Assembly: GCF_007748195.1 (NCBI RefSeq)
Contig: NZ_CP037920.1
Location: 992,001-1,056,000 of the forward strand
Origin: Gimesia aquarii
Lineage (GTDB): Bacteria; Planctomycetota; Planctomycetia; Planctomycetales; Planctomycetaceae
Length of the DNA: 64,000 nt
Reading direction: 5' to 3'
Positions within the stretch are counted from its first letter, which is position 1; every line of letters begins with the position of its first letter. Under the pieces are notes generated by a model that was given only the letters and a program-made list of their open reading frames with translations, was not told where the DNA came from and searched no databases. Shown here in pieces: positions 1-64,000 of the stretch. Position numbers and translations under genes: made by a program.

Positions 1-300
1 AAGTACTTGCGATTCTATGACGACGGCCAGTGTGTCTTCGTGAACGCGGTGGGGACTGTTAATGAGGTCGCTACGTGGCTAAGGCGAGAACGGAAGGGGC
101 TCACGGTTGGAACGTACCAAGTACAGCGATCAAGTCTTTCCGCGTTGTTAGAGCAGCAAGCACTAAGAGGTGAAGAGCCTACCATCTTTAAGTTGAAAGT
201 AAGACTCACAAAACAAGGTTTGAAGGTTAGATTCTGGAGTTCATATTCGAACGCAGAAATTCAAGAGATATATGGGTTTCATGAAGTGAAACTAAAGTAG
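1..300 (+). CDS. C-terminal part of a hypothetical protein, cut by the window edge
   Basis: The frame is open from the first base of the window (reading K-Y-L-R-F-Y-D-D-G) to a TAG stop at 298-300, so the true start lies upstream. The visible part has no signal peptide or membrane segment and ends in a basic tail. The opening phrase, a 'YLRFYDDG' segment followed by a short beta-rich domain, resembles the C-terminal beta domain of small uncharacterised planctomycete proteins. I cannot assign a function. An internal TTG at 7 could be read as a start, but the frame continuing upstream makes this unlikely. Confidence 0.6.
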   Translation, partial: KYLRFYDDGQCVFVNAVGTVNEVATWLRRERKGLTVGTYQVQRSSLSALLEQQALRGEEPTIFKLKVRLTKQGLKVRFWSSYSNAEIQEIYGFHEVKLK

Positions 301-517
301 GTCAATATCTTGGGTTTAGAAATTGTTTTATCCCGAAGCAGTGAAACTGTTTGGTATGACAGTTCTCACTCAAATCTGCTAGGAATTCAGCTACTTTTGC
401 GAGAAAATCATAGCTGGCCTTTAATTCAGAAAGTCAATGAAACGCAAGATGTAGTTTAGAATTCTTGACCTGATACGAATTAGTAAAGATTGTAGCTTTG
501 AACCATGTGACGCGCAT

Positions 518-550
518 AAAAAAACGCCAGTCAAGACGAGTTGACTGGCG
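518..550 (-). terminator. Rho-independent terminator, minus strand
   Basis: A perfect ten-base-pair stem (525-534 with 541-550) with a six-base loop is followed on the minus strand by seven T (plus-strand A run 518-524). The plus strand has no T run after the stem, so it acts only in the minus direction, although the flanking genes do not need it. Confidence 0.75.
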
Positions 551-637
551 CGAATAATCATACATCAGAGAGGTTAGTAAAAAGGAAGTAAATAATCCTC
601 TAGGGAGATGATGTATGAGATAAAAACACTCTTATGG
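518..637 (-). ncRNA. candidate small RNA of about 120 nt
   Basis: Read on the minus strand, a promoter-like pair (672-644) is followed by an expected start near 637. Next comes a hairpin whose outer arms are 609-617 and 559-567 (nine perfect pairs), with an inner five-pair arm at 597-601 and 569-573, and then a ten-pair terminator hairpin (550-525) with a run of seven U. No reading frame of useful length lies inside, and no minus-strand gene lies immediately to the right for which the terminator could serve. The arrangement fits an independent structured RNA. The family is not recognised; it does not look like 6S RNA, tmRNA or SRP RNA. It could also be the remnant of a lost gene's 3' end. Confidence 0.45.
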
Positions 638-643
638 TGACCC

Positions 644-672
644 ATCATGTTTCTTATCGACGAAATTGTCAA
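644..672 (-). promoter_or_regulatory. candidate sigma70-type promoter for the small RNA
   Basis: On the minus strand a perfect TTGACA (672-667) is followed 17 bases later by CATGAT (649-644), four of six matches to TATAAT. The spacing is optimal. The predicted start falls near 637. Confidence 0.4.
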
Positions 673-954
673 GCCAAATATAAACAGGAAATTAATTCTT
701 CATAAAATTTCTGTTTGAATGAATGTCCATTCCAGATGGTATGGATAGTGGACTGTTTCCCACGGAGATAGACTACATATTCTTTGAGTCATGATTACAA
801 TTGTCTGTATAGAAATGTAACATAAATGATTCATTATGTTTCAATTTGAAAGAGGAACCGCGACAGCGGCAGGTTTCTCGCATACTATTAGCTCGCCAGG
901 ACCGTAAAAGGTCGTTTTTCATTTAATACACAGTAAGGAAATTGACGGCTGCCG

Positions 955-1698
955 ATGTCTGAACAACTGCGTTATTTATTGCTACAAGTTCGTAATTCTG
1001 ACGATCCCATGCGAGAACAGGAAGTCTCCTGCTTTGCCAAGGCATTGGAGACACAGATCGGCCAGATTTCTGTATTTGATCTTCTGGGGGGACCTCTTCA
1101 GGAAATCGATTTAGAGCGTACCGATGTCGTTCTGATTGGCGGCAGTGGTCATTATTCTGCTGCGGGAGAAGGTCGCTGGTTGGAAGTGGCTCTGGAAAGC
1201 CTGCGAGTCGTGCATGACACACGTAAGCCGACATTTGCTTCCTGCTGGGGATTCCAAGCCATGGCACGTGCCATGGGAGGGCGGGTCATTCATGATCTCA
1301 ACCGAGCAGAGCTGGGTGTCCATCATGTCACTCTGACTGAAAATGGTAAAGCCGATCCGATTTTTGGTCCCCTGGGTTCTGTTCTGCAGGGGCTGATGGG
1401 CCATGAAGATACCGTTGTGGAGTTGCCACCGGGAACGGAATTACTGGCTTCGACAGAACGGGTTGAGAATCAGGCATATCGATTTACAGATCGTCCGATT
1501 TATTGCACGCAATTTCATCCGGAATTAGATCAGAAGTCGTTTTTGAACCGGCTGCGCGTCTATCCTGAATATGTTGAAAAAATTGCGGGGCTCTCAATGG
1601 AAGAGTTTCGGCATTCAATTCATGATACACCTGAGACCATGGCCTTATTAAAACGTTTTGTTCAACAGATTGCGCCGATCCATTTAGAACAAAAATAA
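955..1698 (+). CDS. type 1 glutamine amidotransferase
   Basis: This 247-residue protein has the class I amidotransferase fold, which releases ammonia from glutamine through a Cys-His-Glu triad. The nucleophile elbow is C97 in ASCWGFQ, and the His-Glu pair is H188 and E190 in QFHPEL. Such stand-alone domains are related to the glutaminase part of GMP synthase, but no synthetase domain is attached or adjacent, so the acceptor is unknown. It is probably cytoplasmic, with no signal peptide. A glycosyltransferase gene follows after 30 bases on the same strand, which suggests co-transcription. The ATG at 955 is preceded only by a weak AAGGAA about 16 bases upstream. Confidence 0.85.
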   Translation: MSEQLRYLLLQVRNSDDPMREQEVSCFAKALETQIGQISVFDLLGGPLQEIDLERTDVVLIGGSGHYSAAGEGRWLEVALESLRVVHDTRKPTFASCWGFQAMARAMGGRVIHDLNRAELGVHHVTLTENGKADPIFGPLGSVLQGLMGHEDTVVELPPGTELLASTERVENQAYRFTDRPIYCTQFHPELDQKSFLNRLRVYPEYVEKIAGLSMEEFRHSIHDTPETMALLKRFVQQIAPIHLEQK

Positions 1699-1728
1699 TT
1701 CAACTGCTTACTGCATTCAGGCAAACGT

Positions 1729-3078
1729 ATGTCAGATCAGCCGCAAAAAAAATTGCATGTCGCCATCATCACCTCAGGAGGCGCGGGGATGTTTTGTGGT
1801 GCCTGCATGCATGACAATACCTGGACCAAATCGATGATCAATCAGGGGGCCGAAGCCACTCTGATTCCCACCTACACTCCGATTCGCGTCGACGAACAGA
1901 ATATGAGTAGCTCGCAGGTCTTTCTAGGTGGAATTAATGTCTATCTCAACTATCGTTCTCGACTCTGGCAGCGTTTACCGCGCATTTTCAAGCATTGGTT
2001 GAACACGCCCTGGATCATTAATCTCGCGACACGATTTGGTGTCAGCAATGATGCCCATGAACTGGGGGCTCTGACGGTGACCTTACTCGAAGGAGAACAG
2101 GGGCCGGAGCTGATGGAAATCGAAGAATTAGCTCGGTTTGTGGGAGAAGAACTGAAGCCGGATGTCGTTTGTCTGAGTAACGCGCTGCTGTCTGGTACGA
2201 TTAAAAAAATCAAAGAGTATTTTTCTGGTCCCCTGTTTTGTATTTTGCAGGGCGATGATGTTTTTTTAGAAGAACTTGGGGAAACGTATCGATCACGCTC
2301 TCTGGAATTGATTCGCCATAACATTCAGCAGATTGATGGCATGTTGGTACACAGTGATTATTATCGGGATTTCATCTCTGAGTATTTCAGTTTGCCCGTT
2401 GATCAGATTCACAAAGTGCTGTTGGGAATTAATTTGGAAGGTCATGATGGCAAACCAGGTGAAAATGGGAATGAGCCCTTCACGATTGGTTTTTTTGCCA
2501 GGCTTTGCAAAGAAAAAGGTCTGCACAATGTCGTGCGTGCGTTCGAGATCTTCCATCAGTCTCATCCGGAGAGCCAATTGCATGTAGGAGGGTTTCTGGG
2601 GAAAGAGAGTGAAGACTATTTTCACGAAACGACCAAGCCTCTTCAGACGTTCGGCGATTCCTACAAATTCTGGGGAAGCCCTGATTCACTCGAAGAAAAA
2701 ATCGCTTTTTATAAACGCTTGTCGGTGCTCTCTGTACCGACTGATTACCATGAGCCTAAAGGGTTATTCGTGCTGGAGGCGATGGCCAATGGTGTGCCTG
2801 TCGTGCAACCAGCGCATGGGGCGTTTCCGGAGCTCATCGAAAAGACAGAGGGGGGAATGCTGGTTCCCCCTGGAGATCCTGAAGCTTTGGCAGCGGCCTG
2901 GGAAAAACTTTATGAAGACAAGGCCTATTATGACCAACTGGCACAACAGGGTTATGAACGTGTGCGTCAGTTCTATAGCAGTGAATTGATGGCTGAGGAA
3001 AGTTTAGAATTCTTTCAAAAGGCCGTTGAGACCTCGCGTTTGAGTCAGAATGAGCCCCAATTAACATCCGATACTTGA
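1729..3078 (+). CDS. glycosyltransferase, family 4 type (GT-B fold)
   Basis: The 449-residue product has the two-domain GT-B layout. The C-terminal half carries the EX7E signature of retaining family 4 enzymes (E342 and E350, in HEPKGLFVLEAMANG), followed by PAHGAFPELI and GGMLVPPGDPEALA, which bind the nucleotide-sugar donor. The N-terminal acceptor half starts with a Gly-rich loop containing a CGAC pair. No signal peptide is present, so it acts in the cytoplasm on an unknown acceptor. The gene follows the amidotransferase by 30 bases. A role in a cell-envelope or storage glycan is possible, but substrate and sugar cannot be read from the sequence. Confidence 0.85.
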   Translation: MSDQPQKKLHVAIITSGGAGMFCGACMHDNTWTKSMINQGAEATLIPTYTPIRVDEQNMSSSQVFLGGINVYLNYRSRLWQRLPRIFKHWLNTPWIINLATRFGVSNDAHELGALTVTLLEGEQGPELMEIEELARFVGEELKPDVVCLSNALLSGTIKKIKEYFSGPLFCILQGDDVFLEELGETYRSRSLELIRHNIQQIDGMLVHSDYYRDFISEYFSLPVDQIHKVLLGINLEGHDGKPGENGNEPFTIGFFARLCKEKGLHNVVRAFEIFHQSHPESQLHVGGFLGKESEDYFHETTKPLQTFGDSYKFWGSPDSLEEKIAFYKRLSVLSVPTDYHEPKGLFVLEAMANGVPVVQPAHGAFPELIEKTEGGMLVPPGDPEALAAAWEKLYEDKAYYDQLAQQGYERVRQFYSSELMAEESLEFFQKAVETSRLSQNEPQLTSDT

Positions 3079-3210
3079 ATCAGGCATCGTGCAGCTTAAC
3101 AATCGGACTGGTTTGAGGTATTCTGTACCCCGAATGATCGGAGATTATTCATCTGTTGTAAGCTGAATAGTCCTTTTAAAAACGTTAAATCATAAGGTGT
3201 TTAGATTTCG

Positions 3211-4419
3211 ATGCCAGACCTGCACTCGTTAATGAAAAAACTGCAAAAGAAGAATGATTCCAAGATTGTCCTGTTGGTTTCTGATGGCCTGGGTGGACTC
3301 CCTTTAGAGCCAGGTGGGAAAACTGAGTTGGAAACCGCCAACACTCCGAATCTTGATGCACTGGCCAAAAAAGGAACCTTAGGCCGCAGTATTCCCGTAC
3401 TACCAGGAATCACTCCCGGAAGTGGCCCTGGTCACCTCGGGCTCTTTGGTTATGATCCATTGGAATTCAATATTGGTCGCGGTGTACTCGAGGCGTTAGG
3501 TATTGATTTTGAATTGGGACCCGATGACGTCGCCATCCGAGGTAACTACTGTACCATCGACGATGACGGAAATATTTCCGACCGTCGCGCGGGGCGTATT
3601 GCCAGCGAGATTGGCGCTGAACTATGTCAAAAACTTGACAAGATCGAAATTCCCGGTGTGGAAGTGTTTGTGCGTCACGTGAAAGAATATCGTCTGGTGA
3701 TTGTGATTCGTGGTAAAGGGCTCGGCGGAAACATCAATGATACCGATCCACAGAGAACCGGAGTGCCTCCCTTAGAGCCTGTAGGCGCTGATGCAGCCTC
3801 ACAAAAGACCGCCGAGATCTGTAAAGAGTTTATGAAACAGGCGGCCGTCATTTTGAAAGACGATCAGCCTGCCAATTTATTAACCATGCGTGGCATCGCG
3901 AAGCTGCCGGAGATCCCGACGTTTGAAGAAGTCTATGGCACCAGAGCCGCTGCGATTGCCGTTTATCCCATGTATCGTGGATTAGCCCGACTGGTTAGTA
4001 TGGATGTGCAAGATGCCGGACAGACGCTGGAATCTCAAATGGATTGTCTGGAAAAAGTGTGGGATGATCACGACTTCTTTTTTGTGCATTACAAGTACAC
4101 CGATTCCACAGGGGAAGATGGTAACTTTGATGCCAAAGTTGCCAAGACGGAACATGTCGACACGTGCATTCCCCGCATCACTGCTTTAAATCCGGATGTA
4201 TTGATTGTGACCGGCGACCATAGCACTCCTGCTAAAATGAAATCGCATAGCTGGCATCCGGTTCCTGTTTTACTCTCAGCAGAAAATGCCCGATTTGATG
4301 CCTGCCAGAGTTTTGGTGAAGCGGAATGCATTCAGGGAGGCCTGGGGCAATTTGAAGCCAAGTATCTTATGTCAATGGCGATGGCTCACGCCGGTCGTTT
4401 AGAAAAATATGGTGCCTGA
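3211..4419 (+). CDS. apgM: cofactor-independent phosphoglycerate mutase, archaeal type
   Basis: This 402-residue protein belongs to the alkaline-phosphatase superfamily mutases that interconvert 3- and 2-phosphoglycerate in glycolysis. The metal-binding start is D25 in VLLVSDGLGG, the phosphorylated serine is probably S71 in GSGPGH, and the C-terminal metal site lies in VTGDHSTPAKMKSHSWHP. Length matches the aPGAM group rather than the 510-residue bacterial GpmI. An intrinsic terminator follows 30 bases after the stop, so it ends a transcript. The start at 3211 gives a short basic leader; the fold itself starts near residue 15. Confidence 0.88.
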   Translation: MPDLHSLMKKLQKKNDSKIVLLVSDGLGGLPLEPGGKTELETANTPNLDALAKKGTLGRSIPVLPGITPGSGPGHLGLFGYDPLEFNIGRGVLEALGIDFELGPDDVAIRGNYCTIDDDGNISDRRAGRIASEIGAELCQKLDKIEIPGVEVFVRHVKEYRLVIVIRGKGLGGNINDTDPQRTGVPPLEPVGADAASQKTAEICKEFMKQAAVILKDDQPANLLTMRGIAKLPEIPTFEEVYGTRAAAIAVYPMYRGLARLVSMDVQDAGQTLESQMDCLEKVWDDHDFFFVHYKYTDSTGEDGNFDAKVAKTEHVDTCIPRITALNPDVLIVTGDHSTPAKMKSHSWHPVPVLLSAENARFDACQSFGEAECIQGGLGQFEAKYLMSMAMAHAGRLEKYGA

Positions 4420-4450
4420 TGATTGATGAAATCAGTTTAACGTGAATAAA

Positions 4451-4488
4451 GGATGCAGCCCTTTTTCAAAGGCTTGCATCCTTTTTTG
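4451..4488 (+). terminator. Rho-independent terminator after apgM
   Basis: A GC-containing stem (4451-4460 with 4471-4481, one bulged T) with a ten-base loop is followed by six T at 4482-4487. It sits 32 bases after the apgM stop and separates that gene from the motor pair downstream. Confidence 0.8.
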
Positions 4489-4697
4489 TTCAATTCAATG
4501 CGATGTCTCATGTGTCACAGCTACGTTTCTTGTGAAGAGTAATATACGTCTTGAAACTGATTATTTTGATCAACTTGTGTGAAAGGGCCGTTAAGAGTAC
4601 CGGAAGCGTTTCGTCTTGTGTTATCTGAGATTGTGTTTAAGATCTAAACCAATTCGAATTCTTGAGCTAGCATTTTGAGTAAATCTGGAAGCAATCG

Positions 4698-5354
4698 ATG
4701 TCGCAATACTTAAGTCAGCTATCAGGCTTGTCCACATTTCTAATCACGATCACGTTTGGAGCGCATGTCTTCTTTTTCTTTGTGCTCTGGCTTTGGTCGC
4801 GCCGCGATCTGCGGGGAATTGCGTCTTCTCTGGATGATTTTACACGTGGATTAAAACATCGGAGTGTGCTGGATTCCACGGGCCACCTCTCGGATCAGAT
4901 CGAAGCGTTTCTGGCGGATGTGAATGAAACCATCGATTCCAAGGCCAATCCTGCTGATCGGGAAATACTCTCACAGCGGGTACACATTCTTGATGAAAAA
5001 CGACGTTACTTGAATTCGCATTTTTTCGAAACCAGTTACAACATCTGCCGTACAATGATCGAAGCCTATCCCCTGGCAGGAGTGTTGGGAACCATACTGG
5101 CGATGGGAGCCGCCCTGCAGTTAAATACCGGCTCTGAAACTTCCAGTGCCATTAATTCGATTGTCAGTCATTTTGGCGATGCGATCTGGTCTACGTTTGC
5201 CGGCCTTGCTGCGGCCATTCTCTTGATGTTCCTCAATAGTATCCTGGAAACTTCGTTCTTGAATCTGGTTGAGAATCGTCAGCATGTCCGAGATACGGTG
5301 GTGCGAGCCAAGCGTGAGCTTGCTTTTGCGAACGGAGGTTCGACAGAGCAATGA
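4698..5354 (+). CDS. MotA/TolQ/ExbB-like proton channel protein
   Basis: The 218-residue protein has three membrane segments (about 12-34, 122-142 and 162-185), with the cytoplasmic region between the first two. The core AYPLAGVLGTILAMG and the second helix IWSTFAGLAAAILLMFLNS match the MotA/TolQ/ExbB channel domain, which uses the proton gradient to do work across the inner membrane. The stop codon overlaps the start of the next gene by four bases (ATGA), so the two are translationally coupled. No TonB, TolA, TolB or flagellar gene is nearby. The start is supported by TGGAAG just upstream. Confidence 0.8.
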   Translation: MSQYLSQLSGLSTFLITITFGAHVFFFFVLWLWSRRDLRGIASSLDDFTRGLKHRSVLDSTGHLSDQIEAFLADVNETIDSKANPADREILSQRVHILDEKRRYLNSHFFETSYNICRTMIEAYPLAGVLGTILAMGAALQLNTGSETSSAINSIVSHFGDAIWSTFAGLAAAILLMFLNSILETSFLNLVENRQHVRDTVVRAKRELAFANGGSTEQ

Positions 5355-6235
5355 TTTCTCGGCGTCGTTTGACATTCCAGTTAACTCCCCTGCTCGACTT
5401 GTTGTTGATTGTGATCTTTGCGCAGTTCATGGACACACAGGAAACAACGGCACGTATTGAACAACGTGCCGCGACAGAGGTTCAACAGGCTGAGCAAAAG
5501 GCCAAGAAATATTCTGAAGACAGCGAGTCGGCACATCAGCGAATTAAAAAATTATCCGAGCTCAATGCACAGGCTATGCGTGAGACTGCCAGAGCTCAAG
5601 AACAGTCGCTTAAGACGTTGAAGCTCTCCCGCGCCTCACAGCAGATTCTAAAAAAAGAAAACCGAGAGTTGTCTGAGCAACTCAAGGGAGTCCAGGAGCA
5701 ACGTGACAGAGTCGCTGAATTAGCACAACAGCTGTTTCAGCTTCCAGATCAAATCCTTGACCCGGTACTCAAATCGAAAGCCGATCCCAATACGGAGAAA
5801 ACGAAAGCAGAACTCGAGCAAATTAAAAAACAGCTACGGGAGTTGGCAGGTGCCAAGGCGGAAGATATCGTAAAACATTTTCTGACCTATGATGAGTTAA
5901 CCAAACGCAGTGATATCTGGGAACTCTATCTGACGGAGAACGGCATCTTTCGTTTGACAATCGGTAAACAAACCACAGACTTTCGTGCTGATTCCATACC
6001 GTCTTTTGTCGATCGTTTTTATGCGATTTATAAAACGGTTCCTCAGCCTAAGAGCCTCGTGATTATCCTCTTCTCTTATGGAGACGCAAAAGCTTCGGTT
6101 CGCTTTGCAGCGACACAGGGACTTCCCGCCGTTGCCGAACGCATGCGGGCGGATAGTAACGGCAGAACTCGATTTGAATATGCGGTGATTGGTTTTGCCC
6201 CCGAAAAGCGAGACACTGCAAACATTAAGAGATAA
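5351..6235 (+). CDS. ExbD/TolR/MotB-like membrane protein with a long coiled coil
   Basis: The 294-residue product has one N-terminal membrane helix (about 10-27) with a conserved-looking aspartate at 16 in LTPLLDLLLIVIFAQF, the position of the proton-carrying residue in ExbD and TolR. A long charged coiled coil follows (about 32-180). A compact C-terminal domain (about 190-285) contains VIILFSYGDAKASVRFAATQGL. It lacks an OmpA-type peptidoglycan-binding motif, so it is neither MotB nor the Zorya protein ZorB. It forms a unit with the overlapping channel gene upstream. Target and function are unknown; the coiled coil would let it reach far into the periplasm. Confidence 0.7.
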   Translation: MISRRRLTFQLTPLLDLLLIVIFAQFMDTQETTARIEQRAATEVQQAEQKAKKYSEDSESAHQRIKKLSELNAQAMRETARAQEQSLKTLKLSRASQQILKKENRELSEQLKGVQEQRDRVAELAQQLFQLPDQILDPVLKSKADPNTEKTKAELEQIKKQLRELAGAKAEDIVKHFLTYDELTKRSDIWELYLTENGIFRLTIGKQTTDFRADSIPSFVDRFYAIYKTVPQPKSLVIILFSYGDAKASVRFAATQGLPAVAERMRADSNGRTRFEYAVIGFAPEKRDTANIKR

Positions 6236-6266
6236 TTCGTTTGCCAAACGTTACGCCGTGTTCGAT

Positions 6267-7451
6267 TCAGATCCCCAGTTCCTGCTTGACCTCTTTGAAC
6301 TTCTCTATGGCAAAATCCAGATCCTCAATCGAATGAGCGGCTGAAATTTGTGTACGAATTCGGGCTTTTCCCTGAGGGACAACTGGGTAAGAGAATCCGA
6401 TGACATAGATTCCTTTTTGTAGCAGAGCATCGGCGACTTGCGCAGCCAGTGCCGCATCACCCAGCATAATGGGAACAATGGGATGCTCTCCCTGTAGAAC
6501 GTCAAAGCCGACTTGTGAGATGCCGGCACGGAAATGTTTCGTATTGGCTTCCAGCTTGTCGCGTAGTTCAGTTGACTCTGAGAGCAGATCAATGGCTTTG
6601 ATCGATGCCGTGACAATCGACGGTGCCACCGAGTTTGAGAATAAGTAAGGTCGCGAACGTTGTCTGAGTAAGTCGATGACTTCTTTACGACCACTGGTAT
6701 AGCCACCACTGGCCCCGCCAAGTGCCTTACCCAGTGTGCCGGTTATGATGTCGACGCGCTCCATCACATTGTGAAATTCATGAACGCCTTTTCCCTGTTT
6801 GCCCATGAAACCGACGGCGTGTGAGTCATCGACCATCACCAATGCATCGTACTTTTCTGCCAGGTCACAGATGGCGGGTAGATTTGCGATATAACCATCC
6901 ATGGAAAACACACCATCGGTGGCGATCATGCGAAAGCGAGCCGATTGGGCTGCTTTGAGTTGTTCTTCCAGATCCTGCATGTCACTATTTTTATAGCGGA
7001 ATCGATGTGCTTTGCATAAACGAACCCCATCGATGATGCTGGCATGATTCAATTCATCTGAAATAATCGCATCTTCTGCAGACAAGATCGTTTCGAACAG
7101 ACCACCATTGGCATCGAAGCAGGATGTATAGAGTATCGTGTCTTCGGTTCCCAGGAACTGACTCAGCTTGTTCTCAAGCGTTTTGTGAATGGATTGAGTT
7201 CCACAAATAAAACGGACAGACGATAAGCCATATCCCCACTGGTCCAATCCGGCATGAGCGGCAGCGATCACTTCGGGATGTTCTGCCAGGCCGAGATAAT
7301 TATTGGCGCACATGTTGAGGACCGGTTCTCCGTCCGCGACACGAATATGGGCATCTTGTGGTGTCGTAATAATACGTTCAGATTTATATAAACCTGCTTC
7401 ACGAATTGATGCGAGCGTGTTTTCCAATTCCTGTTTCATCGATCCATACAT
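6267..7451 (-). CDS. kbl: glycine C-acetyltransferase (2-amino-3-ketobutyrate CoA ligase)
   Basis: This 394-residue PLP enzyme converts 2-amino-3-ketobutyrate and CoA to glycine and acetyl-CoA, the second step of threonine breakdown. It matches the Escherichia coli Kbl pattern along its whole length ([32 protein letters not shown]). The PLP lysine is K242 in [15 protein letters not shown]. The gene lies 45 bases downstream of tdh on the same strand and is almost certainly in the same transcript. It converges with the ExbD-like gene, with 31 bases between the stops. Start at residue 1 agrees with the family; M5 is an alternative. Confidence 0.95.
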
Positions 7452-7496
7452 GGGATGAGTCCTGTTCGCTTTGTTGATTCGCTTAGAGCTTGAAGA

Positions 7497-8528
7497 TTAA
7501 ACGTTTTTCCAATCAAGGATCACTTTCCCCGATTGGCCTGAGATCATGACCTCAAATCCGGCTTCATATTCGCTGGCGTCAAAACGGTGTGTGATGACAG
7601 GGCTGATCTCAAGGCCACTTTGCAGCATCACCGTCATTTTATACCACGTTTCATACATTTCTCGACCGTAGATCCCTTTAATCGTCAACATGTTGAACAC
7701 AACCAGATTCCAATCGATGGGCATTTCCTGTTCGGGAATTCCCAGCATGGCGATCTTACCGCCGTGACACATGTTGTTAAGCATGTCACGAAATGCTTGT
7801 GGATTCCCTGACATTTCCAGACCCACATCGAAGCCTTCCGACATTCCCAGTTGTTTTTGCACATCGGCAATCGGATGGTTACGTACGTCTAAAGCGACGG
7901 TCGCCCCCATTTTTTGTGCGAGTTCCAATCGATAGGGATTCACATCGGTCACGACCACATGCCGCGCACCGGCATGTCTGACAATGGCTGCTGCCATCAC
8001 ACCGATGGGGCCTGCACCGGTGATTAATACATCTTCTCCCAGAACGGGAAATGAAAGCGCTGTATGGACGGCATTGCCAAAGGGATCAAAAATGGAAGCA
8101 ATATCACGATCAATGGATTCATCGTGATGCCAGATATTTGTCATGGGTAACGAAATATATTCTGCAAACGCACCGGGACGATTCACGCCGACTCCCTCAG
8201 TGTGTGCACAGAGATGACGCCGGCCTGCGAAGCAATTGCGACAACGACCACAGACCACGTGCCCTTCTCCACTCACAATTTCGCCCGGAGCGTAATCCAC
8301 GACGTTCGAACCGATTTCCACGATTTCGCCAACAAATTCGTGACCGACGACCATGGGCACAGGAATGGTTTTCTGAGCCCATTCATCCCATTTGTAGATA
8401 TGGACGTCAGTGCCACAAATTCCTGTACGATCGACTTTGATCAGAACGTCGTTAATTCCAATCGTGGGAACAGGAACCTCTTCCAGCCAAAGTCCGGGCT
8501 TTGATTCCTTTTTGACCAGTGCTTTCAT
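7497..8528 (-). CDS. tdh: L-threonine 3-dehydrogenase
   Basis: This zinc-dependent medium-chain dehydrogenase oxidises L-threonine to 2-amino-3-ketobutyrate with NAD+, feeding Kbl. The catalytic zinc site is in [10 protein letters not shown] and GHE. A structural zinc is held by four cysteines in [15 protein letters not shown], and the NAD loop is [12 protein letters not shown] place the start at the ATG at 8528 ([10 protein letters not shown]), which lines up with the start of E. coli Tdh; the frame also has a GTG at 8543. The promoter region upstream carries an inverted repeat and is shared with a divergent XRE-cupin regulator. Confidence 0.95.
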
Positions 8529-8598
8529 GATTCGATCACTCACTTGAAAATTTTAAGAAATATCGCAACGCAATTTCCTTCATATTGTCTGATTATCC

Positions 8599-8629
8599 AT
8601 TATAATAGAAAACGAAATCCGTTTTGCAA
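8599..8629 (-). promoter_or_regulatory. tdh promoter with overlapping inverted repeat
   Basis: On the minus strand a perfect TATAAT (8604-8599) lies 19 bases from a TTGCAA (8629-8624). The spacer contains the inverted repeat AAAACG-N5-CGTTTT (8609-8625). The location between two divergent genes, one of them a helix-turn-helix regulator, suggests that this is its operator. A factor bound here would cover the spacer between -35 and -10 and so block the promoter. Confidence 0.45.
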
Positions 8630-8657
8630 GATAAAATATCCAATATATTAGATTTTT

Positions 8658-9278
8658 ATGATGACAAAAAATTCAGCGAAGAAAACAGCCGGCACAGCGA
8701 CTGCCCCGGAATTATCACCCGATGAGATTAGTGGGCAGCTTTCGCAACGAGTACGCGCTTTGCGAAAAGAACGTGGCTGGTCGTTGGATTCGTTGTCGGC
8801 GGCCTGTGGTGTCAGTCGTTCGATGTTAAGCCAAATCGAGCGGGGGGAAGCGAATCCCACGCTGGCCGTGACAGTCCGTATCTCACAGGCGTTCGGAATT
8901 GCACTCGGCGATTTGGTGGAAGCACCGATATCGACTTCTTCGATTGAAGTGATTCGCGCCGATGATAGGACGTTCCATTATCGTTCTGATTCCGAGTGCC
9001 GAATTCGAACTCTGTCCCCTCTTCATCTGGAGAAGGATGTGGAGTTCTATGAAGTACTTTTATATACGGGAGGCCAACTGAAAAGTGCACCCCACTTCAA
9101 AGGGACGCGCGAATTTCTCACCGTAGAAAAAGGAAAAATCCAATTGGAATCGGGTGAAGACTCCACATTGCTCGGTCCGGGAGATTCCGCCAGTTATCGC
9201 GTCGATGTGCCACATACCATCATCAATCGCGGACGTGGGGAAGCAGTGTTGTTTCTGGTGGTGATTTATCAGAATTGA
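8658..9278 (+). CDS. XRE-family regulator with C-terminal cupin domain
   Basis: The 206-residue protein has an N-terminal helix-turn-helix (about 29-88; LSQRVRALRKERGWSLDSLS, then CGVSRSMLSQIERGEANPTL) and a C-terminal cupin sensor (about 125-205; TREFLTVEKGKIQL, GPGDSASYRVDVPH). Family members repress or activate catabolic genes in response to a small ligand bound by the cupin. It is divergent from tdh-kbl with 129 bases between, so it probably controls threonine degradation, and perhaps its own gene. Two ATGs in tandem occur at the start (8658 and 8661). Confidence 0.85.
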   Translation: MMTKNSAKKTAGTATAPELSPDEISGQLSQRVRALRKERGWSLDSLSAACGVSRSMLSQIERGEANPTLAVTVRISQAFGIALGDLVEAPISTSSIEVIRADDRTFHYRSDSECRIRTLSPLHLEKDVEFYEVLLYTGGQLKSAPHFKGTREFLTVEKGKIQLESGEDSTLLGPGDSASYRVDVPHTIINRGRGEAVLFLVVIYQN

Positions 9279-9294
9279 AACGCATTTACTACTC

Positions 9295-10335
9295 TCACTG
9301 TTTGCAGGCGGACACAGGCTCTGCTTCCCGTTTTGCTAATTCATCTTCTTCAAGTAAGAGATATTTCTCACGGTGACGATCAGCCAGAATCGTATCAATG
9401 AAGAACTGTGAAGTGTGGAACATTAGCATGGGGAAGACGGCGGACGGAATTCCAGCGTTTCCAAACATGGAGGGATCGGTTGCCAGGAAGACCGCAATGG
9501 GTAGAGTCTTCTGGCTGCCGGCAAAGGCACTGGCGATTCGATCGCGCGGATGAAAATGAAGCGTTTTTCCCAAAAACATGTTGAGCACAAAGCCTGTGAC
9601 GTGGACCGCAATACAACTGATCCAGACGATGGCGACAGCGGCAAAGGAAATACCAAGTTGCGAAGTCTGAATACCAAAGCCTGTTTGTACGGCAGCGAGT
9701 AGAACCATCAGTAACACAAACACCAAAGCAATCGTACCCAGCTTGGATGTGATTTGGTCGGCAAACTTTGCGATTCTATGATTGAGCCTGAGTATTTGCC
9801 CGATAATGACAGGCAGCATGGCGGCATAAAACAGTTTTGTGATCATCTCAAAACGATCGAATTCAATTTCGCGCGACGTGATTAACAAGATCCAGAAAGG
9901 GACTGTGATAAAACAGGCACCATTGGTAATCATTGTCACCATTAAGGAAACGCCATCATTACCCCCCGCACGTCGTGTCCAGACAGAGGCCCCGCATAAC
10001 GTACAAGGGACGCAGGCCATAATGATCAGCCCAATTTTGAAGTCTGGTGTTAACTGCAAAGGCATTAAGCCCCAGGCGATTAAAGGGACCAGGATGATGT
10101 TCGTGGCCAGTGAAAGGAAAAGTGGACCTGGCTTTTTAATGGATGTCAGCAAATGCTCGGAATTTAAACTGAGCGACATCAAAAATAAAACAATCGCCGT
10201 CAACCAGGAGGGACGAATGAACTGTTTCAGTTCGGAGAGAATCTCTTCTGATCCCTGATGACCAGCATAAACACCGATGACAATGACCAGTGTGATACAA
10301 ATTAAAAACCAGCGACGACGTAGGAAGGCGAACAT
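9295..10335 (-). CDS. SBF-like (bile acid:sodium symporter family) membrane transporter
   Basis: The protein of about 346 residues has roughly ten membrane segments and matches the SBF-like group (YfeH type), with motifs such as FLMSLSLNSEHLL, ACVPCTLCGASVWTRRAGGN and AGSQKTLPIAVFLA. Known relatives move organic anions with sodium; the substrate here is unknown. The frame is open further upstream (to 10482), but that extension would overlap the upstream lipoprotein gene by 110 bases and is not membrane-like. I take the ATG at 10335 (MFAFLRRRWF), 37 bases after that gene's stop. The spacing suggests an operon with the lipoprotein. Confidence 0.85.
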   Translation of the reverse strand: MFAFLRRRWFLICITLVIVIGVYAGHQGSEEILSELKQFIRPSWLTAIVLFLMSLSLNSEHLLTSIKKPGPLFLSLATNIILVPLIAWGLMPLQLTPDFKIGLIIMACVPCTLCGASVWTRRAGGNDGVSLMVTMITNGACFITVPFWILLITSREIEFDRFEMITKLFYAAMLPVIIGQILRLNHRIAKFADQITSKLGTIALVFVLLMVLLAAVQTGFGIQTSQLGISFAAVAIVWISCIAVHVTGFVLNMFLGKTLHFHPRDRIASAFAGSQKTLPIAVFLATDPSMFGNAGIPSAVFPMLMFHTSQFFIDTILADRHREKYLLLEEDELAKREAEPVSACKQ

Positions 10336-10372
10336 ATTTCGAATTTCAGTTGAAGTTATGCCGATGAAATGT

Positions 10373-12058
10373 TTATTTCTTTGGCGCTTTTTCTCGAATA
10401 TCCTTCCAGCGTTCTTTGAAGTATTGGAATGCCGGTTTGATGGCAGCAGGAGGTTTATTTTCAGAGACGGAATAAATGGCACTGGATAACTTTCCTGCCT
10501 TGGCGTCGCTAATTGCCATTAAGTACATGGCAGCTAAGGTGCGGTCTGGCTCGACCCGTGAATAAAGCCGCAGATAATCATTAAACGACTTGGAAGCCGA
10601 GCTGTCTTCTCCCTGGAGATACTGTCCCAATGCCAGGAAATAAGCCGCCTGTTGTGCTGCCATCAGGTGCATCAGTCGGGTTTCCTGCGGTACGACTAAA
10701 TCGACTGGAAATCCTGCTTCCAGTCGCGTCGTGACATAACTGGATATGGCTGCCTGTTGATCTCCCATTAATTGTGTCGTTCTGGTTTTGAGCAATTTTT
10801 TTGAAGGAGGTCCCCATTGGACTTTAAACAAACCATCTGCGTTTTGAACCCGAGCTTTCGCATCGTAAGGAACAGGAGCACGGAATGGTAATTTCATCGC
10901 CTTAATTCTCTTGGCTATCTCACCTGTGGCAGCTGCACTTTTTCGCATTTGTTCGTCGGGATATTCTGAGACCTTGATGTCCGCTTCTTTCAGAATTCCT
11001 TTTCCAATGGTTTGAATATGGGCGATGAAACCGGGGTCTCCTTCAAATTCATCCAGGTTTCGAAACAGTACAAAGGTTTGTTTGCGCGAAAGCGAATCTT
11101 CCAATCGTCGCATTCTGGCTGACCATTCACAGCTTTGACCCATAATTAAAACTTGAGCGTTTTTCAGTTCTTCTGCTGAAAAACGATTTTCAGCGTCTTC
11201 ACCGTAAATGTTTTTCAGGATCTCCGGAGATTTGTAAACGGAAGCGAGCGTCGCCGGGTTTTGAATGAGTATGGAATTAGCGGGTTGTTCTGTAGCAGGT
11301 ATAGGAAGCCCCAGGACCGGATCAAATAAGTAAATCTCCTCGTCGATAAGAACTCCTACCAGAAGTTTAAAAGGAGCAGGCTTGGCAGGACGAAACAGAA
11401 CCGCATCAATGCGAAGTTGTCGCATAAGATTAATGTAGACCCAGGCGCGCTGTTCGGCAGATCCTGCTCCTAAAATACAGATTTCATAAGGAGACAGTGG
11501 CACGACGTTTTTTTCATCCGTAATCAGTGCAATGTTATTAATACAATAATAAAAAGCCGAGGTAGCGCGGTCCTTATCGTTAGTCTTTCCTTCGATCGCC
11601 GCGTTGATCATGCCTTTAAAAAGCTGTGAATTGCGGATGAATTTTCCGTCAAGCTTAGTAAAGCGAGTGAGATCCATCTTCGCGAGTTGTGCTTCACTTA
11701 AATATTTTTTCAAGAATGGTTTTTGTGAATCTGTTATAACAGGGGGCTTGGAATCGAAATTTCCACACTTGGAAGTCCATTGGTTTAACAGTTCAATTGC
11801 AGATTCCAGCGTGGCGCTGATCCCCAAACGATCAGGTTCCAGCATGCTCATCGCGTTATCAATGTAACTGTTGCAATCCGGGTCGTCTGATTCGGAATCT
11901 GAATTCTGAGCATTGTCTTCGGAATTCAGATTCTGTGCTGGTGGAGGAGCGGGTTTTTCACAACCGGGAATGGTTATCAACAAACCAATGAAAATAACGC
12001 CCAGCAGGAAAACCGAAGGAGTTCTGAATTTGTGATGTTGCAGATTTGTCAATGTCAT
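10373..12058 (-). CDS. lipoprotein with transglutaminase-like domain
   Basis: The 561-residue product starts with a lipoprotein signal (hydrophobic 16-30, lipobox ending at C33 in TIPGC), so it is anchored at the outer face of a membrane. A central segment (CILGAGSAEQRAWVYINLMRQLRIDAVLFRP, about 205-235) resembles the transglutaminase-like fold used by many bacterial exported proteins, with C206 near the expected nucleophile position; the rest of a Cys-His-Asp triad is not certain. The C-terminal part is alpha-helical. Planctomycetes encode several such proteins of unknown role. It shares a strand with the transporter gene downstream. Confidence 0.65.
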   Translation of the reverse strand: MTLTNLQHHKFRTPSVFLLGVIFIGLLITIPGCEKPAPPPAQNLNSEDNAQNSDSESDDPDCNSYIDNAMSMLEPDRLGISATLESAIELLNQWTSKCGNFDSKPPVITDSQKPFLKKYLSEAQLAKMDLTRFTKLDGKFIRNSQLFKGMINAAIEGKTNDKDRATSAFYYCINNIALITDEKNVVPLSPYEICILGAGSAEQRAWVYINLMRQLRIDAVLFRPAKPAPFKLLVGVLIDEEIYLFDPVLGLPIPATEQPANSILIQNPATLASVYKSPEILKNIYGEDAENRFSAEELKNAQVLIMGQSCEWSARMRRLEDSLSRKQTFVLFRNLDEFEGDPGFIAHIQTIGKGILKEADIKVSEYPDEQMRKSAAATGEIAKRIKAMKLPFRAPVPYDAKARVQNADGLFKVQWGPPSKKLLKTRTTQLMGDQQAAISSYVTTRLEAGFPVDLVVPQETRLMHLMAAQQAAYFLALGQYLQGEDSSASKSFNDYLRLYSRVEPDRTLAAMYLMAISDAKAGKLSSAIYSVSENKPPAAIKPAFQYFKERWKDIREKAPKK

Positions 12059-12225
12059 ATCAGTCGTTGCTTTGCGGGAATAGACGTCTCTACCGATAAT
12101 ATGGGTGGAAATGAGTCTTCAATTAATCAGATCCGTCTACGGATAAGTACAGAAATAATGAAGGCAGTAGCACTCCTTTTCTATACTATAACCGATTTTC
12201 AATCAGATGGAATGTCTGAACGTCA

Positions 12226-13059
12226 TCAGATTTCGTTAACCAGTGAGCGGAATTTCTGTAAATTGACGGCAAAATCAGCAAACTGATCTAATGGTAACAT
12301 ATTGGGTCCATCACTGAGTGCTTGGGACGGATCAGGATGAGTTTCCGCAAAAATCCCATCACAGCCACAGGCAACGGCTGCTCTTGCGAGAAAGGGAATC
12401 ATGTCCCGCTGTCCCCCTGTCGATTTTCCACCGGGGGTTTGCACACTGTGAGTGGCATCAAATATGACAGGGGTTCCCATGTTTTGCATGATGGGGATAC
12501 AGCGCATGTCATTTACCAGTCGTCCGTATCCAAAAGTAGTTCCCCGTTCGGTGAGCATTAACTGGTCCAGACCGAATGCCTCACATTTCTTGACCGCGTG
12601 AATGCAGTCTTCCGGTGCGACAAACTGTGGTTTTTTGATATTCACAACTCCCTGATGTTTCAAGGCAGCCTTGGATGCTTCTTCCAGTAAATCGGTCTGC
12701 CGCGCAAGAAACGCAGGTATCTGAAGGATCCGGCACACTTCTGCAGCCGGCGCAGCCTGACCTGGTTCGTGGATATCTGTTGTGACTTCCAGGCCCGTTT
12801 CCTGTTTGACTTTTGCCAGGATCTCAAGCCCCGCGTCGAGCCCGGGACCTCGAAAACTGTCAACACTGGTTCGATTCGCCTTGTCAAAACTGCATTTGAA
12901 AATCAAAGGCAAATTTTCCCTGGCGGCAATTTCAGCGAGTTGTTTTGCCGTGGTCAGAACAAGTTCTTCACTTTCAATCACGCACGGACCTGCGATAAAG
13001 ACAAGAGGGAGATTGGTACCGCATTGAATGTTTCCAATGGTCACGGGATTTTGAGGCAC
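12226..13059 (-). CDS. kdsA: 3-deoxy-8-phosphooctulonate synthase (KDO-8-P synthase)
   Basis: This 277-residue aldolase joins phosphoenolpyruvate and arabinose 5-phosphate to form KDO 8-phosphate for the lipopolysaccharide core. Characteristic phrases are [40 protein letters not shown] and [16 protein letters not shown]. Length matches the family (about 280). The start is GTG at 13059, preceded by a well-placed AAGGA. It supports an outer membrane containing KDO-type lipopolysaccharide in this organism. A lipid kinase gene lies 50 bases upstream on the same strand. Confidence 0.95.
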
Positions 13060-13109
13060 AGAGAAATCCTTTATGGCTGTATTGAGAGAGCATCGTCAAC
13101 GAATCTGAA

Positions 13110-14012
13110 TTATTGATCATTTGCAGAGTTTGAGCAAGGGACGATAAAGTGTGCTGCTGCAGGAATCACTTGAATCTCTGCTGGTGTAAAGCCGGAAGCA
13201 TCACCGTCGGTTTGAACGGGAACCGGCTGAGCAGACTGGATCCGAATGTAAGATGTCTGTAATTTTTGAATGCCCTTTGAGTCAAGATGAGTACCACGGA
13301 TAATGCGATACACGTATTTGAGCATATTCCAGACCCCTTTTTCCTGTAAGAGAATCACGTCGAGCAGGCCATCATGATCGTTGGCGGCAGGTGCGAAATT
13401 CAAATTCAATCCATAAGCGGGAATGTTCACCACAATCGCATGATAGGCGGTCGTTTCGTACTCACCCGCATTGTCTCGCGTTGTGATCTGGAGTTCTTCA
13501 AAGGGAAAGGACCAGAGCATTTTCAAAATGGGTTTCAGATAGCTGAGATGGGAGATATTTCCTTTTCGGGACCGAGCCAGTTCCAAAGCAACGGCAGCAT
13601 CGAAGCCGATGCTTGCCATCAAGACAAATTTTCGGTCATTGAGTTGGCAGAGATCAATATTCCGTGTGGTACCCTGACTAATTATGTCTGCAACAAACTG
13701 GCCGGATTTGGGGATGCCAAGATAACGGGCGAGCAAATTTTCTGTTCCTAGAGGAAGAATGGTGATTTTTTGATGGGGATAGCGATTAATTACATCTTGA
13801 ACGGTCCCATCTCCACCTGCAGCCACAACACACAGCGGCTGCTCGTCTACTGCCAGTTGATTTAGAATGTCCTGCATACGGTCGCGATTGGAAAAAAGCC
13901 GGGGTCGTATTCCTTTCAGTTTGAGATGCTGGATCAATTCCAGTAGCAATGAGGCTCGATTTCCCGTACCAGATATTGGGTTTCTTTGTATGGCGACCCA
14001 AGGTGTAGGCAT
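13110..14012 (-). CDS. diacylglycerol/sphingosine kinase-family lipid kinase
   Basis: The 300-residue product has the DAGK catalytic domain at the N-terminus, with the nucleotide loop GGDGTVQDVINRY (about 66-78) and PLGTENLLARYLGIP, and the usual beta-sandwich C-terminal domain. YegS and DgkB relatives phosphorylate diacylglycerol, phosphatidylglycerol or other membrane lipids at the cytoplasmic face. The true lipid cannot be read from sequence. It is followed by kdsA after 50 bases, so both may belong to an envelope-lipid transcript. The ATG at 14012 starts a family-typical MPTPWVAIQRNPISG. Confidence 0.85.
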   Translation of the reverse strand: MPTPWVAIQRNPISGTGNRASLLLELIQHLKLKGIRPRLFSNRDRMQDILNQLAVDEQPLCVVAAGGDGTVQDVINRYPHQKITILPLGTENLLARYLGIPKSGQFVADIISQGTTRNIDLCQLNDRKFVLMASIGFDAAVALELARSRKGNISHLSYLKPILKMLWSFPFEELQITTRDNAGEYETTAYHAIVVNIPAYGLNLNFAPAANDHDGLLDVILLQEKGVWNMLKYVYRIIRGTHLDSKGIQKLQTSYIRIQSAQPVPVQTDGDASGFTPAEIQVIPAAAHFIVPCSNSANDQ

Positions 14013-14411
14013 TTTTTTGTATTCTTCTGCGTCAATGAGTGATTGCGTTCAGTGAATTGGCTACTTGTCAGCCAGTCAATTAAGCCTATAAACTTGAGGA
14101 AAAGTATTCATTCTGGTTCAGAATTGTGAAAAAATGTAAGATTCCTGTTGTTGGATCTTAATTTTGACTCTCAGAAAGCCGATTTCATAGTTACGATGTG
14201 CTTGTAGTTTTCACTCGTCTCTGTTTTTAGCCAAAAAGCATAAAACCCGAACGAGTATTCTAGCATTTACACCTTAAAAGACGTAATAAAAGAATACTAC
14301 TTAGTTCCAGTTTGATTTTTTTACTCGTTAACTGAAACAACGGGGGCTTCGTTTTGGATATTTTTTTAAGTCTAGCATTGTATTTCTTAGTGGACAAAGG
14401 CTGATTTTGCA
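14013..14411. other. 400-base spacer between divergent genes
   Basis: AT-rich region between the lipid kinase (minus) and the PAS/GAF protein (plus). It must hold both promoters. A small imperfect inverted repeat (TTCTG-GTT-CAGAA) lies near 14110-14123. I see no gene or clear promoter pair. Confidence 0.5.
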
Positions 14412-16136
14412 GTGACCAATCCGCAAAAAATTCTCTTCTGTGGGCCTACTGACGACCAGACATCTGCGTTAAGAGAGAAATTCTCATCAAATGACTATCT
14501 GGTGGTGACCCCGGAAAATCTAGCGGAAGGTATTCAAGAGTTCGATCAGGGGAATGTTTCTGCTCTGGTGGTTCCTGCCACTCCTGGAACATTGCCGCTT
14601 GCTCTAATTCAATCGGGTAACCTGCTTGAATTTTTACCGCATGCTGTTGCAATACTCGATGCAGACTTGAGGATTCTTTGGGCCAATCATCAATTGGGTG
14701 AGTTGTGTGATCAGCAGTCTCCACTCATTGGGCGTCCCTTTTATGATGCGTTTGGTGCTCCTGAAATATTAGGCCCCGACTTCAGTCCCTTTCACACCGC
14801 ATTTTCGACAAGATCTGTCGCCAAGAGTGGCTTACGAGTTGGCGATAAAAGCTATTATGACGTGGAAGTGATGCCCGTGCTGAGCGATGTGGAAGGTGGA
14901 CAGGAGCCTTCGTATCTGGTGGCCAGCATCCGAGATATCTCCGAAGAAGTCCTGCAACGGCAAAAATTGAATGCCATTTATCAGGCAGGTTTGGAACTGG
15001 GGGATCTTTCTCCTGAAGAAATCTTCGAGATGACTACCGAAGATCGTGTCGAATTGTTAAAAGCCAAAATTTTGCACTATACACAGGATCTGCTGGAATT
15101 TGAAACTGTTGAAATCCGCATTCTGGACAAAGCCACGAATCGCCTGGATGTGTTATTAGCAGTGGGTATGGAACAAGTGGCAGCAGATCGGACACTACAT
15201 GCCGAGCCTGAAGGCAACGGTGTAACCGGTTTTGTCGCAGCCACTGGAAAGAGTTACCTGTGTGAGGACACGGCACATGACCCGCTCTATATGACAGGAG
15301 CTCCTGACGCGCGTAGTTCATTAACGGTTCCTTTAAACCTGCATGATGAAGTGTTAGGCACCTTCAATGTAGAAAGTCCACATGCAGGTGCCTTCGATGA
15401 AAATGATTTGCATTTTCTGGAACTGTTCAGTCGCGAAGTGGCGATTGCTTTGAATACGCTCGAGCTGTTGGTGGTCGAAAAATTAACAACGGCCTCTACC
15501 AGCACCGAATTAATTATGCGTGGTGTCGTGGATCCCGTTGATGAAATCCTTAACGATACTGCCTGGATTCTGGAGCGTTACATTGGTCATGAGCCTAATG
15601 TATGTGAGCGATTGCAACGTATCCTCAAAGATACGCGTCACATCAAACAACTGATTCAACAGGTGGGAGAAGAAATGGCTCCCCAGACACCCCATCATCA
15701 TAATGTGCCTACGATGAGACAGGTGAATCCCAAGTTACTTAATAAGCGGATTCTGGTTGTTGACAGTGATGCTTCTGTCAGACGCGCCGCACACGAACTG
15801 TTGGGACGACTGGGGTGTGAGGTGGAAACGGCTCACGATGGCGAAGAAGCATTTTTGATGGTACGCAGCTTTCATTACGATGTGGTCATCGCAGACATTC
15901 GCCTGCCGGACATGAATGGATATGAGTGCTTCTCTCAAATACGCGATATCCATGAACACTTGCCAGTGATTCTGATGACCGGTTTTGGATACGACCCGAC
16001 GCATTCGATTGTCAAAGCACGTCAACTTGGTCTGAAATGCGTGCTCTATAAACCGTTTCGTCTCGATCAGCTGGTTTCCGGTGTCGAAAAAGCAGTCAGC
16101 ATTTCCGAAGACATGACTCCGGAAACTTCGAACTGA
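14412..16136 (+). CDS. PAS-GAF-receiver signalling protein with degenerate kinase core
   Basis: The 574-residue protein contains, in order, an N-terminal receiver-like domain lacking a clear phospho-aspartate (1-65), a PAS domain (about 75-190), a GAF domain (about 205-355), a helical segment (about 360-430) placed like a histidine-kinase dimerisation domain but without an H-box histidine or ATPase domain, and a complete receiver (about 442-560) with phospho-acceptor D495 in VIADIRLPDMNGYE and the conserved lysine in LYKPF. It is probably a cytoplasmic adaptor that takes phosphate from a kinase encoded elsewhere. No DNA-binding output is visible. The start is GTG at 14412. Confidence 0.8.
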   Translation: MTNPQKILFCGPTDDQTSALREKFSSNDYLVVTPENLAEGIQEFDQGNVSALVVPATPGTLPLALIQSGNLLEFLPHAVAILDADLRILWANHQLGELCDQQSPLIGRPFYDAFGAPEILGPDFSPFHTAFSTRSVAKSGLRVGDKSYYDVEVMPVLSDVEGGQEPSYLVASIRDISEEVLQRQKLNAIYQAGLELGDLSPEEIFEMTTEDRVELLKAKILHYTQDLLEFETVEIRILDKATNRLDVLLAVGMEQVAADRTLHAEPEGNGVTGFVAATGKSYLCEDTAHDPLYMTGAPDARSSLTVPLNLHDEVLGTFNVESPHAGAFDENDLHFLELFSREVAIALNTLELLVVEKLTTASTSTELIMRGVVDPVDEILNDTAWILERYIGHEPNVCERLQRILKDTRHIKQLIQQVGEEMAPQTPHHHNVPTMRQVNPKLLNKRILVVDSDASVRRAAHELLGRLGCEVETAHDGEEAFLMVRSFHYDVVIADIRLPDMNGYECFSQIRDIHEHLPVILMTGFGYDPTHSIVKARQLGLKCVLYKPFRLDQLVSGVEKAVSISEDMTPETSN

Positions 16137-16215
16137 CTTCAACCACTCCTGTCTGTTCTCTTCCCCGCTGGTTCTTAGAACGTTTCAGAAGAGTTTGTTG
16201 AGTCGATGATGTGTT

Positions 16216-17463
16216 TCATTTTGCTTTCTTGTTCTTCAACCGTTGATCCAGTTCCAGAACTTTACCGATGATGCGTTCTTCAACGTCTGGTTTATAGGGA
16301 CGGCTGGCTTCGTAGCCTCCTTCAAGAAGGACGCGCTTACTGGGAATGTAACCCGAATAAACATTTGAATAACCGGCGACCCAGATGGCTGGCCCTTCAG
16401 GTTCAAACAATTCCTGCTTGATGCGGAGTGAATAATCAACGACGACTTCAGTACCCAAGGCAACAATCGTCAGATCATTGCCAAACTGAATCACCTGGAC
16501 TGGATAATCCCAGGGTTCCCGTTTTTTTTCCGGCAGGTATTCCAGTCGCACGGTTTCATAAGTAGCTTTGAGAGGTCCATGCAGGGGATGTTGATGCCGC
16601 AGGGCACGCTGATTGACTTCCAGGGCCGCTTCGACTGCTGTGGCCAGGGAACGTCCATGTTTGTGAGCATAATGTAATTCGCTACGTGGATAAGGATTTT
16701 GATCTCCGCCACATCCCATCATGAATAAAGCAGTGACACCAGGATGATCTTTTTCGAAATACTCCTGTGCAAATCCCGCATAATCACCCAGCCACTTGCG
16801 AAAACCCATCGTCGTATTGTGGCAGGCATAACCAAACATGACTGCTTTCAACTCCCCTTTCGGGTCGTCCACGCGTAAGACTGGCACCTGATGATCTACC
16901 AACCCATTTGGATTGGGGTGATTACGATAACCAGTGGCACTCGGAGTGCGACGATTCATGGCGACCGAGCAGCGTGCAGTCGACCAGCTCAGTTTCGCAG
17001 GCTGCAAACCCTCAAGTGCTTGACCAATGGTCTTAACCAGAGTTTGCGCTAAAGTATCATAATAAGCTTTCGCATCATCGCGACCGTAAGCGGGGCCACA
17101 ATGAGTATGCGAGGCATTCATCAAAAGTGCCTGCGGAGGCAGGTTAAATTTTTCCTGAACCTGCTTTGTCACATCAGCCCGCAATTGATCAATCACACCG
17201 ATTAGATCGAGAGTTAAAAAGACAACTCGGTTACCGCCTTGGTCTTCAACAGCTAACGCTTTAGCAAACAGATCCTGCTCAGTTCCTTCAGCAGGTTCTT
17301 TGCGACCCGCATACCCGGCCATTCGTAGCGGCTTTTCTGGAGTAATCCTGGCGGAGGCCACACCAGCTTTCCATTCCATACTCTCCGATTGAGCAGATTC
17401 TGCGGCGAAGAGGGACAAGTTAGAACTGGAAACAAACAAGAGGCAAAACAAGAATCGATACAT
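16216..17463 (-). CDS. neutral/alkaline ceramidase N-terminal-domain protein, exported
   Basis: The protein of about 415 residues has a Sec signal (MYRFLFCLLFVSSSNLSLFA) and the N-terminal catalytic fold of neutral ceramidases: GVASARITPEKPLRMAGY near the start, NASHTHCGPAYG (a metal-binding His pair) and MMGCGGDQNPYPR. Known family members cleave the amide bond of ceramide, but the many planctomycete copies lack the C-terminal lipid-binding domain and their substrates are unknown. I use the ATG at 17463, which starts exactly at the signal peptide; the frame upstream to 17517 is not signal-like. A second family member lies at 57913-59340. Confidence 0.8.
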   Translation of the reverse strand: MYRFLFCLLFVSSSNLSLFAAESAQSESMEWKAGVASARITPEKPLRMAGYAGRKEPAEGTEQDLFAKALAVEDQGGNRVVFLTLDLIGVIDQLRADVTKQVQEKFNLPPQALLMNASHTHCGPAYGRDDAKAYYDTLAQTLVKTIGQALEGLQPAKLSWSTARCSVAMNRRTPSATGYRNHPNPNGLVDHQVPVLRVDDPKGELKAVMFGYACHNTTMGFRKWLGDYAGFAQEYFEKDHPGVTALFMMGCGGDQNPYPRSELHYAHKHGRSLATAVEAALEVNQRALRHQHPLHGPLKATYETVRLEYLPEKKREPWDYPVQVIQFGNDLTIVALGTEVVVDYSLRIKQELFEPEGPAIWVAGYSNVYSGYIPSKRVLLEGGYEASRPYKPDVEERIIGKVLELDQRLKNKKAK

Positions 17464-17621
17464 GCTGAATGACTTTCCTGTTACAGGCGAGTGTGTTTGC
17501 GATGAGAACGGAGCCAATCGCGGTGTGATTTCATACTTTCATCGTACTCGGTTGAAACAGAGTGAGCAACGATTCGTTATTTATTTTACGATGAATGCTG
17601 GTTTTATGCTCACGAGTCTGT

Positions 17622-18986
17622 TTAGCGTAGCGCCTTTTGGCCTTTTCTCGAAAAGTCGATCGATTCTGCCAGGATACGGGCCGCTTCCTGTCCCGCGTGG
17701 AAGCCGGAGGAATTCTCAGCTTCAACATAGTCAACGTAAAACGTTGCTTTTCGCTGCCATTGCTGGGCCTCTTTGATCTTGTCTTCGGAAACGCCATTTT
17801 TCTTAGCTTTGTTGATGTCATCAATCAAATCCATGAGTGCATCGAGAGCCACTTCGACCAGTTTACGATGGCGTGTCTGAATATTTTCCGTGCGCGCGAT
17901 CAGTTCCTGATCACTGGTTTTATGACAGGTTCCACAAGAAGCATTGACATTAAGTAACGGGCTACGGATATGATGGTCGCTGATTTTCATTGCTCCCACA
18001 CGCTTATACGCCATGTGACAATCCGCGCAAGAGACCCCGGCGCGGGCGTGAATGCCCTGTGACCAGAGTTCAAATTCCGGATGCTGTGCTTTGAGCATCG
18101 GCGCGCCGGTCTCGGCGTGGACCCAGTCCTTGAATTCTTCTTTCTCGAAATGCTCATAAGCGGCATCAACAGTCAGCCCCTCAGACCAGGGATAGGTCAA
18201 TCGTTTTTGATCACCTTTGAAATAATATTCAACGTGGCATTGACCGCAGACAAAAGATCGCATTTCCTGCCGGCTTGCATCGCGGTTGACATCGTAATCC
18301 TTAATTCCCTGAGTTGCTTTGTAAGCAGCAATACCTTCCATGAATGCCGGTCGCGTAATCCGTAGTGCCATCGTGTCGGGATCATGACAGTCGATACAGG
18401 CGACCGGATGCTTGATATGTTCTTTCGCTTCAGAGTACGGCATGGTATTCAGTTTCTCGAACCCGGCCAGTATGTCTCCGTTTCCTAATTCTTTCATCGC
18501 CACATAAGTGGAACCATGGCAATGAATACACGTCCCTGGCTGACCTACTTTCTGGCGTTCAGTATAAAGTTGGTCGGTTAACATGTAGGCGTGTCCGCGT
18601 TTCTCACGATAGTCTTTTGAGAATGCATATCCTGCCCACATCCGTTTCAACTGAGGAATCAATTCCAGTTTGCTGCGCGAAACGATGTCTCGCGGATCTT
18701 CGTCAGTTGGAACATGGGGAATGGCTTCGCTACCACCATAGGTCGTCTGTATCATGTCGGCGGTTTTGAGATAGTCATCGTACTGTAGTGGAAAATTTTT
18801 GCCCCAGACTGCGGGGTCAGATGTGTCATCATCGATTTCCACAACACGCATGATAGTCGAGCGGCCTTCCTGTTTCCGTTCAAAGATGTTTGTTAGCAGT
18901 GCTACCATCGCAAAACAGATTCCTGCAGAAAGGATAACAATCAAAAGAAGTGTGGAGAGTGTGATCTGACCAGTTTGTTTTTTCAT
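17622..18986 (-). CDS. nrfA: ammonia-forming cytochrome c nitrite reductase
   Basis: The 454-residue pentahaem protein reduces nitrite to ammonium in the periplasm. An N-terminal membrane helix or uncleaved signal spans about 8-34. Haem motifs start at C153, C197, C247, C320 and C351. The hallmark CGQCHVEYYF (active-site tyrosine) and PMLKAQHPEFELWSQGIH (active-site histidine) are present. The first haem, catalytic in this family, has CIHCH (histidine ligand) instead of the lysine form CxxCK of E. coli; histidine variants are known in some lineages. nrfH lies 53 bases upstream on the same strand. Confidence 0.92.
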   Translation of the reverse strand: MKKQTGQITLSTLLLIVILSAGICFAMVALLTNIFERKQEGRSTIMRVVEIDDDTSDPAVWGKNFPLQYDDYLKTADMIQTTYGGSEAIPHVPTDEDPRDIVSRSKLELIPQLKRMWAGYAFSKDYREKRGHAYMLTDQLYTERQKVGQPGTCIHCHGSTYVAMKELGNGDILAGFEKLNTMPYSEAKEHIKHPVACIDCHDPDTMALRITRPAFMEGIAAYKATQGIKDYDVNRDASRQEMRSFVCGQCHVEYYFKGDQKRLTYPWSEGLTVDAAYEHFEKEEFKDWVHAETGAPMLKAQHPEFELWSQGIHARAGVSCADCHMAYKRVGAMKISDHHIRSPLLNVNASCGTCHKTSDQELIARTENIQTRHRKLVEVALDALMDLIDDINKAKKNGVSEDKIKEAQQWQRKATFYVDYVEAENSSGFHAGQEAARILAESIDFSRKGQKALR

Positions 18987-19039
18987 GGTTTTTCCGCGAA
19001 AGTTAAGAAGAAAGATGAAGCATCAAATTTCGTTATTAA

Positions 19040-19540
19040 TTATGTATCATGACCGACCGTTGAATGACATCGGATACAAGAATTTGATTCAAGTCGCTCT
19101 GAACTATCTTTGTTTAACTCACCAACAGCGAGAATGTCGATTTGATGGACAAGGTCCGCATGGCATTTTCGACAGGCCTGCTCTGTCACGCCGCGGTTAT
19201 AATCTGTAATTCTCAGGTTCTCCTCGAAATCCCCTGTGGTGAAGGCTAACGAGTGAAAGAAACCATTACGTGCTTTACAGTAGTAAGCGGAAACGGCATT
19301 GTCATGCGGTGCGTGACAATCGTTGCAAGAAGCGAACTTCCCATGCGATGACTTAACCCAGGCATCGAAATGGCCTTGCATCACATGGCAGTTTGCACAA
19401 GATTTTGAATCTGCTTTGAGATAAGAGGCCCCATTGGCATAACCGAAGGTGAAAGTACCAATGCCTATTACACCGCCAATTAATGCAGCGATTACTAAAT
19501 AGAGCACCGTTTTTAGTTTGAGCCTGGTAATTTGATTCAT
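19040..19540 (-). CDS. nrfH: tetrahaem quinol dehydrogenase subunit
   Basis: This 166-residue NapC/NirT-type protein has one N-terminal membrane anchor (about 11-34) and four haem motifs starting at C48, C72, C123 and C155. The first is CANCHVMQ, whose nearby methionine fits the unusual haem ligation of NrfH. It takes electrons from the membrane quinol pool and passes them to NrfA. It is the first gene of an nrfHA operon. The upstream spacer (19541-19794) is shared with a divergent esterase gene. The pair indicates respiratory or detoxifying nitrite ammonification. Confidence 0.92.
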   Translation of the reverse strand: MNQITRLKLKTVLYLVIAALIGGVIGIGTFTFGYANGASYLKADSKSCANCHVMQGHFDAWVKSSHGKFASCNDCHAPHDNAVSAYYCKARNGFFHSLAFTTGDFEENLRITDYNRGVTEQACRKCHADLVHQIDILAVGELNKDSSERLESNSCIRCHSTVGHDT

Positions 19541-19794
19541 AAAAAAGTTTGAGATGGAATCTCACCTGAATGTATTTCTGAAGGGAGAGAGCAAATCAGT
19601 AGTATTGCTAGTTTTTTCTAAAATGCAAGCAAGAATTCAGTCTGCTTTGTAATGTGAAATTTTGGCAAATTAGCGGTAAATTACTCTCTTTTAATTACTG
19701 TATCTAACTCATGATACTTGTTAGTATAAGTACACTTCTTACACAGTCACGCTTCTATAAAATCAGTTCAATCTTCATTCTGGAGACTTCAACG

Positions 19795-20646
19795 ATGAGA
19801 TATCTTTGCCTGGTGGCGTTTTTGCTCTTATCACTGGCCGCAGCTCCCATTAAAACACCAAAACCAGATGAGAGCTTAGCAATCTGGCCTGACCGACCAC
19901 TCTTGGAAAAGAGTGACGATGAAGTCAAATATGATAAGATTATTCGCATCACCAAAGTCAAACGGCCTGCAATCGAATTCTATAAAGCGAAAAATGCAAA
20001 ACCGAATGCACCTGCCGTTGTGATTTTCCCTGGTGGTGGTTATCAGATTCTGGCCTATGATCTTGAAGGAACTGAAATTGCCGAATGGCTGAATTCGATT
20101 GGAATTCATGCCGTCATCCTCAAATACACAGTGCCCGGTAATCAACGGGATGCCGCGTTACAGGATGCACAGCGCGCTTTTGGAATCGTAAGAAGCAAAG
20201 CGCAGGAATGGAGTATCAATCCAGATCAGATTGGTGTGCTTGGTTTCTCTGCCGGTGGTCATCTGGCAGCAAATCTTTCGACCAACTATCAGAAACGCGA
20301 CTATGCTCCGATTGACGCTGCCGATAAGCTAAGCTGCTGTCCTGATTTTACCATTCTGATTTACCCGGCCTATATCTATGATCAAAAAGACAAGCGTCAG
20401 ATGGCTCCCGAAATCAAAGTGACTGCAAATACGCCTCCGGCGTTCATCGTACAAACTTTGGACGACCGCCGTCTGGTCGATAGTGCGTTTAATTACTGTC
20501 GCGCATTAAAAGATGATAAAGTTGATGCAGAGTTGCATCTTTATGCGAAAGGAGGGCATGGCTACGGGATGCGACCTTCCAAGAACCCTATCTCAGGCTG
20601 GCCCAAACTGTGTCAGGTCTGGTTACAGGGTGTACTTCAGAACTAA
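19795..20646 (+). CDS. exported alpha/beta hydrolase (esterase/lipase, BD-FAE-like)
   Basis: The product of about 283 residues has a short signal peptide (MRYLCLVAFLLLSLAAA) and an alpha/beta hydrolase domain. Features are the oxyanion phrase VVIFPGGGYQ, the nucleophile elbow GFSAGGH (GxSxG) and a terminal histidine in KGGHGYGM. Relatives remove acetyl groups from xylan or other polysaccharides. I start at the ATG at 19795, which begins the signal; the frame is open from 19711. It converges with the large ThuA gene, with 28 bases between stops. Confidence 0.82.
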   Translation: MRYLCLVAFLLLSLAAAPIKTPKPDESLAIWPDRPLLEKSDDEVKYDKIIRITKVKRPAIEFYKAKNAKPNAPAVVIFPGGGYQILAYDLEGTEIAEWLNSIGIHAVILKYTVPGNQRDAALQDAQRAFGIVRSKAQEWSINPDQIGVLGFSAGGHLAANLSTNYQKRDYAPIDAADKLSCCPDFTILIYPAYIYDQKDKRQMAPEIKVTANTPPAFIVQTLDDRRLVDSAFNYCRALKDDKVDAELHLYAKGGHGYGMRPSKNPISGWPKLCQVWLQGVLQN

Positions 20647-20674
20647 TGTGATCAATAAGCTCGGGCATTTGTGT

Positions 20675-23600
20675 TTAAGGTCCACCAACCACTTTAAAAC
20701 GACCATTGGGTTGAGCCTCTGAATTGAGGAATTCAACTCTTAAATCCATTTCACCGCGGGTCGCGCGGTCAATTTCAAACGTGATCTGGTTTCGACCGGA
20801 AGGTAGTAACAGTTGAGTCGATTCTTTTACCGGAATCAGCGTTTGATTCTGCCAGACTTTCAAACCTTTGACAGAATTGATTTTCATTTTCACATTCCCG
20901 GCTTGCGTCACATCGATCAATGCAATTGCCTGTGTCAATGGTTTCTTGAGATTCAAATCGGACGCGGGGAGAGTACCATTGACCATACTGTAGGCGGCAA
21001 CAGCAGAATTTTCTAAAGATGGGAACTCTTTCAGATCATCCGAAGTCAATGGATTGTCCACCCCACGAAGACGCCAACGTCTGACCACTTGAGCGACACT
21101 GGTCGCATAAGGACCGGGTCGGCCTAACTCGGTTACGAATTTCACCAGATCTAAGAATTCTTGTCGATCTTTCAATTTATTGGCCAGTCCGAGTGGCATC
21201 AGTGAAGGCAGTTTTTTCGTGAATTCGATCTGCTCTGCGGGAATGGTGACTTGTTTTCCCTGCTGGGCCGCGTCTTTGAGGACTACTTTGTTATCATCCT
21301 TGACGACTAAAATACCGTTAATGACTCGTCCTTCATCGGTGACCACCATGATACTTTCATAGAATTCCTTGATTACTTTGGAAGGACGCAAAAAGGAATC
21401 GACGATGTAATCAGGAGGGGAACTGGATCCGATGGCCGCTAAGTCGGGCCCTAGCACAGGTCCTGCATTCGAAATACTATGACACTTCATACAGGCCAAT
21501 TCCGTTCTGCGAAAAATTAGTTCTCCACGTTGCGCGTTACCCTGCTCTCTTACTTCTGCCGCCAGTTCCAGAACGTTTTCTTTGAGTAATTGTGCTTCGA
21601 GAGAATCCTGCATCACAGCTCCACCAAAGGCAGTAATCAATGCTTGATTGGTTTCACCTGTTTCAATCAGATGCTGTCTGATCTTAGCAGCAACTTGGGG
21701 ATGTATTTGGGTCGAATTCAAGTGCTCTGCCAGAATGTCTGAGCCACCTTTGCGCTTCGTAAACGCAATCAGGAACCAGGCAGGATCTTGTCCGGCAGGG
21801 TCTTGGTCTAAGATACCCGGAGTCAGTTTGGCTGCCTGTTTTAAATCATGAGCCGCAAGACCATAAACTCCCAGCAAACGCTGGTTGATTGCTTTTTTCG
21901 AGTTTGCCAATGCTTTCAAGTATTTCATCGAAGCGGCATTCCCAAGCATCCCTAACGATTCCGCAGCCAATTGCTTTACTTCAGGGTTGGTGTCTGACGA
22001 ATTGATATAGCGTTGCAAACGTTTGCCTTCGCGTGTCAGTTTCCAGGAACCAATCAAACGGACCACTGATTTTTGCACGGATAAACCCGGAACGACCGCC
22101 GAACGACTGAGCATGGAACCAATATTTCCTTTGGGAATCACACCCCGTTCACGGGCGGCTCGGTCCATGGCATCAAGAAGGATACTAAGTGCTTCCGGCG
22201 AAATCCCCTTGCCTCCTTGCGTTTTATATTCACGCGTGACTTCCACCAAAGTGAGCACCAAAGGCTCCAGTTGGTTCGCGTTGGCTTTTTCGGCGACAAC
22301 TTTTGCGGGACCTTTCAGTAGCTCTGCATCGATGCTACCAGCGTTCAAGAGGTCAATGATCACATCAATGGATTCATTGGAAAGTAGATTTGCCAGTGCG
22401 TAGTTTTTATGTTCTGGTTTCTCAAATTTGACTTGGCCTTGTTGATGTGCCTTGAACCAATGGGGTTGTAACCCGTCGATGGTGAGCTTCAATCCGTGTT
22501 CCAGATAGCGATCCATGGGGGCATCAATGGCTTTGACAGCGATTGCAACAGACTGTGCATCGGGAATATAACCTGCTGTCAGGATTGCTTCGAGCCGTAC
22601 ACGTGGATGCGGATCATGAATGGCTGTTTCCAGTAATTTCAGTGGATTTTTAACATGAGGATGCCAATAACGCAGCACCCTCAACCCGGCGGCTCGGGCG
22701 CGGGCGTCTTTCGATTTGAGTACCTCGCGCAATAATGTTTCATTGATGACACCGATTGTTTGATAACACCAGAGTGCCTCCAGTTGGTGATGTGCGAATT
22801 TCGATTCTTGTGAATTCAAGTTTGCCACCCATTGATCAAGCGCCTGCTTCGCTTGCCGTTGATCGGCATCATAGAGCACCCGTTTCACCTGATGTCTGGT
22901 ATAACTTTCAGGAGCTTTTAAATGGGAGACGACTTCTGAGAGAGGAACGCCAATCAACTGAGGATGTTTGACCAGGGGACGGTCCTTATAGGTAACTCTC
23001 CAGACGCGTCCATGTGTGGTGTCGCGTCGTTCATCTCGGAAACTATGTTGCATGTGACCTATCAGTGGATTGTACCAGTCTAGAATGTAAGCCGCGCCAT
23101 CCGGTCCCATTTTCAGATCGACAGAACGAAAATTGGAACTGCTGGATTGAATCAGCGGATCAAGACCTTTAATGCTAAAGCCGGCACCGTCATCAGAGAC
23201 TTCATAGCGCGCTACAACGTGTGCTTTATACTGGTTGGTCCAGATTTCTCCTTGAACTTCATCAGGAAAATGACGACTGGCAACAAATTCACCCCCACAC
23301 TGTTTTGTTCCCGAACCGCTGGCATCATAGCCAAGTTTGGCGTGACTGTTTGCCGTCAAGGGGGCGGAGAAATAGAGTCGTGGATTATCAATAATGAAGG
23401 ACTGTCCCCAGTCATCGAACATATGGCCCCAGGGATTCGATGCGCGATAGTCGGCAAAGACATTCAATTTCAAGGTCCGGGGATGAAACTGGAACACGCC
23501 TCCGTTTTCAAGCCGCACGATTCCATAGGGAGTTTCGACTTGCGAATGCATGAAGGTCCCTTCCTGAAAGTAAAGCCAGCCACCCGGTCCCCAGCGCCAG

Positions 23601-24928
23601 GCACTGATGGAATGGTGGTTGTCCTCCGTAGCAAAGCCGGTCAGCACAACTTCCCGATGGTCGGCTTTTCCATCCCCGTCCGTGTCTTTCAGGAACAAGA
23701 GATCGGGAGCATTCGCGACATAGACGCCACCATCTCCTAATTCAAGTCCCGTGGGAACATACAATCCATCAGCAAAGACCGTGGATTTATCAGCACGACC
23801 ATCCTGGTCTGTGTCTTCCAGTACCACGATCTGATCGTTTGGTTTTTCCCCCGGCGAGACCTGAGGATACGATGTGGAACAGATGACCCACAATCGCCCT
23901 TGTGGATCCCAGGTCATGTGAATGGGATTCACCAGCATGGGTTCAGCCGCAAACAGGTTCACTTCATAACCGGGCAACATCGAAAACGTTTTTCGTTCTT
24001 TTTCCGGTGAATGATCTTGAGTGATTTCAAAAGGACGTTTCAGATTGGGGGCGGAATTTGCGACAGCCATCCGTTCAGGAGTCGTTCCCACCGGCTTTTC
24101 CAGACACCAATGGATGCCATTGATCAATAACCGATTGACGGTATCGAGCTGGAATGATTTTTCGTGACCGATCGTAGTAGCAAACACTCGGCCACCCCAT
24201 TCGTTCTTCCAGGTCCAGGCGACGGGCCAGCTCATCTTGGATTTTAATTCATGTGTCCCAAACCGGTTTTTGATTTTCCCGGTGCGATTTGACTTTCCCG
24301 TTCCCATTAAGAGCGGAGTGGCCTCTTCGGGGAGCTCTGTTTTATATAGCGTTCCAGGATCGATGAACTTAGCGGCGACTCCATTTAGAACTTCGTGATT
24401 TCTGGATGGCAACACATGTTCGACAACGGTCTCGCTGGAGAGGTGCAGAAAGTAACCTGATCCCAGGACTCGCTTGCCAAAGCCGTGATTCCATTCGAAC
24501 AACGAATGACCTGGGGGGTAAGCAAAAGCATGGGTACTTGTACGCAAGCCAATGACTGGCTTTCCGGATTCCACGAATGTTTGAATGTGAGCAAACTGCT
24601 CAGCAGGAAGTTGCAAAAACCGCATATAGAACACGGCAAGGTCAGCCTGTTCCAGTACTTCCAGGCCAGGCAGGCCCAGTTGATTTTTATTCCGTTCCGG
24701 GTTCCCTTGGGGAACAATGACGGTTGTCTTAAAACCGTATTTCTCCAGTTGTTTAGCAAAGACTGGTATTGTTTTCTGCGGTGAGTAATGTGTGGTTCCC
24801 ACCACAAACACCACATGTGGCCGTTGGTCTTTTTTATCTGCAGCAAAACTCTGGTGTGCATTGAGCAAGAACACGAGAGGAACTAAGACTGCCAGGGAAA
24901 AACGGATGAGCGTGAATCGTTTTGACAT
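20675..24928 (-). CDS. ThuA + PVC-type dehydrogenase + HEAT repeats + haem c fusion, exported
   Basis: This 1417-residue protein has a signal peptide (about 8-29) followed by a ThuA-like domain (about 35-275), a beta-propeller sorbosone-dehydrogenase-like domain (about 310-650; YEVNLFAAEPMLVNPIHMTWDPQGRL written in part), HEAT-like repeats (about 690-1090), one haem c site (C1146 to H1150, CMKCH) and a beta-rich tail. This order is typical of planctomycete PVC-type haem-binding proteins, which are thought to act in extracytoplasmic sugar oxidation; the substrate is unproven. It sits upstream-adjacent to an SGNH-like gene on the same strand (82 bases), the usual partner of this family. Confidence 0.85.
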   Translation of the reverse strand: MSKRFTLIRFSLAVLVPLVFLLNAHQSFAADKKDQRPHVVFVVGTTHYSPQKTIPVFAKQLEKYGFKTTVIVPQGNPERNKNQLGLPGLEVLEQADLAVFYMRFLQLPAEQFAHIQTFVESGKPVIGLRTSTHAFAYPPGHSLFEWNHGFGKRVLGSGYFLHLSSETVVEHVLPSRNHEVLNGVAAKFIDPGTLYKTELPEEATPLLMGTGKSNRTGKIKNRFGTHELKSKMSWPVAWTWKNEWGGRVFATTIGHEKSFQLDTVNRLLINGIHWCLEKPVGTTPERMAVANSAPNLKRPFEITQDHSPEKERKTFSMLPGYEVNLFAAEPMLVNPIHMTWDPQGRLWVICSTSYPQVSPGEKPNDQIVVLEDTDQDGRADKSTVFADGLYVPTGLELGDGGVYVANAPDLLFLKDTDGDGKADHREVVLTGFATEDNHHSISAWRWGPGGWLYFQEGTFMHSQVETPYGIVRLENGGVFQFHPRTLKLNVFADYRASNPWGHMFDDWGQSFIIDNPRLYFSAPLTANSHAKLGYDASGSGTKQCGGEFVASRHFPDEVQGEIWTNQYKAHVVARYEVSDDGAGFSIKGLDPLIQSSSSNFRSVDLKMGPDGAAYILDWYNPLIGHMQHSFRDERRDTTHGRVWRVTYKDRPLVKHPQLIGVPLSEVVSHLKAPESYTRHQVKRVLYDADQRQAKQALDQWVANLNSQESKFAHHQLEALWCYQTIGVINETLLREVLKSKDARARAAGLRVLRYWHPHVKNPLKLLETAIHDPHPRVRLEAILTAGYIPDAQSVAIAVKAIDAPMDRYLEHGLKLTIDGLQPHWFKAHQQGQVKFEKPEHKNYALANLLSNESIDVIIDLLNAGSIDAELLKGPAKVVAEKANANQLEPLVLTLVEVTREYKTQGGKGISPEALSILLDAMDRAARERGVIPKGNIGSMLSRSAVVPGLSVQKSVVRLIGSWKLTREGKRLQRYINSSDTNPEVKQLAAESLGMLGNAASMKYLKALANSKKAINQRLLGVYGLAAHDLKQAAKLTPGILDQDPAGQDPAWFLIAFTKRKGGSDILAEHLNSTQIHPQVAAKIRQHLIETGETNQALITAFGGAVMQDSLEAQLLKENVLELAAEVREQGNAQRGELIFRRTELACMKCHSISNAGPVLGPDLAAIGSSSPPDYIVDSFLRPSKVIKEFYESIMVVTDEGRVINGILVVKDDNKVVLKDAAQQGKQVTIPAEQIEFTKKLPSLMPLGLANKLKDRQEFLDLVKFVTELGRPGPYATSVAQVVRRWRLRGVDNPLTSDDLKEFPSLENSAVAAYSMVNGTLPASDLNLKKPLTQAIALIDVTQAGNVKMKINSVKGLKVWQNQTLIPVKESTQLLLPSGRNQITFEIDRATRGEMDLRVEFLNSEAQPNGRFKVVGGP

Positions 24929-25009
24929 ATTGAACTCTTATGAACGAAGGTTTGTGAAACCATTTGAATCGAAGTATCTACAACACAGGACAACCGAAAA
25001 CGACAATCT

Positions 25010-26281
25010 CTATTCGAGTCTGATCAGTTCCCACCTGGATGTTCCGCTGGGTTGTGCCTGTTTTTGAATTGTCGTTTCTTTCTGCTGAATCAATTTCCCA
25101 AAGGTTTGCATTTCCGGAGGAAAAGAGACTGCTCCGAAGGGTTTGGTGCGACGGCCAAAAATGTATTCTGCGTTATGTGCCCGATAGACATAGAAAAACA
25201 ATTCATTTTTTCGATCTATGTTGGCACGTAACTCATTCACTTGTCTCTGTGAGGGGAGATTTTGTAAATGCAGCCCCCTGCCCCAGTCAGAATGACTGGC
25301 TTTAGTGATAGGAGTTCCGTTCACCGTCAGTCGATAAACTCCCGCTGGTAAATTTTTCACAGTCAATTTTGGTTGAGCGGTCAGTAATTGATTGTGGACA
25401 ATGGTTGAGGCCGGAGGTGCAGGAATCGGTAGCGTTTTTTCTTTGACAGTAAATTGAATGGTGTCAGGTTGAAATGACGTTTCAATGATCTTAGCGCTCG
25501 TGGCTTGGATGTGTTTGCTTTTCACATCGGCGGCAATTTGGGGACTTTTGATTTGCGTTCCCAGTAATTGACTGGCAATGATTTGATCAATGACCCAATA
25601 CCCATACTCGTTTAGATGAATTCCATTTCGAGTGAGTTTCTGCGAAGGATTTTCATCCATCTGTTTTTTTGAGGCAGTAAAGAGATCCACAAACGGAACA
25701 TTGTATTTTGCCGCAACTGCTTTCATTGCTTGAGTATATTTCAACAAACTATGATTATGTTCTGCTGGATCGGGTAATGGTGGTCCCATGGTTTCGTGTG
25801 CAATCGGTGAAATCATGACGACCTGAGGTGCCGACTTCCCATTATATTGCTGCGCTGTAACATGCTTGAGAAATTGTTCCCAGTCATCAGTAAATTGCTT
25901 CAGGCCTGCCTGTCCTGCAAATGATTCGTTCATCCCAAAACAGGCGAGAATAATATCGGCTTTTTGTTGTCGGAGATGTTCATCCAACGAACCAAAATTC
26001 AGAGGCCGCGGTCGTAAACTTAACGTATCTCCCGACCAGGCCAGATTACGAAAGGTGATGTTTTTCACGGGAGCGTGTGACGTCAGTAGTGTTTCCAGGT
26101 AGTTATTGAGGCGTTGTTGGTCGGCAAATGTGTTGCCAATCAGGACAATCCGGTCTCCCTCCTTCAAAACGAGTTGATCCTGTTGGTTGACAGTCGAATT
26201 TTCATCTGCCTGTGAAGTCGAAACAAAATGAGAGACAAAGCTGAGTAAGAGGAACGTCAGCAGATAAGAATGAATTCGCAT
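25010..26281 (-). CDS. exported SGNH/GDSL-hydrolase-like protein with altered catalytic residues
   Basis: The 423-residue protein has a signal peptide (about 4-25) and the SGNH fold. Block III keeps its asparagine (N118 in CFGMNES) and block V keeps its histidine (H222). In block I the GDS motif reads G-N-T (49-51), and in block V the aspartate of DxxH is replaced by asparagine (N219). So the usual serine nucleophile is missing unless T51 or another residue takes its place. It precedes the ThuA/dehydrogenase fusion on the same strand by 82 bases and is probably co-transcribed. It may be a binding or atypical esterase subunit. Confidence 0.75.
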   Translation of the reverse strand: MRIHSYLLTFLLLSFVSHFVSTSQADENSTVNQQDQLVLKEGDRIVLIGNTFADQQRLNNYLETLLTSHAPVKNITFRNLAWSGDTLSLRPRPLNFGSLDEHLRQQKADIILACFGMNESFAGQAGLKQFTDDWEQFLKHVTAQQYNGKSAPQVVMISPIAHETMGPPLPDPAEHNHSLLKYTQAMKAVAAKYNVPFVDLFTASKKQMDENPSQKLTRNGIHLNEYGYWVIDQIIASQLLGTQIKSPQIAADVKSKHIQATSAKIIETSFQPDTIQFTVKEKTLPIPAPPASTIVHNQLLTAQPKLTVKNLPAGVYRLTVNGTPITKASHSDWGRGLHLQNLPSQRQVNELRANIDRKNELFFYVYRAHNAEYIFGRRTKPFGAVSFPPEMQTFGKLIQQKETTIQKQAQPSGTSRWELIRLE

Positions 26282-26492
26282 TAAACTCCCACCTTGTACC
26301 GTAATTTGGAGAATCGATCATGACGTTGTTTTATTATGTGTTCCGGCTTGGGCAAAAAAAAGACAACCCCCGGGATGAAATGAGGAAGTTCACTTTTTCT
26401 TATGAGATTCTGGTTGAATTGATCGCTTTTCGTCTTCACAATACAGACTGGCTAATTAATTAATTTTGTTTCAGAATCCATCGGGAGCCATT

Positions 26493-27434
26493 ATGAAAAC
26501 TGTAAGTGATCAACAAAGGCGTCATTTTTTAAGTACGGTTTTTCAAGGCTCTGTTGCTGGGTTTCTGTTCCCATCACTCTCCACTTTTGCGAATGAACCA
26601 AAAAAAGAGTCTTCCCGAAGCATTCCCCCCGTTCCCGGAAAATTCCGGATCAACTTACGGAAACGCACGGCTAAAAAACCTGCGACTGCAAGTGTGGAGC
26701 AGGCAGAGTGGAATGCCTCGGAAACAGCGATCATCATCTGTGACATGTGGGCCGATCATCCATGTAAGATGGCTGCCCAGCGCGTCGACCGGATGGCACC
26801 AAAAATGAATCAGGTGATCTCGCAGGCACGTGACCATGGTGTTGCCATCATTCATGCACCCAGTGGCGGAATCCAGTTGTACGAAGAGACTCCCTTTCGG
26901 GATCGGATCAAAAAAGCAAAACCAGCAAAACCACCCGTGCCAATTCAAGGCTGGTGTTACTTGAATCCGGAGAAGGAGCCTCCGTTGCCAGTGGACGATA
27001 CGATTAAGAGATCGACCGAGTCCAGCATACGGGGGTGTGATGACCCAATTGCGGACTACAAAAAAAATACGGATCGCCATCAACATCCGGCGATCAAGAT
27101 CATTGGTTACGATGTGATTAGCGCGAATGGGCAAGAAATTTTTAATTTCATTGAGCAGGAACAACGCAAAAACATTGTCATCATGGGCGTGCATACCAAC
27201 ATGTGTGTGTTGGGCAGACCATTCGGAATTCGTCAAATGAAGTACCTGGGCAAGAATGTCGTCTTGTGCCGTGACTTGACTGATGCGCTCTACGACCCCC
27301 GTGATCGACCTTACGTGAGTCATACAAGGGGAACCGAAATGATCATTGAACATATCGAAAGTCACTGGTGTCCCTCGATTCTCGGTCGCGATTTAACGAA
27401 AGTAATCCCCGGTTCGAATAACCCTGATTCGTAA
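26493..27434 (+). CDS. isochorismatase-family cysteine hydrolase, Tat-exported
   Basis: The product of about 313 residues begins with a twin-arginine signal (R9-R10 in QQRRHFL, hydrophobic 12-30). The isochorismatase-like fold follows: D84 in IIICDMW and the nucleophile C238 in GVHTNMCVLGRP are visible, and the lysine of the triad is not certain. Family members hydrolyse amides or N-carbamoyl compounds. I start at the ATG at 26493, which has a GGGAG ribosome site and starts the Tat signal; the frame is open from a TTG at 26466. Export of this family is common in planctomycetes. The substrate is unknown. Confidence 0.78.
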   Translation: MKTVSDQQRRHFLSTVFQGSVAGFLFPSLSTFANEPKKESSRSIPPVPGKFRINLRKRTAKKPATASVEQAEWNASETAIIICDMWADHPCKMAAQRVDRMAPKMNQVISQARDHGVAIIHAPSGGIQLYEETPFRDRIKKAKPAKPPVPIQGWCYLNPEKEPPLPVDDTIKRSTESSIRGCDDPIADYKKNTDRHQHPAIKIIGYDVISANGQEIFNFIEQEQRKNIVIMGVHTNMCVLGRPFGIRQMKYLGKNVVLCRDLTDALYDPRDRPYVSHTRGTEMIIEHIESHWCPSILGRDLTKVIPGSNNPDS

Positions 27435-27494
27435 ACCTGGATTGGTTTCAGGATTCTCTGTTCTGAGTCATTTGCAAATCACCGAATTCGCTCA

Positions 27495-27920
27495 CTATTT
27501 TTTCAAATCAAACGTCACGGTATTCTCTTGATTACCTTTGATCAAGGCATTGAGACCTGATTTTTTGACGTCGTTATATTTTTCAGGAATGAGTGAAATC
27601 GTTCCCATACCAGAGAGATCCTTCGGATCCGGCTTCGTTGAGAAAATGGTCACTTTATTATCGCCCACTGGGGCGCCATCTCCTTTAATGGTTGTCGTCA
27701 CTTCGACAATTTTTCCTCCTTTGATCATTCCTGAAGCAGATCGGCCTGAAGTCGGATGAAAAACGATAGTCCCTTCTTCCAGAGGTTTTCCGTTGAATTG
27801 AACCGTTCCACTTACTGGTGCGACCTCTGGGGCATCGTCAATGTCCCCTCCACAACCGGTAATCATGAGGCTAATCGTGAGTAATAAGAAACAAACGATT
27901 CCTGACTGAGAGCCTGACAT
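27495..27920 (-). CDS. small lipoprotein with carboxypeptidase-regulatory-like fold
   Basis: The protein of about 141 residues has a lipoprotein signal (lipobox ending at C23, MITGCGG) and a beta-sandwich-like body: APVSGTVQFNGKPLEEGTIVFHP, ASGMIKGGKI and GAPVGDNKVTIFS. The pattern is typical of small planctomycete lipoproteins encoded after DUF1559 genes. The ATG at 27920 has a good GAAAGGCGAG site; the frame opens earlier at 27977. The DUF1559 gene lies 132 bases upstream on the same strand. The same pair occurs again at 55871-57532. Function is unknown. Confidence 0.75.
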   Translation of the reverse strand: MSGSQSGIVCFLLLTISLMITGCGGDIDDAPEVAPVSGTVQFNGKPLEEGTIVFHPTSGRSASGMIKGGKIVEVTTTIKGDGAPVGDNKVTIFSTKPDPKDLSGMGTISLIPEKYNDVKKSGLNALIKGNQENTVTFDLKK

Positions 27921-28052
27921 AACTCGCCTTTCAAGTTGGGAGTAGTTTAAATTTTGTATTGAAGGATTTAGATTCAATCATGCCTTACTTCATGCGAATG
28001 GCACAAAGTAAGGTGTATGATTAAATCCATGTTTGAATCGGAAGAGGAAAGG

Positions 28053-28997
28053 TTATCCGCCAAAACCACTCACGGTATTGCCGTCTGCTTTGTCGCCCAG
28101 GTTTCGGTAAAGGTTGCCATCGATATTTTCGCTGAGAAAATGCACACTACCATCGGCCATCGTAAAGAAGGCACCCCCTTCATGTCGGCTGCGAAAACCG
28201 ATGCAGGCATTTGCGTCTCCGGTACTTAAGGTACCCGCGACAAATTCCTCATTCCGGAAATTGATGGGATGTGCCATTGTTCCCCAGCTTTGATAGCCCC
28301 AGTCTTGCCAACGGCAGAAAGGCCCCACGACTTCGCCGATCATTATGGTATTTGTCGTTCCGTCTGTCACCTGGCTGATTTTGGCAGAGTATCCACTACG
28401 GCTGAACATGCCACGTACATCTCGTGATTTCGGAACGCCACCAAATTGGCCATAGCCAGCCCCCGAGGTACCTGGAGTTGTGGCAGCACCGTTGGGGTGC
28501 CCTCCGGCTGAGATGGCGTAGTCTGTTTGTGCGCGCTGGGAGCCACCGGCATCATCTGCCCCGATATCGGTATCCTGAACGAGTGGGTCTGAAGGACATT
28601 CAACTGCTTTGAGTCGTTCTTGCTTCAAGGCGAGATTGGTTCCATGCATTCCATCCGTGCTGAAATTCATTTGATTATAAATGGGTGCCTGATCGATATA
28701 CGGCAGAATACGCACGGTCCAGCTATGACGGATGCGCCATGTTTGTGGTGCAGGTGAACCCGGGTCTCCAGCAGCACAACAGGTTTGCTGAAGAGGGAAC
28801 TGCGAAAACACATCATGATAGTTATGAAAGGCCAGCCCCAGTTGTTTCATATTATTCTTGCAGGAACTACGCCGGGCCGCTTCCCGGGCCTGTTGCACGG
28901 CGGGCAACAGTAACGCGATCAGAATGGCGATAATAGCAATGACAACCAGTAACTCAATCAGGGTAAAACCATGCTTCTGTGAGCGTTTCAGATTCAT
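28053..28997 (-). CDS. DUF1559 prepilin-like protein
   Basis: The product of about 314 residues starts with a type IV prepilin leader ([17 protein letters not shown]; cleavage expected after G10), the conserved [15 protein letters not shown], and a C-terminal motif [17 protein letters not shown] (the H-X9-DG signature). These proteins are expanded in planctomycetes and are presumed to form or decorate pseudopilus-like surface structures, without a proven role. I start at the ATG at 28997. A small lipoprotein gene follows. The upstream spacer contains a perfect inverted repeat at 29199-29228. Confidence 0.9.
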
Positions 28998-29481
28998 GTC
29001 ACTTTCCTTTGAAAATAAATAAATGAATATCAATACGAGAACATTTATCCCAAAATGGTAGACTTGAATATTCGAGTGATTTGAAAAATACGTTTGTGTT
29101 AAAGCGTGGCTCCCAATAGAATTAACGCGAGTCTCAAATTACATTTTGGGTTCAGGTTAGACATAGTTGAGGTCTACATTCGCATGACGGATCATCGAGT
29201 ATATTAATACATTGGTTCATTAATATACATGCGATTAATATTGTACTCTACAAAGAGTTGCGCAAACTTGTCAACTAATTTCTGACAAGAATTACGATTT
29301 TGGCTTTGTACTACAACGAGAATGCTCACAGGGTGTTCGCAGTTTTTTACTGTGCAAAAATCAGCATTGTGAGCCAAGAAATGGGGTGAGATGACATTCT
29401 TTGTTAAACCCGAATGTCGTCAGTCAGAAAAAAATGGATTCACGATCGCCAGAGAACGCTCATCAAGCCCGGCTTTCAATT
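28998..29481. other. 480-base AT-rich spacer with inverted repeat
   Basis: The spacer lies between the DUF1559 gene (minus, starting at 28997) and the end of a membrane-protein gene (minus, stop at 29482). It contains several ATTAAT words and a perfect 10-10-10 inverted repeat, listed separately. No protein gene is visible. Confidence 0.5.
29199..29228. repeat. perfect inverted repeat, operator-like
   Basis: Ten-base arms GTATATTAAT and ATTAATATAC flank a ten-base spacer, so the arm centres lie 20 bases apart, about two helical turns. It is about 200 bases upstream of the DUF1559 start. The symmetry fits a dimeric regulator site; no T run follows, so it is not an intrinsic terminator. Confidence 0.4.
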
Positions 29482-30552
29482 TTAGCCAGCTACTTTTCGC
29501 ATCAGCAGTTCAAGTGGACCGTGCTTGAAGAATCGCATCCAGACGACCGCGTATATGGTTGCCAGTACGCAGAACGCTAAGGCGGCCAGAAGAGATGCTT
29601 GTGCCGTCTGCGTTCCGAGCATTCCCAGAGCATCGAGTGTGCCCATACCGATGATGATGTGCACGATATAAAGTGTTAACGTTTGACGTCCCGCTGCGGT
29701 GAAAATGTTGAGCAAGTGTGCTCTTTTTAGTGACGATTCCACCAGCAGGCAGAACCCAATAACCGCACAAGCGATGCTGCCACCTGCCAGCATGTAGAAT
29801 GGCATGGGGGGAACCGGCGCGGTCGAGAACAGGATCGCGGCTTCAGTGTCAAGTGAACCAATCGTTTTCACAAGCCAATAGGAGCTGGCTGAAATCAGCG
29901 CGAACGCAGTGGCTCCACTAATTAAAAGTTTTCGTTGTACGGATCGACTCCCCAGGTTGAGACGACTTAGTAAAATTCCAAACAGCAGGAAGGCCAGCCA
30001 GGGGATTACCGGATGCCAGCCGTTGAAGAACAAGTTGCGAACAAAGCCTTGGAGTGTCCAAAAATCATGATAGCTATAAGTCTGCCAGTTCCAGCCTGCG
30101 TCATAATCAAAGAACAGGATCATCCCGACAAAACCAGCAATGAGTGCACTCATTGTTACAACGAGACACCATCCCGGTGCACGTAAAAGCAGAACACCGA
30201 ATAAAAAGTAAAATGCATAATAATGGATAATGTCGGCTTCAAAGATCAGAGAATTAAATAAGCCTACAATTAATAAAAACGCTGCTCGTTTCAGTGTTAC
30301 TTTGAGTGTCTGATTCCAAGCGTGTCGTTTCGTCCCCAGACCTAGTCCGATTCCAGCAAGAACCACAAAGGTAGCCGCCGCTCTTCCCTGTAGCGACTCT
30401 GCAATCTGGCTGGAGAAATTTTCGTCTGCTTCTGGCGCTACCATCACGACATTAAAATTAACAATGACCATACCCACAAGTGCGACAAATCGCGCAAGAT
30501 CAATTCCTTCCAGTCGATTGTGGTCCTTGGGTTTCAAATGCTCGTTACTCAT
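29482..30552 (-). CDS. multispanning membrane protein, DUF418/HGSNAT-like
   Basis: The 356-residue protein has about ten membrane helices. It starts with NRLEGIDLARFVALVGMVIVNF, the entry motif of the DUF418/DUF1624 and heparan-alpha-glucosaminide acetyltransferase-like group, which move acyl groups across the membrane. The histidine proposed as catalytic in HGSNAT is not obvious here. The C-terminal helices AGRQTLTLYIVHIIIG fit DUF418. The gene lies 105 bases downstream of a flavoprotein gene on the same strand. Function is inferred only at fold level. Confidence 0.65.
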   Translation of the reverse strand: MSNEHLKPKDHNRLEGIDLARFVALVGMVIVNFNVVMVAPEADENFSSQIAESLQGRAAATFVVLAGIGLGLGTKRHAWNQTLKVTLKRAAFLLIVGLFNSLIFEADIIHYYAFYFLFGVLLLRAPGWCLVVTMSALIAGFVGMILFFDYDAGWNWQTYSYHDFWTLQGFVRNLFFNGWHPVIPWLAFLLFGILLSRLNLGSRSVQRKLLISGATAFALISASSYWLVKTIGSLDTEAAILFSTAPVPPMPFYMLAGGSIACAVIGFCLLVESSLKRAHLLNIFTAAGRQTLTLYIVHIIIGMGTLDALGMLGTQTAQASLLAALAFCVLATIYAVVWMRFFKHGPLELLMRKVAG

Positions 30553-30657
30553 TTTGCTGTCATCTTTAGAATCGAAACTCGTTTTAAATTCGGGAATACA
30601 AATGGACTGATATCATGTTTGTCGATTTGCATCGAAGCATATTAGATTGAATATGAA

Positions 30658-32436
30658 CTAATGAGGGATTTTGGATTTTCCCAGATACTCGCCTACCAGT
30701 CGGCCGCTGGTAATCGCCCAGGCAATATGCAGGCCGTGTCCCCAGAGAATTTGCCCGCCCATCCCGTTACAACCAATGGCGTATAACCCGGGAATCGGAT
30801 GTCCGCTGTCGTTCAGGGCCTGCAGTTGTTGATTGATGGCGACGCCTCCTTCCGTGGTTGTGAAATAGGCTTTCGCTGGTCCCAATAACACCCAGCGATT
30901 TCCCGTAAGTGCATGTGAATCGTGTGTGCGTCCAAAGGCATCGGGCTTTTGACCGGCAATATACTGATTGAATTGTTCAATTGAGTCGTTCAGATGTTGA
31001 ACATTTAAATTGCGCGCTTGCCCTACAGCGTCCAGTGTCGTTCCTTCGACACTCACATCAGGTCGCAACTTCAGATAATTGTTTACGTAAGCATATGCAA
31101 TTTTAGGAGCCGTCGATATAAAATGTGGCCATTGGCTATAGTAGGCAGCGATTCGTTCATCTAATAAAATGAATGCGGCTTTCCCCGGTTGCTCAGAGAT
31201 TGCGATTTCGCGTTGCGGGGAATCTTTTTCGTTACAGAAACGCCGCCCTTCTGAATTCACTAAAATCGCTCCGTCATCAAACAATGAATTCTCAGGATGT
31301 TGCCAGGTTAAGAGCAGCCTTTTAATCCGCCAGTTGATTAATGCTTGTGGCATGAACGGTACCAGCTGCCCCATCAGTTTTGCCAGGAAACCACTGGTTG
31401 GTATCAATTGTTCAAAGGGATCTCCGGGTGGGGGCACAAAACGTAATTCCGGGCCATAGGTGATGTCCATATTCAGCAGTCGTGCTCCGACTTTCTCGGC
31501 GAGCAGATGTCCGTCACCGCAAGCTTTGGGATTCACGCCTTCGATGGATGTAAATCGATCACCTTTAAAACGTCCGATGAGTTCTGGTGCGTTTGCATAA
31601 TCACCGGCGGCTAACACAACCCCTCGTTTGGCTTTGATCGTTTTTCTTGCTCCCTGAATCAAAGCGATTACACCCGTGACTTCCTGGTCCTCAATAACCA
31701 GTTCGAGAACCGGGGCATCACACACGATCGTTCCTTTTCGCTTCAGAATTTGCGCTTGAAACGCGGCAATGTACGCTTTGGCGTTTGGGACAATATTATG
31801 CATCCGAGGTACACGGTTGGGGGGCTCCGGATTGGGACCGTGAAAATAGAGCCCCATGCCGCGGAGCCATTCCAGAGTTTCCGCCGTCTGTCCCAGAAAG
31901 AAACGACGCAAGGTAGGATTATTCTGGGCTTCAATTTCAGGAATTGCAAATTGCCCCGCGTCTACTTCATGATCATCGGCGTTGTCACTGATGTTCGCCT
32001 CTCGCTGCATCCGGGTTCCGTTTGCGGTAAAGGAACCGATGGCCATGCCTGTTGTGCCGCCCAACTGAGCTTGCTTCTCCAGAACCAGTACACTGGCCCC
32101 CATTTCAAGAGCGCGCACGGCTGCTGCCAGACCGCTGCCACCTCCGCCAACGATAATCACATCAAATTCGACCCGCACGTTGCTTTCTCTCTGTTGAAAA
32201 TCTGTTAGGTGAACCTCTGATGAGAATGGTAGCAGATTCGATGTACGATTGGAAAATGACTGAAACCGTGACTCTATTTCACTTTGGTAAAGAATCACAT
32301 CTCGCGTCAATTCGGTAAACTTTAGTGGTTGCAACTGGATTTGCTTTAAAAGTAGTGTCTCGCTCCAGCCATGCCGAAAGATTCTTAAGATTCTTGACTT
32401 AAACGCATCAACCAAGTACGATCTATTCTTGTTCAC
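30658..32436 (-). CDS. FAD-dependent oxidoreductase, fumarate reductase/ketosteroid dehydrogenase type
   Basis: The frame codes for 592 residues. The FAD fold starts near residue 91 with DVIIVGGGGSGLAAAVRALE, followed by LEKQAQLGGTTGMAIG and the C-terminal GCNGMGGQILWGHGLHIAW, the pattern of flavoprotein subunits that reduce C=C bonds or dehydrogenate ring compounds. The first 86 residues have no counterpart in the family. A GTG at 32178, preceded by GAGAGAAAG, would start the protein directly at the fold and leave a 300-base divergent promoter region, so the true start may be there. It is divergent from the PSD1 gene. Confidence 0.78.
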   Translation of the reverse strand: MNKNRSYLVDAFKSRILRIFRHGWSETLLLKQIQLQPLKFTELTRDVILYQSEIESRFQSFSNRTSNLLPFSSEVHLTDFQQRESNVRVEFDVIIVGGGGSGLAAAVRALEMGASVLVLEKQAQLGGTTGMAIGSFTANGTRMQREANISDNADDHEVDAGQFAIPEIEAQNNPTLRRFFLGQTAETLEWLRGMGLYFHGPNPEPPNRVPRMHNIVPNAKAYIAAFQAQILKRKGTIVCDAPVLELVIEDQEVTGVIALIQGARKTIKAKRGVVLAAGDYANAPELIGRFKGDRFTSIEGVNPKACGDGHLLAEKVGARLLNMDITYGPELRFVPPPGDPFEQLIPTSGFLAKLMGQLVPFMPQALINWRIKRLLLTWQHPENSLFDDGAILVNSEGRRFCNEKDSPQREIAISEQPGKAAFILLDERIAAYYSQWPHFISTAPKIAYAYVNNYLKLRPDVSVEGTTLDAVGQARNLNVQHLNDSIEQFNQYIAGQKPDAFGRTHDSHALTGNRWVLLGPAKAYFTTTEGGVAINQQLQALNDSGHPIPGLYAIGCNGMGGQILWGHGLHIAWAITSGRLVGEYLGKSKIPH

Positions 32437-32489
32437 TAATACTTTCCTTAACGCGTACGACTCCTCCCTCCAGACTAGAATTGTCGGCC

Positions 32490-34883
32490 ATGCGTAGACT
32501 TACGACTCTGATTTTTGCCGCTTGCTGGTTCATCACGAGTGCCTTCTTTGTGGTGACACCCGTTTGGAGCGCAAAAAAGCCATCGGGTAAGTCAGTCCAC
32601 GCGAAAATGGACCCCAAACAACGGGCGTTTTTTGAAAACAAGATTCGTCCGGTACTTGTCAAAAAATGTTACTCCTGCCATTCTTCCCAAGCGGAAGAAC
32701 TGGGCGGCAAACTGCGGATGGATACGCGTGATGGCATGCGCGAAGGAGGCGAATCAGGACCGGCTTTTGTTGAAGGACGACCGAATGAAAGCCTGCTCAT
32801 CCAGGCGTTGCGATACGATGGTCTGGAGATGCCCCCCAATGAGCCTCTACCAGAATCTGTCATCAGTGATTTTGTGACCTGGGTCAAAATGGGAGTCCCG
32901 GATCCGCGTGTCGCTCACCCGTTGATTGCGAAAAAACCAACCGAAGAAACCACTGAAGCGAATCCCGCTCTCTGGTCGTTTCAACCTGTTTCCGATCCTG
33001 TGGTTCCAGCAGTTCAGAATGCAGGCTGGTGTTACGACTCCATCGATCAGTTTATCCTCTCTCGGATTGAGTCAAAAGATTTGAGACCCACCGAAGATGC
33101 GACTCCGGCAACATTGATACGAAGACTGCATTTCGATTTGATTGGTCTTCCCCCGACGGTCGAACAGGTGGAATCGTTCGTTGCCGATTATCAACGCCGA
33201 GGGCAACGGGCCGTTGCGCATCTGGTTGACGAATTACTCGCGTCTCCCCATTTTGGAGAACGCTGGGGTCGGCACTGGCTGGATGTGGCCCGCTACGGAG
33301 AATCCAACGGTAATGATGGTCTGGGTCGTAATCCTACATTCCCTCATGCCTGGCGGTATCGAGATTATGTCATTCAGGCTTTGAATGCTGATGTTCCGTA
33401 TGATCGTTTTCTGACCGAACAGATTGCCGGCGATTTGTTACCTGCTGCGAATCCGGATGAAAAAGACCGCTTGCTGGTTGCCACAGGATTTTTGGCCATC
33501 GGATCAAAACCAGCGAAAGCAATGAATGTCAACTTTGATATGGATGTCGTCAACGATCAAATTGATGTCATCAGCACGGGTGTCATGGGACTCAGCGTGG
33601 CTTGTGCCCGTTGCCATGATCATAAACACGATCCGATTCCCACCAGCGACTACTATGCCATGGCGGGAATCTTTTTAAGCACTGAAACCATGTGGGGCTT
33701 TGCCGCAAATCAACCATTAACAGCGCCGGAAACTCCCTTACATATCCTGAAATCGAAGAACGTCTACATTCATCCGCCGGAAAGCGGTGTGAAACCCGTA
33801 ATTGATAAGCATACTTTGTCGAGAAAAAAGAAGCCGAAAAACATCTACCCTCCTGGAACACCACTGGCGATGGGGGTTCGCGAAAAGAAAAAGCCGGTCG
33901 ACTGTAAAATCAATATCAAAGGGGAATCCAAGAAGCTGGGGCCCAGTGTGCCCCGCGGATTTCTGTCGGCCTGTAAGATTGAACAACCACCCTCCATTAC
34001 AGCGAAGTCGAGTGGTCGTCTGCAACTGGCTGAGTGGCTCACTTCTGCGGATCATCCGCAGACTTCTCGGGTCATGGTCAACCGGATCTGGCTGCACTTA
34101 TATGGTCAAGCACTCGTACGCACGCCGGATGACTTTGGCGTCTATGGTGAACGTCCTACGCATCCTCAATTGCTGGATCATCTGGCAACACGCTTCCGGT
34201 CAGAAGGCTGGTCAATTAAACAATTCATTCGCAATATCGTACTCAGTCGCACCTATCAACTCAGCAGCTTCTGTGATGAGGACATACTGGATTTCGATCC
34301 AGAAAATCGATTCCATTGTCGGCATAATCGGCGTCGTTTAGATGCGGAATCTCTAAGGGACACTATCCTGGCTGTCAGCGGTCAATTGAATTGGGAACCC
34401 GGTCGGGGATCTGCGATTGCGAATGTGGACGAACTCGTGAATAAAGCGAGCAATCTGCATCAACCCAGTAATCATCGCAGTATTTACTTGTGCCTCCTGC
34501 GCCATTCGGAGCCACCAGAACTCTCGGCCTTTGACCTGCCGGATTCCACCAAGCCCGTCGGAAAACGGAATGAAACCACGCTGCCAACCCAGAGCCTGTT
34601 TCTGATCAATAGTTCGTTTCTCATTGATCAGGCACAATACTTTGCTAAAGACATCCTGGCAATTTCGAAACTGGATGAGAGAGGTCGTGTGATTCAAGTT
34701 TATCGAAGAGCTTTGAACCGCGCACCAAGTGACAGTGAATTACAACGATCGCTGACTTTGCTGAAAAATGTGGATTCGGAACTCAAAGAAGAGATTTCTC
34801 AGGACGCGATTCGTCAAGTGACCGTCTGGGCAACCCTCTGTCAGGCTTTGTTATCTACCAATGAATTTCGTTACGTTGATTAA
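32490..34883 (+). CDS. PSCyt1-DUF1549-DUF1553 cytochrome protein, exported
   Basis: The product of about 797 residues has a signal peptide (MRRLTTLIFAACWFITSAFF), a planctomycete cytochrome c domain with haem site CYSCHSSQAEELGGKLRMD (about 55-75), DUF1549 (about 170-390; LHFDLIGLPPT, HFGERWGRHWLDVARYGES) and DUF1553 (about 500-770; RVMVNRIWLHLYGQ, NRRRLDAESLRDTIL). It is at the short end of this family, lacking the lectin-like insert of longer members. I use the ATG at 32490 rather than a TTG at 32481. A DUF1501 gene follows after 15 bases, the usual planctomycete pair. A role in extracytoplasmic polymer oxidation is guessed, not shown. Confidence 0.88.
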   Translation: MRRLTTLIFAACWFITSAFFVVTPVWSAKKPSGKSVHAKMDPKQRAFFENKIRPVLVKKCYSCHSSQAEELGGKLRMDTRDGMREGGESGPAFVEGRPNESLLIQALRYDGLEMPPNEPLPESVISDFVTWVKMGVPDPRVAHPLIAKKPTEETTEANPALWSFQPVSDPVVPAVQNAGWCYDSIDQFILSRIESKDLRPTEDATPATLIRRLHFDLIGLPPTVEQVESFVADYQRRGQRAVAHLVDELLASPHFGERWGRHWLDVARYGESNGNDGLGRNPTFPHAWRYRDYVIQALNADVPYDRFLTEQIAGDLLPAANPDEKDRLLVATGFLAIGSKPAKAMNVNFDMDVVNDQIDVISTGVMGLSVACARCHDHKHDPIPTSDYYAMAGIFLSTETMWGFAANQPLTAPETPLHILKSKNVYIHPPESGVKPVIDKHTLSRKKKPKNIYPPGTPLAMGVREKKKPVDCKINIKGESKKLGPSVPRGFLSACKIEQPPSITAKSSGRLQLAEWLTSADHPQTSRVMVNRIWLHLYGQALVRTPDDFGVYGERPTHPQLLDHLATRFRSEGWSIKQFIRNIVLSRTYQLSSFCDEDILDFDPENRFHCRHNRRRLDAESLRDTILAVSGQLNWEPGRGSAIANVDELVNKASNLHQPSNHRSIYLCLLRHSEPPELSAFDLPDSTKPVGKRNETTLPTQSLFLINSSFLIDQAQYFAKDILAISKLDERGRVIQVYRRALNRAPSDSELQRSLTLLKNVDSELKEEISQDAIRQVTVWATLCQALLSTNEFRYVD

Positions 34884-34898
34884 ATTGACGAGTTAACT

Positions 34899-36284
34899 AT
34901 GAATCACAATCGAAAGAAACCAGTCATGCCTGTCATCTCGCGACGTGAAATGTTACGTTCGGCCTCTTGTGGATTTGGCTATCTGGCACTAACTGCACTT
35001 TGTGGCCAACCATCGTTTGCCCGAGATTCCTCAGTGATTGCCAATCTTTCCGCCAGATCACCACAGTTACCCGCGCGAGCCAAACGCGTGATCTTTTTGT
35101 GCATGAGTGGTGGCCCCGCTCAAATGGATACGTTTGATTATAAACCGCAAACCGGGAAGAAAAAACATCCGGGGTCTGTCTTCAAATTCGATCAGCATGG
35201 AGAAAGTGGTCTCTGGATTTCGGAGCTACTGCCAGAAACAGCAAAACATGCAGACAAGTTATGTGTGCTGAATGGCATGCACGCGGATATTACGAATCAC
35301 GCTCAGTCGTTTCTACAATTACATACGGGTGATCGATTGCGTCCCCGTCCCAGTTTGGGATCCTGGGTTGTGTATGGCCTGGGTACGGAAAATCAGAACA
35401 TTCCGGGTTTCATCAGTCTTTATCCTTCGAAGCCCTCTGTCTATTCCAGTGCATTTCTACCACCCGTTTACGAAGGAACGCCCATTGGCCTTAATACCAC
35501 GAATATGTCGACTGCTACAATCAGTAATATCAAGAGCGAGCATCTTCCCGTTTCTGTCAAACGACAACAACTGGATTTTGTGCAATCTATGAATCGTGAG
35601 CATGCGACTCTTCGTTCCGATGATGCCCGTCTGGACGCCGTTATTGAATCGATGGAGCTCGGTTTTCGGATGCAGATGACGGCTCCTGAATTGCTCGACA
35701 TCAGCCAGGAAACCAAATCGACATTAGAACGCTATCGCGTGGGACAGGGTAAAACGGTTGGTACTTGTAAAGATTCGGACTTTGGACGTCAGTGTCTGTT
35801 AGCACGACGTTTTGCTGAAGCAGGGGTGCGTTTTATTGAAGTCAATCACGGCAGTTGGGATCAACATAAAAACCATCGTGAGGATCTGACTGCAAACTGT
35901 GAATCAACGGATGCTCCGATTGCCGCATTACTGGAAGATCTGGAACAACGTGGTTTACTTGAAGAAACACTGGTTGTCTGGGGGGGCGAATTTGGTCGTC
36001 CCGGTCTGGTCCCCGAAAATGGCAAAAACGAAAGCGGCCACAATGCACGTGGCTTTACGTTCTGGATGGCCGGCGGTGGCATCAAACGAGGGCTTGCTTA
36101 TGGGAAAACCGATCCTACAGGCGCGCGAGCCATCGAAGGCAAAGTTCATTTCCGTGATTTGCATGCCACGATCTTACATCAATTAGGACTGCACCACGAT
36201 CAATTAACGTTCAAACAAGGCGAGCGAGAGTTCCGGCTGACAGGCATTGAAGGTGGGAAAGTTGTCCACGATATCATTGCATGA
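34899..36284 (+). CDS. DUF1501 protein, Tat-exported
   Basis: This 461-residue protein has a twin-arginine signal (R15-R16 in [15 protein letters not shown]) and matches DUF1501, a sulfatase/alkaline-phosphatase-fold family: [57 protein letters not shown] and [18 protein letters not shown]. The histidines and aspartates could bind metal. It follows the PSD1 protein by 15 bases and is surely co-transcribed. Together they form one of the many such pairs in planctomycete genomes. Confidence 0.9.
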
Positions 36285-36440
36285 TAATAAACTCTACGCT
36301 ATGGTGAGCTGTCAGAGATCTCTCACATTTCCTTATCCGCAAAACCTGAACAGGGTGATGCTGTTCGAAAACAGATGCAATCATGAGCCAGGAAGGTTCC
36401 ACTGTCTGATGACTTGCGCGAGATATGTTCGGAAATTGAC

Positions 36441-37799
36441 ATGCAACATACCCTAAATCAAATTTGCCTTGGTCTCTTTTTGATCTTCTTTTCTCATCAC
36501 GTACAGGCGGCAGAGAGACCTAACTTTCTGATTATTTTCACGGATGATCAGGGACTCAACGATGTCGGCTGTTACGGAAGTGAAATTCCGACACCGAATA
36601 TTGATCAGCTTGCGAAAGAAGGCCTACTGTTTCGCCAATATTATTCCGCCTCTTCGATTTGTACCCCTTCCCGCTTTGGGCTTTTGACAGGCCGCAACCC
36701 AAGCCGCTCTCAGGACCGGTTATTGGGGGCCTTAATGTTTATGAGTACGTTGGATAAAAATCGCGGTATTCAACCTGGCGAAACAACTATTGCTGAAGTT
36801 CTACAACAGAACGACTATCAGACAGCGTTGATTGGCAAATGGCATCTGGGGCACGGAAACAAAACATTTCTCCCTACTTCCCATGGCTTCGATTTATTTC
36901 GCGGACATACAGGAGGGTGTATTGATTATTTCACAATGACGTATGGAAATATTCCCGACTGGTATCACAACCAGCACACTGTTTCCGAGAATGGTTATGC
37001 GACCGACTTGATTACTGAAGAAGCAGAACATTTCTTGAAAGGTCAACAGATTGCCAAAAAACCATTCTTTCTATTTCTTTCTTATAATGCCCCGCATTTT
37101 GGTAAAGGCTGGTCCCCCAGCGATCAAAGTGCGATTAATATTATGCAGGCGCGAGGGTCTGATTTGAAGCGGGTTGGGAATATTAAAGATAAAGTCCGCC
37201 GTGAGTTTGCCGCGATGACTATTGCGCTGGATGATGGAATCGGTCGTGTGATGACTGCGCTAAAAAATAATGGACTCGATCAAAATACTTTGGTGATTTT
37301 TATGACTGACCATGGTGGCACATACGTTTATGGCGGTAGTAATCAACCATTTCGAGGAGCGAAGGCCAGTCTGTTTGAAGGAGGAATTCGTGTTCCCTGT
37401 ATCATGCGCTGGCCTGGGAAAATTCAAGCGGCTACTGAAACAAATGAGGTCACCTGGGCCCTGGATCTGTTTCCAACGATCTGCCAATTGGCAAATGTTG
37501 ATACTGGCGGATTGCTTCTCGATGGTCAGGATATTTCCAGCTTGCTGACAAAGCAAACACCTGTCGGAACCAGAGAGTTGTTATGGCAACTTGGACCACA
37601 CGAAGAATTGAAACGCGGACGATGGACCGCATTACGCCAAGCAGACTGGAAATACATCCAAAATGAAGATGGCGAAGAATTTTTGTTCGACCTTAAAGCC
37701 GATCCTTACGAGAAACAGAATCGAGTAACGGACAAGCCAGGCAAACTGAAAGAACTCCAGAAACGTCGGGATGAGCTTGTGAACGAACTGTCGCCTTAG
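36441..37799 (+). CDS. sulfatase (formylglycine-dependent type)
   Basis: The product of about 452 residues has a signal peptide (about 5-23) and a type I sulfatase domain that hydrolyses sulfate esters outside the cytoplasm. Metal ligands are D35 and D36 in FTDDQG. The modified cysteine is C74 in ICTPSRFGLLTGR, a canonical CxPxR site that needs a formylglycine-generating enzyme encoded elsewhere. K and H residues follow in IGKWHLGHG, and DHGG closes the site. The start at 36441 has GGAA ten bases upstream. Sulfated algal polysaccharide is the likely substrate class in a marine planctomycete; this is inference. Confidence 0.9.
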   Translation: MQHTLNQICLGLFLIFFSHHVQAAERPNFLIIFTDDQGLNDVGCYGSEIPTPNIDQLAKEGLLFRQYYSASSICTPSRFGLLTGRNPSRSQDRLLGALMFMSTLDKNRGIQPGETTIAEVLQQNDYQTALIGKWHLGHGNKTFLPTSHGFDLFRGHTGGCIDYFTMTYGNIPDWYHNQHTVSENGYATDLITEEAEHFLKGQQIAKKPFFLFLSYNAPHFGKGWSPSDQSAINIMQARGSDLKRVGNIKDKVRREFAAMTIALDDGIGRVMTALKNNGLDQNTLVIFMTDHGGTYVYGGSNQPFRGAKASLFEGGIRVPCIMRWPGKIQAATETNEVTWALDLFPTICQLANVDTGGLLLDGQDISSLLTKQTPVGTRELLWQLGPHEELKRGRWTALRQADWKYIQNEDGEEFLFDLKADPYEKQNRVTDKPGKLKELQKRRDELVNELSP

Positions 37800-37913
37800 A
37801 TCGAAACTCTGACCAGAAAACGAATCTCCTTTGACAAGAGGAAACTGCCGTACTACAAGTTGATTCAGGACTACAGGTTGGCAGTCTGAAATTTAAGGAA
37901 AGATGACACCTTC

Positions 37914-38534
37914 ATGTCACAGCATGTGAAAAAGAGTTTTGGCTTTTTAAAAACGACCGCCATTGGGGGATTGATCTTTTTATTGCCTTTGATTGTGATC
38001 GGTGCCTTAGTTGGTCAGATCGTGCCGATTGTGTTAACGGTGGCAAAGGTACTCTCCGAATATATTCCCGTACAGACTCCGGCGGGAATATCGCTCCTGG
38101 TTGCGATCTCGATTGGCATCGTTCTCTTGATGTGTTTTGCTGCGGGACTGATTGCCCGTTGGTCTATTGGCAGAAGCCTCTCTCGCTTTGTGGAAAAAAA
38201 TCTGATTTTGCTTTTCCCCCGTTATGCCATCTATCGTGAACAGTTAAAGGGCAGTATTGGGGGTGACCATAACAAACCGGAAATGATTCCCGTTCTCGTT
38301 CGCATTGATGACGTCACGCGTATCGCCTTCGAAGTGGAACGAACAGAGGGACCACTGGTTTCACTTTATCTGCCCGGTTCGCCGGACCCCTGGTCAGGTT
38401 TTGTGATCTTCCTGACACCAGATCGTATCGAACCGTTGGATATTCCGTTTTCGGAAGCATTGGGAATTTGCGAACGCATGGGGCGCGAATCACTGCATTT
38501 CCTGGAACAACAGCAGAAACCTTCTCAAAATTAG
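37914..38534 (+). CDS. DUF502 membrane protein
   Basis: The 206-residue protein has two membrane helices (about 14-42 and 55-80) and the DUF502 pattern: KTTAIGGLIFLLPLIV, FAAGLIARWSIGRSLSRFVE, YAIYREQLKG and LVSLYLPGSPDPWSGFVIFL. The family is widespread, membrane-bound and without assigned function. It has its own spacer of 115 bases after the sulfatase and need not be in its operon. Confidence 0.85.
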   Translation: MSQHVKKSFGFLKTTAIGGLIFLLPLIVIGALVGQIVPIVLTVAKVLSEYIPVQTPAGISLLVAISIGIVLLMCFAAGLIARWSIGRSLSRFVEKNLILLFPRYAIYREQLKGSIGGDHNKPEMIPVLVRIDDVTRIAFEVERTEGPLVSLYLPGSPDPWSGFVIFLTPDRIEPLDIPFSEALGICERMGRESLHFLEQQQKPSQN

Positions 38535-38629
38535 CCAAACTTAAGGTTTCGTTGAGTCAAAGTGTGCTGTAGGATAAAACTCTGACTTACCAGAGATCCC
38601 ACCCGAAAAATCATCCTGGAGACCCCATC

Positions 38630-39526
38630 ATGCCCATTCACCTGCCCACTCAGAACCGTCGTCAGTTCCTGATTACCTTGGGAGCAGGACTTGTTGCGAG
38701 TCAAACCGGCGTTTATGCCAGTGAAACGCAACAGGAAATCGTCTATCTCTTAAACGATACACACATTGGTGAAAAGCATCCCGCTAATTCGCCAGTCCCC
38801 AGTCATCTCAGGCAGGTTGTGAGTGAATTAGTCGGGCTGAAACGAAAACCGGCTTGTGTACTCATCAATGGAGACCTGGCACTCAAAGATGGACAACCCG
38901 GCGACTACCGTCATTTTGCCAAACTGATTCGTCCGTTGCGTGAAGCAAAAATTGACACTCATTTGACGTTGGGAAACCATGATCAACGTGATGTATTTTA
39001 TGAAGTGATGAAAGAAGAGCAGCCGGAATCTCCGCCAGTGAAATCGCGTCATATTTCTGTCGTGCAAACCAGATATGCGAATTTCTTTCTGCTGGATTCA
39101 CTACACAAAACTATGGTGACACAGGGAACCCTTGGAAAAGAGCAACGTACCTGGTTGGCCAAAGCTCTCGACGCCCATTCTGAGAAACCTGCCATTATCG
39201 TCACACATCACAACCCTCGGTTGGGGGGGAATCCCGTTCACTTTCCCGGTGGCTTAACCGACTCGGTTGAATTGTGGAAACTTCTGGTAGCACGCCCACA
39301 AGTCAAAGCCTACATTCACGGACACATTCATCACCGCGGTAACGCACAGCATCAAGGCATTCATATTTTTAATACGCCAGCCACGTCCTACGTCGCAAAT
39401 CCCGACAAATCGACCACCGGCTGGACCATTGCCAGGTTGAGTCCGAAAGGGATTACACTCACGACCCGCACGAATGATGAAGAACACGCTTGGAATCATC
39501 AATCCAAAACGCTTCACTGGCGTTGA
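38630..39526 (+). CDS. calcineurin-like metallophosphoesterase, Tat-exported
   Basis: This 298-residue protein has a Tat signal (R10-R11 in NRRQFLITLGAG) and the five metallophosphoesterase motifs: D43-x-H45, GD at 81-82, GNHD at 115-118, HH in VTHHNP and GHIHH. It would hydrolyse phosphate mono- or diesters outside the cytoplasm with a two-metal centre. It converges with a PhoD-like phosphatase gene, so two exported phosphatases lie side by side. Confidence 0.88.
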   Translation: MPIHLPTQNRRQFLITLGAGLVASQTGVYASETQQEIVYLLNDTHIGEKHPANSPVPSHLRQVVSELVGLKRKPACVLINGDLALKDGQPGDYRHFAKLIRPLREAKIDTHLTLGNHDQRDVFYEVMKEEQPESPPVKSRHISVVQTRYANFFLLDSLHKTMVTQGTLGKEQRTWLAKALDAHSEKPAIIVTHHNPRLGGNPVHFPGGLTDSVELWKLLVARPQVKAYIHGHIHHRGNAQHQGIHIFNTPATSYVANPDKSTTGWTIARLSPKGITLTTRTNDEEHAWNHQSKTLHWR

Positions 39527-39557
39527 AAAGCGCCTAGTGAGTTCTGATGATAGATCA

Positions 39558-39582
39558 CCACTGTCGGACAAGCCAACAGTGG
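39558..39582. terminator. hairpin between convergent genes
   Basis: Seven-base perfect arms CCACTGT (39558-39564) and ACAGTGG (39576-39582) lie between the convergent phosphoesterase and PhoD-like genes. There is no T run, so it is at best a weak or factor-assisted terminator. Confidence 0.3.
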
Positions 39583-39624
39583 CACTCCATTCGACTACCA
39601 GAAACTTCAACGAAAGAAACTGAC

Positions 39625-41943
39625 TTAACCAATTAGATTATCACCACCATTTTCTTTTTGGTGCAGGGTGACAGGCCAACCAGGAAACTGATTGGACGCT
39701 TTCCCATCGTTAACGTCGACCAGGAACCGATAGCAATTCAGCGTGTAGGTTTTGGATTTGGGATCGATCAGAACCAATCCAAAGCCACTTCCCTTCTGAT
39801 GTGCCAGATCATAACGATTCTTCTCGGTACCTGGTTCAGGATTCCCAACGGCGTAGACATAGACTTTGTTTCCGAAGCCATCAATATATTCGCCTGTATT
39901 GTCCATGCTATGTTTCGGACGGTTTTTGTGTGGCATGTTCACTTCATCCGGTCGCCACCAGCGAGGATAGCCGGCGGAAATCGCGGGTGTACAAAACGAC
40001 CAGCAACTGTCACGTTGTTCGTCGGCACCATATTGTGAGAGTGTCGTTAAGTGCTGGTCGCCGTTGATATGAAGCGGCATTCCTTTCCGAAGGATACGAA
40101 CCGTGCGGTTTCGTGCCGTTTGCGGCCAGCTCCCGGAATCCAGGTCCGCTTTCAGGTACCCTTTGTATCCGCCATGATGTGTGGCAACACCGGCAAAAAC
40201 GGTTTGACTGAGCAGGACCTTCATGTTGTGTGCCCGCCAGTCATCACACCAGTGTTCCAGGAATTTTTCCTGCCGGTCACCCAGTAACTCAAGCCCCGGT
40301 TTATCCAGCTTAGAGGTATCAAAGTTCGGATCACTGACGTGGTCTGCTCTACCACTTCCAGTCTCGACGCGTTCCGGACCACTTTTGAATTGCCGGTCTC
40401 CCAGGATTGCAAAACTGACTCCGCCATAGACCATATCGCCATAGTAAACGCTGATGTTTTGTTTGCAGGGAGTGGGGTCATAGTAATCGGGGTGATGCCC
40501 GGCACAGGTTTTGTGAACGACGTTGACCATGCGTGCCGGCTCTCGATAACCTCCCTTGGAGGAAGTTGAACCTTCCGTCATCTTCATACCCCCCTCTCCC
40601 CAGATGTTTCCCTGGAAGACATCGTGGTCATCGGGAATACAGACGGTGGGGCGGTCCCGCATCGCTTCACCAAAGGCCCAGCCGTGCATGTAGAACTTAC
40701 GAAGATAGTTCAAAATCGCAGGTCCCGCGGGGTCACGAATCAGGCCGAAACCACCATGATCTTCATAAAGCTGATCACCGGAGAAATAGAGTAAATCAGG
40801 ATCGACTTTCAGCAAGTTATTTGCCACTGGTTCGTAAGGAAATCCGTAGTCTTTCTGACAGGTCAATGCACCCAACCGCAGAGGGCGACCTTCGGGATTT
40901 GCACGGATGATGCCAGTTCGCTCTGTGGTGCTTTCAGTACCATCCGTATGTTTTTCTTTATAAACCAATTTGAAGGGTGTTGTTTCTTTTTCATTCCAGT
41001 TGGGAATGCGAAAGGTTGCCGTCCAGGCATCGGTATCCAGTGGCGCAGTTCCCAGCGATTTCCATTCGCCCGCTTGCTTGATGAATAATTCGACCTCTTT
41101 GTTATCTTTTTCGCCTAAAGGCCCCGTCAAAGCGCTGATCTTCATCACGAAACCTTCAGGACCGCGAGAATCACTGAGTGTATACTGGGACCATAAAATC
41201 GGACCGAACTTATGCTCGGGACTGACTGTGAACGCATCACCGGCAACGGTCCAGTCGTTGAAGCGATAGCGTGCGCCAATCTTGCGTTTAAATCGAGCAT
41301 CAAAGTTACTGACAAGTGCCACATTTCCGAGGACTGCCTGCTTGGGAAAACTTTGTGTGAGCGAACCGAGAGGTTTATCAGACTCGGGATTGGACACAAT
41401 TAAAGTCAACGCGTACTTTTCTCCCTGCGGTTTTCCGATGAGAGTTAAGATACAGTCTTTCATATCAGCGGACTGACTTAACTTTTGCTGCTTGTTCCCA
41501 AGTACCATCGTTCCCGCCACCAGACCCGCTTTAATTCCGCCTCTGGCAAAACAATTACTGCGGTATTCATTGATATCGCTTTTGACACCCACTCGAAAAC
41601 CAACACCGCCATCCTGTTGTTTCTTTTCGACCTGACTCACTCGGACTGACATCTCAAAAGCAGCATCGGTGTTTGTCAGTTGATGAGTCACAAGTTGCAC
41701 ATTGCGGCTCCCTCCTGTTGACTGACATTCGGCCGCCCCATCCACGATTCGCCAATCTTCCATGGGGTTGGCCCAGAATTCTTCTCCCAGCCAGACTCGA
41801 TCATGGGTTTTATTCCAGCGACCGATAACGGAGGACTCCTCTCTCTTTTCAGAGGCAGAAACCGACGTTGGTTTTTTGAATCCGAAAAGAGTGGTTCCCA
41901 AGGCAAAGAGTTTCAAAGCCATCCGGCGGGTCAGTGATTGCAT
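39625..41943 (-). CDS. PhoD-like alkaline phosphatase, Tat-exported
   Basis: The 772-residue protein has a Tat-like signal (R6-R7 in [13 protein letters not shown]), an N-terminal beta-sandwich region (about 40-240) resembling a lectin-type laminin-G fold, an Ig-like linker, and a C-terminal PhoD-type metallophosphatase (about 355-735; [38 protein letters not shown]). PhoD enzymes release phosphate from mono- and diesters with calcium and iron. The start at 41943 has a clear AGGAGA site. The N-terminal lectin-like part could hold it on a glycan surface. Confidence 0.82.
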
Positions 41944-42107
41944 TTAATATTCTCCTATCGAGCACAGGCAGCCAAACGTATTGGCTGTGTTGAGCATGTT
42001 ATGAAATAATAAGTCCAGAAAATCCATTATTAAGGGCGCAGAGGGCTTTGTCCAGCGTGGTTCACTGAATGCAGTTGCTTAGCGTTCTTTAGTAACAGCT
42101 GGTACTT

Positions 42108-44213
42108 TTATTGATCTTTTGCAGCCAGATTTTCTGTGACGGAAGCGGGATGAGAGACTTTCACTTTGGACGCTCCGGCTAATTTGATCAGGTCTGGCAA
42201 GTCATACACTTTCAACGCACCGTGAACCGTGTTGATTAACTGATTATGAGTTTCCGGTGTTTTGACAACCTCACCCCAGGAAGGAACCATGCGACTTAAG
42301 CTGACTTGGGAGAATTGTTCCGGCTCTAAAGCCGCAGCATGTAAGGCGGGAATGGCCGTTTCTCCGATGGCCGTCAATTCAATTTTTCTTGGTTTCGCTT
42401 TTGATTGGTATTCCGAAAGAAATCGTGCTGAAACCAGAATGTCTTCCGCTCGTAATTTGACCATCGAATCCCCCAACAGAAACGCCAGTGCAAATTCATG
42501 GTAATTGGGACCAAGTAAACCGTGGGCCCAGTTAATCCGCCGATTGTTTTTACGTGAAGTTTCGCCAATGCAGCGAACATCAAGGGCCATGACGACATCG
42601 CCTTGTTTCATGCGTTGTTCGATTTTTCCTCCCGGTGCAGCGTCAACTTGCTTCCCTGCTCCGTTGAGATAGAGCACGATTTCACCTGACACATCATCGG
42701 GATGGAACAACAGTGCTGGCAGAGGCACACCATGTTCAGGGGTCAGAATCATTTTCTTGATATGATAGCCTTCACGTTTGATGGTGCCGACTTCTTTGAA
42801 TTCTGGCCGATGAAGGTCATTCAGTTTTGTAATTTTGGTGATATCACGCACTTTTTTACGGGCGGTATTCAGATCCATGTTTGCCCACTGTTTAATACGC
42901 TCTTCTACCAGTTCTTGATTTAAACCCTGATTAATCTCAAACAGCGAACGCTCGCCGGCATCCAGTAAAATTTGACCTGACTGAGAACATTGCAGTTCCT
43001 GATAGGTGAAGACAGGCAATTCGCCTTCGAAGATCGCGTTTTCTTTATTCAACAGCCAGCGACTCATCCAGCGTGCGGTTCCTTCACGCAGTTTCAGACC
43101 AAAGCCGTGTGGTGCGTCCGCTTCGATGAGATCGACACGCTCGGCGTATCCCATCCTTGTGTAGAAACGTTTGGATTCGCGGAATAATTCCCAGGTCCCT
43201 TCGATCTTAAAAGTGCTGTCATGGGTGGCGGCACAGATTAAGGTCGGTTTGGGAGCCCGCATCAAAGTATAATTAGGGATATCCAATCCATAAGCCAGTT
43301 GTCCAAAAATAATCTGCTCCCCATCTTGGGGACCATTAAAATCGATTAATGACCGATACATGGTGGAGTAACAGCCCGGAGCTGCGCATTTGACTCGATC
43401 ATCAAGGGCCATCAGGTAACTGGTAAGAGTTCCCCCACCCGAGTTTCCTGCGCAACCGATTTGTTTCGGATCGATATCAGGGCGACTGACTAAATAATCG
43501 ATACTGCGCATTCCATCCCAGATGCGATAACGGGCAGCGTTACTTCCCAGAGGAATCGAACTGACTGACATCAGTGTGTGTTCTGCAGTGCAATAAAACT
43601 GAACCTGCGGATGAGGCGGACGATATCGTTTTGTACCTCGGAAAAATTCATTCGGTTCTTTAGAAAGCACCTGATAGCGTTCTCCCTGTCCGATAGGATC
43701 GTAACACATTGCCGCCATTCCATTTTGAGCCAGTAACATACAGACGCGCTGATAGCGATCATCGGCTTTTCCATCGTGACTATGTCCGCAAGGAATGAGT
43801 ACGCCAGGATAAGGGGGCTTTGTCGTGGGAAGATACAGGTTGGCGGTCACATGATGGCCGGGCCAGCTTTCGTAAATTACATTTTCGACGCGAAACCCTT
43901 TCCCCTTCAGGCGTCCAATAATGCGCGGATTCAAAGGTGTACGTTCAGGAAAGTCGCCGATTTGTGTTCGAAAGAATTCCTTCATTCGTTCTTGATAGGC
44001 TTCACACTGTTCAGAGGTTTTTAACGCTTCGTATTCGGCCTGTCGTTTCGCAGAAGCGGCATAACTTTGCTGCTGCAACGCATGATAGACATGCCCGACC
44101 TCAGCCATTTTGCCGGTTGCGGGGGGAAGAACATTCAGATCTTCTTCGGCAGTAACCCGGGTGGTGAGCGAAACAACAAAACTAAGCACAATCATTTTCA
44201 GTAATGGATTCAT
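42108..44213 (-). CDS. exported alpha/beta hydrolase, acetyl-xylan-esterase type
   Basis: The 701-residue protein has a signal peptide (about 5-22) and two alpha/beta-hydrolase-like halves. The first has YEGWPGH-like entry residues (YESWPGHHVTANLYLP), GVLIPCGHSHDGK and the nucleophile elbow GCAGNSGGGTLTSYL (serine near residue 257), with a histidine in DAPHGFG. The second half (from about 470) looks like a repeated but degenerate hydrolase domain without an evident elbow. Relatives deacetylate polysaccharides. A 160-base spacer separates it from the PhoD-like gene. Confidence 0.75.
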   Translation of the reverse strand: MNPLLKMIVLSFVVSLTTRVTAEEDLNVLPPATGKMAEVGHVYHALQQQSYAASAKRQAEYEALKTSEQCEAYQERMKEFFRTQIGDFPERTPLNPRIIGRLKGKGFRVENVIYESWPGHHVTANLYLPTTKPPYPGVLIPCGHSHDGKADDRYQRVCMLLAQNGMAAMCYDPIGQGERYQVLSKEPNEFFRGTKRYRPPHPQVQFYCTAEHTLMSVSSIPLGSNAARYRIWDGMRSIDYLVSRPDIDPKQIGCAGNSGGGTLTSYLMALDDRVKCAAPGCYSTMYRSLIDFNGPQDGEQIIFGQLAYGLDIPNYTLMRAPKPTLICAATHDSTFKIEGTWELFRESKRFYTRMGYAERVDLIEADAPHGFGLKLREGTARWMSRWLLNKENAIFEGELPVFTYQELQCSQSGQILLDAGERSLFEINQGLNQELVEERIKQWANMDLNTARKKVRDITKITKLNDLHRPEFKEVGTIKREGYHIKKMILTPEHGVPLPALLFHPDDVSGEIVLYLNGAGKQVDAAPGGKIEQRMKQGDVVMALDVRCIGETSRKNNRRINWAHGLLGPNYHEFALAFLLGDSMVKLRAEDILVSARFLSEYQSKAKPRKIELTAIGETAIPALHAAALEPEQFSQVSLSRMVPSWGEVVKTPETHNQLINTVHGALKVYDLPDLIKLAGASKVKVSHPASVTENLAAKDQ

Positions 44214-44874
44214 CAGAGAGCCTTATCAGCAGGAACTTCAGGAGGGTTGTGTTGTAAGGAGGGATGAGTTCAAATAACAATAAATTAACAATATTTATTA
44301 TTATAGTCGTAAGACGACCCTGGCACAAACAATAGTTGTAATTGAAGCGAGAAAATCTCGAAGGATAAGAATTCCCAGCTGATCACGAAACATTTTTTAT
44401 TAGATCTTCGAGATCGTCACTGGCAACGAGAGACTCCAGTCGTGCTCCATTTTGAAGGCCGTTGTAATTTCATGATTGAGACCAGCTCGTCTGTTAACAA
44501 CTCATCGAGAGATTCTTGTCAGATTTTGATCAGGTAGTTCCAACTGTGAAATTGGCACTAACACAATATTGAATGTTCCAACAATGGGAGATCAGACAGG
44601 GACTCTCAAGTTTATCTGAGTGAAATGCTGATGATGTGATTTTCGGCATTACGTCACGCAATGCAAAGTAAACATTTTTGGATATCATTCAATTCCTGGG
44701 CATTTTGACATGAATGCCGTTAGCTTGAAGGAATCGTCCGACTTTCTTGAGAGTAACATCGACAGACTGACTGCTTATACATTATTCTATGCCTGACCTT
44801 TCGGTATCTGCGGGTCACAACTTTCGATCGACTCATTATCAATCCGTTTTTTTCACATCGGGACAAATCTTGCC
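44214..44874. other. 660-base spacer upstream of malic enzyme
   Basis: The region lies between two divergent genes. I see no credible protein gene; open frames are short. A small hairpin CGAGA-AAA-TCTCG lies at 44348-44360. Promoters for both neighbours must be here, but none is clear. The length is unusual for this window and could hide an RNA or a lost gene. Confidence 0.45.
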
Positions 44875-46545
44875 ATGAATTCAGGACGGTCAACAGAGGG
44901 AAACACAATTCAGAAAAAAGGAACCTTGTTGATTGAGGATCCAATTTTGAATAAGGGGACTGCATTTACCGAACAGGAACGAATTGAAAATGGGCTACTC
45001 GGTTTGTTGCCTCCGCACGTCGATACGCTCGACGAACAGGTGGATCGTGCGTATGAGGCGTTCTGTGATTTCCGTGACAATATTGACAAGCATATCTTTC
45101 TGAGACAGCTTCAGGACGAAAACGAAACATTGTTCTATCGCTTGCTGCTGGAGCATATCACTGAGATGATGCCCATTGTTTATACGCCCGTTGTAGGATT
45201 GGCCTGCCAGCGGTTCAGCCATATCTACCGACGCCCGCGCGGGATCTTCATTTCTTATCCCGAACGTGATTCCATGGATGCCATCTTCGAAAATGTGCAA
45301 CGCGATGTCGATGTGATTGTGGTGACCGACGGTGAACGCATTCTTGGCCTGGGTGACCAGGGAGTGGGCGGCATGGGTATTCCGATTGGAAAACTATCGC
45401 TCTACACTTTGTGTGGCGGGGTCGATCCTGCCAAAACATTACCAATTGTCTTGGATCTGGGAACCAATAATCAGGAACGTTTAGACGACCCGCGTTATAT
45501 GGGTTGGCGCGAGAATCGGATTAAAGGCGCTGAGTATGATGCATTTATCGGGCAATTTGTAGCAGCCGTCAAGAAGCGGTTCCCCAATGTGCTTTTACAA
45601 TGGGAGGACTTTGCATCCGTCGACGCCGAGCGAATTCTCGATCAGTATCGCGATGACCTTTGTACGTTTAACGATGATATCCAGGGCACAGCCGCTGTGA
45701 CAACAGGCACGATTCTGGCCGCAATTGCCGCTTCCGGGAGTGATCTGAAAGACCAGCAGATTGTCATGTTGGGAGCGGGTTCTGCCGGCGTGGGGATCTG
45801 TTTACAACTGAAACAGGCCATGTTACTCGCGGGAATGAGCGAACCGGAAGCCCGTTCGCGTTTCTACGTGATCGATCGAGATGGTTTATTGCATTCTGGC
45901 CGAACGGATCTGGACGAACTGCATCAACAGTTGGCGCAGTCACCTGAAAATCTAAACGGCTGGGACTGCGATGTGTCGGGGTCGATCTCTTTTGCAGATG
46001 TGGTTCGCAACAGCAAGCCGGGAGTGCTGATTGGAGCGACCGGACAAACGGGTGCCTTCTCTGAGGACATTATTCGCGAAATGGCAAAACACGTGGAACG
46101 ACCTGTAATCTTTCCGCTTTCGAATCCGACTTCACGGGCAGAAGCGACTCCAGCCGATTTACTGAAGTGGACTGATGGCAAAGCGGTGATCGCAACCGGG
46201 AGCCCTTTTGATCCTGTCGAATATAATGGGGTCACGCATACTATCGCACAATGTAACAATAGTTATATTTTCCCCGCGATGGGTCTCGGTATTCTGGCTT
46301 CTCGGGCACGACGCGTTACCGATTCCATGTTTATGGCCGCGGCATCGGCACTCAAAGAAACTTCACCGGCGCTCAAAGATCCGACTGCATCGTTACTGCC
46401 TCCATTGACTAACATTCGCGAAGTCGGGCGACATATTGCGAAGGCCGTTGCTGCAGCGGCGATTGAAGCTGGTGTGGCTGATTCCGTTACTCCCGATGAA
46501 ATTGATCAGCGGATTGAGCAAACCATGTGGAATCCAGAGTATTAA
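44875..46545 (+). CDS. maeA: NAD-type malic enzyme
   Basis: This 556-residue enzyme oxidises malate to pyruvate and CO2 with NAD(P)+. It matches the large SfcA/MaeA class along its length (E. coli form 565 residues): MPIVYTPVVGLACQ, the lysine phrase GIPIGKLSLYTLCGG, LQWEDFASVDAERIL, TFNDDIQGTAAVTTG and the nucleotide loop MLGAGSAGVGIC. The cofactor is more likely NAD+ by class, but this is not proven. A pyruvate decarboxylase gene follows after 60 bases in the same direction, so the product pyruvate has an immediate consumer. Confidence 0.92.
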   Translation: MNSGRSTEGNTIQKKGTLLIEDPILNKGTAFTEQERIENGLLGLLPPHVDTLDEQVDRAYEAFCDFRDNIDKHIFLRQLQDENETLFYRLLLEHITEMMPIVYTPVVGLACQRFSHIYRRPRGIFISYPERDSMDAIFENVQRDVDVIVVTDGERILGLGDQGVGGMGIPIGKLSLYTLCGGVDPAKTLPIVLDLGTNNQERLDDPRYMGWRENRIKGAEYDAFIGQFVAAVKKRFPNVLLQWEDFASVDAERILDQYRDDLCTFNDDIQGTAAVTTGTILAAIAASGSDLKDQQIVMLGAGSAGVGICLQLKQAMLLAGMSEPEARSRFYVIDRDGLLHSGRTDLDELHQQLAQSPENLNGWDCDVSGSISFADVVRNSKPGVLIGATGQTGAFSEDIIREMAKHVERPVIFPLSNPTSRAEATPADLLKWTDGKAVIATGSPFDPVEYNGVTHTIAQCNNSYIFPAMGLGILASRARRVTDSMFMAAASALKETSPALKDPTASLLPPLTNIREVGRHIAKAVAAAAIEAGVADSVTPDEIDQRIEQTMWNPEY

Positions 46546-46605
46546 CACAGCAAGTCATGTTGCATCTTAGGATGATATGCGCATCAATTGATATAAGGAA
46601 ATTTC

Positions 46606-48300
46606 ATGTCTGATCATTGCACTACTACAGTTGGTTCCTATCTTGCTTCACGGTTGGAAGAAATCGGTTTACAACATTACTTCGCTGTGCCGGGTGACTA
46701 TAACCTTGTCTTGCTCGACAAGCTGCTGGAAAATAAAAATATGCAGATGATTTCCTGCTGTAATGAATTGAACGCAGGGTATGCCGCCGACGGTTATGCG
46801 CGGGCCACAGGAGGCGCCAGCGCCGTCTTTGTCACTTACAGTGTCGGAGGTTTGAGTCTGCTCAATGCTATTGCGGGGGCGTATGCTGAAGACTTGCCGG
46901 TGATCGCCGTTTCGGGAGGGCCGAATACCAATTCGGAATCCGAATTTGAAATGTTACATCACACGCTGGGGACGCTCGATTATGACTATCAACGTGATAT
47001 CTTTTCAAAGGTGACTGCCGAAGCGGTCACGATCCATGATCCTCGCGAAGCACCTGCCCAAATTGATCATGCCATTCAAACGGCACTTCGTTTTCGCAAA
47101 CCTGTTTATATTGAGATTGCCTGCAACATCGCTTCGGCTGTGACTGCGGAACCGACTGTGCGAGAATTCGGAGGACCGACGGCCAGTGATCCACTGTCAC
47201 TAAACGCCGCCGTTGAACACGCGGCAGAACTGCTGAATTCAGCGGTCAAACCTGTGATGGTCGCAGGTGTCAAACTACGTTCGTTTGGAGCAGAGGAACA
47301 TTTTCATAAACTGGCGGATGCGTCGGGGTATGCAATCGCCACAATGCCCAACGCAAAAGGTTTTTTTGACGAGCAGCATGCGAACTACATCGGAATCTAC
47401 TGGGGTCCCGTGGGTTCACCCGGCTGTGGAGAAATTGTCGATTCTGCAGATCTCTGCTTGTTTGCCGGCCCTACGTTTACTGACTATACCACAACAGGAC
47501 ATGCGGCTTTGATTAATCCGACGCAAGTCATACAAGCCTTACCGAACAGTGTGGTGTTCCCCGACCGTACTTTCAGTAATGTCAAATTAGCAGATTTTCT
47601 TGAGTCACTTTCCACGAAACTGAACCCGAATGATGCATCGATGGTGGCCTATAAACGAATTCAGGAAGAAGTGACGCCACTCCGCCCCGGGGCACCGGAA
47701 ACAGCTCTTTCCACACGTCAACTCTTTTCACGCATTCAACAGATGTTAGGCCCCGATTCCGCAGTGATCGCGGAGACGGGTGATTCGTGGTTCAATGGAA
47801 TTCAGCTCGATTTGCCGACAGGTTCACGGTTTGAAGTCCAAATGCAATACGGTTCGATCGGCTGGTCTGTTGGTGCCACGCTGGGGTATAGTATCGGTGC
47901 ACCGAATCAGCGTCCGATTGCTCTGATTGGAGATGGCTCGTTTCAACTGACGGCTCAGGAGGTCTCCACGATCATTCGTTACGGATTGAAACCGATCATT
48001 TTCCTGATCAACAATGGTGGTTATACAATTGAAGTGGAAATTCATGATGGACCGTACAACACCATTAAGAACTGGAATTACGCGGAACTGGTGAAGGTCT
48101 TCAATGCAGAAGATGGAAATGGCTGGAGTTGCAAGGCTGGTACAGAAGGGGAACTGGACGAAGCGATTCAAAAAGCGGTGGCCCATAATGGTCCTGCCTT
48201 CATTGAAGTGCTCATCGACCGGGACGATTGCAGCAAGAATCTGCTTGTCTGGGGAGGGCATGTCGCCAAAAACAATGGCCGTCCACCACACTCTGCATAA
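46606..48300 (+). CDS. pdc: pyruvate decarboxylase, Zymomonas type
   Basis: This 564-residue thiamine-diphosphate enzyme turns pyruvate into acetaldehyde and CO2. It aligns closely with Zymomonas mobilis PDC: AVPGDYNLVLLDKLLENKNM, CCNELNAGYAADGYARA, TYSVGGLS and YTIEVEIHDGPYNTIKNW. Catalytic residues are in place: D31, E54, the histidine pair H118-H119 and E476. The cofactor loop is GDGSFQLTAQEV from G442. Indolepyruvate or other keto acids remain possible, but the active site is PDC-like. The ribosome site is AAGGAAA. Bacterial PDC is uncommon. No alcohol or aldehyde dehydrogenase gene is adjacent. Confidence 0.88.
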   Translation: MSDHCTTTVGSYLASRLEEIGLQHYFAVPGDYNLVLLDKLLENKNMQMISCCNELNAGYAADGYARATGGASAVFVTYSVGGLSLLNAIAGAYAEDLPVIAVSGGPNTNSESEFEMLHHTLGTLDYDYQRDIFSKVTAEAVTIHDPREAPAQIDHAIQTALRFRKPVYIEIACNIASAVTAEPTVREFGGPTASDPLSLNAAVEHAAELLNSAVKPVMVAGVKLRSFGAEEHFHKLADASGYAIATMPNAKGFFDEQHANYIGIYWGPVGSPGCGEIVDSADLCLFAGPTFTDYTTTGHAALINPTQVIQALPNSVVFPDRTFSNVKLADFLESLSTKLNPNDASMVAYKRIQEEVTPLRPGAPETALSTRQLFSRIQQMLGPDSAVIAETGDSWFNGIQLDLPTGSRFEVQMQYGSIGWSVGATLGYSIGAPNQRPIALIGDGSFQLTAQEVSTIIRYGLKPIIFLINNGGYTIEVEIHDGPYNTIKNWNYAELVKVFNAEDGNGWSCKAGTEGELDEAIQKAVAHNGPAFIEVLIDRDDCSKNLLVWGGHVAKNNGRPPHSA

Positions 48301-48380
48301 TGGAATCAAAACCATGATGGTCTTGCTTTTAAAGCTACATAAGCGTGAATGTTTGCAAAATAGACTGAGGATGGAAATTG

Positions 48381-48791
48381 ATGGAAGAAGTCTGTGAATT
48401 GCCCGATGGGAAGTTGATTCTGCGAACCCTGGCGATGCCCGCCGACACCAATGCGAACGGAGACATTTTTGGTGGCTGGATCATGTCACAGATGGATATC
48501 GCTGGTGGAATTATGTCGAAAGAGATTTCGAGTACACGCACAGTGACCATTGCCGTTGAATCGATGAAATTCATTCGACCCGTCAAGGTAGGGGATGTCG
48601 TATGTTGTTATGGAACGGTTGAAAGAATTGGTACGACATCTATTAAACTGCAACTTGAAGTCTGGGTAGAGCCGGTGCTGCGGCATGAAGATTCCAATTG
48701 TCCCTACTTTAAAGTCACAGAAGCTGCGTTTACTTATGTGGCCATTGACAAACATGGCAAGAAAACACCGATTGTTAAACAAGGCACTTAA
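48381..48791 (+). CDS. acyl-CoA thioesterase, YciA-type hotdog
   Basis: The 136-residue hotdog-fold protein hydrolyses acyl-CoA thioesters. Typical phrases are LAMPADTNANGDIFGGWIMSQMD (with the catalytic aspartate in the ANGDIFGG loop) and ESMKFIRPVKVGDVV. The ATG at 48381 has GAGGA upstream; a TTG at 48378 is not needed. It lies 80 bases after pdc and may share its transcript. The acyl substrate is unknown. Confidence 0.85.
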   Translation: MEEVCELPDGKLILRTLAMPADTNANGDIFGGWIMSQMDIAGGIMSKEISSTRTVTIAVESMKFIRPVKVGDVVCCYGTVERIGTTSIKLQLEVWVEPVLRHEDSNCPYFKVTEAAFTYVAIDKHGKKTPIVKQGT

Positions 48792-48988
48792 ACGGCTCTC
48801 AAATTCACACTCGCATTAAACAGAGATTCATCGTCGCCTGTCTGTTGTCACGAGCACATTCCGTGTACAATGGGGATGACTCACTGAGTCTGATTGAAGT
48901 GAATGTACCAGAAGCAAAAAGTGAAGAACTTCTGTTGGCTAGGAATATTTTCAACCGCCAATGAACAGTGCGAAAGGATCAGAAACTC

Positions 48989-50440
48989 ATGAAGAAAGTG
49001 GCGATTATTGGTGGAGGGTTCAGTGGGACAATGGCAGCCGTCAATTTGGCGCGACTGAGCACAGGTCCTCTTTGCATTCAACTGATCAATGATAAATATC
49101 CGCTGGGGCGTGGCGTGGCCTATGGTACGAAACGCGAAGAGCATCTTCTGAATGTGGCAGCGCGAAATATGTCGGCTGTTCCCGACCATGCCAATCATTT
49201 CCTCGACTGGCTCCGGACCCGCGTTGATTACAGCGACTTACCAGATCCTCAACTTCGTGAGACATATGTGCCACGACGGATTTATGGAGACTACTTGCGC
49301 AGTATATTGTCAAACTATATGCAGCCGATCGATAGTCACCATCCTGCTGAAATTCATGTGATCGAAAATGAAGCCGTAGATATTGAACTCAATTATGATG
49401 GATGTGCAGAGATCACTCTCAAAGATGGAGAAACAGTCGAAGCGGACCGTGTCCTGCTGGCCACTGGCAATCAGCCTCCCTCACCTGTCGCATTTTCTGA
49501 TCACTCGTTTTCACACCCCGCTTATTCGCCAGATCCGTGGGGAAACTGGATGGAACAAATTCCTGATTCGAAGGAGGATGTTATTGTCCTGGGAACAGGG
49601 CTATCGATGGTCGATGTCTTCCTGACACTCAGCGAGCAGGAATGGGAGGGGAATATCATTGCGATTTCCCATAATGGGATGATTCCCCAAGCCCATTTTC
49701 GTGGAATCGAGTATCCCGATTTTCTACCACCCGAACCGGAAAAACTGGGACTTGAGAAGCTTGTCGAATTGTTGGAAAAACATTGTCGACAACTGCAACG
49801 GATCGGAGAGAATCCGGGAATCGTTGTGGATCGTTTGCGACCACATACCCAGCGCATCTGGCAGCAGTTTCTGGTGTCCGAAAAACAGGAGTTTCTCAAA
49901 CGTTATGCAGCACGCTGGAATGTGATCCGTCACCGGATTGCCCAACCCATTCACCAACGGGTCACAGAAGCCATTACGGAGGGGCGATTACGTGTGATGC
50001 GTGGTCGCATTTCCGGACTGAGAGAGCAAGGTGACAAAGTGGAAGTGGCACTTCAAGACAAATCAGGAAACGAACAAATGCTGTCAGGGGGACTGGTTGT
50101 AAATTGCACGGGTCCCAACAGCGGTTTTTCAGACACCAGTGTCCCATTGTTTCAAAACCTGTTGAAACGGGGATTGATTCGACCCGATGAACTGGACATG
50201 GGCATTGATGTGGCCGCAGATTTTGCAGTGATGAATGCGGAAGGAAATCCATCTGAGTCTTTGTTTGCCATTGGTCCTTTGATGAAAGGGACACTTTGGG
50301 AAACAACGGCCGTTCCCGAATTACGTGGTCAGGCAATGCGAGTCGCTCAACTGCTCCTGGATGATGTCGCATTGGTCACGCCGGGACATGATTATCGATT
50401 CTCTGTCGAAGAAGAGCATGTCATCGAGTATTATATTTAA
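48989..50440 (+). CDS. FAD/NAD(P)-binding protein, YdhS-like
   Basis: The protein of about 483 residues opens with an FAD loop (VAIIGGGFSGTMAAVNLA) and has PLGRGVAYGTKREEHLLNVAARNMSAVPDH, a second dinucleotide loop VIVLGTGLSMVDVFL and a C-terminal FAIGPLMKGTLWETTAVPELR. It belongs to the NAD_binding_9/YdhS group of putative oxidoreductases whose reactions are mostly unknown. I choose the ATG at 48989, with AAGGA twelve bases upstream; a GTG at 48968 is in frame. It follows the thioesterase by about 200 bases. Confidence 0.8.
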   Translation: MKKVAIIGGGFSGTMAAVNLARLSTGPLCIQLINDKYPLGRGVAYGTKREEHLLNVAARNMSAVPDHANHFLDWLRTRVDYSDLPDPQLRETYVPRRIYGDYLRSILSNYMQPIDSHHPAEIHVIENEAVDIELNYDGCAEITLKDGETVEADRVLLATGNQPPSPVAFSDHSFSHPAYSPDPWGNWMEQIPDSKEDVIVLGTGLSMVDVFLTLSEQEWEGNIIAISHNGMIPQAHFRGIEYPDFLPPEPEKLGLEKLVELLEKHCRQLQRIGENPGIVVDRLRPHTQRIWQQFLVSEKQEFLKRYAARWNVIRHRIAQPIHQRVTEAITEGRLRVMRGRISGLREQGDKVEVALQDKSGNEQMLSGGLVVNCTGPNSGFSDTSVPLFQNLLKRGLIRPDELDMGIDVAADFAVMNAEGNPSESLFAIGPLMKGTLWETTAVPELRGQAMRVAQLLLDDVALVTPGHDYRFSVEEEHVIEYYI

Positions 50441-50822
50441 TGGATTTGCAGTTGTGACGTTCGCCAAAATTGCCAGAGGGATAATCAGTCCCTTTGCCCC
50501 GCTCATTGCTCAAATGACAGAGATCGTTATTTTTTACATGAGTTCAATTACCTCTGTTTCTGAAATTTAGCAGAAAGTCCGTTTGCAATCTCTGTGTAAA
50601 TAGGATGTTTAGGTTGTTTGTGTTGATAGGTATTTTAAAAAGGAGGAAGTGACCTAAGTTTATAGAAGAACAGCGATACCAGAAGCCCGATATTTATGAG
50701 GGATATTACTCTGGACTGTTGTTTGGGATTAACTCGTTTTATTCGGGTGAGATGTATAAACGCAAGACAAAATGATCAGAGTGAAGCTCTAAAACACGCC
50801 GATCTAGTCAAGATGACTTCGT
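50441..50822. other. 380-base spacer before the acyl-CoA ligase
   Basis: No gene is visible. A textbook ribosome site (AGGAGG at 50641-50646) is followed only by GTG-ACC-TAA, so it serves no real frame. The region is AT-rich and probably holds the ligase promoter. Confidence 0.45.
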
Positions 50823-52421
50823 ATGAACTCTACCACTGATTTTTTATCAAAACTGTTATTTATCAAGAGTGGCATTGATTCAAACTGGGACTATCAGTTC
50901 AACCCCGTTGAGAGTCAGGAAACAACGTCTCGTTTCAGCTTGGGAGAGCTGTTTTGTGACGTCGCAACCCGCCATGCGGACCGACCTGCGATTTCAAATT
51001 CCGTAGCATCGTGGAAGTATCATAGCCTGCTGTCTGCGGCCCAAAAAATATCTGATCAACTCCAAAGTCATCCTGAATATCAGCCAGGCCATCGTGTGAT
51101 TCTCTTAGTGCCTAACTCGATCGCCTATATTGCTGCGTTTTATGGAATCTTAATGTCGGGGGGAGTTGTAGTTCCTTTGCCCGCTAATACAGAGCGAGGA
51201 ACACTCCAGAAGATCCTCGAATCAACAGAAGCCTTTTATATTATTTCGACTTCGCAGGTTCTGAGTCGACAGCCTGACTTAAAAGGACTTCAGAGTGATA
51301 CCATCTGTAATGATGAGTTAGGAGCACAAAACCAAACGATTCCTCCAAAGCCCATTGTCACCACCGCAGATGATCTGGCTGCGATTTTTTTCACAGCTGG
51401 TTCCAGTGGTAAGCCAAAAGGGGTGATGCTCAGTCATTCCAACTTGATTTCGAATGCACAATCGATTCAGGAGTATCTTGAATTGAAAACGGATGAGCGT
51501 CCTTTATGTGTGCTGCCATTTCATCATGCGTTTGGAAATTCCATCTTGCAGTCACATATCTTGTTGGGTGCGCACTTAGTTTTAGATGGTAACGCCTTAT
51601 TCCCAGAGAGCATTGTGAAATCTGCAATTCTTCATCGTTGTACCAGTCTGTCTGCAGTACCAGATTTATTCCGGATTTTATTAGAGCGAACGTCTTTTAA
51701 GAAAGCCAATCTTTCCTCATTACGCTATATGTCGGTAGCCGGTGGTGCATTGCCGCACGCGATTTCTGTTGAAATCAGTCAGTGTATTGCCCCCGCTCGC
51801 TTTTATGTGATGTATGGTCAGACAGAGGCAACGGCCCGCCTGGCTTATGTGCCTCCTGAAGATCTGCCCGAGTTAGCTGACGGGTGCATTGGTCGCGCGA
51901 TTCCAGGAGTGATTCTGGAAGTAGTGGATGAAAAAGGACGTGCGACTGAGCCGGGAACTGTGGGAGAGCTACGTGCCAAAGGTGCCAATGTCATGCGAGG
52001 ATATTGGCGCGATGCGACAGAAACGAGAAAACGCATCAGAAACGGTTGGTTGTACACAGGAGATCTGGCAACAATGGACGAGGCAGGTTGGATTATCCTC
52101 AAGGGACGACGTAATGCGTTAGTCAAGATCTCTGGTTACCGAGTTCACCCGGTTGATCTGGAAGAGTTTGCCCTGAGATCATTCCCCATTTCGCAGGCAG
52201 TAGCTGTACCGTTCGAATCAAAAGATGTAGGGACTCGATTGGCTTTGTATATCAAATTGAATTCCAAAGCTGACCAAATATCAGTTTCTGAAATGAATGC
52301 GATTTGTCGTAAAAACCTGCCGCGACAAATGGTTCCGGATTTCATTAAAATTGTTGAATCATTTCCATTAAATCATGCCTTCAAAATAGACCGTTCGCAG
52401 CTATCGGTATCAGCGGAATAA
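50823..52421 (+). CDS. AMP-forming acyl-CoA ligase / adenylate-forming enzyme
   Basis: This 532-residue ANL-superfamily enzyme activates a carboxylic acid with ATP, usually then loading it on CoA. Motifs are FFTAGSSGKPKGVMLSHSN (phosphate loop), YGQTEATARLAYVPPE, YTGDLATMDEAGWIILKGR, the hinge in GRRNALVKISGYRVHP and the catalytic lysine near the end in NHAFKIDRSQL. The fatty-acid or aryl substrate cannot be named. No carrier protein is nearby. The gene stands alone between two long spacers. Confidence 0.87.
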   Translation: MNSTTDFLSKLLFIKSGIDSNWDYQFNPVESQETTSRFSLGELFCDVATRHADRPAISNSVASWKYHSLLSAAQKISDQLQSHPEYQPGHRVILLVPNSIAYIAAFYGILMSGGVVVPLPANTERGTLQKILESTEAFYIISTSQVLSRQPDLKGLQSDTICNDELGAQNQTIPPKPIVTTADDLAAIFFTAGSSGKPKGVMLSHSNLISNAQSIQEYLELKTDERPLCVLPFHHAFGNSILQSHILLGAHLVLDGNALFPESIVKSAILHRCTSLSAVPDLFRILLERTSFKKANLSSLRYMSVAGGALPHAISVEISQCIAPARFYVMYGQTEATARLAYVPPEDLPELADGCIGRAIPGVILEVVDEKGRATEPGTVGELRAKGANVMRGYWRDATETRKRIRNGWLYTGDLATMDEAGWIILKGRRNALVKISGYRVHPVDLEEFALRSFPISQAVAVPFESKDVGTRLALYIKLNSKADQISVSEMNAICRKNLPRQMVPDFIKIVESFPLNHAFKIDRSQLSVSAE

Positions 52422-52910
52422 AAAACGCAGCTTTCTATTTAATTATACATTCCATAAACTGGGTGAATTCGAATGAATCGTTCGTTTCAGGATCACCTGG
52501 CGGAATGATCACAGTCGGTCACCAGACAACCGAATCTCAGATTACGGCGCAGTGCTTAAAAATAGTAGCTTCTGACCTCGCTGATTTGCTCGTATCAAAT
52601 CACCGCTACTCCCGGATATTCATCTCCGCTTTATATGCTGAGGTTTGGTAAACTACGAAAGCAGACGGGGAAAACTCCACGCGCGCGACGCAGATCACAG
52701 AATTTTGCGAGAGACGCAGTGGTGTCAAACGGTAAATAACCACCTGAAAACAAGGCTCCATTCGATGAAGAATGCGGCTCTAAAATGCCAAGTGCATTTT
52801 TTTGATTATTTTGTCGCAATTGTGAACCATTTGTCGAATCATGTAATACTGGTACTGCGATACAAGTTTGAGTTTGGAATCGAAGCCTTTTATTTGGAGG
52901 AAAGACAATC
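52422..52910. other. 490-base leader region, partly structured
   Basis: The stretch 52640-52760 is richer in G+C than its surroundings and contains complementary words (GTGGT near 52720 with ACCAC near 52740, and repeated GACGCAG). A short stem AAAATGC-CAAGT-GCATTTT followed by further T lies near 52785-52805 and could terminate transcription. I recognise no riboswitch class. It may be an untranslated leader of the small exported protein at 52911. Confidence 0.3.
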
Positions 52911-53288
52911 ATGAAACGCTATTTATTGATTGCATTATTTATGATGAGTTCTCTCTCTATCTTGGAAGCGGGAGAAAAGCGAACTTGGGAGGGGAAGTGG
53001 AATAATCGCAAGTATAACACAAGTGGGCCACTTAAGTGTGTAGCGGCGTCAGATGATAAAGGAGTCTGGAAGGCTACATTTACCGGGTTGTTCAAAGGGG
53101 ACCCGTTTAAATATGAAGCTACGTTTCAATCTCGACCAAATGGAAATCAATTGAATCTTGCAGGGACTGCCACCATTCGAGGACATAAATATCAGTGGGC
53201 AGGCTTTATGAAAGGAGCGACCCTCAGCGGGAAATACAAATCTAATATCGGCTATTACGGTGAGTTCGTCTTGAAAGAGAAAAAATAA
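52911..53288 (+). CDS. small exported hypothetical protein
   Basis: The 125-residue product has a signal peptide (MKRYLLIALFMMSSLSILEA, cleavage near 20) and a beta-rich body ending in a lysine-rich tail. It contains repeated aromatic-glycine phrases (WEGKWNNRKYN, FTGLFKGDPFKYEATF, GKYKSNIGYYGEF), suggesting a small beta-barrel or sandwich. A strong GGAGGAAA ribosome site precedes the ATG. I do not recognise the family and assign no function. Confidence 0.7.
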   Translation: MKRYLLIALFMMSSLSILEAGEKRTWEGKWNNRKYNTSGPLKCVAASDDKGVWKATFTGLFKGDPFKYEATFQSRPNGNQLNLAGTATIRGHKYQWAGFMKGATLSGKYKSNIGYYGEFVLKEKK

Positions 53289-53325
53289 CGACCATAGAAT
53301 TCCCAAATCAATCTGTTTATTTCAT

Positions 53326-53772
53326 TTATTCAATTGTGGGAATATGTGATTTAATTTGTTGCAGATTGGTTTTTCCCGTTGGTTTCCCAAATTTTGTAAT
53401 GAACTTTATCAGTAGCCAGGCCCAAAAGGGAATTTCTTTTTCAAAAATAATGCGTTCAATAATTTGAGTTTTTCCACCTTTGGGAATGATCTCATAGATC
53501 ACAGTGAAATGATCGGGCGCTCGCTGTTCCTGCTCTGTTTGCACCACCAGATTACAGGTGACCTTTCGAGGGTCGTCGTCTTCCGGAACCATGCCAGCAA
53601 AGTCAATGTTTTTGCCTTTGAATTGAAGCTGGCCGATACACTTATTTCCTTCAACGGAAATGGATTTGATCTTGTCATTAATCTTCGGCCAGTTTTCCAG
53701 ATTACTGATCCAGTCGTGAATGACTTCAGCAGAGGCATTTATCTTTGTTTTCTCTGTTAATTCCAATTGCAT
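53326..53772 (-). CDS. SRPBCC-fold protein (polyketide cyclase/START-like)
   Basis: The product of about 148 residues begins MQLELTEKTKINASAEVIHDWISNLENWPKIND, the usual entry of SRPBCC helix-grip proteins that hold a hydrophobic ligand. Strand-rich residues follow and a helix occurs near the end (FWAWLLIKFITKFG). I place the start at the ATG at 53772; the frame opens from 53832 but that extension is not fold-like. It converges with the small exported protein gene. The ligand is unknown. Confidence 0.75.
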   Translation of the reverse strand: MQLELTEKTKINASAEVIHDWISNLENWPKINDKIKSISVEGNKCIGQLQFKGKNIDFAGMVPEDDDPRKVTCNLVVQTEQEQRAPDHFTVIYEIIPKGGKTQIIERIIFEKEIPFWAWLLIKFITKFGKPTGKTNLQQIKSHIPTIE

Positions 53773-54109
53773 CGGTCGAACTGTTTTTATAAGTGTGAAT
53801 GAAGGACCATTGTCAACAGAGTATGATTGCAATCATTCTTTATCACAAGATTGATTAGACTCGGAGTCCGTTCTTCTCCGCTTGTGTGAACTCTTAAGCA
53901 CACATTCCAGGCAAATGTATCACTTACAGAAGGAGAAAATGTACAAAGGACTATTAATCATTTCTCGTCTGGCTTGCAGCTAGCGTTTGAAAACTCGATA
54001 AGAATTATTACGAATTCAATCAAACTTTTTTGAGCAAAAAAAGACAGATGGTATGTGCAATGTTCAGTTTTTTAACACGTGGTCAAATTAATATCGCCTG
54101 TCGTGCAAA

Positions 54110-54164
54110 TCCGAACTCCGCTTGCAGGTCGAGTAAAATGAGTGTATACAAGATGAATATGATT
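54110..54164 (-). repeat. diverged inverted repeat, left copy
   Basis: Read on the minus strand, these 55 bases match 54648-54702 on the plus strand at about 36 of 55 positions without gaps. The encoded hydrophobic C-terminal phrase is similar in both. Confidence 0.4.
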
Positions 54165-54359
54165 TCCCTACCAATGTGAAATCGTATAACGGGTCTTCCA
54201 AATTCAGTATTCGAACACTTCTTAGAGTAACAAACAAGCTCATTTTTGTAGTGCCAGTTTTCAATTGAATCTTCCTTCAATGAGCTTAGTTCCAACTACA
54301 TAACTTGTTTCTTTTGTTAAGAAGAAAATACAACATACCTCTACTCAAAGTACCATACC

Positions 54360-54394
54360 ATTTGATGATTCTTATCTGTGAATCAGATTCAAAT
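54360..54394. repeat. bulged inverted repeat
   Basis: Arms 54360-54371 (ATTTGATGATTC) and 54380-54394 pair over 12 bases with a three-base bulge and an eight-base loop. No T run follows. It is a possible regulator site or RNA hairpin. Confidence 0.25.
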
Positions 54395-54647
54395 ATCCTT
54401 TACCTGAAATCATCTGAATCAAATAGTTCAAACCATTTGGGATTACTGTGATAGAAAGGAGTTCTGTTTCAATATAGTGGCTCATTTCGTTTAGTTCCTT
54501 ATGGAAAGTGATTCCCTCCTTTCCATGTTCACACGTATGGAGATCACAAAAACAGTTCTATTCGATTGAACACAGCATAGTTGTTTTTTCATTCCTATCA
54601 TCTATAGATAATTATTATTCCCAGCATTTCAACAGACTTGATATGCC

Positions 54648-54702
54648 AATCATTTTTATTTTATTTATACTTTCTTCATTCGGTCTGGAGATTGAGTTCT
54701 GA
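54648..54702 (+). repeat. diverged inverted repeat, right copy
   Basis: Partner of the copy at 54110-54164. In this copy the matching frame ends in TGA at 54700-54702, where the other copy has GGA and continues. Confidence 0.4.
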
Positions 54703-54732
54703 AGAGAAAGTGCCGTTAAGGAAAACGACCAT

Positions 54733-55692
54733 ATGAAAAACAATCCTCTGCCGCGTCTTGATGAAGACCAAGCACTTCGAGAGCGTTTACTCCCTCATTG
54801 TCGGCTTTCATTAGGAGAGGTTTGGGAAGATCCTTTAGGACAGCATCGTGTGGCTTGTGCCGATGCGACAAATCTAAGCCATATAAAAAACCTGGTTCGT
54901 GATGATCGGGCTTCTTTAGCGATACATGATCCACCTTATAACCTGGTTGCTTTCAATTTGCGGGATGTCGACGCATTTATTGAATGGTGTGCGGACTGGG
55001 TTCGGCTCTCGGAACGATTCATGGTTCAAAACGCTTCATTTTATGTCTGGTTAGGTGCAGATCAAAACCAACATTTCCAGCCTTTGCCTCAATTTATGAT
55101 GATGATGCAACAGCTGGAGCTATTTGAATCACGTTCTTTCATCACAATGAGAAATCAGAGAGGATACGGAACGCAGAAAAATTGGATGGCCGTCAGACAA
55201 GAATTATTGTACTACACCAAAGGGAATCCTTTTTTTGAAGTGCAATATACAGACATTCCCAAAATTCTAAGAGGTTACTATAAAAAGATTAACGGCAGAA
55301 AAACAGAAAATCTGGAGCGTGGTAGATCAGAAAATATTCGTCCGGGTAATGTCTGGGTTGATATCCAGCAAGTGTTTTATCGTATGGAAGAAAACGTATC
55401 AGGCTGTTATGCCCAAAAACCTCTTAAATCTTCCGAACGCATTATTTCTGCCAGTTCGCGACCTGGTGATTGTGTACTTGATTTTTTTTCACATTCTGGT
55501 TCAACACTAATATCCTGTGAGCAGTTGGGACGACGCTGTCTGACAGCCGACCTGGATCCCATCTACTGTGAGATTTCGATCCGCCGACTAGAACATTTTC
55601 GTAATTCTGGAAAAGTCGGATGGCAAAATGGCCATCCATTTGAAGATGTCTTGGAACCTTCATTGGATGAACAATTAATGGCGGATGAATAG
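54733..55692 (+). CDS. orphan DNA methyltransferase, beta-class N4/N6 type
   Basis: The 319-residue protein carries the catalytic motif DPPY (66-69) before a target-recognition region, then motif X (AQKPLKSSERII, 227-238) and the S-adenosylmethionine motif I (LDFFSHSGST, from 249), the beta-class order. It would methylate adenine N6 or cytosine N4 at an unknown site. No restriction endonuclease or specificity gene is nearby. An AAGGAA site lies 13 bases before the ATG. The long AT-rich, decayed spacer upstream suggests this locus was acquired or has lost genes. Confidence 0.85.
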   Translation: MKNNPLPRLDEDQALRERLLPHCRLSLGEVWEDPLGQHRVACADATNLSHIKNLVRDDRASLAIHDPPYNLVAFNLRDVDAFIEWCADWVRLSERFMVQNASFYVWLGADQNQHFQPLPQFMMMMQQLELFESRSFITMRNQRGYGTQKNWMAVRQELLYYTKGNPFFEVQYTDIPKILRGYYKKINGRKTENLERGRSENIRPGNVWVDIQQVFYRMEENVSGCYAQKPLKSSERIISASSRPGDCVLDFFSHSGSTLISCEQLGRRCLTADLDPIYCEISIRRLEHFRNSGKVGWQNGHPFEDVLEPSLDEQLMADE

Positions 55693-55870
55693 ACGTAAAG
55701 AATTACTTGGTAAAGCTAAATATCATTTTCACGTATTGATGATACCAAAGTAAGCAGGAAATCATTTTCCCATCCAGTATTCACGTTCCTATGCAGCGTG
55801 GTTACGACCAGTTTTTCATAATTCATTTTGAATTAGACAATGAATCTATAACGAGAATCTTCAGAAGTAA

Positions 55871-56311
55871 CTACTTTGAATTCAATGCAAAGTTCACTTC
55901 GGTTGCATCTTTATTGATCGTGGCAGTCAGTTTACTGGTAGCAGGATCGCTGTATTTAAGTGGGATCTCTACTCCACTTGATGTCGAACCCTTCGGTTCA
56001 GCTAAAGGATCTGACACTTCAGCCGACGAAAAAACTGAGACTTGATACTCGCCAAATGGGATTCCATCACCGTATTGGCTGCTTGCTATCATATAACTAC
56101 CATTCTTAAGTTCTGCTGTCGCGGCAAATCCGGAGCTCGAAATGAAGTTGATCTTCCCCTCCGAAATAGGGGCTGTGTCCAGAGTGACTCTTCCGGTAAC
56201 TGTTCCTAACGACTCTTCCGAACGAGAGCATCCAGATGGTATCCATAAGCCAATGATCGCGACGGCAGAAAAACAAATAGAATTTCGAATTGTTTTTTTT
56301 ACTTGAAACAT
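55871..56311 (-). CDS. small lipoprotein with carboxypeptidase-regulatory-like fold
   Basis: The 146-residue product has a lipoprotein signal (hydrophobic 12-24, lipobox ending at C28 in IPSGC) and a beta-sandwich-like body starting VTGRVTLDTAPISEGKINF and GIPFGEYQVSVFS. It resembles the lipoprotein at 27495-27920 in plan and, like it, follows a DUF1559 gene on the same strand, here after 237 bases. Function is unknown. Confidence 0.72.
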   Translation of the reverse strand: MFQVKKTIRNSICFSAVAIIGLWIPSGCSRSEESLGTVTGRVTLDTAPISEGKINFISSSGFAATAELKNGSYMIASSQYGDGIPFGEYQVSVFSSAEVSDPLAEPKGSTSSGVEIPLKYSDPATSKLTATINKDATEVNFALNSK

Positions 56312-56548
56312 GGAATACTCATCTCCGTTAAGACAATCGTAAGGCTGCCTATGCGAACTGGCAGAGATTCAGATTACAAAATACCATTTCTCGTTAGAAT
56401 TAATTTAAGGCATGAGGTAAAGCCATCGACCTTATATCAGAGCATAAATATAAAAACCGACAATACGAGGTCACGTGTTTAGAAAGCGTCTTTCTCCATC
56501 GAGCGAGTATGTATAAGGCTGCATTAAAGCCCTATGGTCGTTTACACG

Positions 56549-57532
56549 CTAAAACTCTCCAAGAATCTTCCCATCATCGCGAATCGAAAGATTGATGAGA
56601 GTTGTTTGGTCAAGTGAGGAGGACAGGAAGCTAACCCCACCATCTGCACGTAATACAAAAGCCCCTCCGGCATGGATCGACTGAATAGAGTTGTTTACAC
56701 CATCACGATGATTCCCCCCTGTACTGGGGATTTCAGTAACATTGTCGATTGGGTATCGAATGGTTGTTATATTACGCGCCCAGGGAGTACTGCTGAATGG
56801 GTAGGTTTCACCCGGAACAGGTCGGTTCGGGCGTCCTTCTGCACCGGGACCCAGCCAGGTTCCCCACTCACCACTACCACGAATATCGACATCCTGACCA
56901 CTTGAATTGACACCCCAATCGGACTGCTCCCCCACCATAATCGTGTTTGAAGCTCCGTCGGTGATATCCCGTAATTTCACTGACGCATTAGCTACTAAGA
57001 TCCCATTCTCGCATGCATATCCTACATTGTTACTCACACAGCGATTTTGTCCTGTAGGATCGTTAGACGATGTTGCTGAGGCACTTGCACCAGAAATACC
57101 AATGTAACAGCTCGTTGCGAACACGTTGTCACGAACGCAGAATTTAGGTAGAGGGCTCGACGGACACCAAAGTATGTTCGGTGCCCAGTTTTCCAGCATC
57201 GATCTATTTGGTCCACCAGAGTAGCCTGCCCAGTCAACTGTTACCAATCTGTTTGTCATTGTACTTTGTTCCAGGTGTGGAAGAATCGCTACCCACCAGG
57301 AAAAAGAGAATTTTCCAAAGCCACCTGCAGGGAATGACCTATGCGCATCGTGATAATTATGAAACGCTAAGCCAATCTGTTTTAGATTATTTCGACAGGA
57401 GGATCGGCGCGCTGCTTCCCGAGCCTGTTGAACTGCCGGTAATAACAGGGCAATTAAAATGGCAATAATGGCGATGACTACGAGTAGCTCAATCAAAGTA
57501 AACGCGCGTCGTTGTTTTGTCGGCGAGTTCAT
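56549..57532 (-). CDS. DUF1559 prepilin-like protein
   Basis: The product of about 327 residues starts with a prepilin leader ([18 protein letters not shown]) and [15 protein letters not shown], and ends with [19 protein letters not shown], the H-X9-DG type motif. It is the second DUF1559 gene in the window, again with a lipoprotein gene downstream. I use the ATG at 57532; the frame opens at 57565. The upstream spacer holds an array of three palindromic sites at 57643-57737. Confidence 0.9.
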
Positions 57533-57642
57533 GAGTTCGTCCTCTTTTGAAATTTGAATGATCATGAAAGAGATGAGAAACAGATTTTTATAATCAGAGT
57601 TAGGTCTAAATTAAGAAAATGGAAAAACCACAAATTTATATG

Positions 57643-57737
57643 CTACTGACGCCAATATAAATTCTATTGGTGACAATATCAAATTAATAATGCACAATTG
57701 ATATGGTTTTTAGATATTTATATATTGGCGACAATAT
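57643..57737. promoter_or_regulatory. array of three ATATTG-N4-CAATAT operator-like sites
   Basis: Site 1 (57643-57658) is CTACTG-N4-CAATAT, site 2 (57664-57679) CTATTG-N4-CAATAT and site 3 (57722-57737) a perfect ATATTG-N4-CAATAT. Centres of sites 1 and 2 are 21 bases apart, two helical turns, and sites 2 and 3 are 58 apart. The array lies between divergent DUF1559 and ceramidase-like genes and could control either or both. Confidence 0.45.
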
Positions 57738-57912
57738 CACAATCGAAAGCGATTTTAGTCATAGGGTTCTTTCAATTTCCCGTGTTTTATAGGTTTACGT
57801 TGTTGGGATCGAGTGACCCATCAACGTTGGTTGTTGTGTCTTTGCCTGTCGATCTCTATAATTCAGAAGACTTGAAACAACTTTGAGATGAATTCAGTGC
57901 GGAGACAACTTC

Positions 57913-59340
57913 ATGCGAATTATTAGAAATCGTCGACAAATTTTACGCTTGGTTTTGAGTATTTGTTGTGCTCTTGTCTTTTACGTCGATGCTCACGCTG
58001 CAGAGAAAGTCTTCAAAGCGGGCGCTGCCGCCAGTAATATTACTCCTCCGTTAGGCGAATATGTCGTAGGTGGTTTCAAGCCTTTTCCAGCACAAAATGT
58101 TCACGACGAATTGCACGCTCGTTGTCTTGTGCTTGACAATGGAGAAACGAAAATTGCGTTTGTGATTTGCGACAGTCTTGGCGTGAAAGCAGAAGTTTTC
58201 GACAATGCTCGTAAATTGATCAAAGAAGAAACGGAGTTGCCTCCAGAAAACATTTTGATGGCTGCGACGCATACGCACTCTGCTACACGCGCCAGCAGTC
58301 CAAAATATCATCCATTTCTTTCACGTCGAATTGCAGACTGTGTGCGTCGGGCGTTAGAAAACCGAGTGCCTGCTAAAGTCGGTTGGGGTGGAATTGACGA
58401 ACCATCTGAAGTTTTCAATCGTCGTTGGTTTACAACGAATCCGGAATTCTGCAAGAATCCCTTTGGTGGCATTGACACAGTCCGCATGAACCCACCACGT
58501 GGTAATGCTGCTTTGGTAAAACCTTCTGGACCCATTGATCCCGAGATTTCATTTATTAGCGTTCAGTCACTCGATGGTCGCCCACTCGCTTTATTGGCGA
58601 ATTATTCACTGCACTATGTGGGCGGTGTCAAAAAGGGGGAGATTTCCGCGGACTACTTCGGCATCTTTTCAGAAACGATTGGTTCGTTGATCGGAGCAGA
58701 GCCAGATCATCCGCCATTTGTGGGCATGCTATCGAATGGAACAAGCGGAGATATTAATAACATTAATTTTCGAAACCCTGGTAAGCGAATGAAACCTTAT
58801 GAAAAGATGAGACAGGTCGCTGAGCTTACTGCCAAAAGAGTTGCCGAAGCGTATAAAGATGTCAAATACAAAACCTGGGTTCCTCTGGGTGCCGCCAGTC
58901 AAGAATTGACATTAACGGTTCGCAAACCAAATGCCGCCATGCAGGCATACTTTAAGAAAGTCACTGCTCAACCCGAAGATGCTCCTAAGCATCACCGTTA
59001 TGAACGTAATTACGCAAGCCGCGTTCAAAATTTGCTTGATGGTCCGGATGAGATCACCGTCATGTTACAAGTCTTGAGGATCGGAGATTTATGCGTGGCA
59101 GCCATACCCTTTGAAACGTTTTGTGAGATTGGACTGGAGCTCAAGGAGAAGACTCCCTTTGATGATGCCTTTACTATTGAACTTGCCAATGGTTCTAACG
59201 GTTACCTTCCGACTCCCGCTCAACATAAGCTAGGTGGCTATGAGACCTGGATGGGCACGAATCGTGTGCAGCTTGATGCGTCTGATAAAATCACTGCGAT
59301 CATTTTAAAGTTAATGAAAGAGTTACATAACGAGAAATAA
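57913..59340 (+). CDS. neutral/alkaline ceramidase N-terminal-domain protein, exported
   Basis: The 475-residue protein has a signal peptide (hydrophobic about 13-28, ending at DAHA) and the ceramidase N-terminal fold: AGAAASNITPPLGEYVVGG, LVLDNGETKIAFVICDSLG, the metal-binding THTHSATRAS and GMLSNGTSGDINNINFR. It is a distant paralogue of the protein at 16216-17463 and likewise lacks the C-terminal domain of true ceramidases. The substrate is unknown. It may be controlled by the operator-like array upstream. A perfect AT-rich hairpin overlaps its stop codon. Confidence 0.82.
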   Translation: MRIIRNRRQILRLVLSICCALVFYVDAHAAEKVFKAGAAASNITPPLGEYVVGGFKPFPAQNVHDELHARCLVLDNGETKIAFVICDSLGVKAEVFDNARKLIKEETELPPENILMAATHTHSATRASSPKYHPFLSRRIADCVRRALENRVPAKVGWGGIDEPSEVFNRRWFTTNPEFCKNPFGGIDTVRMNPPRGNAALVKPSGPIDPEISFISVQSLDGRPLALLANYSLHYVGGVKKGEISADYFGIFSETIGSLIGAEPDHPPFVGMLSNGTSGDINNINFRNPGKRMKPYEKMRQVAELTAKRVAEAYKDVKYKTWVPLGAASQELTLTVRKPNAAMQAYFKKVTAQPEDAPKHHRYERNYASRVQNLLDGPDEITVMLQVLRIGDLCVAAIPFETFCEIGLELKEKTPFDDAFTIELANGSNGYLPTPAQHKLGGYETWMGTNRVQLDASDKITAIILKLMKELHNEK

Positions 59341-59352
59341 GAACTTATTTCT
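59333..59352. repeat. perfect palindrome across the stop codon
   Basis: Nine-base arms AGAAATAAG and CTTATTTCT with a two-base gap overlap the TAA of the ceramidase-like gene. No clear T run follows, so termination is uncertain; it could protect the 3' end of the message. Confidence 0.3.
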
Positions 59353-59564
59353 TATCGATTTTAAATGATCTTATCATAGTCATCACTCAATACTTTCAGA
59401 GAAACTTGAGTCAGATCATGGATTGAAGACGTTGTGATTCCAGTTCTAACATTGTTACACGAGCATGATTTTCGTATTAGAAAATTGAGAATAAAGTTCC
59501 AATTCCTTTGCTATCAGCTACAATGCAGTCACTATCAAGACTCATCATGGAATAGGGATCAATT

Positions 59565-60065
59565 ATGTCCAAGCGACGAACTCGAATGATGTACGCTGGG
59601 GGAGGGGTGTTGGCTCTGGGGATCATTTTGGGCCAGTTCTTTGGTCTGACTCCTGGTATCAATTCAGGATCAGGAGAGGGAGAAGAGAAGGCTGCACCTG
59701 ATACTGATCCTCAAACAATTCTCGCATCAACTGAAACCGAAATCGTGCCTGTTCTTATCCAGCCAGAGTCGGAACAAAGTAAGTCGCAATCTCAGACCCC
59801 TCTGAAAGTGCTGGACATTTTGATTGATAACCGTAGTTACTTCATCAAAGCCGCTTCCCAGCCTAATGAGAAATATCGACCTGCAGAAATTGAAGAGATT
59901 ATCAACCAGGCAAAAAAAGCAACCGGTAATGAAGACGGAATTCATATCCGTGTATACCGAAAAGGTTCTGCACGTGTGATACCGGAATCATTGCTGAAAG
60001 AGGAACTGAAAAAGTCGGGACTGTCATCAGAAATGATCGACTGGAAAATTCATCTTGTGGATTGA
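59565..60065 (+). CDS. small membrane-anchored protein with ExbD-like C-terminal domain
   Basis: The 166-residue product has an N-terminal membrane helix (about 9-27), a polar linker (30-80) rich in Gln, Ser and Glu, and a compact C-terminal domain (about 83-166; VLDILIDNRSYFIKA, then ARVIPESLLKEELKKSG) whose strand-helix order resembles the periplasmic ExbD/TolR domain. The aspartate of the ExbD membrane helix is missing. It converges with the M28 peptidase gene, overlapping it by 16 bases. The ExbD link is my inference. Confidence 0.55.
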   Translation: MSKRRTRMMYAGGGVLALGIILGQFFGLTPGINSGSGEGEEKAAPDTDPQTILASTETEIVPVLIQPESEQSKSQSQTPLKVLDILIDNRSYFIKAASQPNEKYRPAEIEEIINQAKKATGNEDGIHIRVYRKGSARVIPESLLKEELKKSGLSSEMIDWKIHLVD

Positions 60066-61660
60066 ATTGTGATCTCTTTCAATAAACCTTCACGCTCTAC
60101 TAATACCGTAAATGGCAATGGAATTGTTGTAGCAAGCTTACGAAATTCATCGCTTGTTCCAAATGTTTTTCCATCGATCTCATAAATTCGATCATTCATT
60201 TGGAGTCCCGCCAGATCAGCGGATGATGCTTTCAGAACGTTGGAAATGACGATGACGGTCGGCTCGGAATCATCGGTCTTCCATTCAATTCCCAGTCGCA
60301 CTGGCTGCCCTTTTAACTCAACAGGAATTTCCAGTGGCTTTTCTTCTTTTGGTCTTTTGACTTGCATAATGATTTTCGAAGGAGCACTGCGAATGAGAGC
60401 GGCAAACCCAGATTTCGTTATGGGTGATTGGCCATCAACCTTAATGATTTCATCCCCGATTTTAAGACCAGCTTTCTTTGCAGGGGAGTTAGACAAGACT
60501 TGAGTCACCAGAAGGTTCCCCTGTTTGTATTTTTCTGCATTCCAGGCTACACCCAGCCGAGGTGGGTCAGGTTTATCAACTTTGGCTTGTTGGTCGATAC
60601 CTTCCAGAATATCTTGATCCGCATTTCGATATTTTGGTTTTTCCTTTTGAAGTGAAAAGTCGAGTGTGAGCTGTGCCAACAGTTGAGCACATTTTTGTGC
60701 TCCCGCATAATCTATTTTATGTGCATCATCTTCAGGTCTATGGTAGTCTTCATGCTTTCCAGTATGGAGCATCAGGAAAGGAATGCCTCTCTTATAAAAA
60801 GGCCAATGATCGCTGTCTCGTCGAACTGCATTGTCAAACCGAATTTTTACTCCTGTTTCGCGATGATTACATTTTACTGCGAAAGAACGTAACCCTTTCG
60901 ATGACCTGGAGCCAAAAAGGTTTAGAGGTTTTCCATTCAGACGACCCACCATATCTAAATTGAGATAAACAGAAATTTGATCGAGGGGAATGTTGGGGTG
61001 ATCTACCCAGTACTTTGATCCAAGTAATCCCATTTCTTCTGCGTCCCAAAATACAAACATCAAAGAGCGTCCAGGAACTTCTTTGTGTTTGGAAAGTGCC
61101 TGGATGACTTCGAGAAGTGCGGCAGTCCCACTGGCGTTATCATCAGCACCATTATGAATCTGGCCGACCCCTCCTCGACTGTTACTTGGTTTCCCATATC
61201 CGACGTGGTCGTAATGCGCACCGATCACTACATATTCTTTTTTCAATTCAGGATCGTTTCCGGGTATGATTCCAATAATGTTGCGAAATCCACCTTGAAA
61301 TTCCTGGAAATATCCTTCGTCATCTAATCCAGGCTTGATACCATATTTTTGAAGTAACCCACGAATATAAGTACCAGCCGCCTGCCCTCCTTGTGAGCCA
61401 GCTTCTCTTCCCTCAAGTGAATCGCTGGCTAAAAATTCGATATGTGTTTTCAGCTCATCGACCGAAATTGACTTTACTGCCGCTTTATATGCGCTAGCGG
61501 CAGGATAATTCGTTTCAGCTTGAATGAAATGATTGCCACAGGCAAACCAAATCAAACCAATCAAACATAAGAATTTGATTTGTGAAGAATTACATTTACG
61601 AAAAACACCATTCGCTGGATCAGAAGTCAAAGTTCGCGGCTGTTTTGGTTTTGGATACAC
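60050..61660 (-). CDS. M28-family zinc aminopeptidase with two PDZ domains, exported
   Basis: The 536-residue protein has an internal signal segment (about 29-48), an M28 peptidase domain (about 90-340) with zinc ligands in GAHYDHVG, NGADDNASG (bridging aspartate), FVFWDAEEMGLLGS (catalytic glutamate) and SDHWPFYKRGIPFLMLHTG, and two C-terminal PDZ domains (about 370-450 and 455-530; NSPAKKAGLKIGDEIIKVDG and ASSADLAGLQMNDRIYEIDG). It would remove N-terminal residues from peptides outside the cytoplasm. The PDZ domains probably guide substrates. Confidence 0.88.
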   Translation of the reverse strand: MYPKPKQPRTLTSDPANGVFRKCNSSQIKFLCLIGLIWFACGNHFIQAETNYPAASAYKAAVKSISVDELKTHIEFLASDSLEGREAGSQGGQAAGTYIRGLLQKYGIKPGLDDEGYFQEFQGGFRNIIGIIPGNDPELKKEYVVIGAHYDHVGYGKPSNSRGGVGQIHNGADDNASGTAALLEVIQALSKHKEVPGRSLMFVFWDAEEMGLLGSKYWVDHPNIPLDQISVYLNLDMVGRLNGKPLNLFGSRSSKGLRSFAVKCNHRETGVKIRFDNAVRRDSDHWPFYKRGIPFLMLHTGKHEDYHRPEDDAHKIDYAGAQKCAQLLAQLTLDFSLQKEKPKYRNADQDILEGIDQQAKVDKPDPPRLGVAWNAEKYKQGNLLVTQVLSNSPAKKAGLKIGDEIIKVDGQSPITKSGFAALIRSAPSKIIMQVKRPKEEKPLEIPVELKGQPVRLGIEWKTDDSEPTVIVISNVLKASSADLAGLQMNDRIYEIDGKTFGTSDEFRKLATTIPLPFTVLVEREGLLKEITIQSTR

Positions 61661-61958
61661 GCTATAAATTTCCCGATTGTTTTTGAGGTAGGCGAGTTAG
61701 GAAGATGACCTATTCTTACTATACCTCTTGTTTTAGGCTAGGGGTGTGTACAAATGGTATTGCTCCGAGCAAGTTTAAGATGAGTTACAACGACTGGTAT
61801 TGCAGTTATTTACGAAGATTGGATAAAACACAATCTCAATTCAATGCCCATCAACCGGCAATAATTGCAGTTAAAGGACTCTTAGGAAGTGACTTAAGGT
61901 AAGTAACTTTTAATTGAGATGCAAATCTGATTCATAAATAACGACAGGCAAGGAAGCC

Positions 61959-64000
61959 ATGGTACGTTCATTTGCTCAAACTCTGCTAAATCAATTCGCA
62001 CAAATTTTATGTAAACGATTGGGAATTCTTTTTCTCATCGGTTGGATCTGCGGTCTCTTTCTGTTTGCCTGCATTCAGCGCTTCCAGTCATTTGTTAGTG
62101 ACAGCTCAGAAGTTTTAGTTGGGATCGGGTTATCGATCTGTATTGGGATCTGGTTGGGTTTACCAACATCAGTTGCGCAGTCCAGCCGTGCTTCGGACTC
62201 AACTTCGAAACCAATTTTTGATCGCAGAAAATTTCAATTTACGCTGCTTACTTTTGCAGGTTGGTCCATTTGTTTTCCGCTTCTTTTAAAACAATTAAAT
62301 CAAGTCTTACATCTGTTTTCGATTCAACAGATGTCAAATTTTGTTTTTCTAACGGGCCTCATGATATTGGCTGCGATCGCACTCATCATGCCTGCTACCT
62401 ATTGGTGTGCCCGATTATTCTGGTTGACTGTGAATCACATTGGTTTCAATTCTATTCACCAGCTGAATCAACATATTGCCCGTTATTTAGCAGGCATCGT
62501 ATTTGGACTGTTCATTGCTATCTTTTGGTTAGTGCCGCAACTAGGCTGGACGATTTCGCTTGCATTTCCTGTCGGAGTTTCTTTACTGATCTGTTTTGGT
62601 CCATGGATCGTAGCTCACTTAAGATCTTTATTCCCTGAATCACTTGAGTGGATTTCGGTGAATTTGATTAAAATGAAATCAGGTTCACTTTCTAAGGAGA
62701 ATGAGAGTTTGCTGTCAGAAAAGCAGACTGATATTCCCTTTGTGATAGATGGTAGTCGTTTTCTTGTTAGTCTCGCCGTCGGAATTCTCTTTGTGACTTC
62801 GAGTCGTGTTCTCTTTCAATTGTATCCAGATTCACTTTACCTGAAAGTGATAGCCTGGTCTGCATTCTTAGCTGGAATTGCAATTGCATTGAATTTCATC
62901 CGTTTTGGTGGGTTAGAGGCTGCGGTTCAGTCAACAATCTGTTTCACTTTAGGAACAGGCATCGTTGGCATTGGTTGTCTGGCACTATTCCCTCTGTTTG
63001 TCTCTTGGATGCTGTATGCAAATGCTTTCATTGAGTTTGCTTTCGTTCTGGCATTGGTAAGAGGAGCTTTAACTGCGTTTATCTTTTGTGGTCTCGGGTA
63101 TTGTTGGGGTGGTTTTTTAAATTTATCGATTCAGCCCAAGCGTTCGCGGGAAAACCAAATATCAATGTATCCGCTTCCCATTTGGCAGCCATTCTGTTTC
63201 CTGGCAGGCGTATTACTTAGTTATGGGCTCGTTAGTACTTCAATTGCAGATGTCAGATCAGTTGCTGCGATTTCTGCATTGGTTTTACTATGTCTGGCAG
63301 TGACGATTTGGTTTTCGCAGTACCGGCTTCCTCGAACGAGAACACAAGCTGTGATTGCGAGTTTCTGTTTAATGGCACTCATTACCGGCTTACTGTTTCA
63401 TCACAATTATGATGCCCGTCGCTCAGCAAAATTATTATTTTCAACGAATACATTTACAGGCTTGCGTTACGGATTAAATTCAGAGCTATTGCCTTATTTG
63501 GATGAGGGGCGTTGCTTTTCGGAAGTCGAAGGTGAATATGGCACATTTACGCTCTGGTCATTTCGTGAGAATCAAATCCAGATCCGCAGGAGTGGACTGC
63601 CATTTGGAGTCACAACTGTCGATCCTGGGTTGTGTCCTCACACGACTGGGGAACTGATGCCTTTCCTGATCCCCGTGATTCTTCATGAGCGTCCCTCGGA
63701 AGTCTTATTTTTAGGTCTGGGAGCAGGGGTCGGCGTCAACTCCAGTTTGGATTTCCCGGTTCAAAAAGTGACTTGTCTGGAATCCGATCAAGGGTTAGTC
63801 AAATTGTATGAGGAAGAGCTTGCGTCTCGAAATTCAATTTCTGCATTCGATTCAGAACAAGTTCAATTGATTCAACTACCGATTGCGTTGGCGATGGCGT
63901 CTCGAACTGAATCGGAAAAGCAATATGATTTGATTATCAGTAATCCAGTTCAGTCAGTGGTGACACAGTCGTTGTCTGAATATACGGCTGAGTTTTATCA
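61959..64000 (+). CDS. membrane-embedded spermidine-synthase-like protein, cut by the window edge
   Basis: The ATG at 61959, with AGGAAG just before it, opens a frame that runs 680 codons to the window end without a stop. The first part has about a dozen membrane helices. From about residue 575 a Rossmann fold starts: EVLFLGLGAGVGVNSSLDF (from 581) and VTCLESDQGLVKLYEEELA, the nucleotide site of polyamine aminopropyltransferase-like proteins fused to membrane domains. The catalytic aspartate region lies beyond what is visible. Such fusions are common in planctomycetes; a true polyamine role is unproven. Confidence 0.78.
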   Translation, partial: MVRSFAQTLLNQFAQILCKRLGILFLIGWICGLFLFACIQRFQSFVSDSSEVLVGIGLSICIGIWLGLPTSVAQSSRASDSTSKPIFDRRKFQFTLLTFAGWSICFPLLLKQLNQVLHLFSIQQMSNFVFLTGLMILAAIALIMPATYWCARLFWLTVNHIGFNSIHQLNQHIARYLAGIVFGLFIAIFWLVPQLGWTISLAFPVGVSLLICFGPWIVAHLRSLFPESLEWISVNLIKMKSGSLSKENESLLSEKQTDIPFVIDGSRFLVSLAVGILFVTSSRVLFQLYPDSLYLKVIAWSAFLAGIAIALNFIRFGGLEAAVQSTICFTLGTGIVGIGCLALFPLFVSWMLYANAFIEFAFVLALVRGALTAFIFCGLGYCWGGFLNLSIQPKRSRENQISMYPLPIWQPFCFLAGVLLSYGLVSTSIADVRSVAAISALVLLCLAVTIWFSQYRLPRTRTQAVIASFCLMALITGLLFHHNYDARRSAKLLFSTNTFTGLRYGLNSELLPYLDEGRCFSEVEGEYGTFTLWSFRENQIQIRRSGLPFGVTTVDPGLCPHTTGELMPFLIPVILHERPSEVLFLGLGAGVGVNSSLDFPVQKVTCLESDQGLVKLYEEELASRNSISAFDSEQVQLIQLPIALAMASRTESEKQYDLIISNPVQSVVTQSLSEYTAEFY

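Follow-up and report, generated by a model that had tools for sequence, protein, structure and literature searches.

The window analysed here is a stretch of 64,000 nucleotides, positions 992001-1056000 of the single-contig genome of Gimesia aquarii, a marine planctomycete (7,397,129 bases). Two complete open reading frames on the + strand occupy 44875-48300, exactly where an initial annotation had placed a malic enzyme (ME) followed by a pyruvate decarboxylase (PDC). The first (44875-46545, 556 aa) was assigned to the MaeA/SfcA-type malic enzymes by Pfam, NCBIfam, and its best PDB match. The second (46606-48300, 564 aa) was assigned to the Zymomonas-type PDCs by PDB ranking, phylogeny, an active-site table, and Foldseek. 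The intergenic gap on this strand is 60 bp (46546-46605), and an AAGGA-like ribosome site lies just upstream of the PDC start codon. Downstream on the + strand are genes for a YciA-type acyl-CoA thioesterase (48378-48791; NCBIfam PRK10694, 170.8 bits against a cut-off of 162) and an FAD/NAD(P)-binding protein (48968-50440; PF13454, recognised by Pfam and synteny), both of uncertain membership in the unit. The terminator scan detected no terminator-like site on the + strand in 44214-50900, the ME-PDC gap included. Promoter-like sites numbered 16, versus 9.6 expected from shuffling.

Identity of the two enzymes

The ten best PDB relatives of the decarboxylase are all named PDC or ancestral PDC ANC27 and score 550-628 bits, versus approximately 308 bits for the best yeast PDC, 304 bits for ketoisovalerate decarboxylase (KdcA-like), 289-293 bits for the solved indolepyruvate decarboxylases, and 197 bits for phenylpyruvate decarboxylase. 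In a tree of 78 rows, which took in 60 of 82 close loci, the protein falls within a 65-row clade (support 100/100) together with the Zymomonas (ZmPDC) and Gluconobacter PDCs, and EcIPDC, Klebsiella IpdC, and KdcA fall outside it; the exact order of the outgroups is unsure because some outgroup references have long branches (tool warning). A tree was the test that the initial annotation had proposed for its claim of a true PDC distinct from the indolepyruvate and phenylpyruvate group, and it came out in favour of the bacterial PDCs. Identity over aligned columns is 51.4% with ZmPDC, 31.1% with EcIPDC, and 25.4% with AzPPDC. The AlphaFold model is of moderate quality (mean pLDDT 65.6), and its Foldseek search placed ZmPDC at the top, ranks 1-19 all being bacterial PDCs or ANC27.

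Residues D31, E54, H118, H119, and E476, named as the retained catalytic set in the initial annotation, do align with ZmPDC D27, E50, H113, H114, and E473, which fill the catalytic roles in that enzyme. Similarly, Y294, T391, W395, I475, and I479 correspond to ZmPDC Y290, T388, W392, I472, and I476, the positions shaping a small-substrate pocket. All ten catalytic and pocket positions checked are as in ZmPDC. Across the clade, 94 of 94 rows keep the pocket tyrosine, threonine, and tryptophan and 91 of 94 keep I472, whereas EcIPDC carries T, Q, A, and V in place of Y294, T391, W395, and I475. The product of 46606-48300 is, by these measures, a Zymomonas-type PDC, with a predicted activity towards pyruvate. 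It resembles ZmPDC, GdPDC, ApPDC, and ZpPDC in sharing the ZmPDC clade (100/100) and the catalytic and pocket residues; however, ZmPDC serves sugar fermentation, and the window enzyme, approximately 50% identical to it, is hosted by a planctomycete and paired with an ME.

The ME contains both malic domains (PF00390 and PF03949) with Pfam scores far above cut-off, and scores 823.5 bits against NCBIfam PRK13529 (cut-off 326), which places it in the MaeA-type subfamily. Its closest solved relative is the E. coli NAD malic enzyme 6ags (652.9 bits, residues 14-556), so that it resembles E. coli MaeA (SfcA) over nearly its whole length but, unlike that enzyme, adjoins a PDC. Assignment as a malolactic enzyme was rejected (NF041582, only 584.6 bits against a cut-off of 850). 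At the thresholds used, the genome yielded no second ME of the same type.

Conservation and recurrence of the gene pair

Bacterial PDCs have been described as rare, with six characterised (PMC5947705), and a passage from 2014 that notes PDC-like sequences in Legionellaceae, cyanobacteria, and others does not name planctomycetes (PMC4428508). The initial annotation had also called such enzymes uncommon in bacteria, in agreement with this literature, but a scan of one genome per species (84,980 species), queried with an alignment of seven PDCs, returned 288 relatives when a loose threshold was applied; the 80 best of these, which were kept, show at least 53% identity in the best segment. The family is thus wider spread than its characterised examples suggest.

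Within a sample of 392 genomes of the phylum, a PDC at least 85% identical to that of the window is present in nine, namely all nine same-genus genomes of the sample; matches outside Gimesia come from remoter proteins, which share 29-40% identity with the window PDC. A Gimesia MAG (L086) encodes a PDC 91% identical to it. Among 120 genomes of the family, a PDC of at least 67% identity occurs in ten and an ME of at least 72% identity in the same ten, always adjacent to one another. The order ME, PDC, YciA thioesterase, FAD protein is preserved in all eight same-genus regions examined, whereas in four same-family regions outside the genus ME and PDC alone, of all window ORFs, were found in the surrounding 12-17 kb, and YciA adjoins the pair in none of the four. 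A place for the thioesterase and the FAD protein as fixed parts of the unit is accordingly unsupported, as their synteny is lost outside the genus. In these outside-genus regions, genes close to the pair encode cytochrome b, CtaG, and a glutamate-synthase-like protein; three of the four (L075-L077) also have an NDH-2-like NADH dehydrogenase adjoining it. For L076-L078, the neighbours were assigned in part by visual comparison with the proteins scanned. A 415-aa neighbour family ("GDKK") found in some relatives had no Pfam or NCBIfam match and a poor structure model (pLDDT 50).

Beyond the family sample, the best 80 of the 288 PDC loci (63 of them flanked on each side by 1 kb or more) include 17 with an ME match, directly adjacent in 16 with a gap of approximately 48-303 bp. 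It is important to note that some of these loci belong to genomes of the family sample (e.g. L088, L093, and L098), that several of the ME-linked loci are MAG contigs, and that planctomycetes are over-represented among the 80 because the query was weighted towards them. Gene order is ME>PDC in 11 planctomycete loci (gap approximately 48-112 bp in these relatives), PDC>ME in four loci, two of them planctomycete and two cyanobacterial, and divergent in a Legionellaceae MAG. In a tree of MEs, 15 planctomycete PDC-linked enzymes form one clade (98/96), and those of the cyanobacteria, the Legionellaceae, L163, and L094 lie elsewhere; the PDC-linked label, which also covers L110 (ME 3.7 kb away) and the second ME of L149, needs at least 5 changes on this tree. 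A separate survey of 386 cyanobacterial genomes identified four with a PDC at least 48% identical to the seed; ME lies within 1.5 kb at the seed only, and neither ME nor fumarase was found within 1.5 kb of the extra PDC loci.

Some loci also contain a fumarase gene. The order is fumC-PDC-ME in a chroococcidiopsid MAG (L140) and PDC-ME-SDR-fumC-ME in Phormidium tenue (L149), both fumC products scoring above the TIGR00979 cut-off; elsewhere among the best 80 PDC loci no fumarase was found, except for an 82-residue fragment in L160. On the Gluconobacter sphaericus plasmid pSJF2-a (NZ_CP068420), fumC and an NAD malic enzyme lie 2.1 kb from a PDC that adjoins a citrate lyase cluster and an AEC transporter. 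This cluster brings fumarase, ME, and PDC together, and differs from the window pair in an ME only 40% identical to that of the window, in two LysR genes between ME and PDC, and in the proximity of citrate lyase and the transporter; it looks like an independent assembly. The gene partnership recurs in cyanobacteria, in a Legionellaceae MAG, and on a Gluconobacter plasmid, with unrelated MEs and with the genes arranged in other orders.

Proposed route and alternative readings

The two genes probably form a functional unit leading from malate to acetaldehyde, a reading for which we infer the activities, co-transcription, direction of flux, and fate of acetaldehyde. The route through pyruvate had been suggested in the initial annotation, and it is strengthened by the conservation of the pair, its recurrence, and the fumarase genes nearby in other lineages, with the enzyme activities still predictions. 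ME would convert malate to pyruvate, CO2, and NAD(P)H, and PDC would convert pyruvate to acetaldehyde and a further CO2. The acetaldehyde would most likely be reduced to ethanol using the NADH of the ME step, or oxidised to acetate by an ALDH2-like dehydrogenase with the NADH respired. By our own count, conversion of malate to ethanol and 2 CO2 is redox-neutral.

No alcohol or aldehyde dehydrogenase gene lies beside the pair; the candidates are unlinked to it and, as had been anticipated, are found outside the window. They comprise an ALDH2-like aldehyde dehydrogenase (genome positions 3457401-3458786; 650 bits to mitochondrial ALDH2), a zinc alcohol dehydrogenase (TIGR02822), two clear Fe-alcohol dehydrogenases, and a CoA-acylating-type aldehyde dehydrogenase. 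The genome also encodes an AceE-type pyruvate dehydrogenase E1 (1373.6 bits), so the pair is not the sole way to use pyruvate, and the idea that PDC replaces a missing pyruvate dehydrogenase was rejected. A real possibility, to which we give somewhat less than even chances, is that acetaldehyde is directed to acetate and acetyl-CoA in a malate-fed pyruvate dehydrogenase bypass, with NADH respired and ethanol not formed. The ALDH2-like enzyme is consistent with such a fate, as are the cytochrome b, CtaG, and adjoining NDH-2-like genes of the same-family genomes and further NDH-2-like genes near the pair in L124, L139, L144, and the cyanobacterial L140. However, alcohol dehydrogenases are present in the same genome, the aldehyde and alcohol dehydrogenases have putative substrates as well as unlinked positions, and pyruvate dehydrogenase already makes acetyl-CoA.

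Judged from genomic evidence, the pairing of ME and PDC is not incidental. A chance adjacency, in which PDC uses glycolytic pyruvate and ME acts separately in NADPH supply or C4 balance, would fit the 64 of the best 80 PDC loci without a directly adjacent ME and the three further genomes, of the 120 in the family, that keep an ME 59-60% identical to that of the window without a true PDC. We nevertheless consider it unlikely, since both genes occur in exactly the same 10 of the 120 family genomes with replaced flanks, the pair reappears in lineages separate from one another, in some cases with fumarase, and the controls are negative: none of 39 loci of decarboxylase paralogues holds an ME, and none of the 25 loci (22 distinct genes) of planctomycete MEs lacking a true PDC holds a PDC. 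ME adjacency at 16 of 80 versus 0 of 39 loci gives p = 0.0013 (Fisher), loci being counted without regard to relatedness.

Two other readings are far less probable. One, that the decarboxylase acts broadly on 2-oxo acids or is an indolepyruvate or phenylpyruvate decarboxylase, draws on its best NCBIfam model being TIGR03393 (indolepyruvate decarboxylase), albeit at 380.4 bits, far below the cut-off of 946, with TIGR03394 at 238.2 bits also below its cut-off of 554.5. These model scores, the placement in the tree, and the PDC-like Y294, T391, W395, and I475 led us to reject the two aromatic assignments, and the genome has a separate gene (genome positions 3637146-3638729) for a second decarboxylase, which among PDB entries matches phenylpyruvate decarboxylase best (332 bits). 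Furthermore, Ile468 of GdPDC, for which we take ZmPDC I472 as counterpart, has been proposed as a specificity residue, and this enzyme of the same family, which keeps the isoleucine, prefers pyruvate and has undetectable indolepyruvate activity (PMC4428508). The other, that the pair feeds acetaldehyde to biosynthesis or carboligation rather than to energy metabolism, is highly improbable: acetaldehyde is a substrate for acyloin formation, threonine aldolase, and deoxyribose-phosphate aldolase, but no such gene is linked to the pair at the loci examined, and a catabolic role is suggested by the fumarase and NDH-2-like genes nearby.

Comparison with malo-ethanolic fermentation

The best reading of the pair is that of a C4-dicarboxylate-to-acetaldehyde module, a putative bacterial counterpart of yeast malo-ethanolic fermentation; wine yeasts are where this enzyme pairing is familiar. 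In Schizosaccharomyces pombe and Zygosaccharomyces bailii, this process converts malate to ethanol and CO2 with reoxidation of NADH (PMC7555314). Its sequence of ME, PDC, and alcohol dehydrogenase opens with the two reactions predicted for the window pair, likewise with ME first; ME and PDC are found together in the window, and the alcohol dehydrogenase step would fall to the unlinked candidates. Whereas the yeast malo-ethanolic genes are not known to be linked, the window genes are adjacent and bacterial, and the window PDC is of the bacterial type, approximately 30-33% identical to yeast PDCs (Foldseek).

A literature survey of titles, abstract openings, and passages, in which few subscription papers were covered, provided no description of a bacterial ME-PDC gene pair, and the pair is apparently undescribed as a bacterial gene unit. 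Both enzymes are members of known families; what appears to be new is their combination. We lean, by a slight balance of probability, towards the broader proposal that ME and a true PDC, joined in some lineages by fumarase, constitute a recurrently assembled and undescribed type of bacterial operon that ferments or overflow-catabolises C4 dicarboxylates to acetaldehyde. It would amount to a malo-ethanolic pathway of bacteria, found in planctomycetes, although these are usually regarded as aerobes, and also in cyanobacteria, Legionellaceae, and acetic acid bacteria.

Algae and plants commonly produce malate and other C4 acids. If the proposal is true, bacteria not known for it would be able to turn these acids directly into acetaldehyde, ethanol, or acetate, the natural range of bacterial PDC would extend beyond sugar-fermenting and acetic acid bacteria, and new PDCs would become available for ethanol engineering. 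It would likewise offer a testable physiology for Gimesia-like planctomycetes, namely whether they form ethanol or acetate from malate at low oxygen.

Relatives and possible transfer of the pyruvate decarboxylase

Matches of 29-37% to the pyruvate decarboxylase (PDC) of the window are common across the family, and 81 of the 120 family genomes sampled carry such matches without a true, Zymomonas-type PDC. One paralogue of this kind, a phenylpyruvate-type decarboxylase, is encoded in the same Gimesia aquarii genome (L002, G000:C1:3637146-3638729).

Three metagenome-assembled (MAG) contigs of Haliea/Halioglobus (L090, L091, and L092) encode PDCs (82-84% identical) that are enclosed by the Gimesia PDC clade in the tree with support of 100/100, and no malic enzyme adjoins PDC at any of the three loci. 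This pattern suggests that the Halieaceae PDC was acquired by transfer from a Gimesia-like planctomycete. The 415-aa 'GDKK' family also has a homologue beside PDC at L092; the remaining neighbours there (BamB, Der) appear gammaproteobacterial by eye.

On two Gluconobacter plasmids (L244, NZ_CP068420 44264-61934; and L243), a citrate lyase cluster, an AEC transporter, and a porin adjoin PDC, and on the G. sphaericus plasmid fumC and malic enzyme lie divergently on the opposite side of PDC. This region may represent an organic-acid-to-acetaldehyde island carried by mobile DNA.

The 415-aa 'GDKK' family

Members of this family (L075:6435-7679 and homologues) occur near PDC in 6 of the 80 best loci among 288 PDC relatives. 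Seven members share 63-77% identity with the copy in the G. aquarii genome (G000:C1:6711757-6713001), which adjoins an NDH-2-like gene. Searches of the family against Pfam and NCBIfam returned no match. By eye, it may resemble 4-hydroxyphenylpyruvate dioxygenase-like proteins; its predicted structure is of poor quality.

Other dehydrogenases of Gimesia aquarii

A zinc alcohol dehydrogenase-family gene and its neighbouring ORF (window 6267-8543, minus strand), the latter presumably a 2-amino-3-ketobutyrate CoA ligase, probably form a threonine dehydrogenase pair. Elsewhere in the genome, an aldehyde dehydrogenase (L194, G000:C1:1346967-1347731) is of the PRK15398 type (581.7 bits), that of CoA-acylating microcompartment enzymes, and could possibly provide an alternative sink for acetaldehyde.
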